Part shown: one piece after another, positions 1 through 64,000 of the stretch
Layout: every line of letters starts with the position of its first letter
Position numbering within the stretch: the first letter of the stretch is position 1
Assembly: GCA_014323545.1 (NCBI GenBank)
Contig: CP058647.1
Span: 936,001-1,000,000 of the forward strand
Source: Hyphobacterium sp. CCMP332
GTDB taxonomy: Bacteria; Bacteroidota; Bacteroidia; Cytophagales; CCMP332
Length of the DNA: 64,000 nt
Reading direction: 5' to 3'
Notes under the pieces: generated by a model
What the model saw: only the letters and a program-made list of their open reading frames with translations
Database searches by the model: none
What the model was told of the DNA's origin: nothing
Made by a program: the position numbers and the translations under genes

Positions 1-221
1 TTAACATTGAAGAATTTAAATTGACAAAAGTTGATTTACCGGAAGTTCAATTTGAAGTAAAATGTTCAAAGGGCACTTATATTCGGAGTCTGGCTCAGGA
101 TTTTGGTAATATCCTAAAAACAGGCGCATATTTGAAACAATTGACCAGAACAGCCATCGGAGATTATCAATTAAAAGATGCCTATGAGCTGGAAGATTTT
201 ATAAAAATATTCAGGCCTTAA
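1..221 (+). CDS. truB: tRNA pseudouridine(55) synthase TruB, C-terminal part
   Basis: This is the 3' end of truB; the gene begins before the window, and the open frame runs from base 3. TruB converts U55 of the tRNA T-loop to pseudouridine. The visible 72 residues include CSKGTYIRSLAQDFG, the conserved late motif of the TruB catalytic domain, followed by the usual GAYLKQLTRTAIGDY segment. The catalytic aspartate lies upstream and cannot be seen. The TTG at 21 is internal and not the start. The stop TAA shares one base with the ribF start (TAATG at 219-223), so the two genes are translationally coupled. The truB-ribF pair is a widespread bacterial arrangement. Confidence 0.93.
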   Translation, partial: NIEEFKLTKVDLPEVQFEVKCSKGTYIRSLAQDFGNILKTGAYLKQLTRTAIGDYQLKDAYELEDFIKIFRP

Positions 222-1162
222 TGAAAGTCTTTTACGGACTCGAGCATATCGAAAAAATCCCAAATGCCGTGGTTACCAGCGGTACATTTGATGGGGTTCA
301 TATTGGCCATCAGAAGATATTGCAAAGAATTTCCGAAACGGCTAAAAAGGACAATGGCTATTCGGTTTTGATTACCTTTTGGCCACATCCAAGACTGGTG
401 CTCGACCAGAATAATAGTCAGCTCAAATTATTGAGTACCATCGATGAGAAAATTGAACTCCTCCGTTCTTTTGGACTGGATTATCTGGTTGTGATCCCTT
501 TTACCAAAGCCTTTTCTAAATTGAGCTCCTTTCAATTTGTCAATGACATACTTGTAAAGACAATAGGAACAAAGAAATTGATCATTGGCTATGATCATCA
601 CTTTGGAAGAAACCGCGAAGGAAGCTTTGAATATTTAAATGAAAATGCCGAAAAATTTGGTTTTACCGTAGAGGAAATATCAAGACAGGATATCGATGAT
701 ATCGGGATAAGCTCTACAAAAATTCGCAATTCGCTTTTGAATCACAATATTTCAGTCGCCAATGATTTTTTAGGGAGGCCATACGAGATTCGCGGAAAAG
801 TAGTGCACGGTGATTCAAGAGGCAAGGAAATGGGTTTTCCAACGGCCAATGTAGAGATAAAGGAAGATTATAAATTAATTCCCTGTGATAGCGTATATGC
901 CGTAGAGGTTGAATTTTATGGCTCGGAATTTTATGGCATGTTGAATATAGGCATGCGCCCTACCGTAGACGGCAAGAAAAAACAAATGGAGGTTCACATA
1001 TTTGATTTCAATCAGGAAATTTACGGTGAAACACTGATCGTTCGATTTCTGGATTTTATTCGCATTGAAAAAAAATTTTCCGATATTCAGGAATTAAAGA
1101 TTCAACTCGATACGGATATGAAAACCGTTAAGGAAAGAATTAAAAAAATCAATAAAACATGA
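221..1162 (+). CDS. ribF: Bifunctional riboflavin kinase / FAD synthetase
   Basis: The 313-residue protein has the usual length for RibF, which phosphorylates riboflavin to FMN and then adenylylates FMN to FAD. The N-terminal nucleotidyltransferase half shows [10 protein letters not shown] (residues 21-30, the HxGH-type ATP site), GYDHHFGR (123-130) and SSTKIR (164-169). The C-terminal riboflavin kinase half shows [14 protein letters not shown] (about 197-210), which binds ATP and riboflavin. It begins inside the truB stop codon and its end overlaps the next gene by four bases (ATGA), so it sits in a tight operon. Cytoplasmic housekeeping enzyme. Confidence 0.96.
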
Positions 1163-1860
1163 TCAATAAAACGGTTTCCAATGCAGATGAAGCAGTAAAA
1201 GACATCCCATCAGGTTGTACATTGATGATGGGTGGATTTGGGCTATGCGGCATTCCGGAAAACAGCATTGCTGCGCTTTTAAAAACCGGTGTCAAAGACC
1301 TCACGGTTATTAGCAATAATGCAGGTGTGGATGGTTTTGGAATAGGATTGCTTCTTCAGACAAGGCAGGTAAAGAAAATGATTTCATCTTATGTTGGTGA
1401 AAACGCTGAATTTGAAAGACAACTGCTCTCCGGTGAACTAGAAGTAGATTTGATTCCTCAGGGTTCTTTGGCAGAAAGAGTGAGAGCCGGAGGTGCCGGA
1501 ATTCCCGCATTTTTTACACCGGCAGGTTATGGTACGGAAGTGGCAGAAGGAAAGGAAACCCGCAATTTCAACGGAAAAATGCACATACTGGAATCCTGGC
1601 TTAAAGCCGATTTTTCACTTGTGAAAGCCTGGAAAGGCGATACTGCCGGCAACCTGATATTCAAAGGGACAGCCAGAAATTTTAACCCAATGATGGCTGC
1701 AGCCGGAAATATTTGTATCGCTGAGGTTGAAGAACTCGTCCCTGCCGGAGAATTGGATCCCAATTACATACATACGCCCGGAATTTACGTACAGCGGATT
1801 TTTCAGGGTAAGAATTATGAAAAAAGAATAGAACAACGAACCATAACCGAAAGGAAATAA
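1159..1860 (+). CDS. scoA: 3-oxoacid CoA-transferase, subunit A
   Basis: This is the alpha subunit of a two-subunit class I CoA-transferase (succinyl-CoA:3-ketoacid or acetoacetyl-CoA type, SCOT/AtoDA family). It moves CoA between succinyl-CoA and a 3-oxoacid such as acetoacetate, for ketone-body or short-chain acid use. The 233 residues begin with [16 protein letters not shown] and contain [10 protein letters not shown] (about 25-34), the oxyanion and CoA-binding signature of this subunit. The start overlaps the ribF stop by four bases, and subunit B follows after two bases. The preferred acid cannot be fixed from sequence; acetoacetate is the usual one. An alternative is an atoD-like butyrate or acetate enzyme. 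Confidence 0.92.
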
Positions 1861-1862
1861 TC

Positions 1863-2525
1863 ATGAGTCTTGATAAACACGGAATTGCAAAGCGCATCTC
1901 CCGGGAGGTGAAAAACGGTTATTATGTAAATCTCGGCATAGGTATTCCCACGCTTGTGGCCAATTATATCCCGGACGGCATGGAAGTGGTTTTACAGTCG
2001 GAAAATGGACTTCTGGGAATCGGCCCTTTTCCATTTGAAGAAGATGTGGATGCCGACCTGATCAATGCCGGTAAACAAACGGTCACCATGCTCAAAGGAT
2101 CCTCTTTGTTTAGTTCATCTGAAAGCTTTGCCATGATAAGAGGTGGCCATGTTCATTTGACCATATTGGGAGCTATGGAAGTATCTGAAAACGGGGATAT
2201 TGCCAATTGGAAAATTCCGGGCAAAATGGTTAAGGGCATGGGTGGCGCAATGGATTTGGTAGCTTCCGCGGAAAACATCATTGTTGCCATGCAGCATACC
2301 AACCGCGCCGGAGAGTCTAAATTACTTAAAGAGTGCACCTTGCCCCTTACAGGCGTAAATTGTGTTAAAAAAATTGTTACCAACCTGGCCGTCCTTGAAG
2401 TTTTACCCGATAGAGGATTTAAATTAATCGAGAGGGCACCAGGTGTAAGCGTTGAAGAAATTAAAAATGCAACGGAGGGTAAATTAATGGTTGAAGGTAA
2501 TATACCTGAAATGAAACTAGATTAA
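1863..2525 (+). CDS. scoB: 3-oxoacid CoA-transferase, subunit B
   Basis: This is the beta subunit, partner of the gene just upstream. The 220 residues carry NLGIGIPT (about 23-30) and [11 protein letters not shown], whose glutamate at about residue 47 is the family's catalytic residue forming the glutamyl-CoA thioester. Further matches are the [17 protein letters not shown] segment and GMGGAMDLV. The length is standard. It begins two bases after the subunit A stop, and the M48 protease gene begins one base after its own stop, so transcription probably continues through. The heteromer acts in the cytoplasm. Confidence 0.93.
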
Positions 2526-2526
2526 A

Positions 2527-3369
2527 ATGAAAATCAGCAAATTAATAGTTGTTTTATTATTGGGCTCAATATTTCTCTGGAGCTCCTGTAAAGACGAAGA
2601 TGATACTCCAGGCTCGATTCTCGGGGGACCAAATCAGGATTTGGAATTAGGTATGCAGGTAAGAGATGAAATTGAAAGTGATCCTGCACAATTTCCAATA
2701 ATGCCGGAAGTAACCGATGCACAAAAAAATGCATACAACTATTTGCGAAATAATATACTTGCGCCCATTACAAATGCCTCGGATGTTGTTTTGGATGATG
2801 AATACGATTTCCCTTATGAGGATATAAAAATAATTGCTGATACCAGCACTTTAAATGCTTTTGCGACCCCCGGAGGATTTATCTATGTATATGCCGGTTT
2901 AATCCGGTTTTTAGAAGTTGAAGATCATTTGGCCGGCGTACTAGGCCATGAGATTGCCCATGCCGAGAGAAGGCATTCAATTAAACAAATAGAAAAACAA
3001 TACGGCTTATCCATTATTCTCAGTATACTGGCAGGAGAACAGTCTAGTCAATTGACACAGATTGCCGGTCAAATTGCTGGAAGCCTGGCAGGATTGGCTT
3101 TTAGTCGTGAAGCTGAATCGGAAGCCGATGAATTCGCTGTAAAATACAACAGTGAAACACCATATTCCTGTGATGGTGTGGCTGGATTTTTTCAGAAACT
3201 CGAAGAATTGGGATCGGGAAGCCCTCCTGAATTTCTAAGCACTCATCCCAATCCGGATACAAGAATTGAAGAGATTGATCAGGTGGCCAATGATCTCAAT
3301 TGCGATAGAACTGAAAATGCCCAGGCTGATTATGCCCAGTTTCAGCAATGGGTCCTTGAAGGGCTGTAG
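2527..3369 (+). CDS. M48-family zinc metalloprotease, lipoprotein
   Basis: This is a 280-residue peptidase of the M48 (BepA/LoiP/Oma1-like) group. The N-terminus is a lipoprotein signal with the cysteine at residue 21 (FLWSSC), so it should be anchored in the envelope and face the periplasm. The zinc motif HEIAH is at 141-145 within GHEIAHAERRH. The third ligand is likely the glutamate of the SREAESEADEFA block (about 193-203). Family members degrade or refold misassembled outer-membrane proteins; this role is inferred here. It is the last gene of the plus-strand run, and its stop abuts the stop of the convergent gene with no gap. Confidence 0.9.
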   Translation: MKISKLIVVLLLGSIFLWSSCKDEDDTPGSILGGPNQDLELGMQVRDEIESDPAQFPIMPEVTDAQKNAYNYLRNNILAPITNASDVVLDDEYDFPYEDIKIIADTSTLNAFATPGGFIYVYAGLIRFLEVEDHLAGVLGHEIAHAERRHSIKQIEKQYGLSIILSILAGEQSSQLTQIAGQIAGSLAGLAFSREAESEADEFAVKYNSETPYSCDGVAGFFQKLEELGSGSPPEFLSTHPNPDTRIEEIDQVANDLNCDRTENAQADYAQFQQWVLEGL

Positions 3370-4353
3370 TTATTTTTCGACCTTAATAAATACCGGGAAG
3401 TGATCACTGAATCCACCCAGATATAAGCTGCCACCCCAGGTTCTTAAAGGATAACCTTTGTATCGGTTATTTTCACCCTTTTGCTTTAACCAGTCTCTTT
3501 CAAAAATTCCTGCAGAACCTTGAACATAATCAGGATTTTTTCCATCAAGCAGTGATGGAGAAATCAGAATCTGATCGAGCATGTTCCAATTGTCCCTGTA
3601 TCTGTAAGAGCCCTTTTCTGCGGAATCAAGGGCTGCAAAAGTATTTATTACGGTGCCTTTCAGGTTCTGCAAACTCGCGTCCGTGGTTTCATCATTGAAA
3701 TCACCCATAATAATAATATTTGCTTTAGGGTCATTTTCCAAAATTTGAAATAAATGTCCTTTGAGGCTATTGCTCGCTGCTATCCTCTTATAATTGGATT
3801 CCTCTCTGCCGCCATAACGCGAAGGCCAGTGGTTCACATAAAAATGAAATACTTCCTTTCTCTTTCCTATTAAGCGAACGTATAATATATTCCTTGTTCG
3901 AAAATCCGGCTCATCTTCAATCTCCACCTCAAGAGCTATGGCTGTATCGAGGACATAGTCCGGTTTAAAAAATAAAGCCACGTCTATTCCGCGGCGATCC
4001 CGTGATTCTATATGTGCAATTTGATATGACAGGTTTTTTAAAGATGATCTATTGCTTAAATCTTCCAGCACCATGCGATTTTCCATTTCACACAGTCCCA
4101 GTATTTCCGGCCCTCCTGAAGCACCCATCAGCGATATCACTTTTGCCAGACTATCGAGCTTATTATAGTACTTTGCTGTATTCCACTGTTTTTCGGAATC
4201 AGGTAGAAATTCATTGTCGTTAATTTTTGGATTGTCGAGAGTATCAAATAGGTTTTCCAAATTATAGAAAGCAATCGTGTGAATTTCTTTTTTACAGGAA
4301 CTGCTAAAAAAGATGAGCAAAGACAGCAATAAAAGATAGAAATTTTTAATCAT
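3370..4353 (-). CDS. Endonuclease/exonuclease/phosphatase family lipoprotein
   Basis: This 327-residue protein has an N-terminal lipoprotein signal (LLSLLIFFSSSC, Cys20) followed by an EEP-fold domain. Visible family signatures are IAFYNLENLFDT near the start (metal-binding Asn/Glu), VNHWPSRYGG, IIMGDFND and GGFSDHFPVF at the C-terminus (the conserved SDH). The fold covers nucleases and sugar- or lipid-phosphatases, and the substrate cannot be told from sequence. Bacteroidota commonly carry secreted or lipid-anchored members of this type. It stands alone on the minus strand, between the convergent M48 gene and the divergent gldC. Confidence 0.87.
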   Translation of the reverse strand: MIKNFYLLLLSLLIFFSSSCKKEIHTIAFYNLENLFDTLDNPKINDNEFLPDSEKQWNTAKYYNKLDSLAKVISLMGASGGPEILGLCEMENRMVLEDLSNRSSLKNLSYQIAHIESRDRRGIDVALFFKPDYVLDTAIALEVEIEDEPDFRTRNILYVRLIGKRKEVFHFYVNHWPSRYGGREESNYKRIAASNSLKGHLFQILENDPKANIIIMGDFNDETTDASLQNLKGTVINTFAALDSAEKGSYRYRDNWNMLDQILISPSLLDGKNPDYVQGSAGIFERDWLKQKGENNRYKGYPLRTWGGSLYLGGFSDHFPVFIKVEK

Positions 4354-4377
4354 GGAAGAGGATCAAATAAATAATTC

Positions 4378-4386
4378 TAATTTCGC
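4378..4386 (+). promoter_or_regulatory. Candidate -7 promoter element of gldC
   Basis: TAATTTCGC resembles the Bacteroidota sigma-A -7 consensus TAnnTTTG with a TTCG variant, 17 bases before the gldC ATG. The same variant occurs before the M13 peptidase gene and, as TAAATTCGC, before the DUF2723 gene. No clear -33 TTTG was identified. Confidence 0.4.
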
Positions 4387-4402
4387 AGCAAAATAGCGAT
4401 AA

Positions 4403-4738
4403 ATGAATTCAGAAATAAAATTTAAAATCAAACTTGATGAGGACCGGATTCCGGAGAAAATCGAATGGGATGCCAGTGACAGACCGGAAGATTCCTCCAG
4501 CGATACAAAAGCCATCGCTATTGGCTTATGGGATGATAAACTCAGTAATACTCTGAGAATTGATTTATGGACGAAGGACATGAGTGTGCTGGATATGAAA
4601 AAATTCTATATTGATATGATTGGTGGAATGGCCGAAAGCATACGCAATGCTACCGATGATCAGGTTATGGCCAATAGAATTCAGGAAGTAGTCCAGGAAT
4701 TGGTACTTCATGTAAAAAACACTGAAAATCAGGCCTAA
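4403..4738 (+). CDS. gldC: Gliding motility protein GldC
   Basis: A small 111-residue cytoplasmic protein matching GldC. It has the typical opening SEIKFKIKLDEDRIPEKIEWDASD, the central NTLRIDLWTKDMSVLDMKKFY and a helical C-terminus. GldC is restricted to gliding Bacteroidota and their relatives, where it supports T9SS-driven gliding; its biochemical activity is unknown. It has no signal peptide. It stands alone with its own candidate promoter. Its stop overlaps the stop region of the convergent ftcD gene by four bases. Together with porQ and the porE-like gene it is evidence for a T9SS-bearing organism. Confidence 0.93.
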   Translation: MNSEIKFKIKLDEDRIPEKIEWDASDRPEDSSSDTKAIAIGLWDDKLSNTLRIDLWTKDMSVLDMKKFYIDMIGGMAESIRNATDDQVMANRIQEVVQELVLHVKNTENQA

Positions 4739-6423
4739 TTTAATTTTCCATCGAGAAAATTCATTACCTCATTTTCAATTTTTTCAGCCCTGGTGTCTAT
4801 TTCAGCGGCTTCCTTGAGTGTTTTCTTTAGAAACACTTTATCATCAAGATCCTTGGAATTAATCTTGACATTTAAATAAGCACCACGAACTGCAGCTCTT
4901 CCACTCAATGCGCCGACTCCTGCATCGGAAGCCGAATTTGGATTGCCAATTTTGGCCATCTCTCTTGCTAATTCTATAGCTTCCATTGAAACGCGCATGG
5001 TTTCAAGCGGGATTTCTATTGCGTACTTCGTTGCTTCCTGCATGGCCGCCTTCCTTAAGGTTTTTTCCTCAGTGCTGTCTTTAGGCATTCTAACCGCAGC
5101 TATTATTCTATTAAAGGCATTCGTATCTTCATCTACAAGTCTGATCAGCCGATCCTTGATATTTTGGCCTTTTTCTGCCCAATTGGAAAATTCCTCCCAT
5201 CTTTCATCCCAACCCCTTTTATGAGAAGAGAGATTGGCCACCATCGTTCCCAATGATGCGCCCAAAGCACCTAAATAAGCTGATACAGAACCACCTCCGG
5301 GAGCAATGCTTTCCGAGGCAGTTTCATCTGCAAATTCATTGAGTTTCAAATTTACAAGCGGCGCTGAATTGGTATCTTCGATTTGGTATTCAATGATTTT
5401 TTTTCTTGGATCAAAGGGTTTCAAATCATCAAGGCCAAGCGACTTAACAGCTATTTTAATAAGTACAGCTTCCGATACACCGGTAGATCTTTGTTGTTTC
5501 TTCAAATAGTGTTTTCCGGCATCGATCATCACTTTCTTAGGCACCAGGCCTACCAATTCAGATCCTGTCACTCGTATGCCCCTTGAAGTTGCACTTTTAA
5601 CAATCTCATCAAATACAATATGTACCGGCGATACATTTATATTGGTCAAATTCATTGATACCTGAGCTATTCCGTATTCCTCAATATACCAACCTATGCC
5701 TTTTGTAGCTTTGCAAGTTCCGGCGACTCTTTCCGGGTTGCCATCTTTATCTCTTACAATTTCTCCGCTAACTGGATCGCCTTTTCGTTTTACTCTTCCT
5801 GCTTCACGCACATCAAATGCAATTGAATTGGCTCTTCTGGGTGAAGTCGTGTTCAAGTTGAAATTATAGGCGATTAGAAAATCTCTTGCGCCAATCGCTG
5901 TTGCACCTGATTTTGGTCTGAAGACGGCAGGACCGAAATCCGGTTTATGCTCTTCTTTTTTTAAACGTGCTTCAAGACCTTCGTATTCACCTGCCCGTAC
6001 TTTGGCCAGATTCTTTCTGGAAGGAGATAATGCTGCATTTTCATAACAGTATATGGGGTAATCCAATTGCTCACCTGCTCTTTTTGCAAGATCTCTGGCA
6101 TGCTCAACTGTTTCTTCCATGCTAATGTTTGCAACCGGAATCAAAGGACATACATCTGTAGCACCAAAACGCGGGTGTTCTCCGTTGTGTTTGGACATAT
6201 CTATTAATTCCTTTGCCTTTAACATGGCCAGCAATGCGGCGTTTTTAACAGCCTCAGGGTTTCCAACAAATGTAACCACCGTGCGATTGGTTGCTTTCCC
6301 GGGATCAACATCGAGAAGTTTTACCCCCTCTACACTTTCTATTTCATTGGTGATTTGCTTGATAATATTCAAATCGCGCCCTTCAGAAAAATTCGGGACG
6401 CATTCTATCAGTACTTGTTTCAT
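4735..6423 (-). CDS. ftcD: Glutamate formimidoyltransferase / formimidoyl-THF cyclodeaminase fusion
   Basis: The 562-residue protein joins two folate enzymes. The N-terminal part (about 1-330) is glutamate formimidoyltransferase, opening with LIECVPNFSEGRD and carrying HNGEHPRFGATDVCP. It moves the formimino group from formimidoylglutamate to tetrahydrofolate. The C-terminal part (about 355-560) is cyclodeaminase, with APGGGSVSAYLGALGASLG, and yields 5,10-methenyl-THF plus ammonia. The layout equals vertebrate FTCD and is also known in Bacteroidota. The gene follows hutI by one base, so the two last steps of histidine degradation are co-transcribed. hutH and hutU are not in the window. Confidence 0.94.
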   Translation of the reverse strand: MKQVLIECVPNFSEGRDLNIIKQITNEIESVEGVKLLDVDPGKATNRTVVTFVGNPEAVKNAALLAMLKAKELIDMSKHNGEHPRFGATDVCPLIPVANISMEETVEHARDLAKRAGEQLDYPIYCYENAALSPSRKNLAKVRAGEYEGLEARLKKEEHKPDFGPAVFRPKSGATAIGARDFLIAYNFNLNTTSPRRANSIAFDVREAGRVKRKGDPVSGEIVRDKDGNPERVAGTCKATKGIGWYIEEYGIAQVSMNLTNINVSPVHIVFDEIVKSATSRGIRVTGSELVGLVPKKVMIDAGKHYLKKQQRSTGVSEAVLIKIAVKSLGLDDLKPFDPRKKIIEYQIEDTNSAPLVNLKLNEFADETASESIAPGGGSVSAYLGALGASLGTMVANLSSHKRGWDERWEEFSNWAEKGQNIKDRLIRLVDEDTNAFNRIIAAVRMPKDSTEEKTLRKAAMQEATKYAIEIPLETMRVSMEAIELAREMAKIGNPNSASDAGVGALSGRAAVRGAYLNVKINSKDLDDKVFLKKTLKEAAEIDTRAEKIENEVMNFLDGKLN

Positions 6424-6424
6424 T

Positions 6425-7654
6425 TTATACTATTTCTCCATTTAGGACTACTTTTTTAATTGCAGGTCTGCCAAAATTATAAGGCATAAAACTAAGGTTC
6501 TCAATTTTTTCTGTAATTATAAAATTGGCCGGCTCGTTGATGTATATTCCGCCATGGGTTTCTCCTATTTCCATGGCATGTGCAGCATTTACAGTGGCCG
6601 CATTTAAAGCTTCTTCCGGCAACATTTTCATCTTTATACATGCAAGTGACCAGATAAAATTCATATTCCCCGATGGTGAACTTCCGGGATTGTAATCGGA
6701 GGCCAGACTTATTGCAAGATTTTCTTCAATCATTTTTCTTGCAGGAGGGTATTCCATTTCAAGAAAAAATGCTGTGGAAGGCAATAGAGTAGCAATAGTA
6801 TTTGAATTTCTCAAAGCTTCAATTTCGGCATCTCCCGTGCATTCAAGATGATCTACACTCACTGCCTTATTTTTAACGCCTACCTGAATGCCACCAGAAA
6901 AATCCAACTCATTGGCGTGAATTTTTGCTTTTAAGCCATATTTGGATGCAGCATTTAATATAGCATCGGTTTCCTTTTCAGTAAAAAAGCCTCTGTCGCA
7001 AAACACATCGCAATAGTCTGCCAGTTTTTCCTCAGCTACAGCCGGAAGCATTTCTTCTATTACTGTTTTAACATAAGCCTCCTGTTCCATTTCTTTTGGA
7101 ACCGCATGAGCACCGAGAAATGTGGTTTTTACTTTTATAGGCGAGGCCTCTTGTATCCTTTTAGCGACTCTAAGCAATTTTAGTTCGGATTCTAAACTCA
7201 AACCATATCCGCTTTTTATTTCCACAGCTCCAGTTCCCATTTTAATTATTTCCCTAAGCCTTAGCCAGGTGGACTCGAACAAGTCTTCCTCGGAAATTTT
7301 TGCGGTGTGTTTGGCTGTATTGAGAATGCCTCCTCCGCGTTTGGCTATTTCCACATAGCTCAAACCATTGATTCGGTCTACAAACTCTTCCTCTCTTGTT
7401 TTAGGGAATACCAAATGCGTATGGGAATCTACAAATGAAGGAATTACATAAGAATCCTTACAGTCTATTTCTTTTGTAAATGACAAATCTTTATCCAATT
7501 CTGCCATTTGGCCAAAATCCTTTATACCATCTTTATCACATATAATAAAAGCGTTTTCAATGGATTCAAGTCTGGCCAGGTCCCTGCCTTTTTTTATTTC
7601 AAAGGCTTGCTTCGAAGCATTTATTAATTGCCTGATGTTCCTGTATAAATACAT
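6425..7654 (-). CDS. hutI: Imidazolonepropionase
   Basis: HutI hydrolyses imidazolone-5-propanoate to N-formimidoyl-L-glutamate, the substrate of the enzyme encoded next. It is a 409-residue amidohydrolase of normal length. Metal ligands are visible in SFVDSHTHLVFP (His78 and His80), and other hallmarks are IKSGYGLSLESELKLLR, KIHANELDFSGG, VDHLECTGD and LASDYNPGSSPSGNM. The start codon at 7654 gives a normal N-terminus with the small beta-sandwich strand. It is the first gene of the two-gene hutI-ftcD unit. No HutC-like regulator or operator is evident nearby. Confidence 0.95.
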   Translation of the reverse strand: MYLYRNIRQLINASKQAFEIKKGRDLARLESIENAFIICDKDGIKDFGQMAELDKDLSFTKEIDCKDSYVIPSFVDSHTHLVFPKTREEEFVDRINGLSYVEIAKRGGGILNTAKHTAKISEEDLFESTWLRLREIIKMGTGAVEIKSGYGLSLESELKLLRVAKRIQEASPIKVKTTFLGAHAVPKEMEQEAYVKTVIEEMLPAVAEEKLADYCDVFCDRGFFTEKETDAILNAASKYGLKAKIHANELDFSGGIQVGVKNKAVSVDHLECTGDAEIEALRNSNTIATLLPSTAFFLEMEYPPARKMIEENLAISLASDYNPGSSPSGNMNFIWSLACIKMKMLPEEALNAATVNAAHAMEIGETHGGIYINEPANFIITEKIENLSFMPYNFGRPAIKKVVLNGEIV

Positions 7655-7696
7655 TTATTGAAGTTTAAGGAATAATTGACATGGCGATGCTAAAGA

Positions 7697-8749
7697 TCAA
7701 TTATCACCGACCGATTCAAACGCTTCCTTTTCCATTTTTAAGCTTGTGGCAAAAACAGGAAAGGAAACTTTAAATAAAAGAAATGTACCTCTTTTAGCTA
7801 CAGAAGGCCTAATCCCTGCTTCAAAACCGTAGCTATAGGTGAATTTTTGATTGAACTTTCCTTCCAGACCTACTCTAAATCCTATAGGGTTTGTGTCAAA
7901 TTTGGATACATCATAACTCACATCCTGATAAAATACATTAGTGAAATTAAAGGAAGGCATTATAATTAGGTCAGCATAGGCAGTTACAAGAATATCATTA
8001 CCGAGATTTGAATAATTTTCAGGTTTAATGATCACATTTCTGAATTGTGAATAAGAACCGCCAATATAAAAACCCATGGCACTAACATTGCCGTAAAGCC
8101 TGTTATCTACAAAATCAGTAATCAATGAGCCGTCGCTGCCTTCGAGTGATTCGATTTTTTGTCTGAAAGCAAGATCTGAATAGTTTACTGTGCTGGAATA
8201 GGCCATAAAACCTGCTCTGGCACCGATTATTTCCCTGACTTTTGCAGCTACTTTTACAAATTCTACTGGTTTCAACGCTTCCCGTTTTCTCGCTTTTTCC
8301 GAATTAAATTCATTGCGTAATACAATCTTTGCAATACCGTCTTTCACATCGTCATAAGCATGATACGTCCCTCCGATCTCAACAAAATAGGCCGATTGCA
8401 GCGTTGTTTTAAAATCATTGTTCAATTCAGCAGCTTTTCTATAAACATCAGTAGATGATGAATAGGGTTTTCGCAAGGACAAATGCAAATCAAATTTCTC
8501 GTATTCTATGAATTGGGCTTCAAAGCCATAACCCGCATTGATATTTGACAGGAACATGTCGAAATACAGAGGCTGGAATTTTAACCATAGTTTGTAGATG
8601 TCATATGGTTCATCATAAAGCTTCTCAAAAACCACACTTTCCTTTTCGTCTGAATTTTCCTGATTTTCCGTGGTGTTTTCTTCCTGAGCATAGGTGCTCA
8701 GTCCCAGAAACACAATAGTAATTATTAAAGTAAGCGTTCTCAAATACAT
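7697..8749 (-). CDS. Unknown secreted protein, probably outer-membrane beta-barrel
   Basis: I do not recognise a named family. From the ATG at 8749 the protein is 350 residues and begins with a clean signal peptide (MYLRTLTLIITIVFLGLSTYAQ). An in-frame ATG ten codons upstream (8779) would add a charged leader and spoil that signal, so 8749 is preferred. After an acidic linker (about 23-45) come alternating polar/aromatic strands with many Tyr, Phe and Gly, for example GNVSAMGFYIGGSYSQF, and a C-terminal region ending in FKVSFPVFATSL. This pattern fits an outer-membrane barrel. It lies between hutI and dcd on the same strand with modest gaps, and no functional link is visible. Confidence 0.6.
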   Translation of the reverse strand: MYLRTLTLIITIVFLGLSTYAQEENTTENQENSDEKESVVFEKLYDEPYDIYKLWLKFQPLYFDMFLSNINAGYGFEAQFIEYEKFDLHLSLRKPYSSSTDVYRKAAELNNDFKTTLQSAYFVEIGGTYHAYDDVKDGIAKIVLRNEFNSEKARKREALKPVEFVKVAAKVREIIGARAGFMAYSSTVNYSDLAFRQKIESLEGSDGSLITDFVDNRLYGNVSAMGFYIGGSYSQFRNVIIKPENYSNLGNDILVTAYADLIIMPSFNFTNVFYQDVSYDVSKFDTNPIGFRVGLEGKFNQKFTYSYGFEAGIRPSVAKRGTFLLFKVSFPVFATSLKMEKEAFESVGDN

Positions 8750-8838
8750 GAACTCAATTTTAACCAAATTTATGGTCATTTCACTTCTTAAAACTTAAAA
8801 TTCGCTAAAAATATCTCCAAAGGAAAATAATATATCAA

Positions 8839-9375
8839 CTACCATTTGTTTTTCCACATCATAGACTCAACAGGAAATACAGTTTTTTCGATATATTTTG
8901 CATTTTTCTTCTTGTTGTAATAATTATTTACATCGCCTTCCACGGTAAAATAAATTAATTGGCCAATAGGCATACCACTGTAAACTCTAACCGGTTGTTT
9001 TACAGATATTTCCAGAGTCCAGGAATTGCAAAAACCCACATCGCCTTTACCCGCAGTTGCATGAATATCTATCCCCAGGCGCCCCACGCTTGATTTTCCT
9101 TCTAAAAAAGGAACATGTGCATGTGATTCTGTATACTCTGCGGTTACACCAAGGTATAATGTATCGTTTTGAAGTATAAAACCTTCTTCAGGGATCTCAA
9201 AAATTTGAATTTTATTGTGCTTTCTGGCGTCTAGAACGCGATTTTCATAGGTTCCCAAATATTTACCCAAATGAACATCATATGAATTGGTTCCCAGGTG
9301 CTGGATATTGAACGGTTCAATGATAATATTTTTGTCTTCAATTTCTTTGAGAATTTGCTTGTCAGTTAGAATCAT
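8839..9375 (-). CDS. dcd: dCTP deaminase
   Basis: This is a trimeric deaminase of the dUTPase-like fold that converts dCTP to dUTP for thymidylate synthesis. The 178-residue protein has the family length and shows NIQHLGTNSYDVHLG (about 23-37), EGKSSVGRLGIDIHATAG (92-109) and GFCNSWTLEI (114-123). Glu122 corresponds to the catalytic Glu138 of the E. coli enzyme. A separate dUTPase would be needed unless the enzyme is bifunctional, and that cannot be decided here. It has its own upstream region shared with the divergent T9SS cargo gene at 9478. Confidence 0.93.
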   Translation of the reverse strand: MILTDKQILKEIEDKNIIIEPFNIQHLGTNSYDVHLGKYLGTYENRVLDARKHNKIQIFEIPEEGFILQNDTLYLGVTAEYTESHAHVPFLEGKSSVGRLGIDIHATAGKGDVGFCNSWTLEISVKQPVRVYSGMPIGQLIYFTVEGDVNNYYNKKKNAKYIEKTVFPVESMMWKNKW

Positions 9376-9477
9376 ACTTGCTTTTAAATAAAATTTTCTA
9401 TTTCACTTTTTTGTTGCATCAGAAAAGACTTCATATCTTAGTTCTCCGAAAAATTTTTCAAATTAAATTAAAAACAA

Positions 9478-12400
9478 ATGACAAGATCAATTACAAAAAT
9501 ATTTTTGTTGACTGGAATGTGTTTTTATTTGTTTACCACGGCTTTCGCCGGAACAAATAATAAGACCAAGCAACAAAGTAAAGACGAGTCTAATGTGTTT
9601 AGCCTTACGCAGTCGGTAGACATGAGTGCTAAGCAGGCAAATTTAGACGCGCATGTCTTTAAAAGTAATCCAAGTAAAGTTCCTCCTGCAAACGACGATA
9701 TCTGTAATGCCATAGAAATTACAGTTGGTGCTGCACCGATCATCGGAGATAACAGAGAAGCAACTGTAGAAGTTGGAGAACCACTTCCCGCATGTTGGTT
9801 TGATGCTGCACTGGATTCAACGGTTTGGTATTATTATGTAGAAAGTGGTGGAGGTACATACACTGTAAACACTGACCTTGCTGTATTAATCAATGATGAC
9901 ACTCAGTTAGGATTATATACTTCAAGTGGAGGGTGTACAGGAACCTTGACTGAAATTGCCTGTAACGATGATGTAAGTGGTTCAAACTTCTTATCTACTG
10001 CAAGTTATTCTTCTAATGGTGGAGACACTGTTTGGGTACAGGTAGATGGATGGTCAGCTACAAGTGGAACCTTTGAAATCGAAGTAACTTTTGTACCAAC
10101 TCCTGCGGGCGGTGATGCTGCAGTTGTGGATTCACGTGGTTCTGGTATTGCCGGTAACTATACTGATGTTCCAACAAGCCAGGCCAATGGAAATAATATC
10201 GGCTTGGAAGTATTTGTAACAAATCTTGGAGCAGATTCTCTTACAGGTGTTACTGTTAATGGTACTATTACTCCGGGTGGAGCAGTGACAGGATCTATTC
10301 CGGTCTTGCTTTCAGGTGGTAATGATTTAATCACAACCAATACTATAGCCGCTACAACATCTACTGCTTACACAGCAAACTTTACAGTAACTTCAGTTGA
10401 ACCTGACGCTGATACTTCAAATAACAGCGGATCGCTTTCATTTACTACAGCTGCTGTAGGTGATTCTATTTATGCAAGAGAAAATTCTACCACATCAAAC
10501 GTAAACCTTGGTTTCACCGGTGGAACAGGACGTTTTGGTAATATTTATACTGTAAATACCACTGATACCCTGTCGTCCATTACAATTTATCTAGGTGGTG
10601 ACCCAACGGGAAAAACCTTTGAATTATTTGTTGGCCAGTTAAACGGAACAGGTGATGTATATGGTAGTCCTACCATATCCGGATTAACTGCAATTGGTTT
10701 TTATACTTTTGATGTAGGCGGTGTGATTTTAACACCTGGTGATTATCTCATAGGTGTGAACCAGTCAACTACAACGAACATTGCAGTTGGATTGACAACT
10801 TCTTATTTCAATCCAAATACTACCTATTTTGGAGGCTATGGTGCATGGAATACAATTGAATCAATTGGAAACCCTGCATTTAACGGATCATTCATGGTGA
10901 GAGCCAATTTTGGTCCAGTTGTTTCAACATCACTGACTCCATTTACACTAATTGCTCCTGCTGATGGTACTGTTTTAGATGTAACTGGCGCGGGTACACA
11001 AACCGTGAATATCTCATGGAATGCTACTACTCCTACTCCGGCGGCAACTGTGAATTATGATTGGTTATTGGATGCACAGGGTGGAAATTTCTCCAATCCT
11101 TTGGCTACAATATCTGCGGGTACCAGTACAAGTTTAACTTTAGATTATATTACTATAGATGCTCTTTTAGCTTCTTTAGGATTTAATATTGGTGATACTG
11201 CATTCACTTCATGGACAGTTAGAGCAAGTGCTCCTGGAGCCGTGCTTGATGCAACTGCTTCATTTGATTTGGATTTGATTAGAAGTGGATTAACTCCTGC
11301 TTCAGGTTCAAGAGATTTTGAAGCATACAATGCAGGTGACCTGATAGTTGCCAGTGATCCGGAATGGGAATTCTGGCCAGGTGCTACACTAGATGCACCG
11401 GTTTCTACAGCACAAGCCAACAGTGGAACAAAATCACTTCTTATTGACGGTGCTCCTAACCAGGACTTAGTCTTCAAATTAGGAGATCAAACTACAGGAA
11501 CATGGGGAGTTGGATTCAGCATGTACATTGCTACAGGAAATGGTGCTTATTACAACTTACAGGAAACTGAAGCTCCTGGTACAAGATGGCCAATAGGTAA
11601 TGTTGAATTTGATCCGGGAGGCACAGGTACAATTGACCTTGTATCACCTGCGGCCACCTTTACATTCCCTCACGATCAGTGGTTTGACGTAAGAAATTAT
11701 GTTGACCTTGATAATGATTCATTCCAGGTTTGGATTGACAATACACTTGTTCTTTCAGAAGCGTGGACATTTAATGGTGGAACTACTCAGTTGGGTGGCA
11801 TTAATATTTACCCACAAGGAGATGCAGGTAATCCTCCGGCACAACAGGTATTCTACCTTGACGATATGTATTTCCAACCGGATTCTTTGAGAACACCGGT
11901 AACATATTCATTCAGTCCATTTAATCTAACTTCTCCTCCTGATCAAACAAGATTGGAAGTTGAAGATGGAAATGCGACTCCTGTTGTAATTGACTGGGAT
12001 GCAACTACTGTTACACCTTCTGCTACACCTATGTACAACTGGTATCTTGATGTTCAAGGCGGAACGTTCACAAACCCATTACTGGACTTTGCTTCTGATA
12101 ATGGTGGAATGGATTCTCAATTGACATTGACATCCGGAGCGATTGATACCGAGTTAGCCAACTTGGGTATTCCTCCTGGAGACTCAGTTGATGTGATTTG
12201 GACGGTTGAAGCCTCAGTGCTTGGACAAGGTGCTTTTGCAGCTAACGGACCATTTGATATCAGATTGGTTAGAATAGATAATACATCACTGGATGCATCT
12301 GCAATTGCCAGAAATGTAAGCTTCTATCCTAATCCTACTGAAGGTCAGTTGATAGTAAAAGTTAGAGAGAATGCTGTGAATAATGTTGTGATCCAATCTA

Positions 12401-12540
12401 TGATCGGACAAAACTTGAAATCTTTCGAGATCAACAGTACAACAAATGTTCTTGATCTTTCTGACTTGAGCAGCGGAATGTATATAATCAGGTTTGTTAG
12501 TGACTCTGAAGAATTCTCTCAGAAAATAATAATCGAATAA
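9478..12540 (+). CDS. Large T9SS-secreted multidomain surface protein
   Basis: A 1020-residue Thr/Ser/Gly/Asp-rich secreted protein. A signal peptide (about 1-24, ending TTAFA) is followed by a NDDICNAIEI beta domain (about 73-205), a CARDB-like segment, two copies of a SusE-like module with a (W/Y)-LD-QGG-F-NP core (about 488-600 and 810-930), and between them a lectin/LamG-like domain (about 605-800). The C-terminus (about 945-1020) is a type A T9SS sorting domain: SFYPNPTEGQLIVKV, then SSGMYIIRF and a terminal Ile-rich strand. It is probably exported across the outer membrane and attached to the surface or released. No catalytic motif was found; an adhesin or glycan-binding role is a guess. 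It is monocistronic, followed by a strong terminator. Confidence 0.88.
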   Translation: MTRSITKIFLLTGMCFYLFTTAFAGTNNKTKQQSKDESNVFSLTQSVDMSAKQANLDAHVFKSNPSKVPPANDDICNAIEITVGAAPIIGDNREATVEVGEPLPACWFDAALDSTVWYYYVESGGGTYTVNTDLAVLINDDTQLGLYTSSGGCTGTLTEIACNDDVSGSNFLSTASYSSNGGDTVWVQVDGWSATSGTFEIEVTFVPTPAGGDAAVVDSRGSGIAGNYTDVPTSQANGNNIGLEVFVTNLGADSLTGVTVNGTITPGGAVTGSIPVLLSGGNDLITTNTIAATTSTAYTANFTVTSVEPDADTSNNSGSLSFTTAAVGDSIYARENSTTSNVNLGFTGGTGRFGNIYTVNTTDTLSSITIYLGGDPTGKTFELFVGQLNGTGDVYGSPTISGLTAIGFYTFDVGGVILTPGDYLIGVNQSTTTNIAVGLTTSYFNPNTTYFGGYGAWNTIESIGNPAFNGSFMVRANFGPVVSTSLTPFTLIAPADGTVLDVTGAGTQTVNISWNATTPTPAATVNYDWLLDAQGGNFSNPLATISAGTSTSLTLDYITIDALLASLGFNIGDTAFTSWTVRASAPGAVLDATASFDLDLIRSGLTPASGSRDFEAYNAGDLIVASDPEWEFWPGATLDAPVSTAQANSGTKSLLIDGAPNQDLVFKLGDQTTGTWGVGFSMYIATGNGAYYNLQETEAPGTRWPIGNVEFDPGGTGTIDLVSPAATFTFPHDQWFDVRNYVDLDNDSFQVWIDNTLVLSEAWTFNGGTTQLGGINIYPQGDAGNPPAQQVFYLDDMYFQPDSLRTPVTYSFSPFNLTSPPDQTRLEVEDGNATPVVIDWDATTVTPSATPMYNWYLDVQGGTFTNPLLDFASDNGGMDSQLTLTSGAIDTELANLGIPPGDSVDVIWTVEASVLGQGAFAANGPFDIRLVRIDNTSLDASAIARNVSFYPNPTEGQLIVKVRENAVNNVVIQSMIGQNLKSFEINSTTNVLDLSDLSSGMYIIRFVSDSEEFSQKIIIE

Positions 12541-12561
12541 ACCTTTTTATTACTGATTAAC

Positions 12562-12590
12562 AAAAAGGCGGGCATGTCCCGCCTTTTTTT
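12562..12590 (+). terminator. Rho-independent terminator after the T9SS cargo gene
   Basis: An 11-bp perfect stem (AAAAAGGCGGG at 12562-12572 with CCCGCCTTTTT at 12578-12588) has a five-base loop and runs into a T tract. It starts 22 bases after the stop codon at 12540. Confidence 0.9.
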
Positions 12591-12603
12591 ATGCCCTAAT
12601 TTG

Positions 12604-12612
12604 TAATTTCGC
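12604..12612 (+). promoter_or_regulatory. Candidate -7 promoter element of the M13 peptidase gene
   Basis: TAATTTCGC lies 31 bases before the ATG at 12643 and just after the preceding terminator. It is identical to the box before gldC and close to the Bacteroidota -7 consensus TAnnTTTG. Confidence 0.4.
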
Positions 12613-12642
12613 CTTCTTAATATTTGATTAACAATAATAACG

Positions 12643-14694
12643 ATGACAAAACTTAGAAAAATAGTATTTATAATACCATTGGCATTTTGGATGATTTCCT
12701 GTCAGACAGGTGAAAAGGAAACTGAAGAAACCACAATGAAATACATTGATGTGTCCAATATGGATACCACTGTTCGTCCGCAAGATGATTTCTTTATTTA
12801 CGCAAATGGAGCATGGCTGGACAGCAATGACATACCCGCTTCAAAATCTTCATGGGGAAGTTTTAATATTCTCGCAGAGAACAACAGAAAAAACCTTCGT
12901 AAAATAGTTGAAGCAGCAGCGAATGATTCTACTGCAGAAGAAGGAAGCATTACCGATAAGGTCGGGGATTTTTATGACAGTGGAATGGATTCCCTGAAAA
13001 TTGAAGAACTGGGTATTTCTCCCTTGCAAGCTCAACTGGACAAAATTGCTGGTATTAATTCAAAAGAAGAACTAATAGATGCAGCTGCATATCTACGATC
13101 TGAAACTGTAGGAACAATGTTTGGGATGTGGGTTGGTCAGGATGAAAAAAATCCCGAAGCCTATATTTTGAATTTCTATCAGGGAGGATTGGGTCTTCCC
13201 GACAGGGATTATTACTTCAAGACGGATGAAAGATCAACAATGATCCAGGAAGAATACAAAAAGCATATTGCAAAAATGCTTGAGTTTACCGGGTACGATC
13301 AGGCTAATGCTGAAGAAGCCGCATTAAAAGTCTATGAATTGGAAAAAACACTGGCTGAAAATTCCAGAAAAAGACAAGATTTGAGAGATGCAGAGAACAA
13401 TTACAACAAATTCCTTCTTAGCGATTTCGATTCGGAATTGAGTAATTTTCCTTTGACTAATTTCTTAAACTCACTGGGTTTAAGCGAAGTGAAAGAAATC
13501 GTTGTCGGTCAACCTGAATTTTACACTGGATTAAATGAAGCCCTGGCAACAATTCCTTTGGAAGATTGGAAAAACTACCTGAAATGGAATGCCATTTCTG
13601 AACATGCAGAATTTCTAAATAACGATATTGCTCAGGAAGACTTTCACTTTTACAGCACCATTTTAAGAGGTGTGCCTGAAATGGAACCGAGATGGAAACG
13701 TGTAATGCTTACAATAAACGGTTTAATGGGAGAAGCAGTTGGGCAGGTATATGTAAAAGAATATTTTCCACCTGAAGCTAAAGATGTGGCCATGACCATG
13801 ATTAATGATATACAGGCCGCTTTTAAGGAAAGAATTCAAACCCTGGATTGGATGAGCGAAGAAACAAAGGAAAAAGCCCTTGTCAAATTATCAACCTTTG
13901 TCAAAAAAATAGGCTATCCCGATAAATGGACTGATTATTCAAGCGTTGAAATAAGTCCTGATACCTATTTTCAAAATGTGATAAGTGCAAGTAAATTTCA
14001 GCAGAGAGAAAACTACGAGAAATTAGGCAAGGAGATTGACAGAGATGAGTGGTTTATGTCACCTCCAACCGTAAATGCTTATTATAATCCAACCATGAAT
14101 GAAATCGTATTTCCGGCAGGAATTTTAGCCTTCCCGTTTTTTGATTTTAAAGCCGATGCAGCCATTAATTATGGTGGAATTGGTGCAGTAATCGGTCATG
14201 AACTTACCCACGGTTTTGACGATCAGGGAAGCAAATACGATGAAACAGGCATGTTAAATAATTGGTGGACGGATGAAGACAGAGAAAAATTCGATGCGAA
14301 AACACAGGTACTTGTTGATCACTATTCGAATTTTACTGTATTGGATACAGTTCACATTAACGGTAATCTAACTCTGGGCGAAAACATCGCCGATCTGGGA
14401 GGTTTGAGCATTGCATATGATGCTTTACAAAAGTATTATGAAAGAAATGGCCAACCTGAAATGATTGATGGTTTTACCGGTAATCAGCGTTTTTTCCTTA
14501 GCTGGGCACAAGTATGGCGAATTAAATATACAGATGACGCTCTAATGCAGAGAATAATGACCGATTCTCATTCACCCGGGATGTACAGGGTAAATGGCGT
14601 TCTTTCAAATATGCCGGAATTTTATCAGGCATTTAATGTTGAAGAAGGCGATCAACTCTATCGGCCGGACGATGAAAGAGCAAAAATCTGGTAA
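12643..14694 (+). CDS. M13-family metallopeptidase (neprilysin/PepO-like), lipoprotein
   Basis: The 683-residue zinc endopeptidase has the normal length for M13 (neprilysin/endothelin-converting-enzyme family). A lipoprotein signal ends with FWMISC (Cys20), so the enzyme is envelope-anchored and faces the periplasm or cell surface. The M13 N-terminal domain starts near RPQDDFFIYANGAW. The zinc motif is HELTH at about 519-523 within VIGHELTHGFDDQG, the third ligand glutamate is in ENIADLGG, and NAYYNPTMNEIVFPAGI is the conserved substrate-cleft block. Family members degrade oligopeptides. It is flanked by terminators on both sides, so it is transcribed alone. Confidence 0.95.
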   Translation: MTKLRKIVFIIPLAFWMISCQTGEKETEETTMKYIDVSNMDTTVRPQDDFFIYANGAWLDSNDIPASKSSWGSFNILAENNRKNLRKIVEAAANDSTAEEGSITDKVGDFYDSGMDSLKIEELGISPLQAQLDKIAGINSKEELIDAAAYLRSETVGTMFGMWVGQDEKNPEAYILNFYQGGLGLPDRDYYFKTDERSTMIQEEYKKHIAKMLEFTGYDQANAEEAALKVYELEKTLAENSRKRQDLRDAENNYNKFLLSDFDSELSNFPLTNFLNSLGLSEVKEIVVGQPEFYTGLNEALATIPLEDWKNYLKWNAISEHAEFLNNDIAQEDFHFYSTILRGVPEMEPRWKRVMLTINGLMGEAVGQVYVKEYFPPEAKDVAMTMINDIQAAFKERIQTLDWMSEETKEKALVKLSTFVKKIGYPDKWTDYSSVEISPDTYFQNVISASKFQQRENYEKLGKEIDRDEWFMSPPTVNAYYNPTMNEIVFPAGILAFPFFDFKADAAINYGGIGAVIGHELTHGFDDQGSKYDETGMLNNWWTDEDREKFDAKTQVLVDHYSNFTVLDTVHINGNLTLGENIADLGGLSIAYDALQKYYERNGQPEMIDGFTGNQRFFLSWAQVWRIKYTDDALMQRIMTDSHSPGMYRVNGVLSNMPEFYQAFNVEEGDQLYRPDDERAKIW

Positions 14695-14699
14695 AAAAT

Positions 14700-14726
14700 T
14701 AAGCCCCTTTACAGGGGCTTTTTTTA
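14700..14726. terminator. Bidirectional hairpin terminator between convergent genes
   Basis: AAGCCCC (14701-14707) pairs with GGGGCTT (14714-14720) around a six-base loop, followed by seven T on the plus strand and AATTTTTT on the minus strand. It serves both the M13 gene and the convergent DUF4403 gene, whose stop codon at 14724 overlaps its edge. Confidence 0.85.
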
Positions 14727-16136
14727 TACATTGAATTTAAAATTAGACTGTCCTTCAATTCTGATTAATATTTCAACTTCATTTTTTTTCAAGTTGAAAT
14801 CCTTGATTTCAAAATCGAGGTTCATTAATTCCAATTTTAATTTGCTATCACCGGACAGTTTTGCAAATAATTTCATAACTGAGTTCTGAACCTTAAGAAA
14901 TAAAGGTTCGAGCGGCCAGTTAATCTTTTCCTGTATTTGTGACTTTAAACCAGGGAAATATAATTTATAAAGCAATGACCATAAGAAATTATCGCTATAA
15001 AAATTTGATTTCATATTGTCGAGAAAAATGGATTTGCTAAGACTATCATAAGCCAATTGTCCTCTAGTGCTTATCAATCCTTTGATTTTTCCATCTACAT
15101 CCGCATTGAGGTAAACATTCTCATTATTCCATTTACCTGTTTTAAAATTATTAACTTGAATTTCTTCCGGTAAGGATTTCAAAACTGCTTTTCTATCAAT
15201 TTGCTTTTTAATCAGTGTATCCAAGCTTAAATAATCGATATTAACTTTTAGCTCTATATTGAATTTATCCGGAATGTCATCTACAGCGTACAGTTTTAAA
15301 TTTTTTGTGTCGATAAATGAACTGTCCACTCTTTTTGAATTTATATTCATCAAAGTGCGCAATCCGGCCTTTACTTTAATTGAATCATTACTTATCCTCG
15401 GAGTAGATTCAATAATCAGGCTTTGAGGTTCCAATTCCATCCACAGGTCAATATCTTTGGTTTTGATAAAATTGTATTTGGGAATTTCCTCCGTTGTTTT
15501 TAGTACCAATTCCTTCAAATTGATTTCAGATTTTGCCGTTCTGCTGATAATGTCAGAAAGAAATTTCTCATTAGCAATCAATACAGATTCTATGGCCGTA
15601 CTCAAATCCACTTTTATTGGACCTGCTTGAATGACCGGTTTATTGGGCCATTCAATATTGATTATTTCTGTTGATATGCCATATTTAAACGAATTAAAGA
15701 ATCTAATTTTTGAAGCAAGGTTTAATACCAATTCCAGCTCAAATCCGGGCTCAGCTCTAATTTTTACACCCAGAATGGATTCATTTATTAGAATTTTTCC
15801 ATTGACCTTTACTGGCACTTTGTAAAATAATTGATTATCAGAACCATTTAATTTGATCTGACCTGTTCTTTCTACATTTATTTTCATGTTTACAGCACCT
15901 CGCTTTACATACTTTTCATCTTTGTATAGCTCTTTACCTAAATCAGAATTGATTCGCGCTTCTATGTCTTTTAATGCTACTCCAAATTCAGAAAATATTA
16001 ATGAGGTATCTATACTTAAATTTTGATCCTCAGGCTGCTCTCCATAGATTCTGTTAAAATCGGGCTTCGGTTTACAGGAAACCAAATACAAAAGAAAAAT
16101 GATTGCAATTTTAATTCTTAAAGCGTTTTGACCCAT
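14724..16136 (-). CDS. DUF4403-family lipoprotein
   Basis: A 470-residue protein with a lipoprotein signal (FLLYLVSC, Cys21). It resembles DUF4403 proteins in length and in the pattern near the N-terminus: NLSIDTSLIFSEFGVALKDIEARINSDLGKELYKDE, then repeated amphipathic strands such as NGKILINESILGVKI. The predicted structure is a long beta-rich fold reminiscent of lipid-binding elongated (TULIP/BPI-like) proteins; that comparison is inference. DUF4403 proteins have no established function. The gene stands alone, convergent with the M13 gene and divergent from a small hypothetical gene. Confidence 0.7.
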   Translation of the reverse strand: MGQNALRIKIAIIFLLYLVSCKPKPDFNRIYGEQPEDQNLSIDTSLIFSEFGVALKDIEARINSDLGKELYKDEKYVKRGAVNMKINVERTGQIKLNGSDNQLFYKVPVKVNGKILINESILGVKIRAEPGFELELVLNLASKIRFFNSFKYGISTEIINIEWPNKPVIQAGPIKVDLSTAIESVLIANEKFLSDIISRTAKSEINLKELVLKTTEEIPKYNFIKTKDIDLWMELEPQSLIIESTPRISNDSIKVKAGLRTLMNINSKRVDSSFIDTKNLKLYAVDDIPDKFNIELKVNIDYLSLDTLIKKQIDRKAVLKSLPEEIQVNNFKTGKWNNENVYLNADVDGKIKGLISTRGQLAYDSLSKSIFLDNMKSNFYSDNFLWSLLYKLYFPGLKSQIQEKINWPLEPLFLKVQNSVMKLFAKLSGDSKLKLELMNLDFEIKDFNLKKNEVEILIRIEGQSNFKFNV

Positions 16137-16234
16137 AATTGACCTCTATGTAATATTCCTTGAAAACTGCTAAATAAAACCTTATATTCCATATACGCTT
16201 TATTTTATTAATATTGCCGGATATAATTAAAATA

Positions 16235-16795
16235 ATGGTTTTTGGCCTTGTATCTTTTGTTATCGGCCATACTGCAACTGAAAAGCTTGCCAATGAACAA
16301 GTGGCTTCAATTGCAATAGATACTGCTGACAACATTTACAGACTGCAATTAATAAAAGACAAACAATTGGAAAAATTGCCGGATTCTGTAATTCTTTCTT
16401 CACAGGATTTTAGAAATCCATTCTTTATCTCAAAAACCGATAGCAATAATGTGCTGCAGTGGATTCGAAATGTAGGTGGAAGCCCATTTGAATTACCCAA
16501 TAAAATCTTTGCCAGTCCTGATAATTCAATCTTTTTAATCGGAACAGTAGGCAGGCAATTTGCCTTTAATCAGAGCAATGCAAGGGGCATTGACAATACC
16601 ATGTCATATACAGCTTTTATTGTAAAGTTCAATGAAAATGGAAAAGAAGAATGGGCCAACTTTATAATTGGTCTTGATGTTTACAGATACTTTAATTTTA
16701 GCTACATCAACGGTCAACCTACAATCGAAGGCTTTTTTAACGGTTTCTATAGAAAAATGACCATATGGCCGAATTCGAATATCTATTGGAGGTAA
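16235..16795 (+). CDS. Small hypothetical protein with one SBBP-like repeat
   Basis: From the ATG at 16235 the product is 186 residues (a TTG at 16214 would add seven). The N-terminus is hydrophobic (MVFGLVSFVIGHTA) and could be a weak signal peptide. The centre, WIRNVGGSPFELPNKIFASP plus NSIFLIGTVGRQFAF, matches the rhythm of SBBP/beta-propeller repeats (W...GG...D...I..D..G.IY..G.F), which normally occur in long tandem arrays. Here there is little more than one and a half repeats, so this may be a remnant or truncated member of such a secreted protein. The protein ends shortly after at NIYWR. Function unknown. Confidence 0.5.
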   Translation: MVFGLVSFVIGHTATEKLANEQVASIAIDTADNIYRLQLIKDKQLEKLPDSVILSSQDFRNPFFISKTDSNNVLQWIRNVGGSPFELPNKIFASPDNSIFLIGTVGRQFAFNQSNARGIDNTMSYTAFIVKFNENGKEEWANFIIGLDVYRYFNFSYINGQPTIEGFFNGFYRKMTIWPNSNIYWR

Positions 16796-16817
16796 TTAAG
16801 TTATATCGACAAATTAT

Positions 16818-17453
16818 TTAATCGCTATTTGAATTGAAATCCAGGATTTCTTTCAATTTGCCATTCTTCTTAAAAAATTTCCACTCTCCCACCATTTCAC
16901 CCATTAAAAGCTCTCCTTCGGAATCCAGCTTTCCATTGGAGTAAATTTTCCATTTACCGCTTTGTTCACCCATTTTAAATTCACCTTCCTTATCAATATC
17001 TCCATTTTCCAAATAAAATATCCAATAGCCATGAGGCATCCCATATTTGTAAAATCCAACTGATTTTTTATTTCCATTCTCGTAAAAAGCAGACCATTTT
17101 CCATCGTATAGCCCCTCTTTATAGTCACCGCTTCGTTTTATTTGGCTGCCATCATAATATTCGGTTGAATGACCGGCTTTTAGCCCCTCTTCCCAATTCT
17201 CTTCAGAAATTAATTCTTCTTGAAAATTATATCTCATAGATTTTCCATGAAGTTTCCCCTTACTGTAATTTTCGATTGAATTGAGATTTCCATTTGGATA
17301 GAGCAAAGTCCATTTCCCCTCTTTATTGCCATTAAGCATTTTTCCAAATGCTTTGAGCTGTCCGGAAACGTAATATAAACTATCTACCTTTTGAGCATTC
17401 AAAATCAATGGGCAGATAATGAATAGAAGAATTGTATTAAAAGGTTTCTTCAT
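16818..17453 (-). CDS. MORN-variant repeat protein, short
   Basis: A 211-residue secreted protein with a signal peptide (about 1-20, ending LILNA) and about seven MORN-variant repeats of 23-24 residues with the pattern GxxxxGxxxGxWxxYxxNGxL. Database annotation often labels such proteins YwqK-family antitoxins. Nothing here supports a toxin-antitoxin role, because there is no nearby toxin and the protein is exported. The start overlaps the end of the larger MORN gene by 17 bases in another frame, so the two are co-transcribed and probably arose by duplication of one repeat architecture. Confidence 0.8.
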   Translation of the reverse strand: MKKPFNTILLFIICPLILNAQKVDSLYYVSGQLKAFGKMLNGNKEGKWTLLYPNGNLNSIENYSKGKLHGKSMRYNFQEELISEENWEEGLKAGHSTEYYDGSQIKRSGDYKEGLYDGKWSAFYENGNKKSVGFYKYGMPHGYWIFYLENGDIDKEGEFKMGEQSGKWKIYSNGKLDSEGELLMGEMVGEWKFFKKNGKLKEILDFNSNSD

Positions 17454-19410
17454 TGATTAGCTTTCCCTCTTCATCAAAATATTTCCACAGTCCAACAGGC
17501 TTGCCTTCTGTATATCTGCCTTTGGCTTCTATTATTCCATTCTTACTGTAAAAACTCCAAAGTCCTGATTTTTGACCTTCTTTAAACTCTCCTTCAGACA
17601 AAAGGGAATCGTTTTCACTGTATATTTTCCAAATGCCTGATTTTAATCCATTTTGAAAACTTCCTTCGCTGAAAATTCCACCATCCGGGTAATAATAGGT
17701 GATATTCCCGTTTCCGTCTCCATCCAATTTTCCCATTTTATGGGTGTTGCCCAAACTGCTTTGGAAATCAGAAATACCGGTGAGTTTACCAATTTTATAA
17801 TTTTCAGTGTACTGAATTTTGCCATCATAGTAATAGTTCCAGGTACTATCTTTTAAACCCAAAATGAAAAACCCATTGCGCTTCTTGTTTCCCGTGGAAT
17901 CAAAATACTGCCAATAGCCATGCTCCAGACCTGTTCTGTAATCTCCTGTATATTCCATTTCTCCTGAATCAAAATAACCCTCCCAAATGCCCTCTCTGAA
18001 GTCATCGATGTAATATCCGATTTCAATTATATTCCCACTCGTATCATAGTTCTTCCACAAACCGTTTTTTTCATCATTTTCAAATTGTCCGGAATATTGG
18101 TTTTGGCCATTTTCAAAATAGCCTTCCCATTGTCCAAAGGCTTCATCCTCCTTGTAAAAACCTTGAGTGGCAAGTTCACCGTTGCCGTAGAATTCGTAAT
18201 AGGGTCCCTGCAATTCATCCTTTTCATAAGTGGCAACACTGATCAGTTTTCCAAATTCATCGTATTCTTCAAAAACACCGTTTAGTTCATTTGAACGATA
18301 TACCGTGCGAAGAGCAAGGGTACTGTCTTCGTAAAACTCGAGGTACTCTCCTTCTAAGTTTCCATTTTTGTATTCAGCTATAGAAAAAATTCCTCCATTG
18401 GGATAATATTCAAGCCATAAACCGTTTTGTATACCTTGATCATAAGATCCTTCCGTTTTAATTCCGCCATTATCGAAAAACGTTGTGGCAATTCCCTGTT
18501 CAAGACCATTTACATAATTGATGAGTGCCATAAACTCTCCTTCGGGATAATAGAGATAGCGAAAGCCATTCCCTTTATTAAATTTCCCCTTTTTGAGTTT
18601 CTTGCCCCGCATATCATAAAATGATCCAATTTTGATCAGTTTGCCCATTTCATAAAATTCCGATTGAATCAGTTGGGCATTTTCGTAGAAATAGTCAAAC
18701 TGTCCATGCTTCATACCTGCTTTATAAGCCGAGATTATTTCAAGGATTCCATTGGAGTGGAAACCGTACCATTTACCTTCCATTTTTCCTTTCACAAAAT
18801 TCCCTTTCAATCGCAATTGGCCATTCTCATAATAGCCTTCGTATTCGCCGTCTTTTATGTCGGCCTGATAGTGCACGATTTCCTTGATTTTCTGCCCCGG
18901 CCAAAATGATTGTTGTTTGCCATCAAGCAAGCCATTCGAATAGGATTTTATGGAAATTAGATCACCTGATTTAGCGTATTCTTTGGTCAATCCATCATAG
19001 TAATTTTGACTGAGCTGAATCTCTTTCTCAAGCGTACCTGAAGGATAATATGTTCTTTGAATTGAGTCCACCACAGCGTTTTTATAATACAATTCAGACC
19101 GGATAATACCATTGGTATAATATGATTTATACCATCCATTTACCTTACCATCCTTATACTCCATTTCTTCAAAAAGTATATTACCGGGAAGATAATTGTT
19201 CCAGATACCGTCTTTATTCCCCTTTAGATAATTACCGGCACTTTGCAATTGGCCATCTTCATCAAAATATTCCCAATAGCCGCTTTTATGACCATTTTTA
19301 TAATCACCCTTTGCATAAATGTCTTTTTCCTGGGCCGTGGAATTAAATCCGCTAAAGAATATTACGGTAAGGATCAGGGTCTTTAGGTATTGAAAATCAG
19401 TTCTCATCAA
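17437..19410 (-). CDS. MORN-variant repeat protein, long (about 26 repeats)
   Basis: A 657-residue protein made almost wholly of about 26 MORN-variant repeats of 23-24 residues, for example GSYDQGIQNGLWLEYYPNGG, after a signal peptide ending NSTAQ (about 1-26). Repeats are degenerate and none is repeated exactly at DNA level, indicating an old expansion. The regular Gly-x-Trp and Tyr-x-x-Asn-Gly spacing predicts a long beta-hairpin solenoid in the periplasm or on the surface. No sorting domain or lipobox is present. The first gene of a two-gene unit with the short MORN protein. Function unknown; MORN arrays in eukaryotes bind lipids or proteins, but transfer of that role to this protein would be a guess. 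Confidence 0.8.
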   Translation of the reverse strand: MMRTDFQYLKTLILTVIFFSGFNSTAQEKDIYAKGDYKNGHKSGYWEYFDEDGQLQSAGNYLKGNKDGIWNNYLPGNILFEEMEYKDGKVNGWYKSYYTNGIIRSELYYKNAVVDSIQRTYYPSGTLEKEIQLSQNYYDGLTKEYAKSGDLISIKSYSNGLLDGKQQSFWPGQKIKEIVHYQADIKDGEYEGYYENGQLRLKGNFVKGKMEGKWYGFHSNGILEIISAYKAGMKHGQFDYFYENAQLIQSEFYEMGKLIKIGSFYDMRGKKLKKGKFNKGNGFRYLYYPEGEFMALINYVNGLEQGIATTFFDNGGIKTEGSYDQGIQNGLWLEYYPNGGIFSIAEYKNGNLEGEYLEFYEDSTLALRTVYRSNELNGVFEEYDEFGKLISVATYEKDELQGPYYEFYGNGELATQGFYKEDEAFGQWEGYFENGQNQYSGQFENDEKNGLWKNYDTSGNIIEIGYYIDDFREGIWEGYFDSGEMEYTGDYRTGLEHGYWQYFDSTGNKKRNGFFILGLKDSTWNYYYDGKIQYTENYKIGKLTGISDFQSSLGNTHKMGKLDGDGNGNITYYYPDGGIFSEGSFQNGLKSGIWKIYSENDSLLSEGEFKEGQKSGLWSFYSKNGIIEAKGRYTEGKPVGLWKYFDEEGKLINEETF

Positions 19411-19498
19411 ATATCAAAATTACGACAGATAATTTTATCTAGGTTCACATTAAAACACAGAATTTATCGGCAGATCAATTTACATAGTTTTTATAAGT

Positions 19499-20275
19499 TT
19501 GGGAGTCTTCATCACTTCAAAAAATCTGGCACAGGTGATGGGTACTTCCGCTATCTCCTTAGGTGGAATAAGTAATACCCAAAGAGACATTTACTCTGTT
19601 TTCAACAATCCTGCTTTACTTGATTATTCAAAAAATAAAGAATTTTCTTCATTTTACTACTTGCCTTACGGTATCCCTGAACTTGATATTATCTCATTCT
19701 GTGCAAAATTACCCAATAAACATGCCAGCATAGGTTTGGGCCTATTTAATACAGGCACAAGTTTTTTTAAGCAACAAGCGATAATGCTTTCATTGGGGAG
19801 AAAAACCGAAAATTTCAGTTTTGGGTTTTCCACAGAATATCGTCAGATAAATATTAGCGAAAATGGTATTTACTCAGGTCTCTTGTTCAACCTCGCCGCT
19901 TCGAGTTCTATTTTTCCAAAATTCGATTTTTCCATGCTCCTGACCAATCTTAACCAGGCAGGTATTGGCAATGAAAAGAAAGAATATTTCCCCACACAGA
20001 TAAAAATATCCGGAAAATATGAAGCCAGCGAGAAGCTATTTATGTATTCAGAGTCAGAAATTCAATTGGATAAAGGAATGGTAGTCCGAAGCGGATTGGA
20101 ATATTTCGTATTAAGAAATTTGACTTTTCGAACGGGTATTGATTCCAAAAACATGAATCCCGCCATGGGGTTTTCGCTGATTGGCAGACGCTGGAGCTAT
20201 AATCAGTCCATAGATTATCATCAAAATCTGGGCTTCAGCCATGCTATAAATATTTGCTATGTCATCAATCGGTAA
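19499..20275 (+). CDS. PorV/PorQ-like outer-membrane barrel protein
   Basis: The product resembles the PorV/PorQ group of FadL-like barrels associated with T9SS. Near its start it reads MGTSAISLGGISNTQRDIYSVFNNPALLD (split here by description: the SLGG and NNPALL blocks), the usual hallmark, then alternating barrel strands. The first conventional start is TTG at 19499, but it leaves only part of a signal peptide. The frame is open back to 19454, and residues from about 19466 (GRS, then IYIVFISLGVFITSKNLAQ) form an ideal signal peptide with no ATG, GTG or TTG ahead. A rare ATC/ATT start or a local sequence change is therefore suspected. It overlaps the next gene by 17 bases. Which secretion or gliding partner it serves is unknown. 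Confidence 0.6.
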   Translation: MGVFITSKNLAQVMGTSAISLGGISNTQRDIYSVFNNPALLDYSKNKEFSSFYYLPYGIPELDIISFCAKLPNKHASIGLGLFNTGTSFFKQQAIMLSLGRKTENFSFGFSTEYRQINISENGIYSGLLFNLAASSSIFPKFDFSMLLTNLNQAGIGNEKKEYFPTQIKISGKYEASEKLFMYSESEIQLDKGMVVRSGLEYFVLRNLTFRTGIDSKNMNPAMGFSLIGRRWSYNQSIDYHQNLGFSHAINICYVINR

Positions 20276-22307
20276 AATTAAAGTGACCGGTATAGTCATT
20301 TTCCTGATTCTATGTTTTGGAAAAGTTGTAGCTCAGGAAACTATTGATTTTGAACAATTCCTTCATGACCTTTTTCCTTTGGAAGATGAGCGAGCGGAAA
20401 ACCTTGATTTCTATGATCAACTCCTTCTTATTTATCAAAACCCAATAGATTTAAATAAAGCGGGTAAAAAGGAGCTCGAGCAGTTGTATTTGTTAAGTCA
20501 AATTCAAATTCAAAATATTATTAATTATCGCTCTGAGTTTGGAAGTTTTCTATCCATATACGAATTGCAGGCCGTTCCTTCAATTGAACCTGAATTGATT
20601 GATAAACTCAAATACTTTGTCGAAGTAAAAAACACAAATGTTGATGGCCGTAACTTTGCAAAAAGGCTTAAAACAAGCGATAGGCATTACTTTCTCAATA
20701 GAGTTGAAAGACAAATTGAAACATCTGAAGGATTCAGGAAATCAGAAGAAAAACAAGGATTTTTAGGTGACCCGAATAAGTATTTAATGCGCTACAGGAT
20801 AACGCGCTATGGTGATTACAGCATGGGCTTCACCTTTGAAAAAGATGCAGGTGAAGTATTCAAATTGGATCCGGCAAGAAAACAGCTGGGTTTTGATTAC
20901 GCTTCTGCACATCTCTACAGAGAAAATATTGGTCTGATGACTAAAATTGCAATGGGTGACTACCGAATGCAGTTTGGGCAAGGACTTATTTTTGCTTCGG
21001 GTTTTGGATCAGGTAAAAGTGCTCAAACCATTCTTTCAACGAAGCGATTAAGTACGGGAATCAGCCCATATAGCTCTGTAATGGAAAGTGGTTTTCAACG
21101 TGGATTTGCAGGAAGTTTTTTAATAAACAAAATCCTCATTAGTCCATTTTATTCCTACAACTACATAGATGCAAGTATTTTTGAATCGGATAGTCTTAAT
21201 ACATCTCATATCACTTCCATATCCACAAGTGGAATTCACAATACCGAGACCTATTACACACGAAGAAAAACTTCTCTGGAGCAAGTTTTTGGGTGCAATA
21301 TGAGCTGGACTAAGAAATCAACACAATTAGGATTGACTTATGCCCAACAAATCTTTGACAACAATTACAAATCACAAGAACTTTTAAGAAATAAATACAA
21401 ATTCAATGGTAGGATAAATCAAAACATTGGAATGGACTACGATATAAATTTTTTGAATATGAATTTATTTGGAGAAAGTGCCATTTCCTCTTCCGGAAGT
21501 ATTGCTATGGTTCATGGCTTAATCACGGCGCTAAACTCAAGTACAGACCTGGCTTTTCATTTCAGACATTTTGATAAAAATTTCCATACCATTCGAGGCT
21601 CAACATTCTCAGAAGGCACCCATCCAATAAATGAAAGTGGTTTCTATACGGGTATTTCAAAAAAGATTGGAAGAACCTGGAAGTTGAATGGCTATTATGA
21701 TCTTTTCAGTTTTCCCTGGATAAGTTATTTGGCTAAAGCCCCTTCAAAGGGAAATGAAATATTTTTGAGATTGGAAAAGCGAATTAGCAGAAACAGTTCG
21801 ATTTACCTTCAGTATAAAACTGAAAAAAAAGAGATAAATACTTATAGCGAAAATACTGCTAAGCTACTTGATCGCCACAATAATGAATGGATTTTGCAAT
21901 TATCCAATTCCCTTAATGAAATGATCTCTTTTAGAACCCGCATTCAAAAAAAGCAAATAATAACTTTAGAACGTTCAGATGGTGCGGCATTTACACAGGA
22001 TCTGAGAATAGAATACAAACGATTCAGAACAGATTTCAGAATTGCCATATTCAATAGCAGTGACTATCAAAGTAGAATGTATGTATTGGAAAAAGATGTT
22101 TTGTACAGTTTATCCGCACCTGCGTATTTCGGTAGGGGAATCAGAAACTACATTTTAATTAAATATAAAGCCGGGAAAAAATTTGATTTGTGGTTTAAAT
22201 GGGCAAGGACATTACGCAATGACGTAGAATCAATTGGAACAGGTTTGAACAGAACCGAAGGGAACAGAAGAAACACATTAAAATTTCAGTTTATTGCCAA
22301 ACTATGA
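20259..22307 (+). CDS. Helix-hairpin-helix outer-membrane-like protein
   Basis: A 682-residue protein with a signal peptide ([14 protein letters not shown], about 12-25). Residues about 51-115 form a ComEA-like helix-hairpin-helix pair: [15 protein letters not shown], then [20 protein letters not shown]. The remaining 550 residues have alternating beta strands rich in Tyr, Phe and Ser and end in FQFIAKL, which fits a large barrel domain. HhH units normally bind DNA; in an exported protein this could mean DNA capture at the cell surface or simply a structural plug. This type is recurrent in Bacteroidota but uncharacterised to my knowledge. It is coupled to the upstream barrel gene and convergent, by a six-base overlap, with the decarboxylase gene. 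Confidence 0.75.
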
Positions 22308-23243
22308 GCTTATTTTTTTCTCAAAGTAAGCGACCGTGTTTTTGAGTCCTTCATCCAGCATTATGCTTGGCTCCCATGATAACTTTTCTCTTGCCTTATC
22401 AATGTTTGGCTGTCTCTGCATTGGATCGTCTGCAGGCAGAGGTTTATATACGAGTTTTGAAGAAGAACCGGTAATATCAATCACCTTTTCTGCCAATTGT
22501 TTTATAGTAAATTCATTCGGGTTTCCAATGTTTATTGGCATGTGCAATGATTCTTTGCTATTCATCAGTTTGTACATACCGTTCACGAGGTCATCTACAT
22601 AACAAAAACTTCGGGTCTGCAATCCCTCACCGTAAATCGTAATGTCTTGTCCTTTAAGTGCCTGAACAATAAAATTTGAAACCACCCGCCCATCATTTTC
22701 ATTCATCCTCGGACCATAAGTATTAAAAATTCTAATGATGCGAATGTCCACGCCATTTTGAGTATGATAATTCATAAAGAGCGTTTCAGCACAGCGTTTT
22801 CCTTCATCGTAACACGCTCTTGGTCCAATCGGATTGACATTCCCCCAATATGATTCTTCCTGAGGGTGAACTTTTGGATCTCCATACACTTCAGAAGTAC
22901 TGGCCTGAAGTACCCTCGCCTTAGTTCTTTTAGCCAAACCAAGGGTATTTATAGCGCCCATTACTGAGGTTTTTATGGTTTTGATAGGATTATATTGGTA
23001 GTGAACCGGTGATGCCGGACAAGCCAGATTATAAATCTGATCAACTTCTGCATAATAAGGATGAATAACATCCTGTCTTATAACTTCAAAAAATGGATTG
23101 TCTCTGAGATGGACTATATTCTCCTTGGAGCCCGTAAAATAATTATCGAGGCAAATTACTTCATTGCCTTCATTTAGAAGTTTCTCACATAGGTGAGATC
23201 CAAGAAAACCCGCTCCGCCGGTAATTAAAATCCGTTTTCTCAT
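22302..23243 (-). CDS. UDP-glucuronate decarboxylase (UDP-xylose synthase)
   Basis: A 313-residue extended short-chain dehydrogenase. NAD binding is shown by GGAGFLGSH (9-17), the catalytic pair by YDEGK (Tyr145 and Lys149) and the substrate region by [12 protein letters not shown]. The [10 protein letters not shown] and STSEVYGDP blocks are typical of UXS-type enzymes that oxidise and decarboxylate UDP-glucuronate to UDP-xylose. The neighbouring gene three bases upstream makes UDP-glucuronate, which strongly supports this specificity over dTDP-glucose 4,6-dehydratase. Product sugars would feed exopolysaccharide or glycoprotein glycan synthesis. Cytoplasmic. Confidence 0.9.
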
Positions 23244-23246
23244 TAA

Positions 23247-24575
23247 TTAAGCCATAATTGGTTTAAATCCAATGCCATAATATTCAAAGCCCGAATCTTT
23301 CATCTGGCTATAAGTATAAATATTTCGGCCGTCAAAGATCAATTTATTCTTTAAAAGCTCAGAAACCTGTTTTAAATCCGGAGATCTAAATTCCGACCAC
23401 TCAGTAAAAATAGCCAGACAATCGGCATCTTTTAATACTTCATACATGTCATCGCCATAATGCACATCATTATTTAAATGCCTTTTCGCCTCCTCTACGG
23501 CAACCGGATCGTAGGCATGTACTTCGCAACCGGCTTTTAAAAGTAAATCGATTAAAACAAGAGAGGGCGCTTCTCTCATATCATCGGTCTTAGGTTTGAA
23601 GGATAGTCCCCAAACAGCAATTTTTTTACCTTTTAAATCTCCTTTGAATCTCTTCTTAATTTTTTGATATAAAACACTTTTTTGAGCATCATTGACATCT
23701 TCTACAGCCTGAAGAACTTTTAAAGAATATCCATTCTCATTGGCAGTTTTAATCAGAGCTTTCACATCTTTTGGAAAACAGGATCCACCATAACCAATAC
23801 CCGGATAAATAAACTGATTACCTATTCTTGGGTCACTCCCAATACCTTTTCTTACCAAATTGACGTCAGCACCCAATAATTCGCATAAATTAGCGATGTC
23901 ATTCATAAAACTAATTTTGGTAGCCAACATGGAATTAGCTGCATATTTGGTCATTTCAGCAGAAGGAATATCCATAAATATGGTAGGATGACCATTTAAT
24001 GTAAAAGGATGATATAGCTTCTCCATTATGTTTTTGGCTTTATCACTGGAAATTCCAATTACAATTCTGTCGGGCTTTAAAAAATCGTTTACAGCGGCGC
24101 CTTCCTTAAGAAATTCAGGATTTGATGCGACGTCAAATTCAAAGTCACCATCTCTTTTATCCAGTTCATTTTTTATGGCTTCGTGAACTTTTTCAGCAGT
24201 TCCAACCGGAACCGTGCTTTTGGTTACTACCACCATATAATCATTCATATTTTTACCAACTTCAGAAGCCACTTTAAGCACATGTTTAAGATCAGCGCTT
24301 CCATCTTCATCAGGTGGCGTACCAACAGCTATAAAAACCGCTTCAGCTCCCTGAATACTTGTGGCCAGGTCAGTTGAAAAATGCAATCTTTTCTTTTCCA
24401 GGTTACGGTGAACCATTTCTTTTAATCCGGGCTCGTAAATCGGTAAAATACCCTCTTTTAGATTCTCAATTTTCCTTTCATCTATATCGATGCAAGTCAC
24501 ATCTATACCTACTTCTGAAAAACATGTACCGGTCACCAAACCTACATATCCCGTTCCAACAATTGCTATTTTCAT
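23247..24575 (-). CDS. ugd: UDP-glucose 6-dehydrogenase
   Basis: The 442-residue enzyme oxidises UDP-glucose to UDP-glucuronate with two NAD+. The N-terminal Rossmann motif is GTGYVGLVTGTCFSEVG (about 7-23). EFLKEG (154-159) lines the active site, the catalytic cysteine is Cys266 in GGSCFPKD, and the C-terminal NAD domain has WGLSFKPKTDDMREAPS. It precedes the UDP-glucuronate decarboxylase gene by three bases, forming a two-gene unit for UDP-xylose. The start at 24575 gives the standard N-terminus MKIAIVGTGYVG. Confidence 0.96.
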   Translation of the reverse strand: MKIAIVGTGYVGLVTGTCFSEVGIDVTCIDIDERKIENLKEGILPIYEPGLKEMVHRNLEKKRLHFSTDLATSIQGAEAVFIAVGTPPDEDGSADLKHVLKVASEVGKNMNDYMVVVTKSTVPVGTAEKVHEAIKNELDKRDGDFEFDVASNPEFLKEGAAVNDFLKPDRIVIGISSDKAKNIMEKLYHPFTLNGHPTIFMDIPSAEMTKYAANSMLATKISFMNDIANLCELLGADVNLVRKGIGSDPRIGNQFIYPGIGYGGSCFPKDVKALIKTANENGYSLKVLQAVEDVNDAQKSVLYQKIKKRFKGDLKGKKIAVWGLSFKPKTDDMREAPSLVLIDLLLKAGCEVHAYDPVAVEEAKRHLNNDVHYGDDMYEVLKDADCLAIFTEWSEFRSPDLKQVSELLKNKLIFDGRNIYTYSQMKDSGFEYYGIGFKPIMA

Positions 24576-24650
24576 TTAGCTCGTTTTTATTAAGTGGCAA
24601 AAATAGAAATTAAGCTTTATTAAGCTTAGTATTTTTACAATTTGAATCAA

Positions 24651-26039
24651 TTATAAAATGTATTGACTTAAATCTTTATTTTTTATCAGACTATCCAGCT
24701 TTTCGTGAACCATTTCCTTGCTGATGGAAAGGCTTGTTCCAGGTGTGATATTATCGGGAACTTCAAACAGGATTTCATTGAGTAATTTGCTCATTACTGT
24801 GTGCAATCGTCTTGCACCTATATTTTCAACTTCAGAATTAATTTTAAAGGCTATAGCAGCAATTTCATTTAAAGACTCATCGCTAAACTTTAGCTCTACA
24901 TCTTCGGCTTTTAAAAGTGCTTCATATTGCTTCGTCAAGGCATTTTTTGGCTCTTTAATTATCCTGATGAAATCTTTTTCCGTTAGACTCTCAAGCTCTA
25001 CTCGAATGGGAAATCTTCCCTGAAGTTCCGGAATAAGATCCGAAGGTTTGGACACGTGGAATGCACCGGCGGCAATAAATAATATATGATCAGTGTTAAT
25101 AATACCGTATTTGGTATTTACCGTAGACCCTTCAACAATTGGTAAAAGATCGCGTTGAACTCCTTCCCTACTTACATCGGGGCCACCCTGGGCTCCACCG
25201 CCACCTTTGGCGATTTTATCAACTTCATCAATGAAAATAATACCTGTATTTTCAGCTTTGCGGATGGCCTCTTCTTTTACCTCATCCATATCAATGAGTT
25301 TTGAAGTTTCTTCATCTAAAAGAACTTTGCGCGCATCTTTGATGCTCATCTTGCGCTTTTTATTTTTTTTCGGCATCATACCGCCTATCATTTCCTGAAT
25401 GTTCATCATTGATACTTCATCCATTCCTCCTCCAACTACGCCCACACCGGGCATCATGCTTTGCTGAACATCAATTTCAATTTTTCTTTCATCCAGCTCA
25501 CCTTTTCTTAGCTTATCTCTGAATCTTTCCCTTGTCTTTTGATTGAGTTCTTCTTCCGACATCTCTGAGTTATCAGTGCTGTCGTCATTGACCTGCATTT
25601 GAACCGATTTACTTTTTATCGGCGGAATCAAAATATTTAATATCGTTTCTTCAACTGCATCTTTGGCTTTTTCTTCAACCTCGGCCTTCTTTCTAATTTT
25701 GACCAATTTGACCGAATGCTCAACTAAATCTCTCACCATGCTTTCAACATCCCTTCCTACATAACCTACTTCAGTAAATTTTGAGGCTTCAACTTTTGTA
25801 AATGGAGCATCCGCTATTGATGCAAGACGTCTGGCTATTTCGGTTTTCCCTACACCTGTTGTGCCAATCATTAATATATTATTAGGGACTATTTCCTGCT
25901 TTATATCCTCATCAGCATTCAAACGTCTCCACCGATTTCTCAATGCAATGGCTACATTTCGTTTTGCATCATCCTGCCCAATTATATATTTGTCGAGTTC
26001 CTTCACTATTTCGGAAGGAGTTAAATATTTATTTTCCAT
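24651..26039 (-). CDS. hslU: ATP-dependent protease ATPase subunit HslU (ClpY)
   Basis: The AAA+ unfoldase that feeds HslV. The 462 residues begin with LTPSEIVKELDKYIIGQDDAKR. Walker A is [15 protein letters not shown], Walker B is GIIFIDEVDKIA and the sensor region is ARRLHTVMSKLLNEI. The intermediate domain spans about 110-230 and includes an acidic insert and MMPGVGVVGGGMDEVS. The C-terminal tail (LSQYIL) is the element that docks into HslV. hslV is not adjacent, unlike in many proteobacteria. The ATG shares one base with the stop of the upstream porQ gene, so the two are translationally coupled. Confidence 0.95.
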   Translation of the reverse strand: MENKYLTPSEIVKELDKYIIGQDDAKRNVAIALRNRWRRLNADEDIKQEIVPNNILMIGTTGVGKTEIARRLASIADAPFTKVEASKFTEVGYVGRDVESMVRDLVEHSVKLVKIRKKAEVEEKAKDAVEETILNILIPPIKSKSVQMQVNDDSTDNSEMSEEELNQKTRERFRDKLRKGELDERKIEIDVQQSMMPGVGVVGGGMDEVSMMNIQEMIGGMMPKKNKKRKMSIKDARKVLLDEETSKLIDMDEVKEEAIRKAENTGIIFIDEVDKIAKGGGGAQGGPDVSREGVQRDLLPIVEGSTVNTKYGIINTDHILFIAAGAFHVSKPSDLIPELQGRFPIRVELESLTEKDFIRIIKEPKNALTKQYEALLKAEDVELKFSDESLNEIAAIAFKINSEVENIGARRLHTVMSKLLNEILFEVPDNITPGTSLSISKEMVHEKLDSLIKNKDLSQYIL

Positions 26040-27076
26040 TAAATTCTGTTTTTAGTGATAAAATTAAGATCACTAGTTAAGGTCAATTTGGTAGTGGCTC
26101 CTGAAATATGATCCACAGATCTTGCCAATGCAAACTGCACTGATTTCACTTTTAATAGCATACCAAAAGAAAACCCTACCAAAGCTTTTCTTTCTACAAT
26201 TTGCAATTCGGTTCTCCTCATGAAATTATACCCCGCCTGAATATTGAATCCCTTGGTAATCAATAGTTCGGTTCCAATAATCAAGTGTCTTGTTAATTTG
26301 TCAAGGGTATTTGGTTCTTCCCGAATTGGTTCGCCATTTTCATCAAAACCCGTAAATATATTAGGATCATCATAAACTATATCATAACGATACAACCTGT
26401 GCAATGTGGCAGAAAAACGCAGAGGCATGTGTTTTGGTTTGTATGAACTTCCAATTCTAAGATCGAAAGGCAAAACAAATTCTGTATCCGAGGTAAATTT
26501 ACTAAGAGGCATTCCAATATTTCTAAAAACCATACCTATAATAAAATCCTCTTTAGGATGGATAAACTGACCTCCAAGGTCAAACAATAAGGCCGTGGAA
26601 TTAAAAGAGGCTATTGTGGAATTGGCTATTTTCATATTCAATCCATAGGAAAAATTTTCAAACCGTCTTCCATAGGCAATATTTACAATCAAATCAGAAG
26701 CCCTGAATTCCCCGATCTCATTGCCATTTTCATCGGTTTCCTGCATCTCCCCATAATTCCAGTAAGACAGGCCAAAGGCAAAATTGCCAATCTTTTCTTT
26801 GCTTCTTGTATAGCTGAGTGTGTGATTTTGAATGTCTACATAATTAGCATTGTAATTGTAGGATATGAAATTGTTAAATCCTGTATCTAGGGAAGCGGGG
26901 TTTTGCCAAAAATGATTATTGTCCAGATCTCTATGACTTACATCAACTCCTCCTATGGCAAAAACTCCGGCATTTACAGCTGTATTTGCAAAGTCAAGGC
27001 TTTGAGAACCACCTATTTGAGCAAATAAAGCTCCATGACAAATTAAGATTAAAATAATTAATTGTAGTCTGTTCAA
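26039..27076 (-). CDS. porQ: Type IX secretion system protein PorQ-type
   Basis: A 345-residue outer-membrane protein with a signal peptide (about 1-19, GALFAQ). It matches PorQ in length and in the blocks LDFANTAVNAGVFAIGG, then NPASLD, followed by about fourteen predicted barrel strands of the FadL type. In Porphyromonas gingivalis PorQ is needed for T9SS; these proteins are sometimes misnamed penicillin-binding protein. The distinction from other PorV/PorQ relatives rests on my reading of the N-terminal pattern only. It is upstream of hslU with a TAATG one-base overlap, and a small inverted repeat lies just before its start. Confidence 0.75.
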   Translation of the reverse strand: MNRLQLIILILICHGALFAQIGGSQSLDFANTAVNAGVFAIGGVDVSHRDLDNNHFWQNPASLDTGFNNFISYNYNANYVDIQNHTLSYTRSKEKIGNFAFGLSYWNYGEMQETDENGNEIGEFRASDLIVNIAYGRRFENFSYGLNMKIANSTIASFNSTALLFDLGGQFIHPKEDFIIGMVFRNIGMPLSKFTSDTEFVLPFDLRIGSSYKPKHMPLRFSATLHRLYRYDIVYDDPNIFTGFDENGEPIREEPNTLDKLTRHLIIGTELLITKGFNIQAGYNFMRRTELQIVERKALVGFSFGMLLKVKSVQFALARSVDHISGATTKLTLTSDLNFITKNRI

Positions 27077-27081
27077 ATTTT

Positions 27082-27094
27082 AGACTTTTAGTCT
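27082..27094 (-). promoter_or_regulatory. Short inverted repeat before porQ
   Basis: AGACT-TTT-AGTCT lies six bases upstream of the porQ ATG (minus strand). The arms are five bases and the site is AT-rich, so it could be an operator or chance. Confidence 0.2.
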
Positions 27095-27122
27095 CAACGC
27101 TAATATTACACTTAAATTGAAA

Positions 27123-29615
27123 CTAGCTCTGCTGATCCTTTGAATTTAAGACCTGCAAATCTATAGGATTTTGGACTTTGGTTTTTAGAAGTGCGATATC
27201 CAATACAGATTTCACATCGCTCACATAGTGAATATTTATCCCTTTGATCATTTCATTTTCAATATCTTCAAAATCCTTTTTATTGCGCTCACACAGAATA
27301 ATATCTTTTACTCCGGCTCTTTTAGCCGCTAAGATTTTTTCTTTAATTCCGCCTACCGGTAATACTTTACCACTCAAGGTGATTTCGCCTGTCATTGCCA
27401 ATTTATTTTTAACCTTTCTTTGAGTAAATAAAGAAGCTATTGAAGTGAATAGCGTAATTCCCGCACTGGGTCCATCTTTAGGAACTGCTCCGGCGGGTAC
27501 GTGAATATGAAGATCAAACTGATCAAAAATGCGATAATCAATTCCCAATTCAGGGGCATGAGCTTTTAAATAGGAAATCGCCGCCATGGCAGATTCCTTC
27601 ATTACATCCCCCAACTGACCTGAAAGGGTTAATTTTCCTTTACCCCGGCTCAAGCTTGACTCTATGTTAAGAATTGTACCGCCGTAAGGTGTCCAGGCGA
27701 GACCTGTAACAATTCCAGCTATTTCATTATTATCGTAAATCTCCTTATCAAATATTTCTGTACCTAAAATTTCGATCACATTTTTTCCACTCAGTTTTGA
27801 ATCAAAATCTTCCTCCATTGCTACGGATTTTGCCGTGCTTCTGGCCAATTCTCCGATTTTTCTTTCTAGCTCCCTAACACCTGATTCTCTGGTGTAGCCT
27901 TCGATCACCTTAGTGATGGCCTCATTATTCATGCTAAATTGAGCTGCCTTTAAGCCATGCGATTTCCTCTGCTTTGGCAATAAATGTTTTTTAGCTATTT
28001 GTACTTTCTCCTCAAGGGTATAACCGGTTATTTCAATTATTTCCATTCGGTCACGAAGTGCAGGCTGAATACTCTCAAGTGAATTTGAAGTAGCCACAAA
28101 TAGAATTTTTGACAGATCGTACTCCACTTCCAGGTAATTATCGACAAATGTGGCATTCTGCTCCGGATCTAAAACTTCAAGCAAGGCCGAAGAAGGATCG
28201 CCTCTGAAATCTGCTCCTACTTTGTCGATTTCATCAAGAATAAAAACTGGATTACTTGAACCTACTTTTTTAATATTTTGAATAATCCTTCCGGGCATGG
28301 CACCTACATAGGTTTTTCTGTGTCCTCTAATTTCTGCTTCATCTCTTATTCCCCCCAATGACATTCTCACATATTTTCGGCCAAGTGCTTTGGCAATCGA
28401 TCTTCCCAATGAGGTTTTACCTACTCCCGGAGGACCGTAAAGACATAAAATTGGAGCTTTCATGTCGTTCTTAAGTTTTAATACCGCCAGGTATTCAAGG
28501 ATTCTGTTTTTTACTTTCTGCAATCCATAATGATCTTCATCAAGTATTTTTTTGGCCCTCTTAAGATCAAAATTGTCCTTTGAATATTCCTCCCAGGGCA
28601 AATCCAACATGAGTTCAGCATAATTCATCGTAACCGGATATTCAGCTGCCTGTGGGTTCATTCTCAACAACTTGTCCAGTTCCTTATTGAAATGAGACTC
28701 AACTTCTTTAGCCCATTTTTTTTCTTTACTCTTAACTCTAAGTTTTTCAACCTCCTGGTCAGGTGTTTCATATCCAAGTTCGTCCTGCAACACTTTTATT
28801 TGTTGACGCAGGAAATAATCCCTTTGCTGTTGGTCTATATCGGTACTAACTTTGGTTTGAATTTCATGCTTCAGTTCCAGCATTTTTACTTCCTTCAACA
28901 TGTATTCGAGCAGTAATGTTGCCCGGTCAACCCCATCTTCAATTTCGAGAAGTTTCTGCTTTTCAGACACCTCTGCACTAATATTCGAACTTAAAAAGTG
29001 AATTAAAAATCCCGGATTTTCAATATTGTCCAAGGCGACCTGCGCCTCCTTTGGAATTTCTGGATTTAATTTCAGAATTTTTTTGGCCGCTTCCTGAATT
29101 GAAGAAATTAAAGCCGAAATTTTCTTGCTGTTTTTATTGGGAAACCTTTCTGCAAGGGTTCTCACTTTGGCTGAGAAAAAAGGATTGGTACTGATAGGGT
29201 CCAAAAGTTCAAACCTTCTTTTTCCTCTGATTATAATGGTTGTATTCCCATCGGGTAAAACCAGCATTTTTACAATATGTGCAACGGTACCAATTCTGTA
29301 AAGATCATTGAAATCTGGATCGTCGGTTTTATTGTTTTTTTGAGTGATTACCCCTATGGTCCTGTCTTGTTTATAGACTTTTTTAACAAGTTTAATTGAC
29401 TTTTCACGTCCAACCGTGATGGGTATAACCATTCCCGGAAATAAAACAGTATTTCTAACGGGTAATATTGGTAAGGCATCAATCTCCTGAACGTCATCCG
29501 GATCGGTATCATCTTCGGGAGAAATTAATGGTATAAAATCTCCGTCATCGTCAATTAATTCTGCTAAAACATATTTATTTGAAACTGTATTATCTGGTTT
29601 TTTCATATCATGCAT
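27123..29615 (-). CDS. lon: ATP-dependent Lon protease
   Basis: An 830-residue LonA. The N-terminal substrate-binding domain begins near EIDALPILPVRNTVLFPGMV (about 43-62). The AAA+ domain has Walker A GPPGVGKTSLGRSIAKALG (about 390) and Walker B VFILDEIDK. The C-terminal protease domain has the Ser-Lys dyad in PKDGPSAG (serine near 715) and GIKEKILAAKRAG (lysine near 758). ATGs at 29615 and 29606 are both possible; the second gives MKKPDNTV. A TGCCATATTGGCA inverted repeat lies 8-20 bases upstream of the first. Lon removes misfolded and regulatory proteins in the cytoplasm. The gene is divergent from the porE-like gene. Confidence 0.96.
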   Translation of the reverse strand: MHDMKKPDNTVSNKYVLAELIDDDGDFIPLISPEDDTDPDDVQEIDALPILPVRNTVLFPGMVIPITVGREKSIKLVKKVYKQDRTIGVITQKNNKTDDPDFNDLYRIGTVAHIVKMLVLPDGNTTIIIRGKRRFELLDPISTNPFFSAKVRTLAERFPNKNSKKISALISSIQEAAKKILKLNPEIPKEAQVALDNIENPGFLIHFLSSNISAEVSEKQKLLEIEDGVDRATLLLEYMLKEVKMLELKHEIQTKVSTDIDQQQRDYFLRQQIKVLQDELGYETPDQEVEKLRVKSKEKKWAKEVESHFNKELDKLLRMNPQAAEYPVTMNYAELMLDLPWEEYSKDNFDLKRAKKILDEDHYGLQKVKNRILEYLAVLKLKNDMKAPILCLYGPPGVGKTSLGRSIAKALGRKYVRMSLGGIRDEAEIRGHRKTYVGAMPGRIIQNIKKVGSSNPVFILDEIDKVGADFRGDPSSALLEVLDPEQNATFVDNYLEVEYDLSKILFVATSNSLESIQPALRDRMEIIEITGYTLEEKVQIAKKHLLPKQRKSHGLKAAQFSMNNEAITKVIEGYTRESGVRELERKIGELARSTAKSVAMEEDFDSKLSGKNVIEILGTEIFDKEIYDNNEIAGIVTGLAWTPYGGTILNIESSLSRGKGKLTLSGQLGDVMKESAMAAISYLKAHAPELGIDYRIFDQFDLHIHVPAGAVPKDGPSAGITLFTSIASLFTQRKVKNKLAMTGEITLSGKVLPVGGIKEKILAAKRAGVKDIILCERNKKDFEDIENEMIKGINIHYVSDVKSVLDIALLKTKVQNPIDLQVLNSKDQQS

Positions 29616-29622
29616 GAGAAAT

Positions 29623-29635
29623 TGCCATATTGGCA
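29623..29635. promoter_or_regulatory. Candidate stress-response operator before lon
   Basis: TGCCA-TAT-TGGCA is a perfect inverted repeat with a three-base spacer, directly upstream of lon. It matches, in spacing and core bases, the GGTCA-TTT-TGTC elements found twice before clpB. A common heat-shock-type control is inferred; the binding protein is unknown. Confidence 0.5.
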
Positions 29636-29644
29636 GTAAAATGT

Positions 29645-29656
29645 ATCAATATTGAT
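29645..29656. promoter_or_regulatory. Perfect 12-bp palindrome between lon and the porE-like gene
   Basis: ATCAATATTGAT is a perfect palindrome in the 87-base divergent intergenic region, 10 bases from the TGCCA/TGGCA repeat. It is AT-rich, so chance is possible, but its position suits a regulator of either gene. Confidence 0.35.
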
Positions 29657-29702
29657 CTGCATTTTACTTTCATAAATTGAATTATATTTTGGTGCAATAG
29701 CT

Positions 29703-31739
29703 ATGCCAAAAAAGGGACTAAGAGAAAATGTATTAAATTTGAAAAAGAGGTTTATTGGCCACTTTTATGACAATTTCAATTTGAGATCATTTTCCGGAAA
29801 ATTTTACTGTATTATCTTATTGATTTGTGGAGTCGCCTTAACCACTACCTTTTCTATGCCTGAAGGCCCAAAAAATAGAGATGTAGTGGCTCAATCCCAG
29901 TCTTCAGAGTTTTATCAACCTTTTGAATTCTCAAATATTGGCAACATCCCCTATTATTATAAAAAAGGCAAAGTCAAAAAAATACTTAGGCTTCAAAAGA
30001 AAAATAAAATATCAAAACTGATCAGGGAGCTGGAAAAATATATCAGTCAATTTGGCATACAAAATTTTTATAAGAACACGGATATGATGTGGCGATTGGG
30101 GCAATTGTATGAAAATACGGGCAGACTGGAAGATGCAAAAGTGGTTTATCGCTATGTATTAAGACATAAAAGAGACAGCGTTCAAAAAGTGCGAATTTTT
30201 TACGATTCTCTAACGGTACTTGACAAAGAGTACTACGTTCCGATTCAATATTATTATGACCTCGTCGGTACAGACGAATCAACAGATACCTTACACCCTC
30301 CTGATATTTATTTGAATATGGGCGAAGACGTCAACTCACTCGCTTCAGATTATGGCCCAACCATCAACTTAAAGGGAGATGTTCTTATTTTTTCTTCCAG
30401 ACGAAATGAAGTTAAGGAAGCTTTTGGATACCGGCAGGATGAAGACCTCTATGTCACTGAAAAGTGGAACGATCACTGGGTATGGGCGGAACCATTGACC
30501 GATATTAATTCTCAATACAATGAAGGTTCACCTTTTCTTTCAAGGGACGAAAAAACATTGCTATTTGTAAAATGCGATTGCCCCGATTGCTACGGCGACT
30601 GCGATATATTTCAGGCGAGGAAAAGAGAAGATTCCACCTGGGGCTACATAAAAAATTTAGGCGTTACCATTAACAGCAAAGCATGGGATTCCCAACCTAC
30701 CTTATCGCATTCCGGAGATACACTCTTTTTTTCATCTGACAGACTGGGAGGGTTTGGTTTATCTGATATTTATTATTCCATAAAAGACAAAGAGGGAAAA
30801 TGGATGCCGGCAAAAAATATAGGGCCAAAAATCAATACGAGGAAAAGTGAAGTAAGTCCATATTTTCACCCCAAGGAGAATGTATTGTACTTTAGTTCCA
30901 ATGGTCAAATAGTTAATTTCGGAAGCTTTGATATTTATAAAACAAGATTGGGAAGCGAACACAAGTTTTCAGAACCAAAGAATATAGGACCTTTAGTAAA
31001 TGGTGAAGGCAGTGAATATTATTTTACTATCGATAGTAAATCTGAACATCTCTATTACGCTCGCTCAGAAGCGGATGATATTGACAATTTGGATCTTCAT
31101 TCTTTTCCATTGCCTATGGGGGCTCAACCTAAAGCTACAACCAAGTTTAAAGGTACCGTATTGGATACGGCTACAGGTCTTCCCTTAAAAGGAATCGCAT
31201 CAGTCATCGATCTTGAAAAAGGTATTGCCATAGCCCCTAAATATCTGAGACCCGATGGCAGCTTTGAATTTGATTTGATCAATAACGGAACATATCTTTT
31301 AGTCATTCAGGGCGAAGATTTTTTTAGAATCGAAGAAATTTTTGAATTAGACGGAGATACAGAACGTCTATTTTCAACCAATCCCATCTCTAGCAAACTC
31401 AAATTTGAATCCATTGAATTTCTTCAAGGAGATTCAACCATATTGCCATCTATGGAGGATGATATTTATAAGGTAATAGAATTTTTATTGGATCATCCGG
31501 ATTTTAACCTGAGAATATCAGGACATACTGATTCTCAGGGCGATTCAGAAGCAAATCACCGTTTGTCACATTCCAGGGCAAATGCAATTAAAAATTACAT
31601 CATAGAAAATGGCCGAATAGAATCCAATCGAATTGAGGCCATTGGATACGGATTTGACAAACCAATTGTTAAAATTGAGAAAAGTGATGAAGACCGACAC
31701 CTAAACCGCCGGGTTGAGTTTGAAATCTTTCGCGATTAA
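29703..31739 (+). CDS. PorE-like T9SS protein (TPR, PD40 propeller, CRD and OmpA domains)
   Basis: A 678-residue protein with four modules in the order described for PorE, the peptidoglycan-binding T9SS component. A membrane or signal segment (about 36-55) is followed by a helical TPR-like region (70-170), a PD40/WD40-like propeller (about 205-460, with repeated LIFSSRR, LLFVKCD, LFFSSDRLGG and LYFSSNG strands), a carboxypeptidase-regulatory-like domain (KGTVLDTATGLPL, about 480-545) and an OmpA C-terminal domain (ISGHTDSQGDSEANHRLS, about 600-678) that should bind peptidoglycan. The N-terminal segment lacks an obvious lipobox. It ends four bases into the convergent rseP gene. Similar multi-module OmpA proteins exist outside T9SS, so the PorE label is likely but not certain. 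Confidence 0.72.
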   Translation: MPKKGLRENVLNLKKRFIGHFYDNFNLRSFSGKFYCIILLICGVALTTTFSMPEGPKNRDVVAQSQSSEFYQPFEFSNIGNIPYYYKKGKVKKILRLQKKNKISKLIRELEKYISQFGIQNFYKNTDMMWRLGQLYENTGRLEDAKVVYRYVLRHKRDSVQKVRIFYDSLTVLDKEYYVPIQYYYDLVGTDESTDTLHPPDIYLNMGEDVNSLASDYGPTINLKGDVLIFSSRRNEVKEAFGYRQDEDLYVTEKWNDHWVWAEPLTDINSQYNEGSPFLSRDEKTLLFVKCDCPDCYGDCDIFQARKREDSTWGYIKNLGVTINSKAWDSQPTLSHSGDTLFFSSDRLGGFGLSDIYYSIKDKEGKWMPAKNIGPKINTRKSEVSPYFHPKENVLYFSSNGQIVNFGSFDIYKTRLGSEHKFSEPKNIGPLVNGEGSEYYFTIDSKSEHLYYARSEADDIDNLDLHSFPLPMGAQPKATTKFKGTVLDTATGLPLKGIASVIDLEKGIAIAPKYLRPDGSFEFDLINNGTYLLVIQGEDFFRIEEIFELDGDTERLFSTNPISSKLKFESIEFLQGDSTILPSMEDDIYKVIEFLLDHPDFNLRISGHTDSQGDSEANHRLSHSRANAIKNYIIENGRIESNRIEAIGYGFDKPIVKIEKSDEDRHLNRRVEFEIFRD

Positions 31740-33046
31740 AAAATCACTTTTATAATATCATTGAATATGGCAAAGCCCATAATTCCAAGAAGAATTACCA
31801 TACCAATTTTTTGAGCCACTTCCAGAAATTTCAATGAAGGCGCCCTTCCGGATACTATTTCAAATAGAAGAAATACAACATGTCCACCATCAAGAGCGGG
31901 AATTGGAAGTAAATTCATAAAGGCCAAAACCATGGATAAGAGGCCCGTTATATACCAGAATTTTTGCCAAATCCACTGACCTCCAAAAAACTTGGCAATT
32001 CCAATAGGGCCTGAAATTGCCTTATCGGCTGCCACATCCCCGCTAAAAATTTTGCCAAATCCTTTTATGTTATCATAAACCACGGTAAAAGCCATTCCAG
32101 CACCTTTTGGAATGCTTTCGAAAAAGCCATATTCTACAGTTGATTTTTGAAGTAATGATTCTGAATAAAATCCCAACTTACCATCTTCCCCAACTTCAAA
32201 TTCTTTTTCAAGATTTTCACCATTTCTTGAAATTTTTGCGTTGACGGTATTTCCTTTGTTCTCCGAAAGAACATCTACTAAAGTCTGAAAATAATTTACT
32301 TCAATACCATTTACAGAAATAATTTTATCTCCTGTTTGTAATCCCCCTTTATCCGCAACGCTTCCTTTCAAAACTTCACCTACAATAAATGGCTCAAGAG
32401 GAGAAATAAAGGGTTCGTCACTTTCTATTTTCTTCGAAATAAAATCGTCAGGTACTTCCACAATGACTTCGCTTCCGTCGCGCAATACAGTGAAAAAGGC
32501 ATTTGACTCCAATAAAACTTTACTACCCTGAACTTCCGCAAAATCATCAAAGTCTTCTCCATTTATTTTAACGATTTTATCTCCTGTTTTTAATCCTATC
32601 TCCTCGGCTAAAGAATGGGCATATATTCCATGCTTATTGACCTCATCTTTGGAAATAAAAGTTTCGCCATAGCTAAATTTCAGCATAGCAAAAATTACGA
32701 TACCTGTAATTACATTGACGATTATTCCACCGAGCATCACGATTAATCTCTGCCAGGCGGGTTTAGCCCTGAATTCCCATGGTTCGGGATGTGATTCCAT
32801 TTTATCTGTATCGAGAGATTCATCCACCATCCCGGCAATTTTTACAAAGCCCCCCAATGGAATAGCACCGATTGAATATTCGGTTTCGCCGTATTTTATT
32901 CCCCAAATTTTTGGTGGAAAACCAATGGAATACTTTTCCACTCTCATCCCAAAAACCTTGGCAGCTATAAGGTGTCCCAATTCGTGTAATCCTACTAAAA
33001 TGGACAGTCCCAGCAACAGCTGGCCCGTCATAATTAATCCTTCCAT
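31736..33046 (-). CDS. rseP: RIP metalloprotease RseP (site-2 protease)
   Basis: A 436-residue intramembrane M50 protease that cleaves membrane-bound anti-sigma factors or signal-peptide remnants. The zinc motif HELGH is at 21-25 in the first membrane segment (ILVGLHELGHLIAAKVFG). Two PDZ-like domains lie between about 130 and 300 (GLKTGDKIVKINGEDF and GLQTGDKIISVNGIEV). The third zinc ligand is in LLPIPALDGGHVVF near the C-terminus. The N-terminal MEGLIMTGQ matches relatives, which supports the 33046 start even though it overlaps the dxr 3' end by 13 bases. It is the last gene of the GH3-dxr-rseP unit. Confidence 0.95.
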   Translation of the reverse strand: MEGLIMTGQLLLGLSILVGLHELGHLIAAKVFGMRVEKYSIGFPPKIWGIKYGETEYSIGAIPLGGFVKIAGMVDESLDTDKMESHPEPWEFRAKPAWQRLIVMLGGIIVNVITGIVIFAMLKFSYGETFISKDEVNKHGIYAHSLAEEIGLKTGDKIVKINGEDFDDFAEVQGSKVLLESNAFFTVLRDGSEVIVEVPDDFISKKIESDEPFISPLEPFIVGEVLKGSVADKGGLQTGDKIISVNGIEVNYFQTLVDVLSENKGNTVNAKISRNGENLEKEFEVGEDGKLGFYSESLLQKSTVEYGFFESIPKGAGMAFTVVYDNIKGFGKIFSGDVAADKAISGPIGIAKFFGGQWIWQKFWYITGLLSMVLAFMNLLPIPALDGGHVVFLLFEIVSGRAPSLKFLEVAQKIGMVILLGIMGFAIFNDIIKVIF

Positions 33047-34212
33047 CTATTTAAATATTCCTTTGCTATAATTCTTGTTTCCCTATCTGCACTAACATAA
33101 TCCTCATAATTTGGATGAGCAATGTATGTTATTTTATTCATGCAATGCTCTATTAAGTCTGACATTGCTAAAAATCCAATTTTATTATTTAAAAACCCCT
33201 CAACAGCAATTTCGTTTGCTGCGTTCAAAACACAAGGCACAATACCCGCTTTTTTTAAGGCCTCGAATGCCAGCTTTAGATTTTTAAAAGTATCAAAATC
33301 CGGTTCTTCAAAAGTAAACATGGGGTAATTCTTGAAATTAAATCTTGGCACATCAGATTCCAGTCTTAAAGGGTGGCTCAAGGCGTATTGTATTGGAATA
33401 CGCATATCAGGAATACCCAATTGTGCCTTGATCGAGCTGTCCTTGAATTGTACCATGCTGTGAATAACCGATTGCGGGTGAACCACAACTTCTACCTGAT
33501 CTTCATGTAAACCAAAAAGCCACTTTGCTTCTATAACCTCCAGACCTTTATTCATTAAAGTGGCAGAATCTATGGTAATCTTCGAGCCCATATTCCAATT
33601 TGGATGGTTCAGTGCCTCTTGAATACTTACATTTTCCAGTTGCTCTCTTTTCTTTCCTCTAAATGGTCCTCCTGAGGCTGTCAAATATATTTTTTCGATA
33701 TTCTCTTCCTCTTCTCCGATCATGCATTGAAAAATAGCAGAGTGTTCTGAGTCTACAGGGTAAATCTCACAGTCATATTTATCCGCTAATTTTTTTATCA
33801 ATTCTCCGGCAACAACTAAGGTTTCCTTATTGGCCAGTGCAATGTGTTTACCTTTTTCCAGTGCCTTTATGGTTGGTCTTAAGCCGGCATAGCCAACCAA
33901 GGCCGTTAAAACCACATCGAGTTCATTGATCTGAACTACATCAGAGATGGCGTCTTCACCGGAATGAACGTTAACAAATTCTTTTTTTAATGCATTTTTG
34001 ACTTGTTGGTATTTATCTTTATTGGCAATTACAACATGCTCCGGCTGGAATTCCAAAGCCTGACTAATTAATAGTTCTGCGTTATTATTTGCAGTCAGGA
34101 CATTGATATTAAATTTCCCCGGATAATTTCGCACCACCTCCAGAGCCTGTGTTCCTATAGATCCGGTAGATCCTAAAATTCCGATATTTCTTGGAAATAG
34201 ATTTAGATTCAT
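33034..34212 (-). CDS. dxr: 1-deoxy-D-xylulose-5-phosphate reductoisomerase
   Basis: The second enzyme of the MEP isoprenoid pathway, making 2-C-methyl-D-erythritol 4-phosphate with NADPH. It has the normal 392 residues. Visible motifs are GILGSTGSIGTQALEVV (NADPH binding, about 11-27), LANKETLVVAGE, PVDSEHSAIFQC (metal-binding acidic residues), LTASGGPFRG and GSKITIDSATLMNKGLEVIEA. It overlaps rseP at one end and GH3 at the other (four bases, ATGA). dxr-rseP pairing is a common bacterial arrangement. Confidence 0.96.
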   Translation of the reverse strand: MNLNLFPRNIGILGSTGSIGTQALEVVRNYPGKFNINVLTANNNAELLISQALEFQPEHVVIANKDKYQQVKNALKKEFVNVHSGEDAISDVVQINELDVVLTALVGYAGLRPTIKALEKGKHIALANKETLVVAGELIKKLADKYDCEIYPVDSEHSAIFQCMIGEEEENIEKIYLTASGGPFRGKKREQLENVSIQEALNHPNWNMGSKITIDSATLMNKGLEVIEAKWLFGLHEDQVEVVVHPQSVIHSMVQFKDSSIKAQLGIPDMRIPIQYALSHPLRLESDVPRFNFKNYPMFTFEEPDFDTFKNLKLAFEALKKAGIVPCVLNAANEIAVEGFLNNKIGFLAMSDLIEHCMNKITYIAHPNYEDYVSADRETRIIAKEYLNRWKD

Positions 34213-35714
34213 TTTTGATTTAGCGCAAATTCTGTAAGACCATCTGCAAATTTTCTGTCATTTGATAATCGCGGGACTTTATTCTGACCTCCCAGTTTTC
34301 CATTTTTTTTCATAAATCTGATAAACGCATCGGGTTGCAAAATTGCAACTTCAAGATTCTTAAGAATATTGCCCTGGATGAGATCATCGTAGTATGAATT
34401 TAGTCGGCAAAGTTGCAAATTTAATTCCTTTTCGAAAGAAGTAATATTGTTTGGTTGTTTTGAGAAGGAAATAAACCATTCATGACAACTGAGACCCTTT
34501 TCAGGATTAATTTTTGGAGCAACTGTGAATTCAACTATCTCGCATTCCGTGAATTTTTTAATCGTCTCGTTCAAAGCCTTTTCCACTTCTTCTGCAATTA
34601 CATGTTCGCCAAAAGCTGATATAAAATGTTTGACCCTACCCGTTACAACGATTCTGTATGGTGATTTTGAAACAAATTTGACAGTATCGCCAATCAAATA
34701 AGCCCATAAACCGGCATTGCTATTTATTATTATTGCATAGTTTTTATCAAGTTCCACGTCTTCAATGCAATATCTTTTAGGGTTTTCATTCTGAATTTCT
34801 TCGAGTGGCACAAATTCATAGAATATCCCCGAATTTAACTGGAGCAGCAAGCCCTCTTCATTCTGGCTGTCCTGAAAAGCAAAAAATCCTTCTGATGCCG
34901 GATAGGTTTCAATGGCATCAATTTCCTTTCCAATACTTTCGAACAATTTATTGCTATAAGGTTTGAAATTGACACCCCCATGAACGATCAGAGAAAGATT
35001 TGGGAAAATTTCTGAAATTGGCCGCTTATATTTTTCAATTAACCTATCAAAATACATTTGAATCCAGGGAGGAATTCCTGAAATAAGTCGCATATCAGCC
35101 TCACCCGTTTCCTCAATTATTTTATCCAACTTAGCTTCCCAATCCTCTATACAATTTGTCTCGTAGCTTGGTTTCTGGTTTCTTCTAAGATATTGTGGTA
35201 TATGATGGTTGACAATTCCGGATAACCTTCCGGTTGGAATATCACCTTCCATATTTAACTCAGGACTTCCCGATAAAAAAATCATTTGCCCGTCAACAAA
35301 TGAGCTGTTTTCTGATTCTCTAATGTAGCTGAGAAGAGCGTTTCTTGCAGAATTAATATGATTGGGAATGGAACTTTTGGTAATTGGAATATATTTTGAG
35401 CCCGAAGTTGTACCGGAAGTTTTGGCAAAATAAATCGGACGACCTTTCCAAAGCACATCACTTTCCCCCGCACGGATCTTGTCAATGTATGGCCTTAATT
35501 GTTCATAATCCCTTAAGGGTACCCGTTCTTGAAACTCTTTTACGCTTCTGATATGTTTAAAGCCGTGATCTTCACCAAACAAAGTTTCTCTTCCCTGGAC
35601 AATGAGATTCTCAAAAGTTCGTTTTTGATGCATCGCAGGTTTTTGTGCCCATTTACGTTGTTGATTAACAACGTACTTTGCAAAAGGAATACTTAGCCAA
35701 CTTTTTATGCCCAT
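34209..35714 (-). CDS. GH3-family acyl-adenylate-forming protein
   Basis: A 501-residue member of the GH3 (auxin-responsive promoter) family, which in plants conjugates amino acids to acyl acids such as jasmonate or indole-acetate through an acyl-adenylate. The ATP-binding loop FAKTSGTTSGSKYIPIT (about 104-120) is intact. Further matches are YPASEGFFAFQD, LIGDTVKFVSKSPYRI and VTGRVKHFISAFGEHV. No signal peptide. Bacterial GH3 proteins are widespread in Bacteroidota, but their substrate is unknown. It is the first gene of an operon with dxr and rseP (four-base overlap), which suggests constitutive expression but not a specific pathway. Confidence 0.88.
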   Translation of the reverse strand: MGIKSWLSIPFAKYVVNQQRKWAQKPAMHQKRTFENLIVQGRETLFGEDHGFKHIRSVKEFQERVPLRDYEQLRPYIDKIRAGESDVLWKGRPIYFAKTSGTTSGSKYIPITKSSIPNHINSARNALLSYIRESENSSFVDGQMIFLSGSPELNMEGDIPTGRLSGIVNHHIPQYLRRNQKPSYETNCIEDWEAKLDKIIEETGEADMRLISGIPPWIQMYFDRLIEKYKRPISEIFPNLSLIVHGGVNFKPYSNKLFESIGKEIDAIETYPASEGFFAFQDSQNEEGLLLQLNSGIFYEFVPLEEIQNENPKRYCIEDVELDKNYAIIINSNAGLWAYLIGDTVKFVSKSPYRIVVTGRVKHFISAFGEHVIAEEVEKALNETIKKFTECEIVEFTVAPKINPEKGLSCHEWFISFSKQPNNITSFEKELNLQLCRLNSYYDDLIQGNILKNLEVAILQPDAFIRFMKKNGKLGGQNKVPRLSNDRKFADGLTEFALNQK

Positions 35715-35793
35715 TAGAATTTTAAAAGATACAGAACTTCTTAGGTTTTCAAAGACTTATTAATATTGCAATGATCGTGAGCAAAATTGAAAA

Positions 35794-37230
35794 ATGAAAA
35801 AAACACTAATTACGGTTTTAATTTCTTCACTATCCGGGCTTGGAGGAGCATTTATTTATTCAGAATATTTTTCAGAAGAGCAAAGCCCTTATAATTCTAA
35901 ACAAATAGTTGAAGAAAAACCGGTATATAATACCGAGCAATCATATTCAAGAGCTATTCCGGATGTTAATTTCAGGGAAGCCTCGAATAGCAGCACGCCA
36001 AGTGTTGTCTATATAAAAACTATTTTTTCTCACGAATACGAGACCATTAATCTTTTAGACTGGTTTTTTAACGGCGGTTCTACGAGAAGAACGCAAGAAG
36101 TGATCTCTTCCGGATCGGGAGTTATCTATTCAAAAGATGGCTATATCATAACTAACAACCATGTCATTGATAATTCACAAAAGATTATGGTAAATATCGG
36201 AAAGAGAAATTACGAAGCTGAAGTAATAGGTACGGATCCGGGAACTGATATCGCTGTAATAAAAATCGAAGAGAAAAATTTGCCAGCCATTAAAATTGGT
36301 AGTTCGAAAGAATTGCAGGTTGGCGATTGGGTTTTGGCAGTGGGAAATCCATTTAACTTAACCTCAACAGTTACTGCGGGAATTGTTAGTGCAAAAGGAA
36401 GAGACCTCAATAAACTGTCCAATAGATTTCCTATAGACTTTTTTATCCAAACGGATGCTGCCATCAATCCCGGGAACAGCGGAGGTGCATTGGTAAACCT
36501 GAGTGGAGAATTGGTTGGCATAAATACCGCTATTTTATCACCTTCAGGGGCATTTTCAGGCTATGGATTTGCTGTACCCGTAGATATTGCAAAAAAAGTA
36601 GCAGATGACCTGATACAATATGGAAGAGTTCAAAAAGCAACTTTAGGTATTGAAATTCAGCCTGTAACAGAGAAAGTTGCAGATAAATTAAATCTTGAAA
36701 ATCTGGATGGTGTTGTTATTAATCATGTGGAGAAGAATTTTCCTGCTGATAAAATCGGTTTAGAAGCCGGGGACATTATCCTTAAAATTGATGATAATAT
36801 TGTAGATACGGAATCTGAATTTGATGAACAATTGAGTTATTACCGGCCAGGCGATAAGATCAAATTGGTATATAAGCGAAATTCCGAACTAATTGAGAAA
36901 GAACTAACCCTAACCAATGTTGAAGGCACTACAGATCTAATCCGAAGAATTGTCTTTGAATCTGAATTTTTGGGTGCAGAATTGGAAGAAATTCCCAATT
37001 ATTTGGCCAAACAGTTGCGAATCAATAGTGGAATCAGAATTAATAGTATCAGCTCGGGATTATTCAGAGATCTCGGTTTAAAAGAAGGTTTTATTATTAC
37101 GGCTATTAATGGCAATAGTGTAAAACAAGCAAGAGAAATTGAAAAAATATTAAAGAACGTCAAAGGCAGAGTAAGAATCGAGGGTATTAACAACAACAAT
37201 ATCAGGGGCTTTTATTCATTCTATTTTTAA
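35794..37230 (+). CDS. HtrA/Deg-family periplasmic serine protease
   Basis: A 478-residue trypsin-like protease with two PDZ domains. After an N-terminal membrane or signal segment (about 1-25) the catalytic triad is His123 (TNNHVIDN), Asp152 (GTDIAVIKI) and Ser229 (NPGNSGGALV). PDZ1 is around 275-370 (LGIEIQPVTEK, then NFPADKIGLEAGDIILKI) and PDZ2 around 390-470. The architecture and length match DegP/DegQ-type proteases that remove misfolded envelope proteins. No TGYCA-type stress motif was found in its upstream region, unlike lon and clpB. The acid phosphatase gene follows after eight bases, probably in the same transcript. Confidence 0.94.
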   Translation: MKKTLITVLISSLSGLGGAFIYSEYFSEEQSPYNSKQIVEEKPVYNTEQSYSRAIPDVNFREASNSSTPSVVYIKTIFSHEYETINLLDWFFNGGSTRRTQEVISSGSGVIYSKDGYIITNNHVIDNSQKIMVNIGKRNYEAEVIGTDPGTDIAVIKIEEKNLPAIKIGSSKELQVGDWVLAVGNPFNLTSTVTAGIVSAKGRDLNKLSNRFPIDFFIQTDAAINPGNSGGALVNLSGELVGINTAILSPSGAFSGYGFAVPVDIAKKVADDLIQYGRVQKATLGIEIQPVTEKVADKLNLENLDGVVINHVEKNFPADKIGLEAGDIILKIDDNIVDTESEFDEQLSYYRPGDKIKLVYKRNSELIEKELTLTNVEGTTDLIRRIVFESEFLGAELEEIPNYLAKQLRINSGIRINSISSGLFRDLGLKEGFIITAINGNSVKQAREIEKILKNVKGRVRIEGINNNNIRGFYSFYF

Positions 37231-37238
37231 ATCTATCA

Positions 37239-38051
37239 ATGATCCATCAACACTTAAGCTTCGCTCTGAATATTGTAGTATTCATTCTACTTTCAGCATG
37301 TTCAAACTCTATTGATAAGACTAATCCCAATACTGATCTCAGGCTAAGAGATTATTCTGTTCAATCTGTATTATGGCAACAGCATTCCGCAGAACATCGC
37401 GCTCTATGCTATCAGGCCTATAATATTGCTTTGGATAATCTAAAAGATCTTGAGGCGCATAACGAAAAGCCATTAGCTATTATAAGTGACCTTGATGAAA
37501 CTGTAATTGATAATTCATTTTATAATGCAATGCTGATTGAAAAAAACCAGGAATACTCAAAAAAATCATGGAAGGAATGGGTTCTATTAGAAAAGGCAAA
37601 AGCAATTCCCGGAGCCATAGATTTTTTTACACGGGTTAAGGAAATGGGCATTGAAATATTTTACATTTCAAACCGCAGTGAATCGGAGAAAACAGCAACC
37701 ATAAATAATTTACAAAAACTGGGCTTGCCCAATGCAGATTCTTCTTTTGTTTTCTTAAAAACAACTAGTAGCGGTAAGGAAATAAGACGAAAAAGAGTCC
37801 TGCAGAATTATGATGTTGTCCTTTATATGGGTGATAATATGTCTGATTTTAGTGAATTGTTTGATAATAAAGGAACCGTTCATAGAAACGCTTTGACGGA
37901 TTCACTCCGTTCGACATTTGGTAGAAAATTTATCGTTTTCCCCAATTCAATCTATGGAGACTGGGAAAGCAAAGGGATATATGAAGGAAATTATCAATTA
38001 AATCCTTCAGCAAAAGATTCAATTCGAAGATCGAAACTTATTTCTTATTAA
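37239..38051 (+). CDS. 5'-nucleotidase, lipoprotein e(P4) family (class C acid phosphatase)
   Basis: A 270-residue lipoprotein (signal ending FILLSAC, Cys21) of the HAD-superfamily class C acid phosphatases. HAD motif I is SDLDETVIDN with nucleophile Asp84 and acid/base Asp86. Motif II lies in IFYISNRSE, and motifs III and IV near KRVLQNYDVVLYMGDNMSDF. The Haemophilus e(P4) relative dephosphorylates nucleotides such as NMN for uptake. It should act at the outer membrane or periplasm. It is encoded eight bases downstream of the HtrA protease and convergent with the CHAT gene. Confidence 0.92.
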   Translation: MIHQHLSFALNIVVFILLSACSNSIDKTNPNTDLRLRDYSVQSVLWQQHSAEHRALCYQAYNIALDNLKDLEAHNEKPLAIISDLDETVIDNSFYNAMLIEKNQEYSKKSWKEWVLLEKAKAIPGAIDFFTRVKEMGIEIFYISNRSESEKTATINNLQKLGLPNADSSFVFLKTTSSGKEIRRKRVLQNYDVVLYMGDNMSDFSELFDNKGTVHRNALTDSLRSTFGRKFIVFPNSIYGDWESKGIYEGNYQLNPSAKDSIRRSKLISY

Positions 38052-38052
38052 A

Positions 38053-41000
38053 TCAATCAAAACCAATCATGACAAATGCACCCCAATATAAAGGTTCGGG
38101 GTAGTCCTTTTTCATTTCTCTTTTGGCCTCAATAAATGCGGTTCGTTTATCCATTCCACTGAGCCACTTTTCATAAAACAATAGCATCAGTTTTTGTGTG
38201 GCTTCATCTGAAACCTTAAAAAGTGACATTATCACCGATCTGGCTCCCGCCACAATTAGTGATCTTTGAAGACCGTAAACGCCTTCACCTGCAGCTACAT
38301 CACCAAGGCCAGTTTCACAAGCGCTCAATACAACAAGGTCGGTTTCATCCAAATTCAAATTCATCGCTTCATAGGCCGTTAGTAGTCCATTTTCCCGGTT
38401 GAAATTTATTGGCTTTACTTTATCCAATAAATCGCCACCATAATCCAGGACCAATCCGGATTTGAGAAGCGTATTGTCAAATCTTTGTTTTAAACCCAGT
38501 TCCTCTAATTCCAACTCTTTTTGCGATTTAACATCGGGAACAAAAAAACCGTGAGTTGCCACATGAAAAACTTTAGGACTTCTTAAGCTTTTTACTGCCA
38601 TTTCAGTGGCTTGTTCGCTGTATTTAACAGCGCAATCCCAGTTGTTGGATTTCAGGAAATCGTAAATAAATTCAACTTCTTTTTCGGCTCCCGGTAGTGG
38701 GGAAAGCGAGCCGTCAGAAGAATGATAAACAGGATTTCCAAAAAGTACCGCGTTGTTTTTACCTCTGAGTGCCAATCTTCCTTTCTTAAGTACAATTTCC
38801 TTTGTATTTGAGAGAAGGATAATGTTTTTATCATCAATGAGATACTGACCATCAGGTTTTTGAAGTGTTTCTACATTAATTTGATTATAAACTCCATCAA
38901 CTGATAAATAGATTTTATCAACTTCTTGTAAATGTTTATCTATAGGTTCCCAAAATATATTGTAGCTCACAGGATCTTTTAATTTGAACTTAATTCTGTT
39001 TTTATAGCCTTTGAAATATTTGTTTTCCATTTCAAGACCATTTTCCAAAACAATGAGTTCCGGTGCTTTTTTGGTCTCCTTTGTTACAATCAATGCTGCA
39101 TAAATTATAGTATCGGTAAAGGATTCATGGTATTTTCTAAATCTTATTATCTCAATCGCCGCTTCGCGGTCCTCAAGATTTTTTCTGACATCCTTCCAAT
39201 CCAATCGCGATTGATTTAAGTTGGCAGAAAATATATCAGACATGTGGCTTAATTCCTTCTCCAGATTTTCTACCTGTTCTTTTAAATTTTCAATATCAAT
39301 CCCGCTTTCCTGGAGGTCCAATTCATTCATCGAAACTGCCGAAGACAATTCCTCTTTTCTTGAAATCCAATCGTTGTACTTGCTGATTAATTCTGCATTT
39401 CCGCTATTTGAAATACTCTGTCTAACTTTTAAGGTGGAATTTAAAAGTATTGCTTTAGTTACAAGTGAAAAGCCATAAGCATCCCCTATCAGTTTAGGTT
39501 CCTCCTCATAAACCTCCATGGCAACAGTATTAAAAAATTCAAAATCACCTTTAACAAAAGACCAATACTTGTTTTTTTCCCTTTCGCTCATAGATGGGAA
39601 AAACCGGTCAATAAAGTTTAAATACTTATCCATGGATTCGGACAAATATTTAATACAGGTGGCATAATCCTTTTTAATATAAAATACTCTCGAAAGCAGA
39701 CTGAGTGCTCTTACATATTTTGGATGATCATCATTAAAAATCTTTTTGTAGACCCGCATGGCATCTTTATAATTTTCTTCTGCTTCATCAAACATTTTTT
39801 GTCTGATCAAGAGTTCTCCTCTTAAAACCTCCAGGTCTGCCGCCTCAATGCTTTTATCACCAACTTTTTCTAACCAAATAGTATAAGCTGAATCGAGAAT
39901 TGGTTCAGCTTTTACAATATTTCCTTCACGGATAAATAAATATGCTTTCTGTTTTAAAATATTGGCATATTGCGGACTTCCTGATCCCAAAACCTCATCA
40001 ATAATGCTTGCCGCCCGGTTCAATTCGCTGATGGATTTTCCTGCGCCTTCACCCATATTATATTTAATTACAGCAAGATCAGCTATTGAATTAGCAACGA
40101 GTATGTGCTTTTCTCCCAGTAAATTTATTTGCATTCGCTTTACAAACTCAGTGATTTCAGCAGCCTTTTCAAAGTCACCTTTCTCCAATGCAATGAGTTT
40201 TTGCACCTCAAGACTTTTACTGTGTTTCAGGGAATTTTTTCCAAATGTTGATTGGCTAATATCAATTGCTTTTTTGTTAAATGCCTCAGCATCTGTATAA
40301 TCTCCGCTCAACAAAAATAATCTTGCCTTATTATTGTAAGGTTCAATAAGAAGTGGGGAATTTTCACTTAAATGTTCTTTGACGAATGCTATTTCTTCAG
40401 CGATTAATTTTTCAGCTTTTGAGTATTCACCTACGATGATATACAATTGTGCCAGTTCATTTTCTATCCTTGCAAATGATACAAAGGGATTATCACTTTC
40501 TGACTTTTCAGCTCTGCGAATTGCGTCCCGGAAATAATCCTCGGCATCGTTAAATCGTCCGCTTACAAAATACAAACGAGACCTGTTCAAAAGATGATTG
40601 GCATACTCAAAGGTCTTTTCTTTTTTTAATTCATCGTATAATTTAGCTGCGCTGTCAAGACTATTGGCCATTTGATTGTAAAAGCCCAAATTGTATTGAA
40701 ATCGGGCCATTTCATCCAATTGAATGGCATAATTAAAATTTTTAATATTTCTTTCTTCAAAATAGTTTAAAACAGTATCTAGCTCGGCCATTGCTTCCTG
40801 ATTTCTGTCGTTGGATTCCAAATATGAAATGTAATATTTCTGGTAGTCGTGAAAGTCTTTGTGTGTAGGATACCAGATTTTTCTAACACCATTCAAATAC
40901 GATCTTTCGAGTTCTTGTTTAAGTGCTTTATTTCTCCTCTCAGTGTTCAAATGAAAATCTGCCGATATTAATTGCAACCTGTAATAAATTGGGCTCGTTT

Positions 41001-42288
41001 CTCCGAAACTGTGCGAAGAGGTATAAAGCAGCTCTTTTAAGTACTTATCTGCCTGATCCAGCTCTTCCAGTTTGAGGCTGATCTTGTAATAGGTTTCTAA
41101 ATATTTTATTCTTTCAGGATGATCGGTGGGAACGGTGACTGTGTCTCTTATAATGTTTTGAAGATCGCGTTTTGCCAATGGCCAGTTCTGCTCAAAAGCC
41201 GCCATCAGCACCTTGAGATGATCAATTTTATTTTGATAAATATTTCTATAACGCAATACTGTACTAAGAGAGTTTTCAAAAGATCTGATCATTTCTCTGG
41301 CCAGAGCAAAGCGTCCATCTTTCAACAAAACTAAAATCATGGATTCATAGGCACTTAGTACTTCTGGGCTGTCTTTAACGTAATTATCATCACCGGATCT
41401 TCTGGAAATATTGATAACATCATCCCATCTTAAATAAGAATCCCTATAATCTCCTATTCCATCATAATAATTGGCCTGGTTAATCAAATGATCTATAAAT
41501 ACGTTTGTTGTCTTGCTGAGATTACTTTTAATGTAGCTGTGATTGCTTTCAAGTAAAGTATCTGCTGTAGTATAATCGCCTCTTTCAATGAAATATTCAG
41601 CCAATAAATTTTTAAAATCAGCTACCCTTGATACCCGGGCTAAATATTCGTGTTTCTTAAGTTTTATTGTTTTGTATTTGCCTTTCTTTTCATCGAAATA
41701 AGTAATCTTTTTAACCGCACGCGAAGCGTAATAGTCGTAAAGGGAATCATACAAGGGCTTAATATCCAACAATTGTCCTTTTGCCATCCGCGCTTCCAGC
41801 TTTTCCAACTGCAACTCATAAATAAGGAATGAATCAACAGGATTTTGTTTTTCCGCCAAATGCATGGCCTTATTTAGATAATTTTCAACATTTAAATAAT
41901 GCTGATTATCCATATAATATTCACCTAAATAGCGCAACACTCGAATTTCTTCCCTTCCACCCGCGGGAAGTTCTTTTTTGTACAGCGATTTACCGGCATT
42001 AAGATAATCTTCGGCTTTTGAAAACTGACCCAGTGCTGCATGACAACGCGCCATCATCAGATTCCAATAACATTGATCTACAAATAATTGCTTTGATTTT
42101 TTTTCAATGCGTTTGTTGAGCTTTTCAAGTTCATCTATAGCTTCAAAATTATCTCCAACGATATGTAAATAAGCTATTTCCTGAAATGCCTTTTTGATTT
42201 TGTCATTTTTTGACACTGCAGAGTCAAAAATGCATATACTCAACAGTACAACTAAAATAAGAAAGCGATAAATACCAATACCATTCAT
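38053..42288 (-). CDS. TPR-repeat protein with C-terminal CHAT caspase-like domain
   Basis: A 1411-residue protein. A signal-like hydrophobic N-terminus (about 7-26, FLILVVLLSICIFDSAVS) precedes about 850 residues of helical TPR-like repeats. A coiled-coil stretch around 1010-1050 is followed by the CHAT domain (about 1090-1411). The caspase-type dyad is visible: histidine in VATHGFF (about His1246) and cysteine in VLSACETGLG (about Cys1324), with the downstream LQRSLIVAGARSVIMSLFKV block. The architecture resembles TPR-CHAT proteases, yet there is no CRISPR or other defence gene nearby, and the export signal argues for an envelope role. Possible functions include a regulated protease or scaffold; the substrate is unknown. 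It is five bases downstream of mutB on the same strand. Confidence 0.88.
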   Translation of the reverse strand: MNGIGIYRFLILVVLLSICIFDSAVSKNDKIKKAFQEIAYLHIVGDNFEAIDELEKLNKRIEKKSKQLFVDQCYWNLMMARCHAALGQFSKAEDYLNAGKSLYKKELPAGGREEIRVLRYLGEYYMDNQHYLNVENYLNKAMHLAEKQNPVDSFLIYELQLEKLEARMAKGQLLDIKPLYDSLYDYYASRAVKKITYFDEKKGKYKTIKLKKHEYLARVSRVADFKNLLAEYFIERGDYTTADTLLESNHSYIKSNLSKTTNVFIDHLINQANYYDGIGDYRDSYLRWDDVINISRRSGDDNYVKDSPEVLSAYESMILVLLKDGRFALAREMIRSFENSLSTVLRYRNIYQNKIDHLKVLMAAFEQNWPLAKRDLQNIIRDTVTVPTDHPERIKYLETYYKISLKLEELDQADKYLKELLYTSSHSFGETSPIYYRLQLISADFHLNTERRNKALKQELERSYLNGVRKIWYPTHKDFHDYQKYYISYLESNDRNQEAMAELDTVLNYFEERNIKNFNYAIQLDEMARFQYNLGFYNQMANSLDSAAKLYDELKKEKTFEYANHLLNRSRLYFVSGRFNDAEDYFRDAIRRAEKSESDNPFVSFARIENELAQLYIIVGEYSKAEKLIAEEIAFVKEHLSENSPLLIEPYNNKARLFLLSGDYTDAEAFNKKAIDISQSTFGKNSLKHSKSLEVQKLIALEKGDFEKAAEITEFVKRMQINLLGEKHILVANSIADLAVIKYNMGEGAGKSISELNRAASIIDEVLGSGSPQYANILKQKAYLFIREGNIVKAEPILDSAYTIWLEKVGDKSIEAADLEVLRGELLIRQKMFDEAEENYKDAMRVYKKIFNDDHPKYVRALSLLSRVFYIKKDYATCIKYLSESMDKYLNFIDRFFPSMSEREKNKYWSFVKGDFEFFNTVAMEVYEEEPKLIGDAYGFSLVTKAILLNSTLKVRQSISNSGNAELISKYNDWISRKEELSSAVSMNELDLQESGIDIENLKEQVENLEKELSHMSDIFSANLNQSRLDWKDVRKNLEDREAAIEIIRFRKYHESFTDTIIYAALIVTKETKKAPELIVLENGLEMENKYFKGYKNRIKFKLKDPVSYNIFWEPIDKHLQEVDKIYLSVDGVYNQINVETLQKPDGQYLIDDKNIILLSNTKEIVLKKGRLALRGKNNAVLFGNPVYHSSDGSLSPLPGAEKEVEFIYDFLKSNNWDCAVKYSEQATEMAVKSLRSPKVFHVATHGFFVPDVKSQKELELEELGLKQRFDNTLLKSGLVLDYGGDLLDKVKPINFNRENGLLTAYEAMNLNLDETDLVVLSACETGLGDVAAGEGVYGLQRSLIVAGARSVIMSLFKVSDEATQKLMLLFYEKWLSGMDKRTAFIEAKREMKKDYPEPLYWGAFVMIGFD

Positions 42289-42292
42289 TTAA

Positions 42293-44440
42293 TTAGGATT
42301 CAGACATTAATTTATCAATTATTTTGTTGGCAGCTTCTGAAATTACAGTTCCCGGACCAAATACATCGGTTACTCCATGATCATAAAGATATTTATAATC
42401 GGCCTGAGGTATTACTCCTCCTGCCACTACGAGTATATCCGAACGTTTTAATTTCTTTAGTTCTTTAATCAATTCGGGAATTAGTGTTTTATGACCTCCT
42501 GCCAGGCTTGATGCACCAATTATATGGACGTCATTTTCTACAGCCTGTCGAGCTACCTCTAGTGGTGTTGAAAATAATGAACCTATATCTACATCAAATC
42601 CTAGATCGGCAAAACTAGTAGCAATTACCTTGGCACCTCGATCATGTCCATCCTGACCCATTTTGGCAATAAGAATTCTGGGCCTTCTGCCATCAAATTC
42701 TATAAATTCTTCAGTTCTTTTTCTCAGTTTTTTGAACGATTCATTGTTCTCTAGTTCTTTTGAATACACCCCTGATATGGTTTTAGTTAATGGTTTATGA
42801 CGATCGTATGCTATTTCCATGGCATACGAAATTTCGCCTAAAGTTGCCCTCTCTCTTGCAGCTTCAACTGCCAAAGACAATAAATTTGCTTGTATTTCAC
42901 CTTTTGCAGCTAAAGTGATTTTGCTTAGAGCCTGACCTACTTTTTCTTTATTCCTACTTTCTTTAATTGAATTCAGACGTTGAATTTGCTTCTGGCGCAC
43001 CCTGCTATTATCGACCTCCAAAAGTTCAATTTGTAGCTTCTCGTCAGTTTTATAGCAATTCAATCCAATTATTCTATCCTTTTTAGAATCAATTCTTGCC
43101 TGCTTTTTTGCTGCAGCTTCTTCAATTCTCATTTTGGGAATTCCGGTTTCAATGGCCTTTGCCATTCCACCCAATTCTTCTACTTCCTCTATTAGATTCC
43201 AGGCTTTTTTAGCCAGCCGGTCTGTAAGGTATTCAACATAATAAGACCCCCCCCATGGATCAACAACATTTGTAATGCCCGTTTCTTCCTGTAAAAATAT
43301 TTGAGTATTCCTCGCAATCCTGGCTGAAAAATCAGTAGGTAAGGCGATTGCTTCATCCAGCGCGTTGGTATGTAGTGATTGAGTATGTCCAAATGCCGCA
43401 GCCATGGCTTCAATACATGTTCTTGCCACATTATTAAATGGATCCTGCTCTGTCAAGCTCCATCCGGAGGTTTGACTATGCGTTCTCAAAGCCATGGATT
43501 TTGGATTTGAAGGATTGAATTTTTTAACAATTTTAGACCACAGTAAACGACCTGCTCTCATTTTGGCCATTTCCATAAAGGGATTCATTCCAATGGCCCA
43601 GAAAAAAGATATCCTGGGAGCAAATTCATCAATTTTTAGCCCCGCTTTTATACCAGTTCGCAAATATTCGAGTCCATCTGCCAAGGTGTAAGCTAGCTCA
43701 AGATCTGCAGTAGCGCCTGCTTCATGCATGTGATAACCGCTAACACTTATAGAATTGAAACGAGGCATATTTTTAGCTGTGTATTCAAAAATATCCCCGA
43801 TCAGTCGCATTGAAGGAATGGGTGGATAGATAAAAGTATTTCTAACCATGAATTCTTTTAAAATATCATTCTGTATGGTGCCCGAAAGTTTTGAAACATC
43901 CACCCCACTTTCTTCTCCAGCAACAATAAAAAATGCCATGATCGGGATCACTGCACCATTCATGGTCATAGAAACAGACATTTTATCCAGAGGTATTTGA
44001 TCAAAAAGGATCTTCATGTCCTCAACAGAATCTATAGCAACACCTGCCTTTCCTACATCTCCCGAAACCCTTTCATGATCCGAATCATAGCCTCTATGCG
44101 TGGCAAGATCAAATGCAACCGAAAGGCCCTTTTGACCTGCGGCAAGATTCCTTCTGTAAAAGGCATTTGATTCTTCCGCTGTTGAAAACCCTGCATATTG
44201 ACGAATGGTCCAGGGTCTTAGCACATACATTGTAGAATAAGGACCTCTCAGATACGGCTCTACCCCTGCTCCATATCCGATGTGATTCAGCTTTGCAATT
44301 TCTTCTTTTGCGAAAGATTGTGGAATTGGTATTCCTTCAGGCGACAACCATTCTTCATTCACATGAAAAGAATCTTTATTCTTGTCAGCTCGAACGTGAT
44401 CTATTGATACTCTCGTAAAATCAGGCTTATTCAATTCCAA
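42293..44440 (-). CDS. mutB: Methylmalonyl-CoA mutase, large (catalytic) subunit
   Basis: The 715-residue adenosylcobalamin enzyme interconverts methylmalonyl-CoA and succinyl-CoA. The substrate TIM barrel includes the [40 protein letters not shown] region (tyrosine and arginine contacts). The C-terminal B12 domain has [10 protein letters not shown] (about 593-603), whose histidine is the lower cobalt ligand. A run of eight C near 43248 encodes the conserved WGGS and the frame stays intact. The start overlaps the small-subunit gene by 14 bases, so both are translated from one message. It supports propionate metabolism in either direction. Confidence 0.96.
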
Positions 44441-46136
44441 GGGATTTTAAAATTTCTACTAATGTATTTTCAAGCGGGGCTTTGATGTGAATAAAGAAAT
44501 CCACTCCAGCTTTTTCAAGGTCTTTCTTATTTTCAGGATTACCGGCAAGGATTAATTTAATCTTCGGCTTAACTGTCTTAATTTCTTCTGCCCAGGAAGT
44601 TCCGGATTCCATGTACTCATCGTCTCCAGAACATATGACTGTAATATCGAAATTTGTTAATCTATTATCGATTTTATCGCTTTCATCTATTTCCAACCCC
44701 GCGCATTCAAGAAAATTAGTAGAAAAGCCCGCTCTGGCAAAACGCATTTCTGAATTTCCCAATTTTAACAACAACACTTTAGGTCTTTTTCTTTGTCGCT
44801 CCAAATTTCTCAGATCTACGCTTGCCCTTAATTTTTCAAATTTATAAGCCAGTCTCTCTTTGGTTCGGTTTTGAATATTTTCTTTGGTCAATTCATCGAG
44901 AGGATTGGGGTATGAATTTGTACCCACCATTTTTATCCGTTTATTTCCAAATTGCGATTCAACATTTGTTTTGACTTCGGCCAATATTTTTTCGACGCTG
45001 AAATCGGAATTATACTTAATCAATCCTCCTTTAGATTCAATTTCCTGAAAACCTTCCCAAACTTTTTCAGAATAATCAGCACTTAACTTTTCTACATAGT
45101 AAGATCCGGCAGCCTGATCATTTACTTTATCCAAATGACTTTCATGTTTAAGTAGGTGAGAAATATTTCTGGCGTTTCTAAAGGTAAAAGCATTTTCAAT
45201 ATCAAGTGCTTTTTCAAAACCTGAAATATTTAGTATGTCCACACCTCCGGAAATCGCTGCAAAACTTTCAGAACTCAATCGCAAAATATTTGTAAAGCGG
45301 TCGTACACAGATTTATTCCATTCGGTACTTTGTGCTTCAATAATTGGAATCGAATCAATTCCCCACTCCTTTAATATGATAGAAGCCAATTTTCTTATTA
45401 CCCTGAATTTTGCAATCTGAAGAAAGAAATTACTACCAGTATTTAACCTGAGTAAATACTTTGGCCGGATATTCAATTCCAATGAACTTTCTATTAATAG
45501 ATTTAAAAGGGAAAGAATATATATTCCTTCATGGATTTCATTGCCCCCTTTTCTTATAAGAAAATTTGAATTGAGGGCAATAATTGAATCATGAAAAGTT
45601 TTCGAACTTAAAAACGTCTTAAAATCCCCTTTTGCAATGGCGGATAAATAATCAGGATCCAATATAATCTCATTATTCAGTTTTGCGCACAAGAAATCAT
45701 AAGCCCTTAGAAGACTGGATGAATTATTTGAACTTAGAATTAATTTCCCCTTGAAGTTATCAAGAACCTTTGAAATCAAAGAATACTCAAATTCATTTTC
45801 AAAACTGAGCTCTATTAAATTACAATCCCCTCCTATTGATTCACTTATTAGTTCTGACACATCTTTTTCATTCCCCTCGGCTATAAAAAATTTCTGGCCC
45901 AACAACCAGGCTTCCCCGTCAAGAAAAATTTGGTCTCTTTCTTGATATTCAAATAATTTATTGTTTGCACTATCCTGATCAAAATGATAAAAAGGCTCTG
46001 TAATTAAATCTTCAACCAGATTTCGGTTTAGTATTTCCCTTGGTTTTCCTTTTAAATCCTTATCAATTTTATACCACCACTCATCTGAACTTAACTTTTC
46101 AAATTCATCTGCGGAGCCACTTGATTTAACAGACAT
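44427..46136 (-). CDS. mutA: Methylmalonyl-CoA mutase, small subunit
   Basis: The 569-residue beta subunit of the heterodimeric mutase. It is a diverged copy of the large subunit, with N-terminal [20 protein letters not shown], the [29 protein letters not shown] region that parallels the mutB barrel, and a B12-like C-terminal domain lacking the DxHxxG cobalamin motif, as expected of this structural subunit. It is the first gene of the mutA-mutB unit, with a 14-base overlap. Its upstream region is shared with the divergent dnaA gene. Confidence 0.93.
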
Positions 46137-46488
46137 ATTTTATTGAGATTTCGACGAAAATTATGAGATCTGAAATTCTAAATTAAAGATCATTTCTTAA
46201 AATTTAAGTTAAATCAATTATTTCATAAGAATTAAATTTCCCAGGATAATTTGCATAACATTAAGTTCATAGATCAAAGGTCAAAATTTAATTCTTCTAA
46301 TAAATCATATAACTATATGGGGATATTTCAATTTGTTTTTGACCAAATCGCCTGCTGAGCTATAAAACGAAAATGTCAAGTTTTTTGCCATTTTTTTGTT
46401 ATTCTTTTTTTTGTCAGCTTTGTCATCCGCCTGAAAAAAAATCGGGAATAACAGAATAGATCCAAGTCATTAAATTAGGTCTTCTTGA
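46137..46488. other. 352-base divergent intergenic region between mutA and dnaA
   Basis: The only gene-free stretch above 300 bases in the window. It is strongly AT-rich, with long T runs at 46380-46412. I found no consensus DnaA boxes (TTATNCACA) here, so it does not look like a classical oriC. Four TGYCA pentamers sit at 46374, 46386, 46412 and 46421 within 52 bases, in the T-rich part 60-115 bases before dnaA. No ORF, tRNA or hairpin terminator is evident. Confidence 0.5.
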
Positions 46489-47895
46489 ATGGTTACAGAT
46501 TGTATTAAAATTTGGGATAATTGTCTTAACAGCATAAGGGAAAATGTAAACGATCAAAGTTTTAAAACTTGGTTTGCGCCGATTAAACCTATAAAATTAT
46601 CTCAAAGTGTTTTAACCATTCAGGTCCCGAGCCCTTTTTTTTACGAATATCTTGAAGAGCATTATGTTCAAATTCTCAAAAAAGCTATCGTAAAGGAATT
46701 AGGAGACAATGCAAGATTGGAATATTCCATTGTGGTGGATAAAGGAAATGAAAAAGAAAGTCCGAAAACTTTGAACATTTCTACCAACGGAAGAAGGCCC
46801 GATGAGGGAAACCAACTCAAAGGCTTTGGTCCAAGTACCGAACATTTACAAAACTTCTATTATGATTCACCCCTCAACAGAAATTATTCATTTGATAATT
46901 TCATTGAAGGTGATTGCAACAGGCTTGCAAGAGCAGCTGGCTTAGCGGTTGCTGACAAACCGGGTATTACCAGCTTTAATCCACTGTTTGTTTATGGCGG
47001 TGTTGGCCTGGGAAAAACCCACCTGATTCAGGCTATTGGTAATAAGATAAAAGATGCTCAGGAAGGAAGTTCTATTTTGTATGTTTCTTCTGAAAAATTC
47101 ACAAATCAATTTATTGACGCTCTTAGGAATAATAAGGTTCAGGATTTTTCCGCTTTTTATCTAAACCTGGATACGCTCATTCTGGATGATGTTCAGTTTA
47201 TGTCGGGCAAAGAAAAAACACAAGATATCTTTTTTCACATATTCAATCAGCTACATCAGAGTGGCAAGCAAATTATAATGACGAGCGATTGTCCACCGAA
47301 GGATCTTAAAGGATTGCAGGAAAGATTATTGTCTCGATTTAAATGGGGATTAACTGCTGACCTTCAAAGTCCTGACTTCGAAACCAGAGTAGCAATTATT
47401 CATAGAAAAATGGAAGCTGAAGGGACTTTCATCCCTGATAATGTCATAGAATATTTGGCCTATTCCGTGGATACCAATGTCAGAGAACTGGAAGGTGTAC
47501 TTATTTCATTAATTGCTCAATCCTCTTTAAACAAAAAAGAGATCGATCTTGAACTTGCAAAACAAACGCTTCAAAATATTGTACAGGATATTGAAACTGA
47601 AGTTGGTATAGATTACATCCAAAAATACATTTCAGACTATTTCAAGGTAAGTCCGGAAAGTTTAAGGGCTAAAACCAGAAAAAAAGAAATTGTAATTGCG
47701 CGACAGGTGGCTATGTATTTTGCCAAAGAATACACGAACCACTCTTTAAAAGTAATAGGTTACCATTTTGGTGGCAGAGATCACAGCACGGTAATTCACG
47801 CAATTCAAACTGTCAATGACATCATGGATACGGACAAAAAATTTGCCGAAACCATGAAGGAAATTGAAACAAATCTCAAAGTTAAAGCCAGTTAA
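46489..47895 (+). CDS. dnaA: Chromosomal replication initiator protein DnaA
   Basis: The 468-residue AAA+ initiator. Domain I (about 1-85) contains DQSFKTWFAPIKPI. A linker follows to about 125. Domain III has NYSFDNFIEGDCNRLARAA, Walker A GGVGLGKTHL (about 170-179) and Walker B LDTLILDDVQFM. Domain IV carries the DNA-binding signature GGRDHSTVIHA. Length is typical. The conversion of DnaA-ATP opens oriC and also regulates transcription. The LOG-family gene follows eight bases after its stop, probably in one transcript. Bacteroidota dnaA genes are often not beside the origin. Confidence 0.97.
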   Translation: MVTDCIKIWDNCLNSIRENVNDQSFKTWFAPIKPIKLSQSVLTIQVPSPFFYEYLEEHYVQILKKAIVKELGDNARLEYSIVVDKGNEKESPKTLNISTNGRRPDEGNQLKGFGPSTEHLQNFYYDSPLNRNYSFDNFIEGDCNRLARAAGLAVADKPGITSFNPLFVYGGVGLGKTHLIQAIGNKIKDAQEGSSILYVSSEKFTNQFIDALRNNKVQDFSAFYLNLDTLILDDVQFMSGKEKTQDIFFHIFNQLHQSGKQIIMTSDCPPKDLKGLQERLLSRFKWGLTADLQSPDFETRVAIIHRKMEAEGTFIPDNVIEYLAYSVDTNVRELEGVLISLIAQSSLNKKEIDLELAKQTLQNIVQDIETEVGIDYIQKYISDYFKVSPESLRAKTRKKEIVIARQVAMYFAKEYTNHSLKVIGYHFGGRDHSTVIHAIQTVNDIMDTDKKFAETMKEIETNLKVKAS

Positions 47896-47903
47896 TCAAT
47901 TTC

Positions 47904-48440
47904 ATGAAAAAAATTGCTGTCTTCTGTGGTTCTCATGAAGGTGACAATGAACTGTTCAGGAAAACCGCAATTAAAACCGGAGAAATCCTGGCTCAAAATG
48001 GTATAGGATTAATATACGGAGGAGGCAAGGTTGGCCTAATGGGAGCTCTTTCGCAATCGGTTCTAAATAATAAAGGCTATGTAATGGGAGTCATTCCATC
48101 ATTCATGGTTGAAAAAGAGTTGGCTAATCGCGAAGTGCAGGAGCTTATTGAAGTTTCCAGTATGCATGAAAGAAAACAAATCATGTCAGATCATGCGGAT
48201 GGATTCCTGATATTACCCGGAGGGATTGGAACAATGGATGAATTCTTCGAAATTTTTACCTGGAGGCAATTGGGCTTACACCAAAAGAAAATTGCCATTG
48301 TTGATGTTGAATTGTACTATGCCCCAATTTGGGAACAAATGCAATCCATGGAGAATCAGAATTTTCTCGGTCAATCTCAATTCGAATATTTAATGCGAAC
48401 TCACAAGCCAGAGGAGGCAGTTTCATTTTTATTGTCTTAA
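47904..48440 (+). CDS. LOG-family protein (TIGR00730, putative nucleotide 5'-monophosphate phosphoribohydrolase)
   Basis: A 178-residue Rossmann-fold enzyme. The signatures are YGGGKVGLMGALS (about 38-50) and PGGIGTMDEFFE (105-116), the catalytic PGGxGTxxE motif of the Lonely Guy family. Characterised members cleave cytokinin riboside 5'-monophosphate or AMP to release the base. In bacteria without plant contact, purine or modified nucleotide salvage is the safer suggestion. No signal peptide. It follows dnaA by eight bases on the same strand. Confidence 0.92.
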   Translation: MKKIAVFCGSHEGDNELFRKTAIKTGEILAQNGIGLIYGGGKVGLMGALSQSVLNNKGYVMGVIPSFMVEKELANREVQELIEVSSMHERKQIMSDHADGFLILPGGIGTMDEFFEIFTWRQLGLHQKKIAIVDVELYYAPIWEQMQSMENQNFLGQSQFEYLMRTHKPEEAVSFLLS

Positions 48441-48517
48441 GTCAAATCCAAAATGATTAATTGTTGTTTAAAAGACAATTGAAGCAAAAGTCATAATTTT
48501 TTAAATTAAAAGTATGG

Positions 48518-48536
48518 ACATTAAATGTATATACAT
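48518..48536. promoter_or_regulatory. Candidate MarR operator before the YceI gene
   Basis: The site reads ACATTAAATGTATATACAT and contains the perfect 12-bp palindrome ATGTATATACAT (48525-48536). Its reverse complement matches the region before the MarR gene (57508-57528) at 16 of 18 positions from TGTATATACATT onward. It lies 26 bases before the YceI ATG and touches the -7-like TATATTTAC (48536-48544), a position suited to repression. Confidence 0.6.
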
Positions 48537-48544
48537 ATATTTAC
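48536..48544 (+). promoter_or_regulatory. Candidate -7 promoter element of the YceI gene
   Basis: TATATTTAC is one base away from TAnnTTTG and lies 18 bases before the ATG at 48562. It abuts the palindromic operator candidate. Confidence 0.35.
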
Positions 48545-48561
48545 AAAAAATTTATTTATCA

Positions 48562-49146
48562 ATGAAAAAAATGATCGTATTAATGTTGGCAATCGGAGCA
48601 TTGTCTTCATTACAAGCACAAACCTATAAAGCAGATGTTAGTGATTCTCAAGTAAAATGGTTGGGTAAAAAAGTAACAGGAGAACATACCGGTTTTATCA
48701 ATTTGAAAGAAGGTAAACTCTTGGCTGAAAATGGAAAGATTACCGGCGGAAATTTTATAGTTGATATGAGTTCAATAACAAATATTGATATTGAATCCGC
48801 TGAATACAATGCAAAACTGGTTGGGCATTTAAAGAGCGATGACTTTTTTGGGGTTGAAAAATATCCTAATGCTACTTTCAAGATAAAAAGTGTTAAAGCT
48901 GTAAAAGAAAGTAATGCAAGCCATCACTTTACCGGTGATATCACTATAAAAGAAACGACTAAAGAAATCACAATTCCTGCAGTGGTAAAAATTGAAGGCG
49001 ATGTAATAACAGCAAACGCTACTTTTGATATTGATAGGTCAGACTTTGATGTTCGCTATGGCTCGGGGAGTTTTTTTAGCGATTTAGGTGATAATTTGAT
49101 TTATGATGATTTTAATTTATCCATAAATCTTGTAGCTAAGAAATAA
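48562..49146 (+). CDS. YceI-family lipid-binding secreted protein
   Basis: From the ATG at 48562 the protein is 194 residues with a good signal peptide (MKKMIVLMLAIGALSSLQAQ). An upstream in-frame ATG (48514) would overlap the operator candidate and bury the signal, so it is rejected. The mature part is a lipocalin-like YceI domain: VSDSQVKWLGKKVTGEHTG near the start, VGHLKSDDFFGVEKYPNATFKI in the middle and FDIDRSDFDVRYGSGSFFSDLGDNLI at the end. Structurally known relatives bind isoprenoid quinones or fatty-acid amides in the periplasm. The likely regulator is the MarR protein encoded at 57537, as both share an operator-like sequence. It is monocistronic, with a terminator after it. Confidence 0.92.
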   Translation: MKKMIVLMLAIGALSSLQAQTYKADVSDSQVKWLGKKVTGEHTGFINLKEGKLLAENGKITGGNFIVDMSSITNIDIESAEYNAKLVGHLKSDDFFGVEKYPNATFKIKSVKAVKESNASHHFTGDITIKETTKEITIPAVVKIEGDVITANATFDIDRSDFDVRYGSGSFFSDLGDNLIYDDFNLSINLVAKK

Positions 49147-49167
49147 TTCATTTTAAAAATCTAAAAG

Positions 49168-49198
49168 ACCCTGTTAATTTAATTGACAGGGTTTTTTA
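49168..49198. terminator. Hairpin terminator between YceI and the convergent CoA-hydrolase gene
   Basis: ACCCTGT (49168-49174) pairs with ACAGGGT (49186-49192), followed by a T tract. The tract runs into the stop codon of the convergent gene at 49196, and an AAAAG run on the other side gives a weaker T tract for the minus strand. Confidence 0.8.
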
Positions 49199-50473
49199 AT
49201 GCACTTTTAAAACTTCAAAAGCATATTTATTCAAGTCTTCACGATGATCCGGATGGGCGATTTCAATTAAATTTTTTGCCCTTTGTCTTATGTTTTTACC
49301 ATAAAGTTCTGCTATCCCATACTCTGTAACCACATAATGAACGTGAGCTCTGGTGGTCACGACTCCGGCACCCTGGTTTAGAAATTTTGAAATTCTACTT
49401 ACACCTTTGCTGGTTACTGATGGCAAAGCGATTATCGGCTTTCCACCCTGAGAGAGTGATGCTCCACGTATAAAATCCATTTGGCCTCCAACTCCTGAAT
49501 AAAATCTTGTCCCGATAGAATCGGACGAAACCTGACCAGTCAAATCTACTTCAATAGCCGAGTTTATTGCAGTTACGCGTGGGTTTCTTCGAATAATATG
49601 TACATCATTCACGTATTCTATATCAAGTGCTCTAACCAATGGGTTATCATCCACAAAATCATATAACCTTCTGGTCCCCATAAGAAATCCTGTCACTATT
49701 ATGCCGGGATGAACTTTCTTATATTTTCCTGTAATTACTCCCTTTTCAACCAAGTCAATAACTCCTTCGGCAAACATTTCCGTATGAATTCCCAAATCTT
49801 TATGTCCACCTAATTGGGCCAAAACAGCATCCGGAATGGCTCCAATACCCATTTGTAAAGTTGCTCTGTCCTCTACCAGGTTCTGTGAGATAAGTTTTGC
49901 AATTGCAATTTCAACGGCCGTTTGTTCAGCAGGAAAAATCTCGGGAATCGCTTCATTAGATTCAACCATGGAATCGAACTTTGAAATGTGCACCAATCCA
50001 TCACCATGTGTTCTCGGCATTTGAGGATTTATCTGTGCAATTACATGATCAGCCACTTCAACAGCAGCTCTGGTAGCATCTACTGAAATTCCAAGTGAAC
50101 AAAATCCATGGCGATCCGGTGGTGATACCTGTACCATTGCAACGTTCAATGGCAATCGCCTGCTTCGAAACAAAATGGGAACTTCGCTGAGAAAAATTGG
50201 AATATAATCCGCCCGTCCTTCCCAAACGGCCCGTCTTACATTGCCTCCAATGAAAAGGGCATTTACACGAAAGGAATCCTTGACTTTCTCATCCGTATAT
50301 GGCGCCGGGCCTTCAGTATGTAATTGTACGATTTCTACATTTTTTAATTCGTCAGCCCTGTCCGTCATTGCTTGAATTAACAGTTTAGGTGCAGCACATG
50401 CTGAATGAATAAAAACTCTGTCGCCTGATTCTATGACCTTTACTGCTTCCGCAGGACTAACTAAATTTTGCAT
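49196..50473 (-). CDS. Acetyl-CoA hydrolase/transferase family protein
   Basis: A 425-residue family I CoA-transferase related to 4-hydroxybutyrate, succinate or propionate CoA-transferases and acetyl-CoA hydrolase. The signatures are LQMGIGAIPDAVLAQL (about 201-216, the CoA-binding glycine motif), HTEMFAEGVIDLVEKG and, near the C-terminus, YVVTEYGIAELYGKNIRQRA with the family's conserved EYGIA block. The preferred acid cannot be told. It is unrelated in sequence to the scoA/scoB pair at the start of the window. The TerB-like gene lies nine bases upstream on the same strand. Confidence 0.9.
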   Translation of the reverse strand: MQNLVSPAEAVKVIESGDRVFIHSACAAPKLLIQAMTDRADELKNVEIVQLHTEGPAPYTDEKVKDSFRVNALFIGGNVRRAVWEGRADYIPIFLSEVPILFRSRRLPLNVAMVQVSPPDRHGFCSLGISVDATRAAVEVADHVIAQINPQMPRTHGDGLVHISKFDSMVESNEAIPEIFPAEQTAVEIAIAKLISQNLVEDRATLQMGIGAIPDAVLAQLGGHKDLGIHTEMFAEGVIDLVEKGVITGKYKKVHPGIIVTGFLMGTRRLYDFVDDNPLVRALDIEYVNDVHIIRRNPRVTAINSAIEVDLTGQVSSDSIGTRFYSGVGGQMDFIRGASLSQGGKPIIALPSVTSKGVSRISKFLNQGAGVVTTRAHVHYVVTEYGIAELYGKNIRQRAKNLIEIAHPDHREDLNKYAFEVLKVH

Positions 50474-50482
50474 TTTTTGTTT

Positions 50483-50839
50483 CTAGGCAGCTTTTAACTT
50501 ATGCTTTAAATTGGATATAATCGAATCAAGAATTTCGGCATCATCTTCATCAATGACACCACTTACACCTTTAATTTCATGTAATATTCCAATGAGTTCC
50601 GAATACTCATCAGATTGCCCATAATCTCTGCAAGCATTGATTAAATTTTGATAAGACTCTATAATTAAATATTCCTCATCAGAATTAATGTATTTTTCAA
50701 GATATTCCTCAATCTCTTTTCCTTCTACATGATCCTCAATGATTCTTTTTTCATTTTTATCAATTACACCATCTGCAATGATGATAGCATATATCATCCT
50801 GGCAAAAGCATCATAAACACGATCGAATGTTTTAGTCAT
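50483..50839 (-). CDS. TerB-like small acidic helical protein
   Basis: A 118-residue all-helical protein without a signal peptide. The pattern YAIIIADGVIDKNEKRIIE, and later GVSGVIDEDDAEILDSII, resembles the duplicated acidic helix-loop of TerB-like (tellurite-resistance B) domains, where the acidic residues can bind metal. Length is close to a single TerB domain. There are no other ter genes in the window. It is co-oriented with the CoA-transferase downstream and adenine deaminase upstream. Function unknown; the tellurite name should not be taken as function. Confidence 0.55.
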   Translation of the reverse strand: MTKTFDRVYDAFARMIYAIIIADGVIDKNEKRIIEDHVEGKEIEEYLEKYINSDEEYLIIESYQNLINACRDYGQSDEYSELIGILHEIKGVSGVIDEDDAEILDSIISNLKHKLKAA

Positions 50840-50874
50840 AATTCAATTTTTCGAAATGCAAAAATATCAATTCA

Positions 50875-52494
50875 TTATGAGGCATCAAGATTTTCAAATT
50901 TAAATTCTTTCCCATTAAATAAACCTTTATCTGACAACTTTAATTCCGGAATAACCAACAATGCCATAAAAGATAAAGTCATAAATGGAGCCTTTAGTTC
51001 TGAGCCTAAATTTTTTGCTATTCTATCCAAATTTTTATAAGCATTTCCAACTTCAAAAGCCTCTCTGTCACTCATCAATCCCGCAACTGGCAATTGCAAA
51101 GAATGACATTCTTCTCCATCAAATACGCATATTCCACCCTTGAGTTGCATCATTTCATTGCTGACAATTGAAATATTTTCATCCGATGTTCCCACGCAAA
51201 TTATATTATGACAATCATGAGCAACAGTTGAAGCGAGCGCCCCTTTCTTTAAACCAAAGTTTTTTATCCATGCAATGGCGGGGTCTGATTTTCTATATCT
51301 GTTGATTACGGCTATTTTTAGTATGTCATTATCAATATCAGCTTCAAAATCTTCTGAATTTATATCATGTGTTAATTGTCCAGTAATTAATTCACCATCT
51401 CTTGCTTTTATAACTTTAATTTTCCTTGATCCCAGCTTTACTTTAAAGTCTTTCGCTTTCAAGGGATAGGAGAAAAAATTATTGATTGGCTTTACTTTTG
51501 ACAAGTTGAAATTTGCCTCTCCATTTTTCACAAGAAGTTCCCCTTTGTAGTAAACCCTATCTACTTCGAAATCCTTTAGATCCTTAAATAAAATAAAATT
51601 TGCCGGGTCATTGATTTGAGCCAATCCATGTTTTAGATTATAATGTTCATAAGGATTTTTTGTGCATGCCCTGATGACATCCCAAAAATCAAACCCATCG
51701 GAAATAGCTCTGGCAGCTAATTTGTTAATATGTCCAACTAATAAATCATCCGGATGTTTATCATCTGAGCAAAACATTACCTTATTCGGGTAATCTGATA
51801 TCATCTTTTTTAAAGCCGGGTAATTTTTTGCAGCGCTCCCCTCCCGGATTAATATCTTCATTCCAAGTTCAGCTTTTTCTTTAGCTTCTTCATAACTAAA
51901 GCATTCATGATCAGTCGAAATACCGGCCTCAAAATATTTTATCAAATCTTCACCTCTTAAGCCCGGGGCATGACCGTCAATTTTCATTCCCAACTGATGA
52001 GCATAATTAATTTTTTTTAAAACTTCTGCATCTTTCAAAATGACACCGGGATAATTCATCATTTCCGATAAATAATAAATTTCATCCTTTTTAAGAAGCT
52101 CCAATATCATTGAGCTATTGATTATAGCACCCGATGTTTCAAATTCGGTTGCAGGAACGCATGATGGAGCCCCAAAATAGAAATAAAAGGGCGCAGTTTT
52201 CCCGTCCTTAATCATAAAATCAATTCCTTCTTCCCCGCAAACATTTGCTATTTCATGCGGATCAGATACCGTTGCTATTGTACCGTGTTTTAAAGCCTCA
52301 GAAGCAAATCTTGATGGCACCAGCATTGAACTCTCTATATGAATATGCGCATCTATCAATCCGGGAACTAAATAAAGCTTCGGAGCTTCATTTATTTTTT
52401 CAATTGAGCAGATCGACGAATTATTGAAAGATACCCGGGCAGGATAAATCTCTTTTTTAATTACATCGACATATTGACATTTCAAATTTTGCAT
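50875..52494 (-). CDS. ade: Adenine deaminase
   Basis: The 539-residue amidohydrolase converts adenine to hypoxanthine for purine salvage. Metal ligands are in GLIDAHIHIESSML (His50 and His52). Other Ade landmarks are VSDPHEIANVCG, KIDGHAPGL, MFCSDDKHPDDL and, in the C-terminal domain, STVAHDCHNIICVGTS. Length and motif order fit the bacterial Ade family rather than the eukaryote-type adenosine deaminase fold. It is expressed on the minus strand 14 bases downstream of the TRAP-type binding protein, which might suggest a shared transcript but no shared pathway is obvious. Confidence 0.94.
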   Translation of the reverse strand: MQNLKCQYVDVIKKEIYPARVSFNNSSICSIEKINEAPKLYLVPGLIDAHIHIESSMLVPSRFASEALKHGTIATVSDPHEIANVCGEEGIDFMIKDGKTAPFYFYFGAPSCVPATEFETSGAIINSSMILELLKKDEIYYLSEMMNYPGVILKDAEVLKKINYAHQLGMKIDGHAPGLRGEDLIKYFEAGISTDHECFSYEEAKEKAELGMKILIREGSAAKNYPALKKMISDYPNKVMFCSDDKHPDDLLVGHINKLAARAISDGFDFWDVIRACTKNPYEHYNLKHGLAQINDPANFILFKDLKDFEVDRVYYKGELLVKNGEANFNLSKVKPINNFFSYPLKAKDFKVKLGSRKIKVIKARDGELITGQLTHDINSEDFEADIDNDILKIAVINRYRKSDPAIAWIKNFGLKKGALASTVAHDCHNIICVGTSDENISIVSNEMMQLKGGICVFDGEECHSLQLPVAGLMSDREAFEVGNAYKNLDRIAKNLGSELKAPFMTLSFMALLVIPELKLSDKGLFNGKEFKFENLDAS

Positions 52495-52508
52495 TTTGGA
52501 TGCTTTCT

Positions 52509-53618
52509 TTAATTGTAAATCCTTTCAAAATAAGCCTTTTCAGATATGTTGGTCCATTCGGAAATGTGCTTTTTAAAAGAGTAATATGAATTATATATAC
52601 GTTTAAAATCATTATTCTCCGTACTGAGTTCGTCCAATACTATAGCTGTATTTTTTCTTAAATGCTCAATTACAATATCGGGGAATGGCCTTATCAATAC
52701 TTTTCCTTCCTCTTTTATTTTTTTGAGATGCTCAGCATTACGCATATCAAATGCTGAAAGTACCCAATTGTTTAATTTTCCCAATCCGTGTTTAATGATT
52801 GCTTTCAAATCTGTCGGCAAGGAATTATATTTTTCTGAATTTAAAATGGTCTCAAAACTAGTAGCTGTTTCATGCCAGCCCGGATAGTAATAATATTTCG
52901 CAATTTTGTGAAAACCCATTAAGTAATCGTGATAGGGCCCTATCCATTCGGTGGCATCAATAACTCCGCGTTCTAAATTGGTAAAAATTTCACCACCGGC
53001 GACTAAAACCGATGTCCCTCCGGAATTACTAAACACCTTGCCTCCCAATCCGGGTATTCTCATTTTTAAGCCTGCCAAATCATCAACTGCATTGAGTTCC
53101 TTATTGAACCATCCCCCCATTTGCATACCGGTATTACCAGATAGCACCGGGATTAGGTTAAAGGGCTTATACAATTCCTCCCACAATTCCGCTCCCTCAG
53201 ATTGCGATATCCATGCATTAAATTGCTGAGTATTCATTCCAAATGGAACCGCCGCAAAAATTTGTGCTGCAGGTATTTTCCCCGACCAGTAATAAGGCGA
53301 GCCATTTCCTATTTCAGCTATACCATTACTTACAGCATCAAAAACCTCAAGGGCTGGTACGATCTCTCCTCCTCCAAATATTCTAATCTCCATTCTTCCA
53401 CCCGACATTTCATTAACCCAATCTGCAAATAGTTGACAGCCCTCGCCTAAAATTGGAAAATTGGGAGGCCATGTGGTTAATAATTTCCAATAGTATTTTT
53501 TATTATAATTTATATTAACAGACTTTATTTTGTCTCTGGAAACCTCAGAACAAGATATACCAAGGCCTGCCGCCAAGGTCAATCCGGATATGTTTCGAAT
53601 GAATTTTCTTCGCTCCAT
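52509..53618 (-). CDS. TRAP-type substrate-binding protein (DctP/TakP family), orphan
   Basis: A periplasmic binding protein of the TakP branch, whose members bind 2-oxo acids or similar carboxylates. The start at 53618 gives MERRKFIRNISGLTLAAGLGISC, a signal with a twin-arginine-like ERRKF start and a lipobox cysteine. An in-frame ATG at 53681 would add 21 polar residues and run over the repeated promoter motif of clpB, so it is less likely. Blocks matching the family are TTWPPNFPILGEGCQLF, MSGGRMEIRIFGGGEIVPA and GVIDATEWIGPYHDYLMGFHK. No DctQ or DctM permease gene is adjacent, so the transporter subunits must lie elsewhere or the protein acts otherwise. Confidence 0.85.
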   Translation of the reverse strand: MERRKFIRNISGLTLAAGLGISCSEVSRDKIKSVNINYNKKYYWKLLTTWPPNFPILGEGCQLFADWVNEMSGGRMEIRIFGGGEIVPALEVFDAVSNGIAEIGNGSPYYWSGKIPAAQIFAAVPFGMNTQQFNAWISQSEGAELWEELYKPFNLIPVLSGNTGMQMGGWFNKELNAVDDLAGLKMRIPGLGGKVFSNSGGTSVLVAGGEIFTNLERGVIDATEWIGPYHDYLMGFHKIAKYYYYPGWHETATSFETILNSEKYNSLPTDLKAIIKHGLGKLNNWVLSAFDMRNAEHLKKIKEEGKVLIRPFPDIVIEHLRKNTAIVLDELSTENNDFKRIYNSYYSFKKHISEWTNISEKAYFERIYN

Positions 53619-53644
53619 CCGAGCATCGCTTGCTTGGTTTTTCA

Positions 53645-53656
53645 GGTCATTTTGTC
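53645..53656. promoter_or_regulatory. Candidate stress motif, distal copy, before clpB
   Basis: GGTCATTTTGTC occurs here and again exactly at 53686, with starts 41 bases apart. The half-site pattern and three-base spacing match the TGCCATATTGGC element before lon. It lies in the divergent region between the TRAP protein and clpB. Confidence 0.5.
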
Positions 53657-53685
53657 CTTTGTTTTTATTATATGTGTTCATTTTC

Positions 53686-53697
53686 GGTCATTTTGTC
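53686..53697. promoter_or_regulatory. Candidate stress motif, proximal copy, before clpB
   Basis: The second exact copy of GGTCATTTTGTC, ending 53 bases before the clpB ATG. The repeated 12-mer, and its likeness to the lon element, suggest a regulator or alternative promoter used for heat-shock genes; the factor is unknown. Confidence 0.5.
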
Positions 53698-53750
53698 TCT
53701 AATTCTCAATTGGAAATAAAATTGATGCCTCCTATTGGAGGTAAATAACA

Positions 53751-56366
53751 ATGAATTTTAAAAATTACACAATCAAAGCACAGGAAGCTCTTAGCAAGGC
53801 AACGGAGATTGCTTCTGAGCACTCACAACAGGCGATTGAACCTGCTCATTTACTTTTAGGAGTAATTGATTCCGAAGAAAATATAAGCTCATTTATATTC
53901 AAAAAAACTGAGGTCGACAGAAATAGATTTCTTCAAGAAATTGAAAAAATAATAAAATCATACCCTTCAGTTGAAGGAGGAAGCCCTTATTTATCAAACA
54001 ATTCAGCAGCCTGTTTGCAAAGCGCAACAAAAATCTCAAAATCATTAAAAGATGAATTTGTAACAGTTGAGCATATATTAATTGCACTAGCTTCCGGTTC
54101 GGAAGAAATATCCAAATTGATGAAGTCATTTGGATTAACTGAAAAAACTCTAAAGAAAGTCATTCAGGAATTGCGTGGCGGTGATACCGTTAAAGATCAA
54201 AATGCAGAATCAAAATACCAGTCATTGAGTCGCTATTCAAAAAATTTGAATGAACTGGCTGCCTCAGGAAAAATTGACCCCGTGATTGGTAGAGATGACG
54301 AAATAAGACGTGTACTACAAATTTTAACCAGAAGAACAAAAAATAATCCCATTTTGCTCGGAGAACCAGGCGTGGGAAAAACTGCCATAGTTGAAGGACT
54401 AGCACAGCGTATTGTAGATGGGGACGTACCTGAAAATCTCAAAACAAAAACATTGATCTCATTGGATATGGGTCTATTAGTTGCCGGAGCCAAATACAAA
54501 GGTGAATTCGAAGAGAGGTTGAAAACTGTTATCAAAGAAGTGGTGGATTCAGATGGTGAAATAATTCTTTTTATAGATGAAATTCATACGTTAATTGGAG
54601 CAGGAGCAGGAGGAGAAAGCGCTATGGACGCGGCAAATTTGCTAAAACCTGCATTGGCTAGAGGCGAATTACATGCAATTGGTGCTACAACTTTAAAAGA
54701 ATACCAAAAGTACATCGAAAAAGACAAGGCACTGGAACGCCGTTTTCAAACTGTTATGGTCGATGAACCAAGTACACAGGATGCAATTTCTATTCTCAGG
54801 GGAATTAAAGATAAATACGAATTACATCACGGTGTCAGGGTTAAAGATGATGCGATTATTACCGCGGTCGAACTTTCGGATCGCTATATTTCTGATCGTT
54901 TTCTACCGGACAAAGCCATTGATTTAATGGATGAAGCCGCTGCGAAACTCAGAATAGAAATAGATTCATTGCCTGAAGAACTCGATGAAGTTCAAAGAAA
55001 AATAATGCAACTTGAAATTGAAAGAGAGGCCATTCGAAGAGAAAAAGACAAGGATAAAGAAGCCGTAATAGCTAAGGACCTGGCTGAATTGGAAAGCAAA
55101 CGAAATGCACTTAGAGCCAAATGGAAAAGCGAAAAAGAGCTTATTCAAGGAATTCAAAAAAATAAAGAGCGAATAGAGGAATTAAAGATTCAAGCTGAAC
55201 AAGCTGAACGAAGTGGGGATTTGGGAAAAGTAGCTGAAATCCGATATGGAAAAGTCGTAGAAGCCGAACAGGAATTGGAAAAACTGAAAGCTCAAATGGC
55301 TAAAAATCAAAGCAACAGTCCTATGCTAAAAGAAGAAATCAGCTCCGAAGATGTGGCTGAAGTAGTGGCCCGTTGGACCGGAATTCCTGTGAACAAAATG
55401 CTTCAAAGCGACAGAGAAAAACTGATAAAACTTGAAGAAGAACTTGGAAAAAGAGTAGCCGGACAAAAAGAAGCAATTGCAGCAGTTTCGGATGCCGTGC
55501 GAAGGAGTCGCGCTGGTTTGCACGATCCTAATAAACCAATTGGTTCCTTTATATTTTTAGGTACAACCGGTGTGGGAAAGACAGAACTAGCCAAAGCATT
55601 AGCAGAATATTTGTTTAACGATGACAAGGCAATGGTGAGGATTGATATGTCTGAATATCAGGAAAGACATGCGGTTAGTCGCCTTATTGGTGCGCCTCCG
55701 GGATATGTTGGTTATGATGAAGGCGGACAATTAACCGAAGCAGTACGTAGAAAACCTTATTCGGTCATTTTGTTAGATGAAATTGAAAAAGCACATCCCG
55801 ATGTATTTAATATTCTTTTACAAGTCCTTGATGATGGTAGATTAACCGACAATAAAGGTCGTATTGCAAATTTCAAAAATTGTATCATAATAATGACTTC
55901 AAATATCGGTTCACATATAATTCAGGAAAATTTTGAAAAAATGAATGCATCCAATGAGGTTGACACCATTTTAGATACCAGGGAACAGGTATTTCAGCTT
56001 CTTAAAAAATCGCTTCGTCCTGAATTTTTAAACAGAATTGATGAAACAATAATGTTTACACCACTTTCAAAGTCTGAAATCAGAAAAATTGTTGAAATAC
56101 AATTCACATCAATTAAAAAATTGATGGAAAAAAATGGAATTGAAATTGAGGCCAGCGATAAAGCACTTGATAAATTAGCAGAGCTTGGTTTTGATCCGCA
56201 ATTTGGAGCAAGACCATTGAAAAGAGTGCTTCAAAAACAAATACTCAATGAATTGTCAAAAGAGATTTTGAGAGGTAACATTCAAAAGGAACAAGTAATC
56301 GGAATTGATTTAGACAGTAATAATAAATTTCAATTTCTAAATCTAAGCAATGTGAACATTGATTAG
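53751..56366 (+). CDS. clpB: ATP-dependent disaggregase ClpB
   Basis: The 871-residue Hsp104-type chaperone works with DnaK to resolve protein aggregates. The N-domain covers about 1-145. The first AAA+ has Walker A GEPGVGKT (204-211) and Walker [16 protein letters not shown] middle coiled coil of Lys/Glu-rich helices spans about 405-525, which distinguishes ClpB from ClpA or ClpC. The second AAA+ has [16 protein letters not shown] (about 603) and [14 protein letters not shown]. Length is standard. Two exact GGTCATTTTGTC motifs lie upstream and a hairpin terminator follows, so it is transcribed alone and probably heat-inducible. Confidence 0.97.
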
Positions 56367-56391
56367 AGCAAATTAATATGTAACCTATCTT

Positions 56392-56420
56392 AAGGGCATT
56401 TCTTTTGAAGTGCCCTTTTT
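56392..56420 (+). terminator. Rho-independent terminator after clpB
   Basis: AAGGGCA (56392-56398) pairs with TGCCCTT (56411-56417) around a 12-base loop, followed by a T run. The TATATTTG promoter box of the next gene begins at the next base. Confidence 0.8.
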
Positions 56421-56428
56421 TATATTTG
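56421..56428 (+). promoter_or_regulatory. -7 promoter element of the cytochrome c gene
   Basis: TATATTTG matches the Bacteroidota TAnnTTTG -7 consensus exactly and lies 15 bases before the ATG at 56443, directly behind the clpB terminator. Confidence 0.55.
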
Positions 56429-56442
56429 CTAAAAAAAACAGA

Positions 56443-57081
56443 ATGTATTTCTATCTCAGCCTCACACATAAGATTTCAGTATCGCTTTTCCTGATTATTT
56501 ATCTTTTTAAAGCTTTAATGCTTATTGCTAACCACAAGGAAACTTTGAAGAAATTCTCCAGGTTGGTTAAAATTCCTGAAATGATAATAAGTGTATTATT
56601 TCTCGCTACCGGCGTTTATATGCTAATAAAAGGTGGGCATCCGGAATTATATATGATGGTAAAAATTGTATTGGTACTCGCTTCAATTCCATTGGCCGTG
56701 ATCGGAATTCGGAAAGAAAAAAAATTGTTTTTAGTACTCTCAGTTGTAATCCTCATTTATGTCTATGGTATTGCAGAAACACATAGCCTGACTTTTACCC
56801 ATCCGAGCCCGGAGGGTTTAATTGAAAACGTAGAGGATGATAATTATCAAATTAAAGTACATGGATTGGCATTGTATCAACAGCATTGTCTTCGCTGTCA
56901 CGGAGAGCAGGGAGATAAAATGAGATATGAATCTCCGGATATTTCAACAACAAGCTTAGATAAAGAACAAAGGTGGGCGATTATTAACAATGGCAAGGGC
57001 ATGATGCCTGCTTTTGGTAAAAAACTCGACAAAAATGAAAAAAAGGCATTGGAGGAATACCTTCTGAGTTTAAAAAAATGA
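56443..57081 (+). CDS. SirB2-like membrane domain fused to cytochrome c
   Basis: From the ATG at 56443 the protein has 212 residues. A GTG at 56410 in the same frame lies inside the clpB terminator stem and upstream of the promoter box, so it is rejected. Residues about 1-115 form four hydrophobic segments with a SirB2-like pattern (LTHKISVSLFLIIYLFKALM, then IPEMIISVLFLATGVYML). After a short linker comes a class I cytochrome c domain with the haem motif CLRCH (149-153) and a likely distal methionine in GMMPAFG (about 187-188). The domain should face the periplasm and carry electrons; its partners are not identified here. Confidence 0.85.
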   Translation: MYFYLSLTHKISVSLFLIIYLFKALMLIANHKETLKKFSRLVKIPEMIISVLFLATGVYMLIKGGHPELYMMVKIVLVLASIPLAVIGIRKEKKLFLVLSVVILIYVYGIAETHSLTFTHPSPEGLIENVEDDNYQIKVHGLALYQQHCLRCHGEQGDKMRYESPDISTTSLDKEQRWAIINNGKGMMPAFGKKLDKNEKKALEEYLLSLKK

Positions 57082-57156
57082 TCCCGGCATAATTTAAAAC
57101 AATAATGCAACCAAAATATAGTCGAATAATTGAAAAATTAGTAGATTAAAAGGCTG

Positions 57157-57489
57157 ATGTCAAAAAATGCCTTTATACTGATTTCTTCTTTTTTTCTCTT
57201 GTTGAGTTACTCGGCAATAGGCCAGGGCAATCAAAATTCCATTGGCGTATTTCCTAATCCATTGTTTGATAAAGCTACTTTGGAAATTCACATCGAAAAT
57301 GTTAGTCCAACTGAAATTGTGCTCTTTAACATAATCGGAAAAGAGATTCACAGACAAAAGCTTAGTGGATTAGGGCAGAACAGTAGATTTGAAGTCGATT
57401 TTTCATTTCTAAATCCGGGTGTTTATTTTTTAAGCCTGATTTCAAAACGGGAAACAATAGCGACAAAAAAAATAGTCAAGAAAGGCTAA
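57157..57489 (+). CDS. Stand-alone T9SS C-terminal sorting domain protein
   Basis: A 110-residue protein consisting of a signal peptide (about 1-23, ending YSAIG) and then almost at once a type A sorting domain: IGVFPNPLFDKATLEI (about 29-44), FNIIGKEIHRQKLSG (about 58-72), NPGVYFLSLIS (about 87-97) and a Lys-rich end (TKKIVKKG). There is no room for a cargo domain. It may be a truncated cargo gene, a small surface protein, or a decoy or carrier for the T9SS machinery. No frame continuing the domain upstream was found. The MarR gene follows after 47 bases. Confidence 0.8.
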   Translation: MSKNAFILISSFFLLLSYSAIGQGNQNSIGVFPNPLFDKATLEIHIENVSPTEIVLFNIIGKEIHRQKLSGLGQNSRFEVDFSFLNPGVYFLSLISKRETIATKKIVKKG

Positions 57490-57507
57490 AAAAATTTAAA
57501 TCTTTAT

Positions 57508-57528
57508 TTGTATATACATTAAATACAA
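57508..57528. promoter_or_regulatory. Candidate autoregulatory MarR operator
   Basis: The sequence has arms TTGTAT (57508-57513) and ATACAA (57523-57528), a perfect six-base inverted repeat, and includes the palindrome TGTATATACA (57509-57518). It ends eight bases before the MarR ATG. The core and flank match the site before the YceI gene. Confidence 0.65.
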
Positions 57529-57536
57529 CTGTATAA

Positions 57537-57989
57537 ATGGCAAAACTAGAAGATGAAATAAAGCAGTACAAATTTCCAAGTCAGTTTCAAAAAGCACTTT
57601 TAAATTTGATTTATACAGGCAACTGGATTGCAGCCAGGCATAAAAAATTTTTTGCAGAGCACAATTTATCGCATGAACAATACAATGTTTTGCGAATACT
57701 TCGAGGACAGCATCCCAATCCTGCATCAATTCAATTGATCAATGAAAGAATGCTCGACAAAATGTCAAATGTTTCGCGTTTGGTTGAAAAATTACGCGCA
57801 AAATCCTTAATAACACGAACAGTTTCCAGTGAAGACAGGCGGCAGGTAGATGTTAAAATATCAGATAAAGGACTTTCCTTGCTCGCAGAAATGGATGTAG
57901 AAATCGACAAACTTCAAACTTCTATTCAAACAATTTCAGAATCCGAAGCCGAACATTTGAACCAACTTCTCGATAAACTTCGGGGATAA
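57537..57989 (+). CDS. MarR-family transcriptional regulator
   Basis: A 150-residue winged-helix regulator of normal length. The DNA-binding core runs HEQYNVLRILRGQHP (about 43-57), then a recognition helix region NERMLDKMSNVSRLVEKLRAK, and the wing with SSEDRRQVDVKISDKG, the characteristic DRR motif. MarR proteins usually bind as dimers to palindromes near their own promoter and respond to small phenolic or lipophilic ligands or oxidation. An inverted repeat with the same core as that before the YceI gene lies just upstream, so control of both genes is inferred. YceI/MarR linkage is common in this phylum. Confidence 0.93.
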   Translation: MAKLEDEIKQYKFPSQFQKALLNLIYTGNWIAARHKKFFAEHNLSHEQYNVLRILRGQHPNPASIQLINERMLDKMSNVSRLVEKLRAKSLITRTVSSEDRRQVDVKISDKGLSLLAEMDVEIDKLQTSIQTISESEAEHLNQLLDKLRG

Positions 57990-58057
57990 TTTAAATAATC
58001 ACAAAAATCAATCGTTTTAAGGCTTGCAAATAACCAAGCATAAAGATTTTTTATTAC

Positions 58058-58066
58058 TAAATTCGC
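58058..58066 (+). promoter_or_regulatory. Candidate -7 promoter element of the DUF2723 gene
   Basis: TAAATTCGC resembles the -7 boxes before gldC and the M13 gene and lies 19 bases before the ATG at 58085. Confidence 0.35.
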
Positions 58067-58084
58067 GGCTTTAAAAGAAAAAGA

Positions 58085-61000
58085 ATGTTATCATTTTCCA
58101 GATTGAACAACATAGGCGGATGGATCGCCTTTTTAATAAGTTTTATTGTTTATACAATCACTGTAGAACCAACAGCAAGTTTTTGGGATTGTGGCGAATT
58201 CATATCCGTTTCCTATAAACTAATGGTACCCCATCCTCCCGGAGCGCCATTTTATCTCCTCGTGGGCCGGTTCTTTTCTCTTTTAGCTTTCGGAGATGTT
58301 CTTCAGGTTGCTTTCTGGGTAAATATGTTATCTGTAGTCTCAAGTGCACTTACGGTCCTTTTCACTTTTTGGGCAATTACGCTTCTTGGAAGAAAATTAC
58401 TCAAAACTGAAGATCCTAAAGGCGCCGATCTTTATTTATTAATGGGAGCAGGACTTATTGGATCTTTGGCACTTACATTTTCAGATACATTTTGGTTTTC
58501 TGCTGGAGAAGCAGAAGTGTATGCCATGTCTTCATTTTTTACTGCTTTTGCATTTTGGGCAATATTAAAATGGGAATTAATTGAAGAAAGAGCAGCAGCA
58601 AATCGCTGGTTGCTTCTGATCGCATACACAATGGGCCTGTCCACAGGAGTACACCTTTTAAATTTATTGACAATTCCGGCAATTGCACTTGTTATTTACT
58701 TTAAATATTACAAACCCAATGCGCGCGGAATTATAGCTACTTTGGGAATTTCAGCAGTGGCAATTTTGATTGTTCTTGAAATAATTATCAAAGGACTTCC
58801 CACAATTGCAAGTAAAATAGAAATAGCCTTTGTTAACGGACTAAACCTCCCTTTTGGGTCAGGTGTACTTTTCTTTTTCATTGCCTTTATAGCTGCATTG
58901 ATTTACGGTTTGTTTTATTCTATTCAAAAAAATAAAGCTGTACTTAATACCGCTTTGCTGGCCTTTATTTTTGTCATTCTGGGTTTTAGCAGTTATGGAA
59001 TCATAGCAATTCGGTCAAATTACAATCCGCCCATTAACGAAAATGCACCGGATGATGTCATAAGCTTTTTGAAATATCTAAAAAGAGAACAATACGGTGA
59101 TAGGCCACTTTTTAAAGGACCGATTTACTCGGCCAACCCCGTCAGAACCATCAAAACTTCAGACCTGTATCATAAAACAGAGAATGGTTATGAAATCTAT
59201 GATCAAAAAATCGAACAGGAGTTTAACCCCAGAGATGAAATGCTCTTTTGCCGGGTTGCAGATAGACGAGGAGACAGAATTCGCGCCTATGAAAATTGGA
59301 TGAATCTTAGAAAAGGTGAAAGGCCAACTATGGGTGACAATATTGAGTTTCTTTGGAAATATCAACTCGGTCACATGTATTGGCGATACTTTATGTGGAA
59401 TTTTGCAGGAAGGCAAAATGATATTCAGGGCCACGGAGGAAAAATGCATGGCAACTGGAAATCAGGAATTTCATTTATTGACGAAATGAGGCTCGGTGAT
59501 CAGTCCAAACTTCCCACCGAAATCAAAAACAATAAAGCCAATAACAGTTTTTATTTTCTTCCATTGATTCTGGGCCTATTGGGCATGTTCTACCAATACA
59601 AAAGGAATAAAAAGGACTTTTCAGTAGTAGCACTACTCTTTTTCTTTACAGGGATAGCAATTATTCTTTATCTAAACCAACCTCCCATTGAACCGAGAGA
59701 AAGAGATTATACAAGTGCCGGCTCATTTTATACATTTTGTATTTGGATAGGCTTGGGCATGTTGGCAGTGTACGATTTGATTAAAAATTACATTAAAAAC
59801 AATAAAGTTGCGGGAATAACAGCATTTGTACTTTGTTTGATAGTACCCGGAGTCATGGTCGCAGATGGTTGGGATGATCACGACAGAAGCGGAAGGTATC
59901 ATTCAGTTGACCAGGCCAGAAATTTATTGGCTTCCTGTGCACCAAACGCAATTTTATTTACCGGAGGTGATAATGACACTTTCCCACTTTGGTATGTTCA
60001 GGAAGTTGAAGGATTCCGAACCGATGTGCGTGTTTGTGTAATGAGTTATTTCAGCATAGACTGGTATATCGATCAAATGAAAAGAAAGGTTTATGAATCC
60101 GAGCCATTCCCAATAACATTTACTACCAATCAGTATTTAAGTGGCATCAACGACTATTTACAAATAGTACCGGATCAGCGTTGGGAAAAAACAGCGCTTA
60201 ATATAGACAAGCTTTTAGAGGCCATAAAAACTGAAGATGCGCTGGTTAACCGACGCTTACCAAGTGGTGACAGAATCAATATATTACCAGGTAAAAACCT
60301 TGGAATGAGAGTCAATAAAGAAGCCTTATTGGGTGGTGATTTAAGCTCAGAAACAAGCGCAAGCAAAAGCAATTGGATTCCAGGCGATATGAAGGATGAA
60401 ATTGTAGATATAATGCGGTGGAACATCAAAGGCAATCACATTCTTAAAGCCGATTTAATGATAATGGATATTATCAATAATGTAAATAAAAACGGCTGGG
60501 AAAGACCCGTATATTTTAATGCTACGTCATTGATTACCACAAATCTGGATTTGAGGAATTATATGTTGTTGGAAGGGCTCGCCTATAGATTAATACCGGT
60601 AAGTTCACCAAAACAGCAGAATGGCAGAGTTAATATTGAAGTTATGTACGACAACATAATGAACAAGTTTGCCTTTAGGGGAATGGACAATCCTGACTTA
60701 TACTATAATGAAGAGTATCAAAAATTTGCGATGAACTCAAGACAAAGTTTTTACAGATTGGCCGATGCCTTGTTGCGAAGAGCCAATGATAAAGAAAGAG
60801 CAAGGGAAGTAATTGAGAGATGCTGGAGCGTTTTACCGGATGAGGTATTTCCATTTAGCGTATATTCTGCTCAATTTTTACCTCTTTTTTATGAAGTAGA
60901 AGTAGAAGGCACGACTGAAATGGCGATGAAAATGGGTGATAAGGCCATAGAAATGATCGAATTTCTTGTTAATGAAAATGTTAATGACAGACAGGAAATT

Positions 61001-61117
61001 CAAGCCAATTTGTATATGCTTAATGTTGTTCAAAGGACTCTATCACAGAATGCCAGTGAAGAAGAGGCCGCTAAATACCAGGAAGCTTTACAAAGGTTCT
61101 CTTCGATCAATATTTAA
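58085..61117 (+). CDS. DUF2723-family membrane protein (TMEM260-like, putative glycosyltransferase)
   Basis: A 1010-residue protein. The N-terminal half is polytopic, with at least ten hydrophobic segments and the DUF2723 opening TVEPTASFWDCGEFISVSYKL, then VPHPPGAPFYLLVGRFFSL, where the acidic Asp/Glu resembles the loop of GT-C glycosyltransferases. The C-terminal half (about 620-1010) is a soluble domain that begins near CAPNAILFTGGDNDTFPLWYVQ and ends with TPR-like helices. The eukaryotic relative TMEM260 is a protein O-mannosyltransferase; glycosyl transfer to envelope proteins is therefore plausible. Proteins of about 1000 residues with this architecture are typical of Bacteroidota. It is followed after five bases by rlmB. 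Confidence 0.85.
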   Translation: MLSFSRLNNIGGWIAFLISFIVYTITVEPTASFWDCGEFISVSYKLMVPHPPGAPFYLLVGRFFSLLAFGDVLQVAFWVNMLSVVSSALTVLFTFWAITLLGRKLLKTEDPKGADLYLLMGAGLIGSLALTFSDTFWFSAGEAEVYAMSSFFTAFAFWAILKWELIEERAAANRWLLLIAYTMGLSTGVHLLNLLTIPAIALVIYFKYYKPNARGIIATLGISAVAILIVLEIIIKGLPTIASKIEIAFVNGLNLPFGSGVLFFFIAFIAALIYGLFYSIQKNKAVLNTALLAFIFVILGFSSYGIIAIRSNYNPPINENAPDDVISFLKYLKREQYGDRPLFKGPIYSANPVRTIKTSDLYHKTENGYEIYDQKIEQEFNPRDEMLFCRVADRRGDRIRAYENWMNLRKGERPTMGDNIEFLWKYQLGHMYWRYFMWNFAGRQNDIQGHGGKMHGNWKSGISFIDEMRLGDQSKLPTEIKNNKANNSFYFLPLILGLLGMFYQYKRNKKDFSVVALLFFFTGIAIILYLNQPPIEPRERDYTSAGSFYTFCIWIGLGMLAVYDLIKNYIKNNKVAGITAFVLCLIVPGVMVADGWDDHDRSGRYHSVDQARNLLASCAPNAILFTGGDNDTFPLWYVQEVEGFRTDVRVCVMSYFSIDWYIDQMKRKVYESEPFPITFTTNQYLSGINDYLQIVPDQRWEKTALNIDKLLEAIKTEDALVNRRLPSGDRINILPGKNLGMRVNKEALLGGDLSSETSASKSNWIPGDMKDEIVDIMRWNIKGNHILKADLMIMDIINNVNKNGWERPVYFNATSLITTNLDLRNYMLLEGLAYRLIPVSSPKQQNGRVNIEVMYDNIMNKFAFRGMDNPDLYYNEEYQKFAMNSRQSFYRLADALLRRANDKERAREVIERCWSVLPDEVFPFSVYSAQFLPLFYEVEVEGTTEMAMKMGDKAIEMIEFLVNENVNDRQEIQANLYMLNVVQRTLSQNASEEEAAKYQEALQRFSSINI

Positions 61118-61122
61118 TTAGT

Positions 61123-61884
61123 ATGAATTTTAACCGAAGACCTCAAAAATCAAATGTTCCCTTAGTATTTGGGGTTAATCCGGTTGAAGAGGCATTGAAT
61201 GCAGGAAAGGAATTAGAAAAAATTCTGATTCAAAAAGGCATTGGGAAAGAAAAGATTCGATCCATTTTAGATGAAGCCCGCAAAAGAAGAATTCCAATTT
61301 CTGAGGTGCCAATTCAAAAAATGAATCAGTGGGTTTCTAAACCTCATCAGGGAATAATCGCTTTCCTTGCTTTGATTTCATACCATTCATTGGATGCCAT
61401 CATTGACAGTTCATTTGAGGCCGGCAAAGACCCAATAATCCTTGCACTTGATAATGTCACCGATGTCCGAAATTTCGGAGCGATTTCACGAAGTGCTGAA
61501 GCAATGGGAGTTGATGCAATTGTAATTCCTGTTAAAGGAGGAGCAATGATTAACGGTGATGCTATTAAAACAAGCGCTGGCGCTTTGAATCATATTCCGG
61601 TTTGCAGGGAAGCAAAATTAGAATCTGCGATTTTGCACCTGAAAAACCGAGGGCTTAGAATTATTTCCTGCACAGAAAAATCAGAATTTGTATTGAGTGA
61701 TACAGATCTAAAAGGTCCTATTTGCATTGTAATGGGAGCGGAAGACACCGGAATTTCAAAAGAGATTTTAAGTATTTCTGATGATATAACTGCAATTCCG
61801 ATGGTGGGAAGAATAGGTTCCTTAAACGTTTCCGTGGCCTCAGGTGTAATACTATATGAAGCCTTAAAGCAAAGGACTAAATAA
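61123..61884 (+). CDS. rlmB: 23S rRNA (guanosine-2'-O-)-methyltransferase RlmB
   Basis: A 253-residue SpoU-family methyltransferase that modifies a conserved guanosine of 23S rRNA (G2251 in E. coli). The N-terminal substrate-binding domain starts at VFGVNPVEEALNAG. The SPOUT knot has LDNVTDVRNFGAISRSAEAMG (catalytic arginine and asparagine), IVMGAEDTGIS and IPMVGRIGSLNVSVASGV, the three SpoU motifs. Length is normal. It lies five bases after the DUF2723 gene and overlaps the convergent manC gene by eight bases. Confidence 0.93.
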   Translation: MNFNRRPQKSNVPLVFGVNPVEEALNAGKELEKILIQKGIGKEKIRSILDEARKRRIPISEVPIQKMNQWVSKPHQGIIAFLALISYHSLDAIIDSSFEAGKDPIILALDNVTDVRNFGAISRSAEAMGVDAIVIPVKGGAMINGDAIKTSAGALNHIPVCREAKLESAILHLKNRGLRIISCTEKSEFVLSDTDLKGPICIVMGAEDTGISKEILSISDDITAIPMVGRIGSLNVSVASGVILYEALKQRTK

Positions 61885-62959
61885 ATTTTGAGAGGTCTTT
61901 GTTTTGCTTTATATCGGTAACAAAGTTTTTTACCTGCTGCTCATACTCTTTTCTACAAATCATTACCACATCTCCATGTTGAACAACTATATAGTTGTCC
62001 AGCCCGTCGACTACCATTAATTTGTCACCATCCGATTTTATTATGCAATTGTTGGTTTCATTTAACAGCACTTTCCCGTCAATTACATTTTTATTGTCGT
62101 CCTTCTTTTTTGTTTCAAAAAGAGATTTCCAAGTTCCCAAATCAGTCCAACCAAAATCAGATGGAAAAACATATACATTAGATGCTTTCTCCATAATGCC
62201 ATAATCAATGCTGATATTTCTGCATTGTGAGTAAACACTTCTTATAAAGTCATTCTCATTTTTTGTGTAATATTTGGTCTTATCACTGAAAAATAATTCT
62301 GAGACTTCCGGAAGATACTTTTCCAATGCAGATTCTATTGAATTGATATTCCAGATAAAAATTCCGGAATTCCATAAAAAATCGCCGCTTTCGACAAATG
62401 TTTTGGCCAGATCTGCATCAGGCTTTTCTGTAAATGTCTTTACTTTTTTAATTGTATTCTCATCGTGATGAAACTGAATATATCCATAGCCGGTATCGGG
62501 TCTTGAAGGATGAATCCCCAGTGTTAGAAGAGAATCATTATTTGAAACATAATTCATGCCTTCATTTATCACTCTTTGAAACTCTGTCGTATCAAGTATC
62601 ACGTGATCAGAGGGGCAGACTATTATATTTGCTTGCTGATTTAACGTTGAAATTTTACTAACACCGTAAGCAATGCAAGGTGCAGTATTTCTTCCTACAG
62701 GTTCAAGGAGGATTTGATCATCTTTTAAAAACCTTAACTGACTTTTTACAATCTCCTTGTAATCTTCATTTGTGACTACATAAATATTTTCTCTTGGAAT
62801 TATTCCATCAAAACGATCAATCGTTTGCTGTATGAGTGTTTTTCCGGTTCCCAAAATGTCAAGAAATTGTTTGGGCTCTTTAGAGCGGCTAAAGGGCCAA
62901 AAACGACTCCCTACACCACCTGCCATCACTATCAAGAAATTATTATTTATCTGAGTCAC
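61877..62959 (-). CDS. manC: Mannose-1-phosphate guanylyltransferase
   Basis: The 360-residue enzyme makes GDP-mannose from mannose-1-phosphate and GTP. The nucleotide-binding signature is MAGGVGSRFWPFSR (about 12-25), followed by PKQFLDILGTGKTLIQQT, PSDHVI (metal-binding aspartate), FTEKPD and FLWNSGIFIWN. It lacks the C-terminal isomerase domain of bifunctional ManC/AlgA, so it is the short monofunctional form. GDP-mannose would feed exopolysaccharide or glycoprotein synthesis. An AT-rich inverted repeat lies about 35 bases upstream of its start. Confidence 0.93.
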   Translation of the reverse strand: MTQINNNFLIVMAGGVGSRFWPFSRSKEPKQFLDILGTGKTLIQQTIDRFDGIIPRENIYVVTNEDYKEIVKSQLRFLKDDQILLEPVGRNTAPCIAYGVSKISTLNQQANIIVCPSDHVILDTTEFQRVINEGMNYVSNNDSLLTLGIHPSRPDTGYGYIQFHHDENTIKKVKTFTEKPDADLAKTFVESGDFLWNSGIFIWNINSIESALEKYLPEVSELFFSDKTKYYTKNENDFIRSVYSQCRNISIDYGIMEKASNVYVFPSDFGWTDLGTWKSLFETKKKDDNKNVIDGKVLLNETNNCIIKSDGDKLMVVDGLDNYIVVQHGDVVMICRKEYEQQVKNFVTDIKQNKDLSKFI

Positions 62960-63189
62960 TAAATCGTTTTTTTTCTTATCTTAGATATGCTTGTTATAAT
63001 ATCTGGCATCACAAAGGTATTATAATTTAAATATTAAGTCACTTGTCAATCTACCATTCACCATTGAACCTGATTTGTATTATTAAAAGTGAAATTCATC
63101 CAAACAAATTAGGCATTGATCTGCTTGATAATGAGATTATTCAATAAAAAAAAGCGATTTTTGCACCCGTTTTCTAAGTCTGTTCTTTT
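62960..63189. other. Divergent intergenic region between manC and recQ
   Basis: About 230 bases with no ORF, tRNA or terminator hairpin that I can see. It holds the inverted repeat TTATAATA (62994-63001) and TATTATAA (63018-63025), and must contain both promoters. Confidence 0.4.
62994..63025. promoter_or_regulatory. Inverted repeat upstream of manC
   Basis: Perfect eight-base arms TTATAATA and TATTATAA are separated by 16 bases, 35 bases upstream of the manC ATG. It may be an operator or a promoter-region palindrome; being AT-only, chance cannot be excluded. Confidence 0.3.
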
Positions 63190-64000
63190 ATGATTAACAC
63201 AGCTCTTGATATTAAATCTAAATTAAAAGAAGTATTTGGTTATGACTCCTTCAGAGGGAAGCAGGAAAGTATTATAGACAATCTTCTCGCTGGCAATAAT
63301 ACGCTGGTAATAATGCCTACCGGTGCAGGGAAATCCCTGTGTTATCAATTGCCCGCTGTACTTTTAGAAGGTACTGCAGTAGTAATATCCCCGTTGATCG
63401 CACTCATGAAAAATCAGGTTGATCAAATGAATGCCATAGGTATAAATGCCAAAGTGCTTAACTCGACACTTTCCAGAAGTGAAATGAACAAAGTCAAAAA
63501 ACAGACTTTAAATGGGGAAGTAAAACTGCTCTACGTGGCACCGGAGTCTCTTTCCAAAGAAGATAATGTCATTTTTTTTAAACAGGTAAATATTTCTTTT
63601 GTGGCCGTTGATGAGGCACATTGTATCTCGGAATGGGGTCATGATTTTCGTCCGGAATATCGAAGAATAAAAGAAATAATTGCTCAACTGGGAGATTTAA
63701 ACGTTATAGCCCTAACTGCCACAGCAACGCCAAAAGTTCAATTGGATATTATCAGAAATCTCCAAATGGAGGACGCTAATATCTTTAAAACCTCATTCAA
63801 CCGAGAAAATCTATATTATGAAATAAGACCAAAAAAAGATTCGAGAAAACAGCTTATAAAGTTTGTCAAAAAACATAAGGGAAAGTCGGGAATTGTTTAT
63901 TGCTGGAGTAGGAAAAAGGTAGAAGAAATTGCGGAATTTTTAAAAGTGAACGGTATTAAATCCCGGCCTTATCACGCGGGGATGGATTCTTCTATCAGGG
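63190..64000 (+). CDS. recQ: ATP-dependent DNA helicase RecQ, N-terminal part
   Basis: The frame is open from the ATG at 63190 to the window end (270 codons), so the gene is cut off. The helicase motifs appear in order: FGYDSFRGKQESII (motif 0), Walker A MPTGAGKSLCYQLPA (about 38-52), SPLIALMKNQVDQM, the DEAH box with the RecQ aromatic loop VDEAHCISEWGHDFRPEY, ALTATATP (motif III), FNRENLYYE and IVYCWSRKKVEEIAEFL (motif IV). RecQ unwinds DNA 3' to 5' in recombination and repair. The RQC and HRDC regions would lie beyond the window. Confidence 0.95.
   Translation, partial: MINTALDIKSKLKEVFGYDSFRGKQESIIDNLLAGNNTLVIMPTGAGKSLCYQLPAVLLEGTAVVISPLIALMKNQVDQMNAIGINAKVLNSTLSRSEMNKVKKQTLNGEVKLLYVAPESLSKEDNVIFFKQVNISFVAVDEAHCISEWGHDFRPEYRRIKEIIAQLGDLNVIALTATATPKVQLDIIRNLQMEDANIFKTSFNRENLYYEIRPKKDSRKQLIKFVKKHKGKSGIVYCWSRKKVEEIAEFLKVNGIKSRPYHAGMDSSIR

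Follow-up and report, generated by a model that had tools for sequence, protein, structure and literature searches.

The stretch of DNA analysed here (64,000 nucleotides, hereafter the window) carries on its plus strand an open reading frame that runs from an ATG to a TAA and encodes a protein of 110 residues made up of a probable signal peptide and a T9SS sorting domain (CTD). The gene and its surroundings are arranged as follows, in window positions (genomes, families and loci are given below by their G, f and L numbers, respectively):

56392-56417, plus strand: terminator-like hairpin after clpB
56443-57081, plus strand: cytochrome c-domain protein (profile matches), ending 75 bp upstream of the CTD gene
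57157-57489, plus strand: CTD-only protein, 110 aa (ORF call, TIGR04183 and PF18962 matches)
57157-57222, plus strand: probable Sec signal peptide, residues 1-22 (hydropathy and inspection)
57247-57483, plus strand: type A T9SS sorting domain, residues 31-109 (PNP 33-35, GVY 88-90, K105)
57537-57989, plus strand: MarR-family regulator (profile matches), 47 bp downstream of the CTD gene
58085-61117, plus strand: TMEM260-like (PF11028) membrane protein (E = 1.6e-69)
61123-61884, plus strand: 23S rRNA methyltransferase RlmB, found at the same place in G001, G102, G141, G191 and others
61877-62959, minus strand: mannose-1-phosphate guanylyltransferase-like protein (313 bits, under the 373-bit equivalog cut-off), found at the same place in G001, G102, G141 and G191

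The order is therefore cytochrome, CTD, marR, TMEM260-like, rlmB and, on the opposite strand, guanylyltransferase-like. From the end of the cytochrome gene to the start of the TMEM260-like gene, the plus strand showed no further terminator-like hairpin.

A protein with a sorting domain and no cargo

Residues 1-22 resemble a signal peptide by eye and by hydropathy (K3, a hydrophobic core, and AIG|Q). The sorting domain matches the whole of both available profiles, TIGR04183 over residues 31-109 (43.9 bits, cut-off 23) and PF18962 over residues 31-107 (43.8 bits, cut-off 27), and since both full-length profiles are exceeded above their cut-offs, the match is not a chance one. With a spacing of about eight residues between signal peptide and CTD, a cargo domain is absent and the classical layout of T9SS cargo is not found; nor is the PorA-type layout, a FimH-like N-terminal domain followed by a CTD, for which the protein lacks the N-terminal room. 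The profiles, hydropathy and inspection thus bear out the original prediction, which had described a cargo-free protein of 110 residues with a signal peptide and a sorting domain of about 80 residues. Its further claim of a proper start and stop, with no upstream coding continuation of the domain, also holds: an in-frame TAG (57142-57144) lies four codons 5' of the ATG, so that no upstream frame extends the sorting domain. K105 is invariant in alignments A1 and A3. The Cys that follows G-[VI]-Y-[FL] in the other five rows of A1 is lost in the window protein, which also holds no D-S or D-T.

The structural model predicted from a nine-row alignment has one helix (residues 4-20) and seven strands (mean pLDDT 77, block values over the CTD 71-91), and as modelled is a seven-stranded Ig-like sandwich. 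In a Foldseek search with this predicted fold no row reached E = 1e-3, and the best two were T9SS CTDs within SprA-PorV complexes (8gl8_D and 8gl6_D; E = 3.6e-3 and 4.2e-3). Structural matches by VIA-align included the CTDs of mirolase (Z = 8.8), PorU (8.2) and PorZ (8.0), values that many unrelated Ig-like folds tie, some lying above the best CTD. A sequence search of the PDB with the window protein alone returned mirolase only (E = 0.72); with the A1 profile it returned T9SS CTD-bearing proteins (best E = 6e-4).

In the genome from which the window comes (one contig, 3.33 Mb), a search with PF18962 gave 114 matches at E <= 0.01. Among these, the window gene has the shortest open frame (114 codons), followed by frames of 139, 150, 154, 168 and 170 codons, of which those of 139 and 154 score under the family cut-off. 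SprA is present (2414 bits). The protein accordingly has what marks a T9SS client, a Sec signal peptide, recognised by inspection, and a T9SS in the genome, recognised from SprA alone. The SprA match itself (L278, G000:C1:1366623-1373708) is reported with one internal TAA.

A probable CTD family of the Cytophagales

The original prediction had proposed a search for orthologues of the same length. With the window protein as query against 59 genomes of the order, no close orthologue was found (best identity 39%). Over all searches, relatives of the same length came from several families. The first, second and fourth foreign matches were stand-alone proteins (G032, E = 2.2e-14; G021, 1.1e-12; G036, 3.4e-11), the third was the CTD tail of a long protein (G018, 9.7e-12), and the fifth was a fusion with a cupredoxin (G004). 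We then took the stand-alone protein of G032 as an independent single query against 15 Cytophagales genomes, most of them picked for earlier matches. One CTD led in 13 of the 15 (E = 1.9e-33 to 2.1e-11), and this leading CTD was stand-alone in 10 of the 13 and cupredoxin-fused in three (G102, G141, G004). In the genome of the window the leader was the window protein itself (1.0e-14, next CTD 2.5e-6); the lead was narrow solely in G010 (2.1e-11 vs 3.0e-9). G001 and G002, which are of the window's own family, have no CTD gene of this kind.

A family model from which the window and its family had been left out gave the window protein 71.6 bits; of the 114 CTDs in its own genome, the 20 scored reached at most 42.9 bits. 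The window protein is, by sequence, an outstanding match to the Cytophagales CTD family. The copies tested from family f12 scored 42.8-58.3 bits and those of f8 34.3 and 38.6 bits; because these values overlap in part with those of ordinary CTDs, the case for orthology is weak or lacking in both. We likewise set aside as family orthologues, along with the f8 genes, a set of bamD-linked CTD-only genes (29.6 and 43.1 bits).

When 291 genomes were searched with a profile, the top nine places were all taken by short frames (109-134 codons); six of these had built the profile and three (G075, G078, G088) were new. The places that followed were held by five frames of 207-232 codons; four of them, read again (G191, G141, G116, G102), are cupredoxin fusions, as is the frame of G153. 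Titled records put the relatives in the Cytophagales. The stand-alone homologue of G075 is encoded at C1:421086-421403. In a CTD tree the window protein grouped with the family (support 86/88, few alignment columns), and in a larger one, also of few columns, it was not firmly placed. The PNP motif has been lost from the stand-alone copies of G047, G196 and G170, in which most of the C-terminal half is kept. From these sequence comparisons, the window protein would belong to an orthologue-like CTD family of the Cytophagales, and would not be an isolated accident.

We estimated dN/dS for stand-alone genes of several lineages, compared in 17 pairs. The ratio was finite in 13 (0.03-0.27), including six pairs within the Cytophagales CTD family (0.08-0.23), and four pairs were saturated, the window gene against that of G032 among them. 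Judged by these ratios, stand-alone CTD genes of other species are under purifying selection; constraint on the window gene itself is inferred, as the genomes searched gave no close relative. Together with the relatives of the same length, this supports the option of a genuine cargo-less protein, one of those originally considered.

CTD-only genes also occur in other lineages. One comprises L040 (6996-7415), L041 (7809-8228), L042 (7229-7597) and L217 (3616-4020); in the first three, which span two families, the gene is directly upstream of bamD (dN/dS 0.03 for G025 vs G040), and in L042 and L217 PYP replaces PNP. CTD-only proteins of 141 and 145 residues with common neighbours are encoded in G051 and G022 of family f2 (L163, 6913-7338; L164, 6553-6990). 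Outside the order, such genes were seen in tandem in L281 (G466; 980-1303 and 1495-1833), and in L291 (1486-1812) and L121 (2043-2384), the last being an Aquimarina record.

Presence and absence of cargo

Within family f15 the same CTD gene has a cupredoxin cargo in some species and no cargo in others. Cupredoxin-like cargo was recognised in G102, G141, G191, G116, G004, G127 and G073, an assignment for which the Pfam scores range from under to just above the cut-off in the four tested, and which was made by inspection in G141, G191 and G073. Longer spacers with no named domain occur in G086, G100, G059, G114 and G139. In G013, which is of another family than f15, the CTD gene retains what a deletion has left of a cupredoxin (36.5% identity with G127 over 63 residues, E = 6e-6). 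On a tree of TMEM260-like proteins in which we labelled 33 of the 44 rows for cargo (f12 and f8 included), at least five changes between cargo and no cargo are required, a count from which their direction cannot be read. The proteins of G102 and G141 are identical at 82 of 88 positions of the CTD and at 49 of 119 positions of the signal peptide and cupredoxin. These patterns suggest that cargo comes and goes and that the tag stays.

Linkage to a TMEM260-like gene

In three f15 genomes (G102, G141, G191) the order is YifB, CTD, TMEM260-like, rlmB and guanylyltransferase-like, the last three being homologous to those of the window, and from the CTD gene onward it equals the window's except for marR. 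The CTD gene also adjoins the TMEM260-like gene in G129, G116, G061, G196, G170 and G208 of f15, and it is directly upstream and co-directional in all nine of these f15 genomes and in G004 (f3). In f12 the TMEM260-like gene directly follows a CTD gene in four of four genomes and in 11 others fetched for their CTD matches; the CTD-only genes of G114, G159, G184 and G263 (f12) do not adjoin it. In all seven f8 genomes read, the TMEM260-like gene and a stand-alone CTD gene converge. These f8 genes (L045, 6500-6829, and its likes in L046, L212, L213 and L243-L245) come from assemblies of 1.2-1.6 Mb, some incomplete, and overlap the 3' end of the TMEM260-like gene by 4-8 bp in six of the seven, the two genes being 7 bp apart in L243.

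CTD genes near TMEM260-like genes were sought with a purpose-built model (E <= 1e-3), which degenerate copies could escape. None was found beside the TMEM260-like gene in G016, G032, G075 and G088 of f15, in G047 (a 7-kb contig), in the parts of G202 and G178 that were read, or in any of 53 genomes from 15 other families (flanks of 1.5-2 kb, some cut by a contig end). The linkage is real and confined to some lineages; since the TMEM260-like gene is nearly universal (136 of 148), it may be an inherited chance. We also considered marR as a conserved partner and rejected it: among 30 marR loci examined with a six-row model, a CTD gene adjoined it in the window and G034 only, and marR is widespread in the order.

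The region in the nearest relatives

In G001 the corresponding region reads clpB, a T9SS cargo of 1,814 residues, a small OM protein, cytochrome, TMEM260-like, rlmB and guanylyltransferase-like. The arrangement is like this in G002, where the contig starts just before a cargo gene of 1,826 residues and ends with the TMEM260-like gene. The TMEM260-like proteins of both are 62-64% identical to that of the window, their genes lie directly downstream of a homologue of the cytochrome gene, and no CTD-only gene was found in this region of either genome. The large T9SS proteins are encoded at L197 2163-7607 (1,814 residues, with Ig_7 domains, beside clpB) and L196 152-5632 (1,826 residues). Their CTDs end about 1.4 kb upstream of the TMEM260-like gene, two genes away, and the cytochrome gene separates them from the position held by the CTD gene of the window; in the window itself, no large T9SS cargo gene lies between clpB and the cytochrome gene.

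A long cargo gene at this locus in relatives, with a frameshift or deletion in the window, had been named as the case that would refute a genuine cargo-less protein. This holds in part: a long T9SS gene does exist in the region of both relatives; however, it lies across the cytochrome gene, and with the family model its CTD scores 39.4 bits in G002 and 27.0 bits in G001, in the range of ordinary CTDs. The best match of the window protein in G002 is this CTD, and an AU test did not reject a clade uniting the two (p = 0.08). Derivation of the window gene from the large cargo gene is unsupported by score (39.4 and 27.0 vs 71.6 bits). Because the large-cargo CTD scores outside the family, we consider it unlikely, on these sequence scores, that the window gene is a truncation relic of that gene.

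Discussion

The window gene very probably encodes a genuine, selected CTD-only client of the T9SS. The best overall explanation, to which we give a probability of roughly 0.55, is that it is the cargo-free form of a CTD family, whose folded tag would work at the carrier, translocon or attachment site of the T9SS, or at the surface. The precursor would pass through Sec; once in the periplasm, the CTD would adopt its seven-stranded sandwich fold and, as other type A CTDs do, attach to the loops of PorV inside the SprA pore. With no cargo to carry, the working part would be the folded CTD. Its most likely site would be the carrier, translocon or attachment site, where it may serve as a ligand, spacer or reporter of T9SS traffic; alternatively, it may end as a small OM or surface module, like the uncleaved CTDs of PorU and PorZ. 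We propose a role at the carrier or translocon tentatively, because PorU and PorZ keep working CTDs, the small CTD protein PorA regulates the T9SS, and both PorV and SprA are binding partners of type A CTDs.

The protein could instead be a small peptide of an ordinary kind, secreted or on the surface, that leaves by the T9SS or another route, with its CTD displayed or released and playing no part in the machinery. Such a peptide has a precedent in the appearance of Fjoh_0547 in culture supernatants, even those of sprA and porV mutants (PMC7712824, available text), and would suit the unlike neighbours of several other CTD-only lineages; however, the family CTD is kept while its cargo changes, so that a role of the CTD fits better, and we regard an incidental peptide as rather unlikely. 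It is also improbable that the gene is a relic, decaying or without function, of a longer T9SS gene that has lost its cargo, one of the options originally offered. The cupredoxin remnant of G013 records a real loss of cargo at a related gene, which means that a cargo-bearing ancestor may have existed, and the cargo gene of 1,814 or 1,826 residues in G001 and G002, with its CTD as top match in G002 and the clade left standing by the AU test, points the same way. Against decay, the start, stop, signal peptide and full CTD are all intact, stand-alone genes elsewhere are under purifying selection, and the large-cargo CTDs, with their ordinary scores, lie across the cytochrome gene; of that option, the cargo-bearing ancestor may therefore stand, and the look of decay is missing.

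Two further proposals assign the protein a specific partner. As a decoy, it would occupy the sortase PorU or the carrier PorV and throttle the export of cargo; its domain is complete and type A CTDs do bind PorV and SprA (PMC10994853, available text), but one short gene faces 113 other matches in the genome and would need high expression, which makes a throttle hard to credit. The protein may occupy the sortase; binding of CTDs is better documented for PorV, the carrier, and for SprA. Alternatively, the TMEM260-like protein, taken to be a protein O-mannosyltransferase for Ig-like domains such as T9SS CTDs, would have it as a substrate or partner. Human TMEM260 mannosylates Ig-like IPT domains. 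It is described as an enzyme that initiates O-mannose on protein classes including plexins. This proposal draws on the CTD gene lying directly upstream and co-directional in 15 f12 genomes, nine f15 genomes and G004, with marR intervening in the window and a convergent arrangement in the f8 genomes read; on the mannose-1-phosphate guanylyltransferase-like gene that then follows in the window, G001, G102, G141 and G191; and on reports that C. hutchinsonii glycosylates the CTD of Cel9A (PMC11858162) and that the OTase of Bacteroidota O-glycosylation is undiscovered (PMC12871550), each in its available text. It has only a slim chance of being right, as no adjoining CTD gene was found in any of the 53 genomes read from 15 other families or in four f15 genomes, and no CTD gene directly adjoins in G001 and G002; moreover, the near-universal TMEM260-like gene may owe the linkage to inherited chance, and D-S and D-T are missing from the window protein. 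In the boldest version, a long shot, the nearby TMEM260-like enzyme would be a Bacteroidota protein O-mannosyltransferase that puts its mark on the Ig-like T9SS tag, and the CTD-only protein would be the client reserved for it or the partner that lends it specificity. If true, the locus would join the missing first step of Bacteroidota O-glycosylation to T9SS sorting.

The preferred reading, a cargo-free tag with work of its own, bears on how T9SS tags are seen. They are mostly viewed as addresses that are cut off and discarded, and a separate tag gene that is under selection while its cargo is swapped or dropped points to a function for the tag as such. The window protein would be a minimal natural client for probing how PorV, SprA and the sortase handle an empty tag, and the CTD-only locus offers a testable lead on its TMEM260-like neighbour.

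Comparison with known systems

In the openly licensed literature (subscription papers lie outside it) we found no paper on the Cytophagales CTD family or on its TMEM260 linkage. The type A CTDs of RemZ, RemA and mirolase belong to the same domain family and share the seven-strand fold of the window protein; unlike it, they form the C-terminal ends of longer cargo proteins. Inside the pore, type A CTDs make contact with SprA and with loops of PorV, and in the CTD of RemZ one conserved Lys contacts PorV (PMC10994853); K105 of the window protein is taken to be this Lys, matched by motif rather than superposition. The CTDs of PorU and PorZ have a similar Ig-like fold but belong to large attachment-complex proteins, and according to the available text they stay uncleaved, on PorV and PorQ (PMC10202324).

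PorA of Porphyromonas gingivalis (PGN_0123) is likewise a small T9SS CTD protein, whose CTD binds PorV and which acts on T9SS regulation (PMC7712824). It differs in its 246 residues, its FimH-like N-terminal domain, of which the window protein has no counterpart, and its restriction to Porphyromonas, as the available text of the same source has it. The cupredoxin and CTD proteins of f15 and f3, to which there are similar ones in f12, carry the family CTD (G116, 118.9 bits; G102, 116.9; G004, 88.2) and lie upstream of the TMEM260-like gene, but are about 200 residues long with a cupredoxin-like cargo; the f12 fusion tested (G127, 42.8 bits) scores no better than ordinary CTDs.

A published precedent for a CTD-only protein is Fjoh_0547 of Flavobacterium johnsoniae, likened here by its description as a small secreted CTD-containing protein of 112 residues. 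Its presence in supernatants of the sprA and porV mutants is given by the available text of PMC7712824, citing earlier work. This reported secretion without SprA and PorV sets it apart from the route proposed for the window protein, and some CTD-only proteins may therefore bypass SprA. That small CTD-only proteins exist was thus already known, with little said of them; new, as far as the openly licensed literature shows, are the Cytophagales family, the loss or exchange of its cargo, and its linkage to a TMEM260-like gene.
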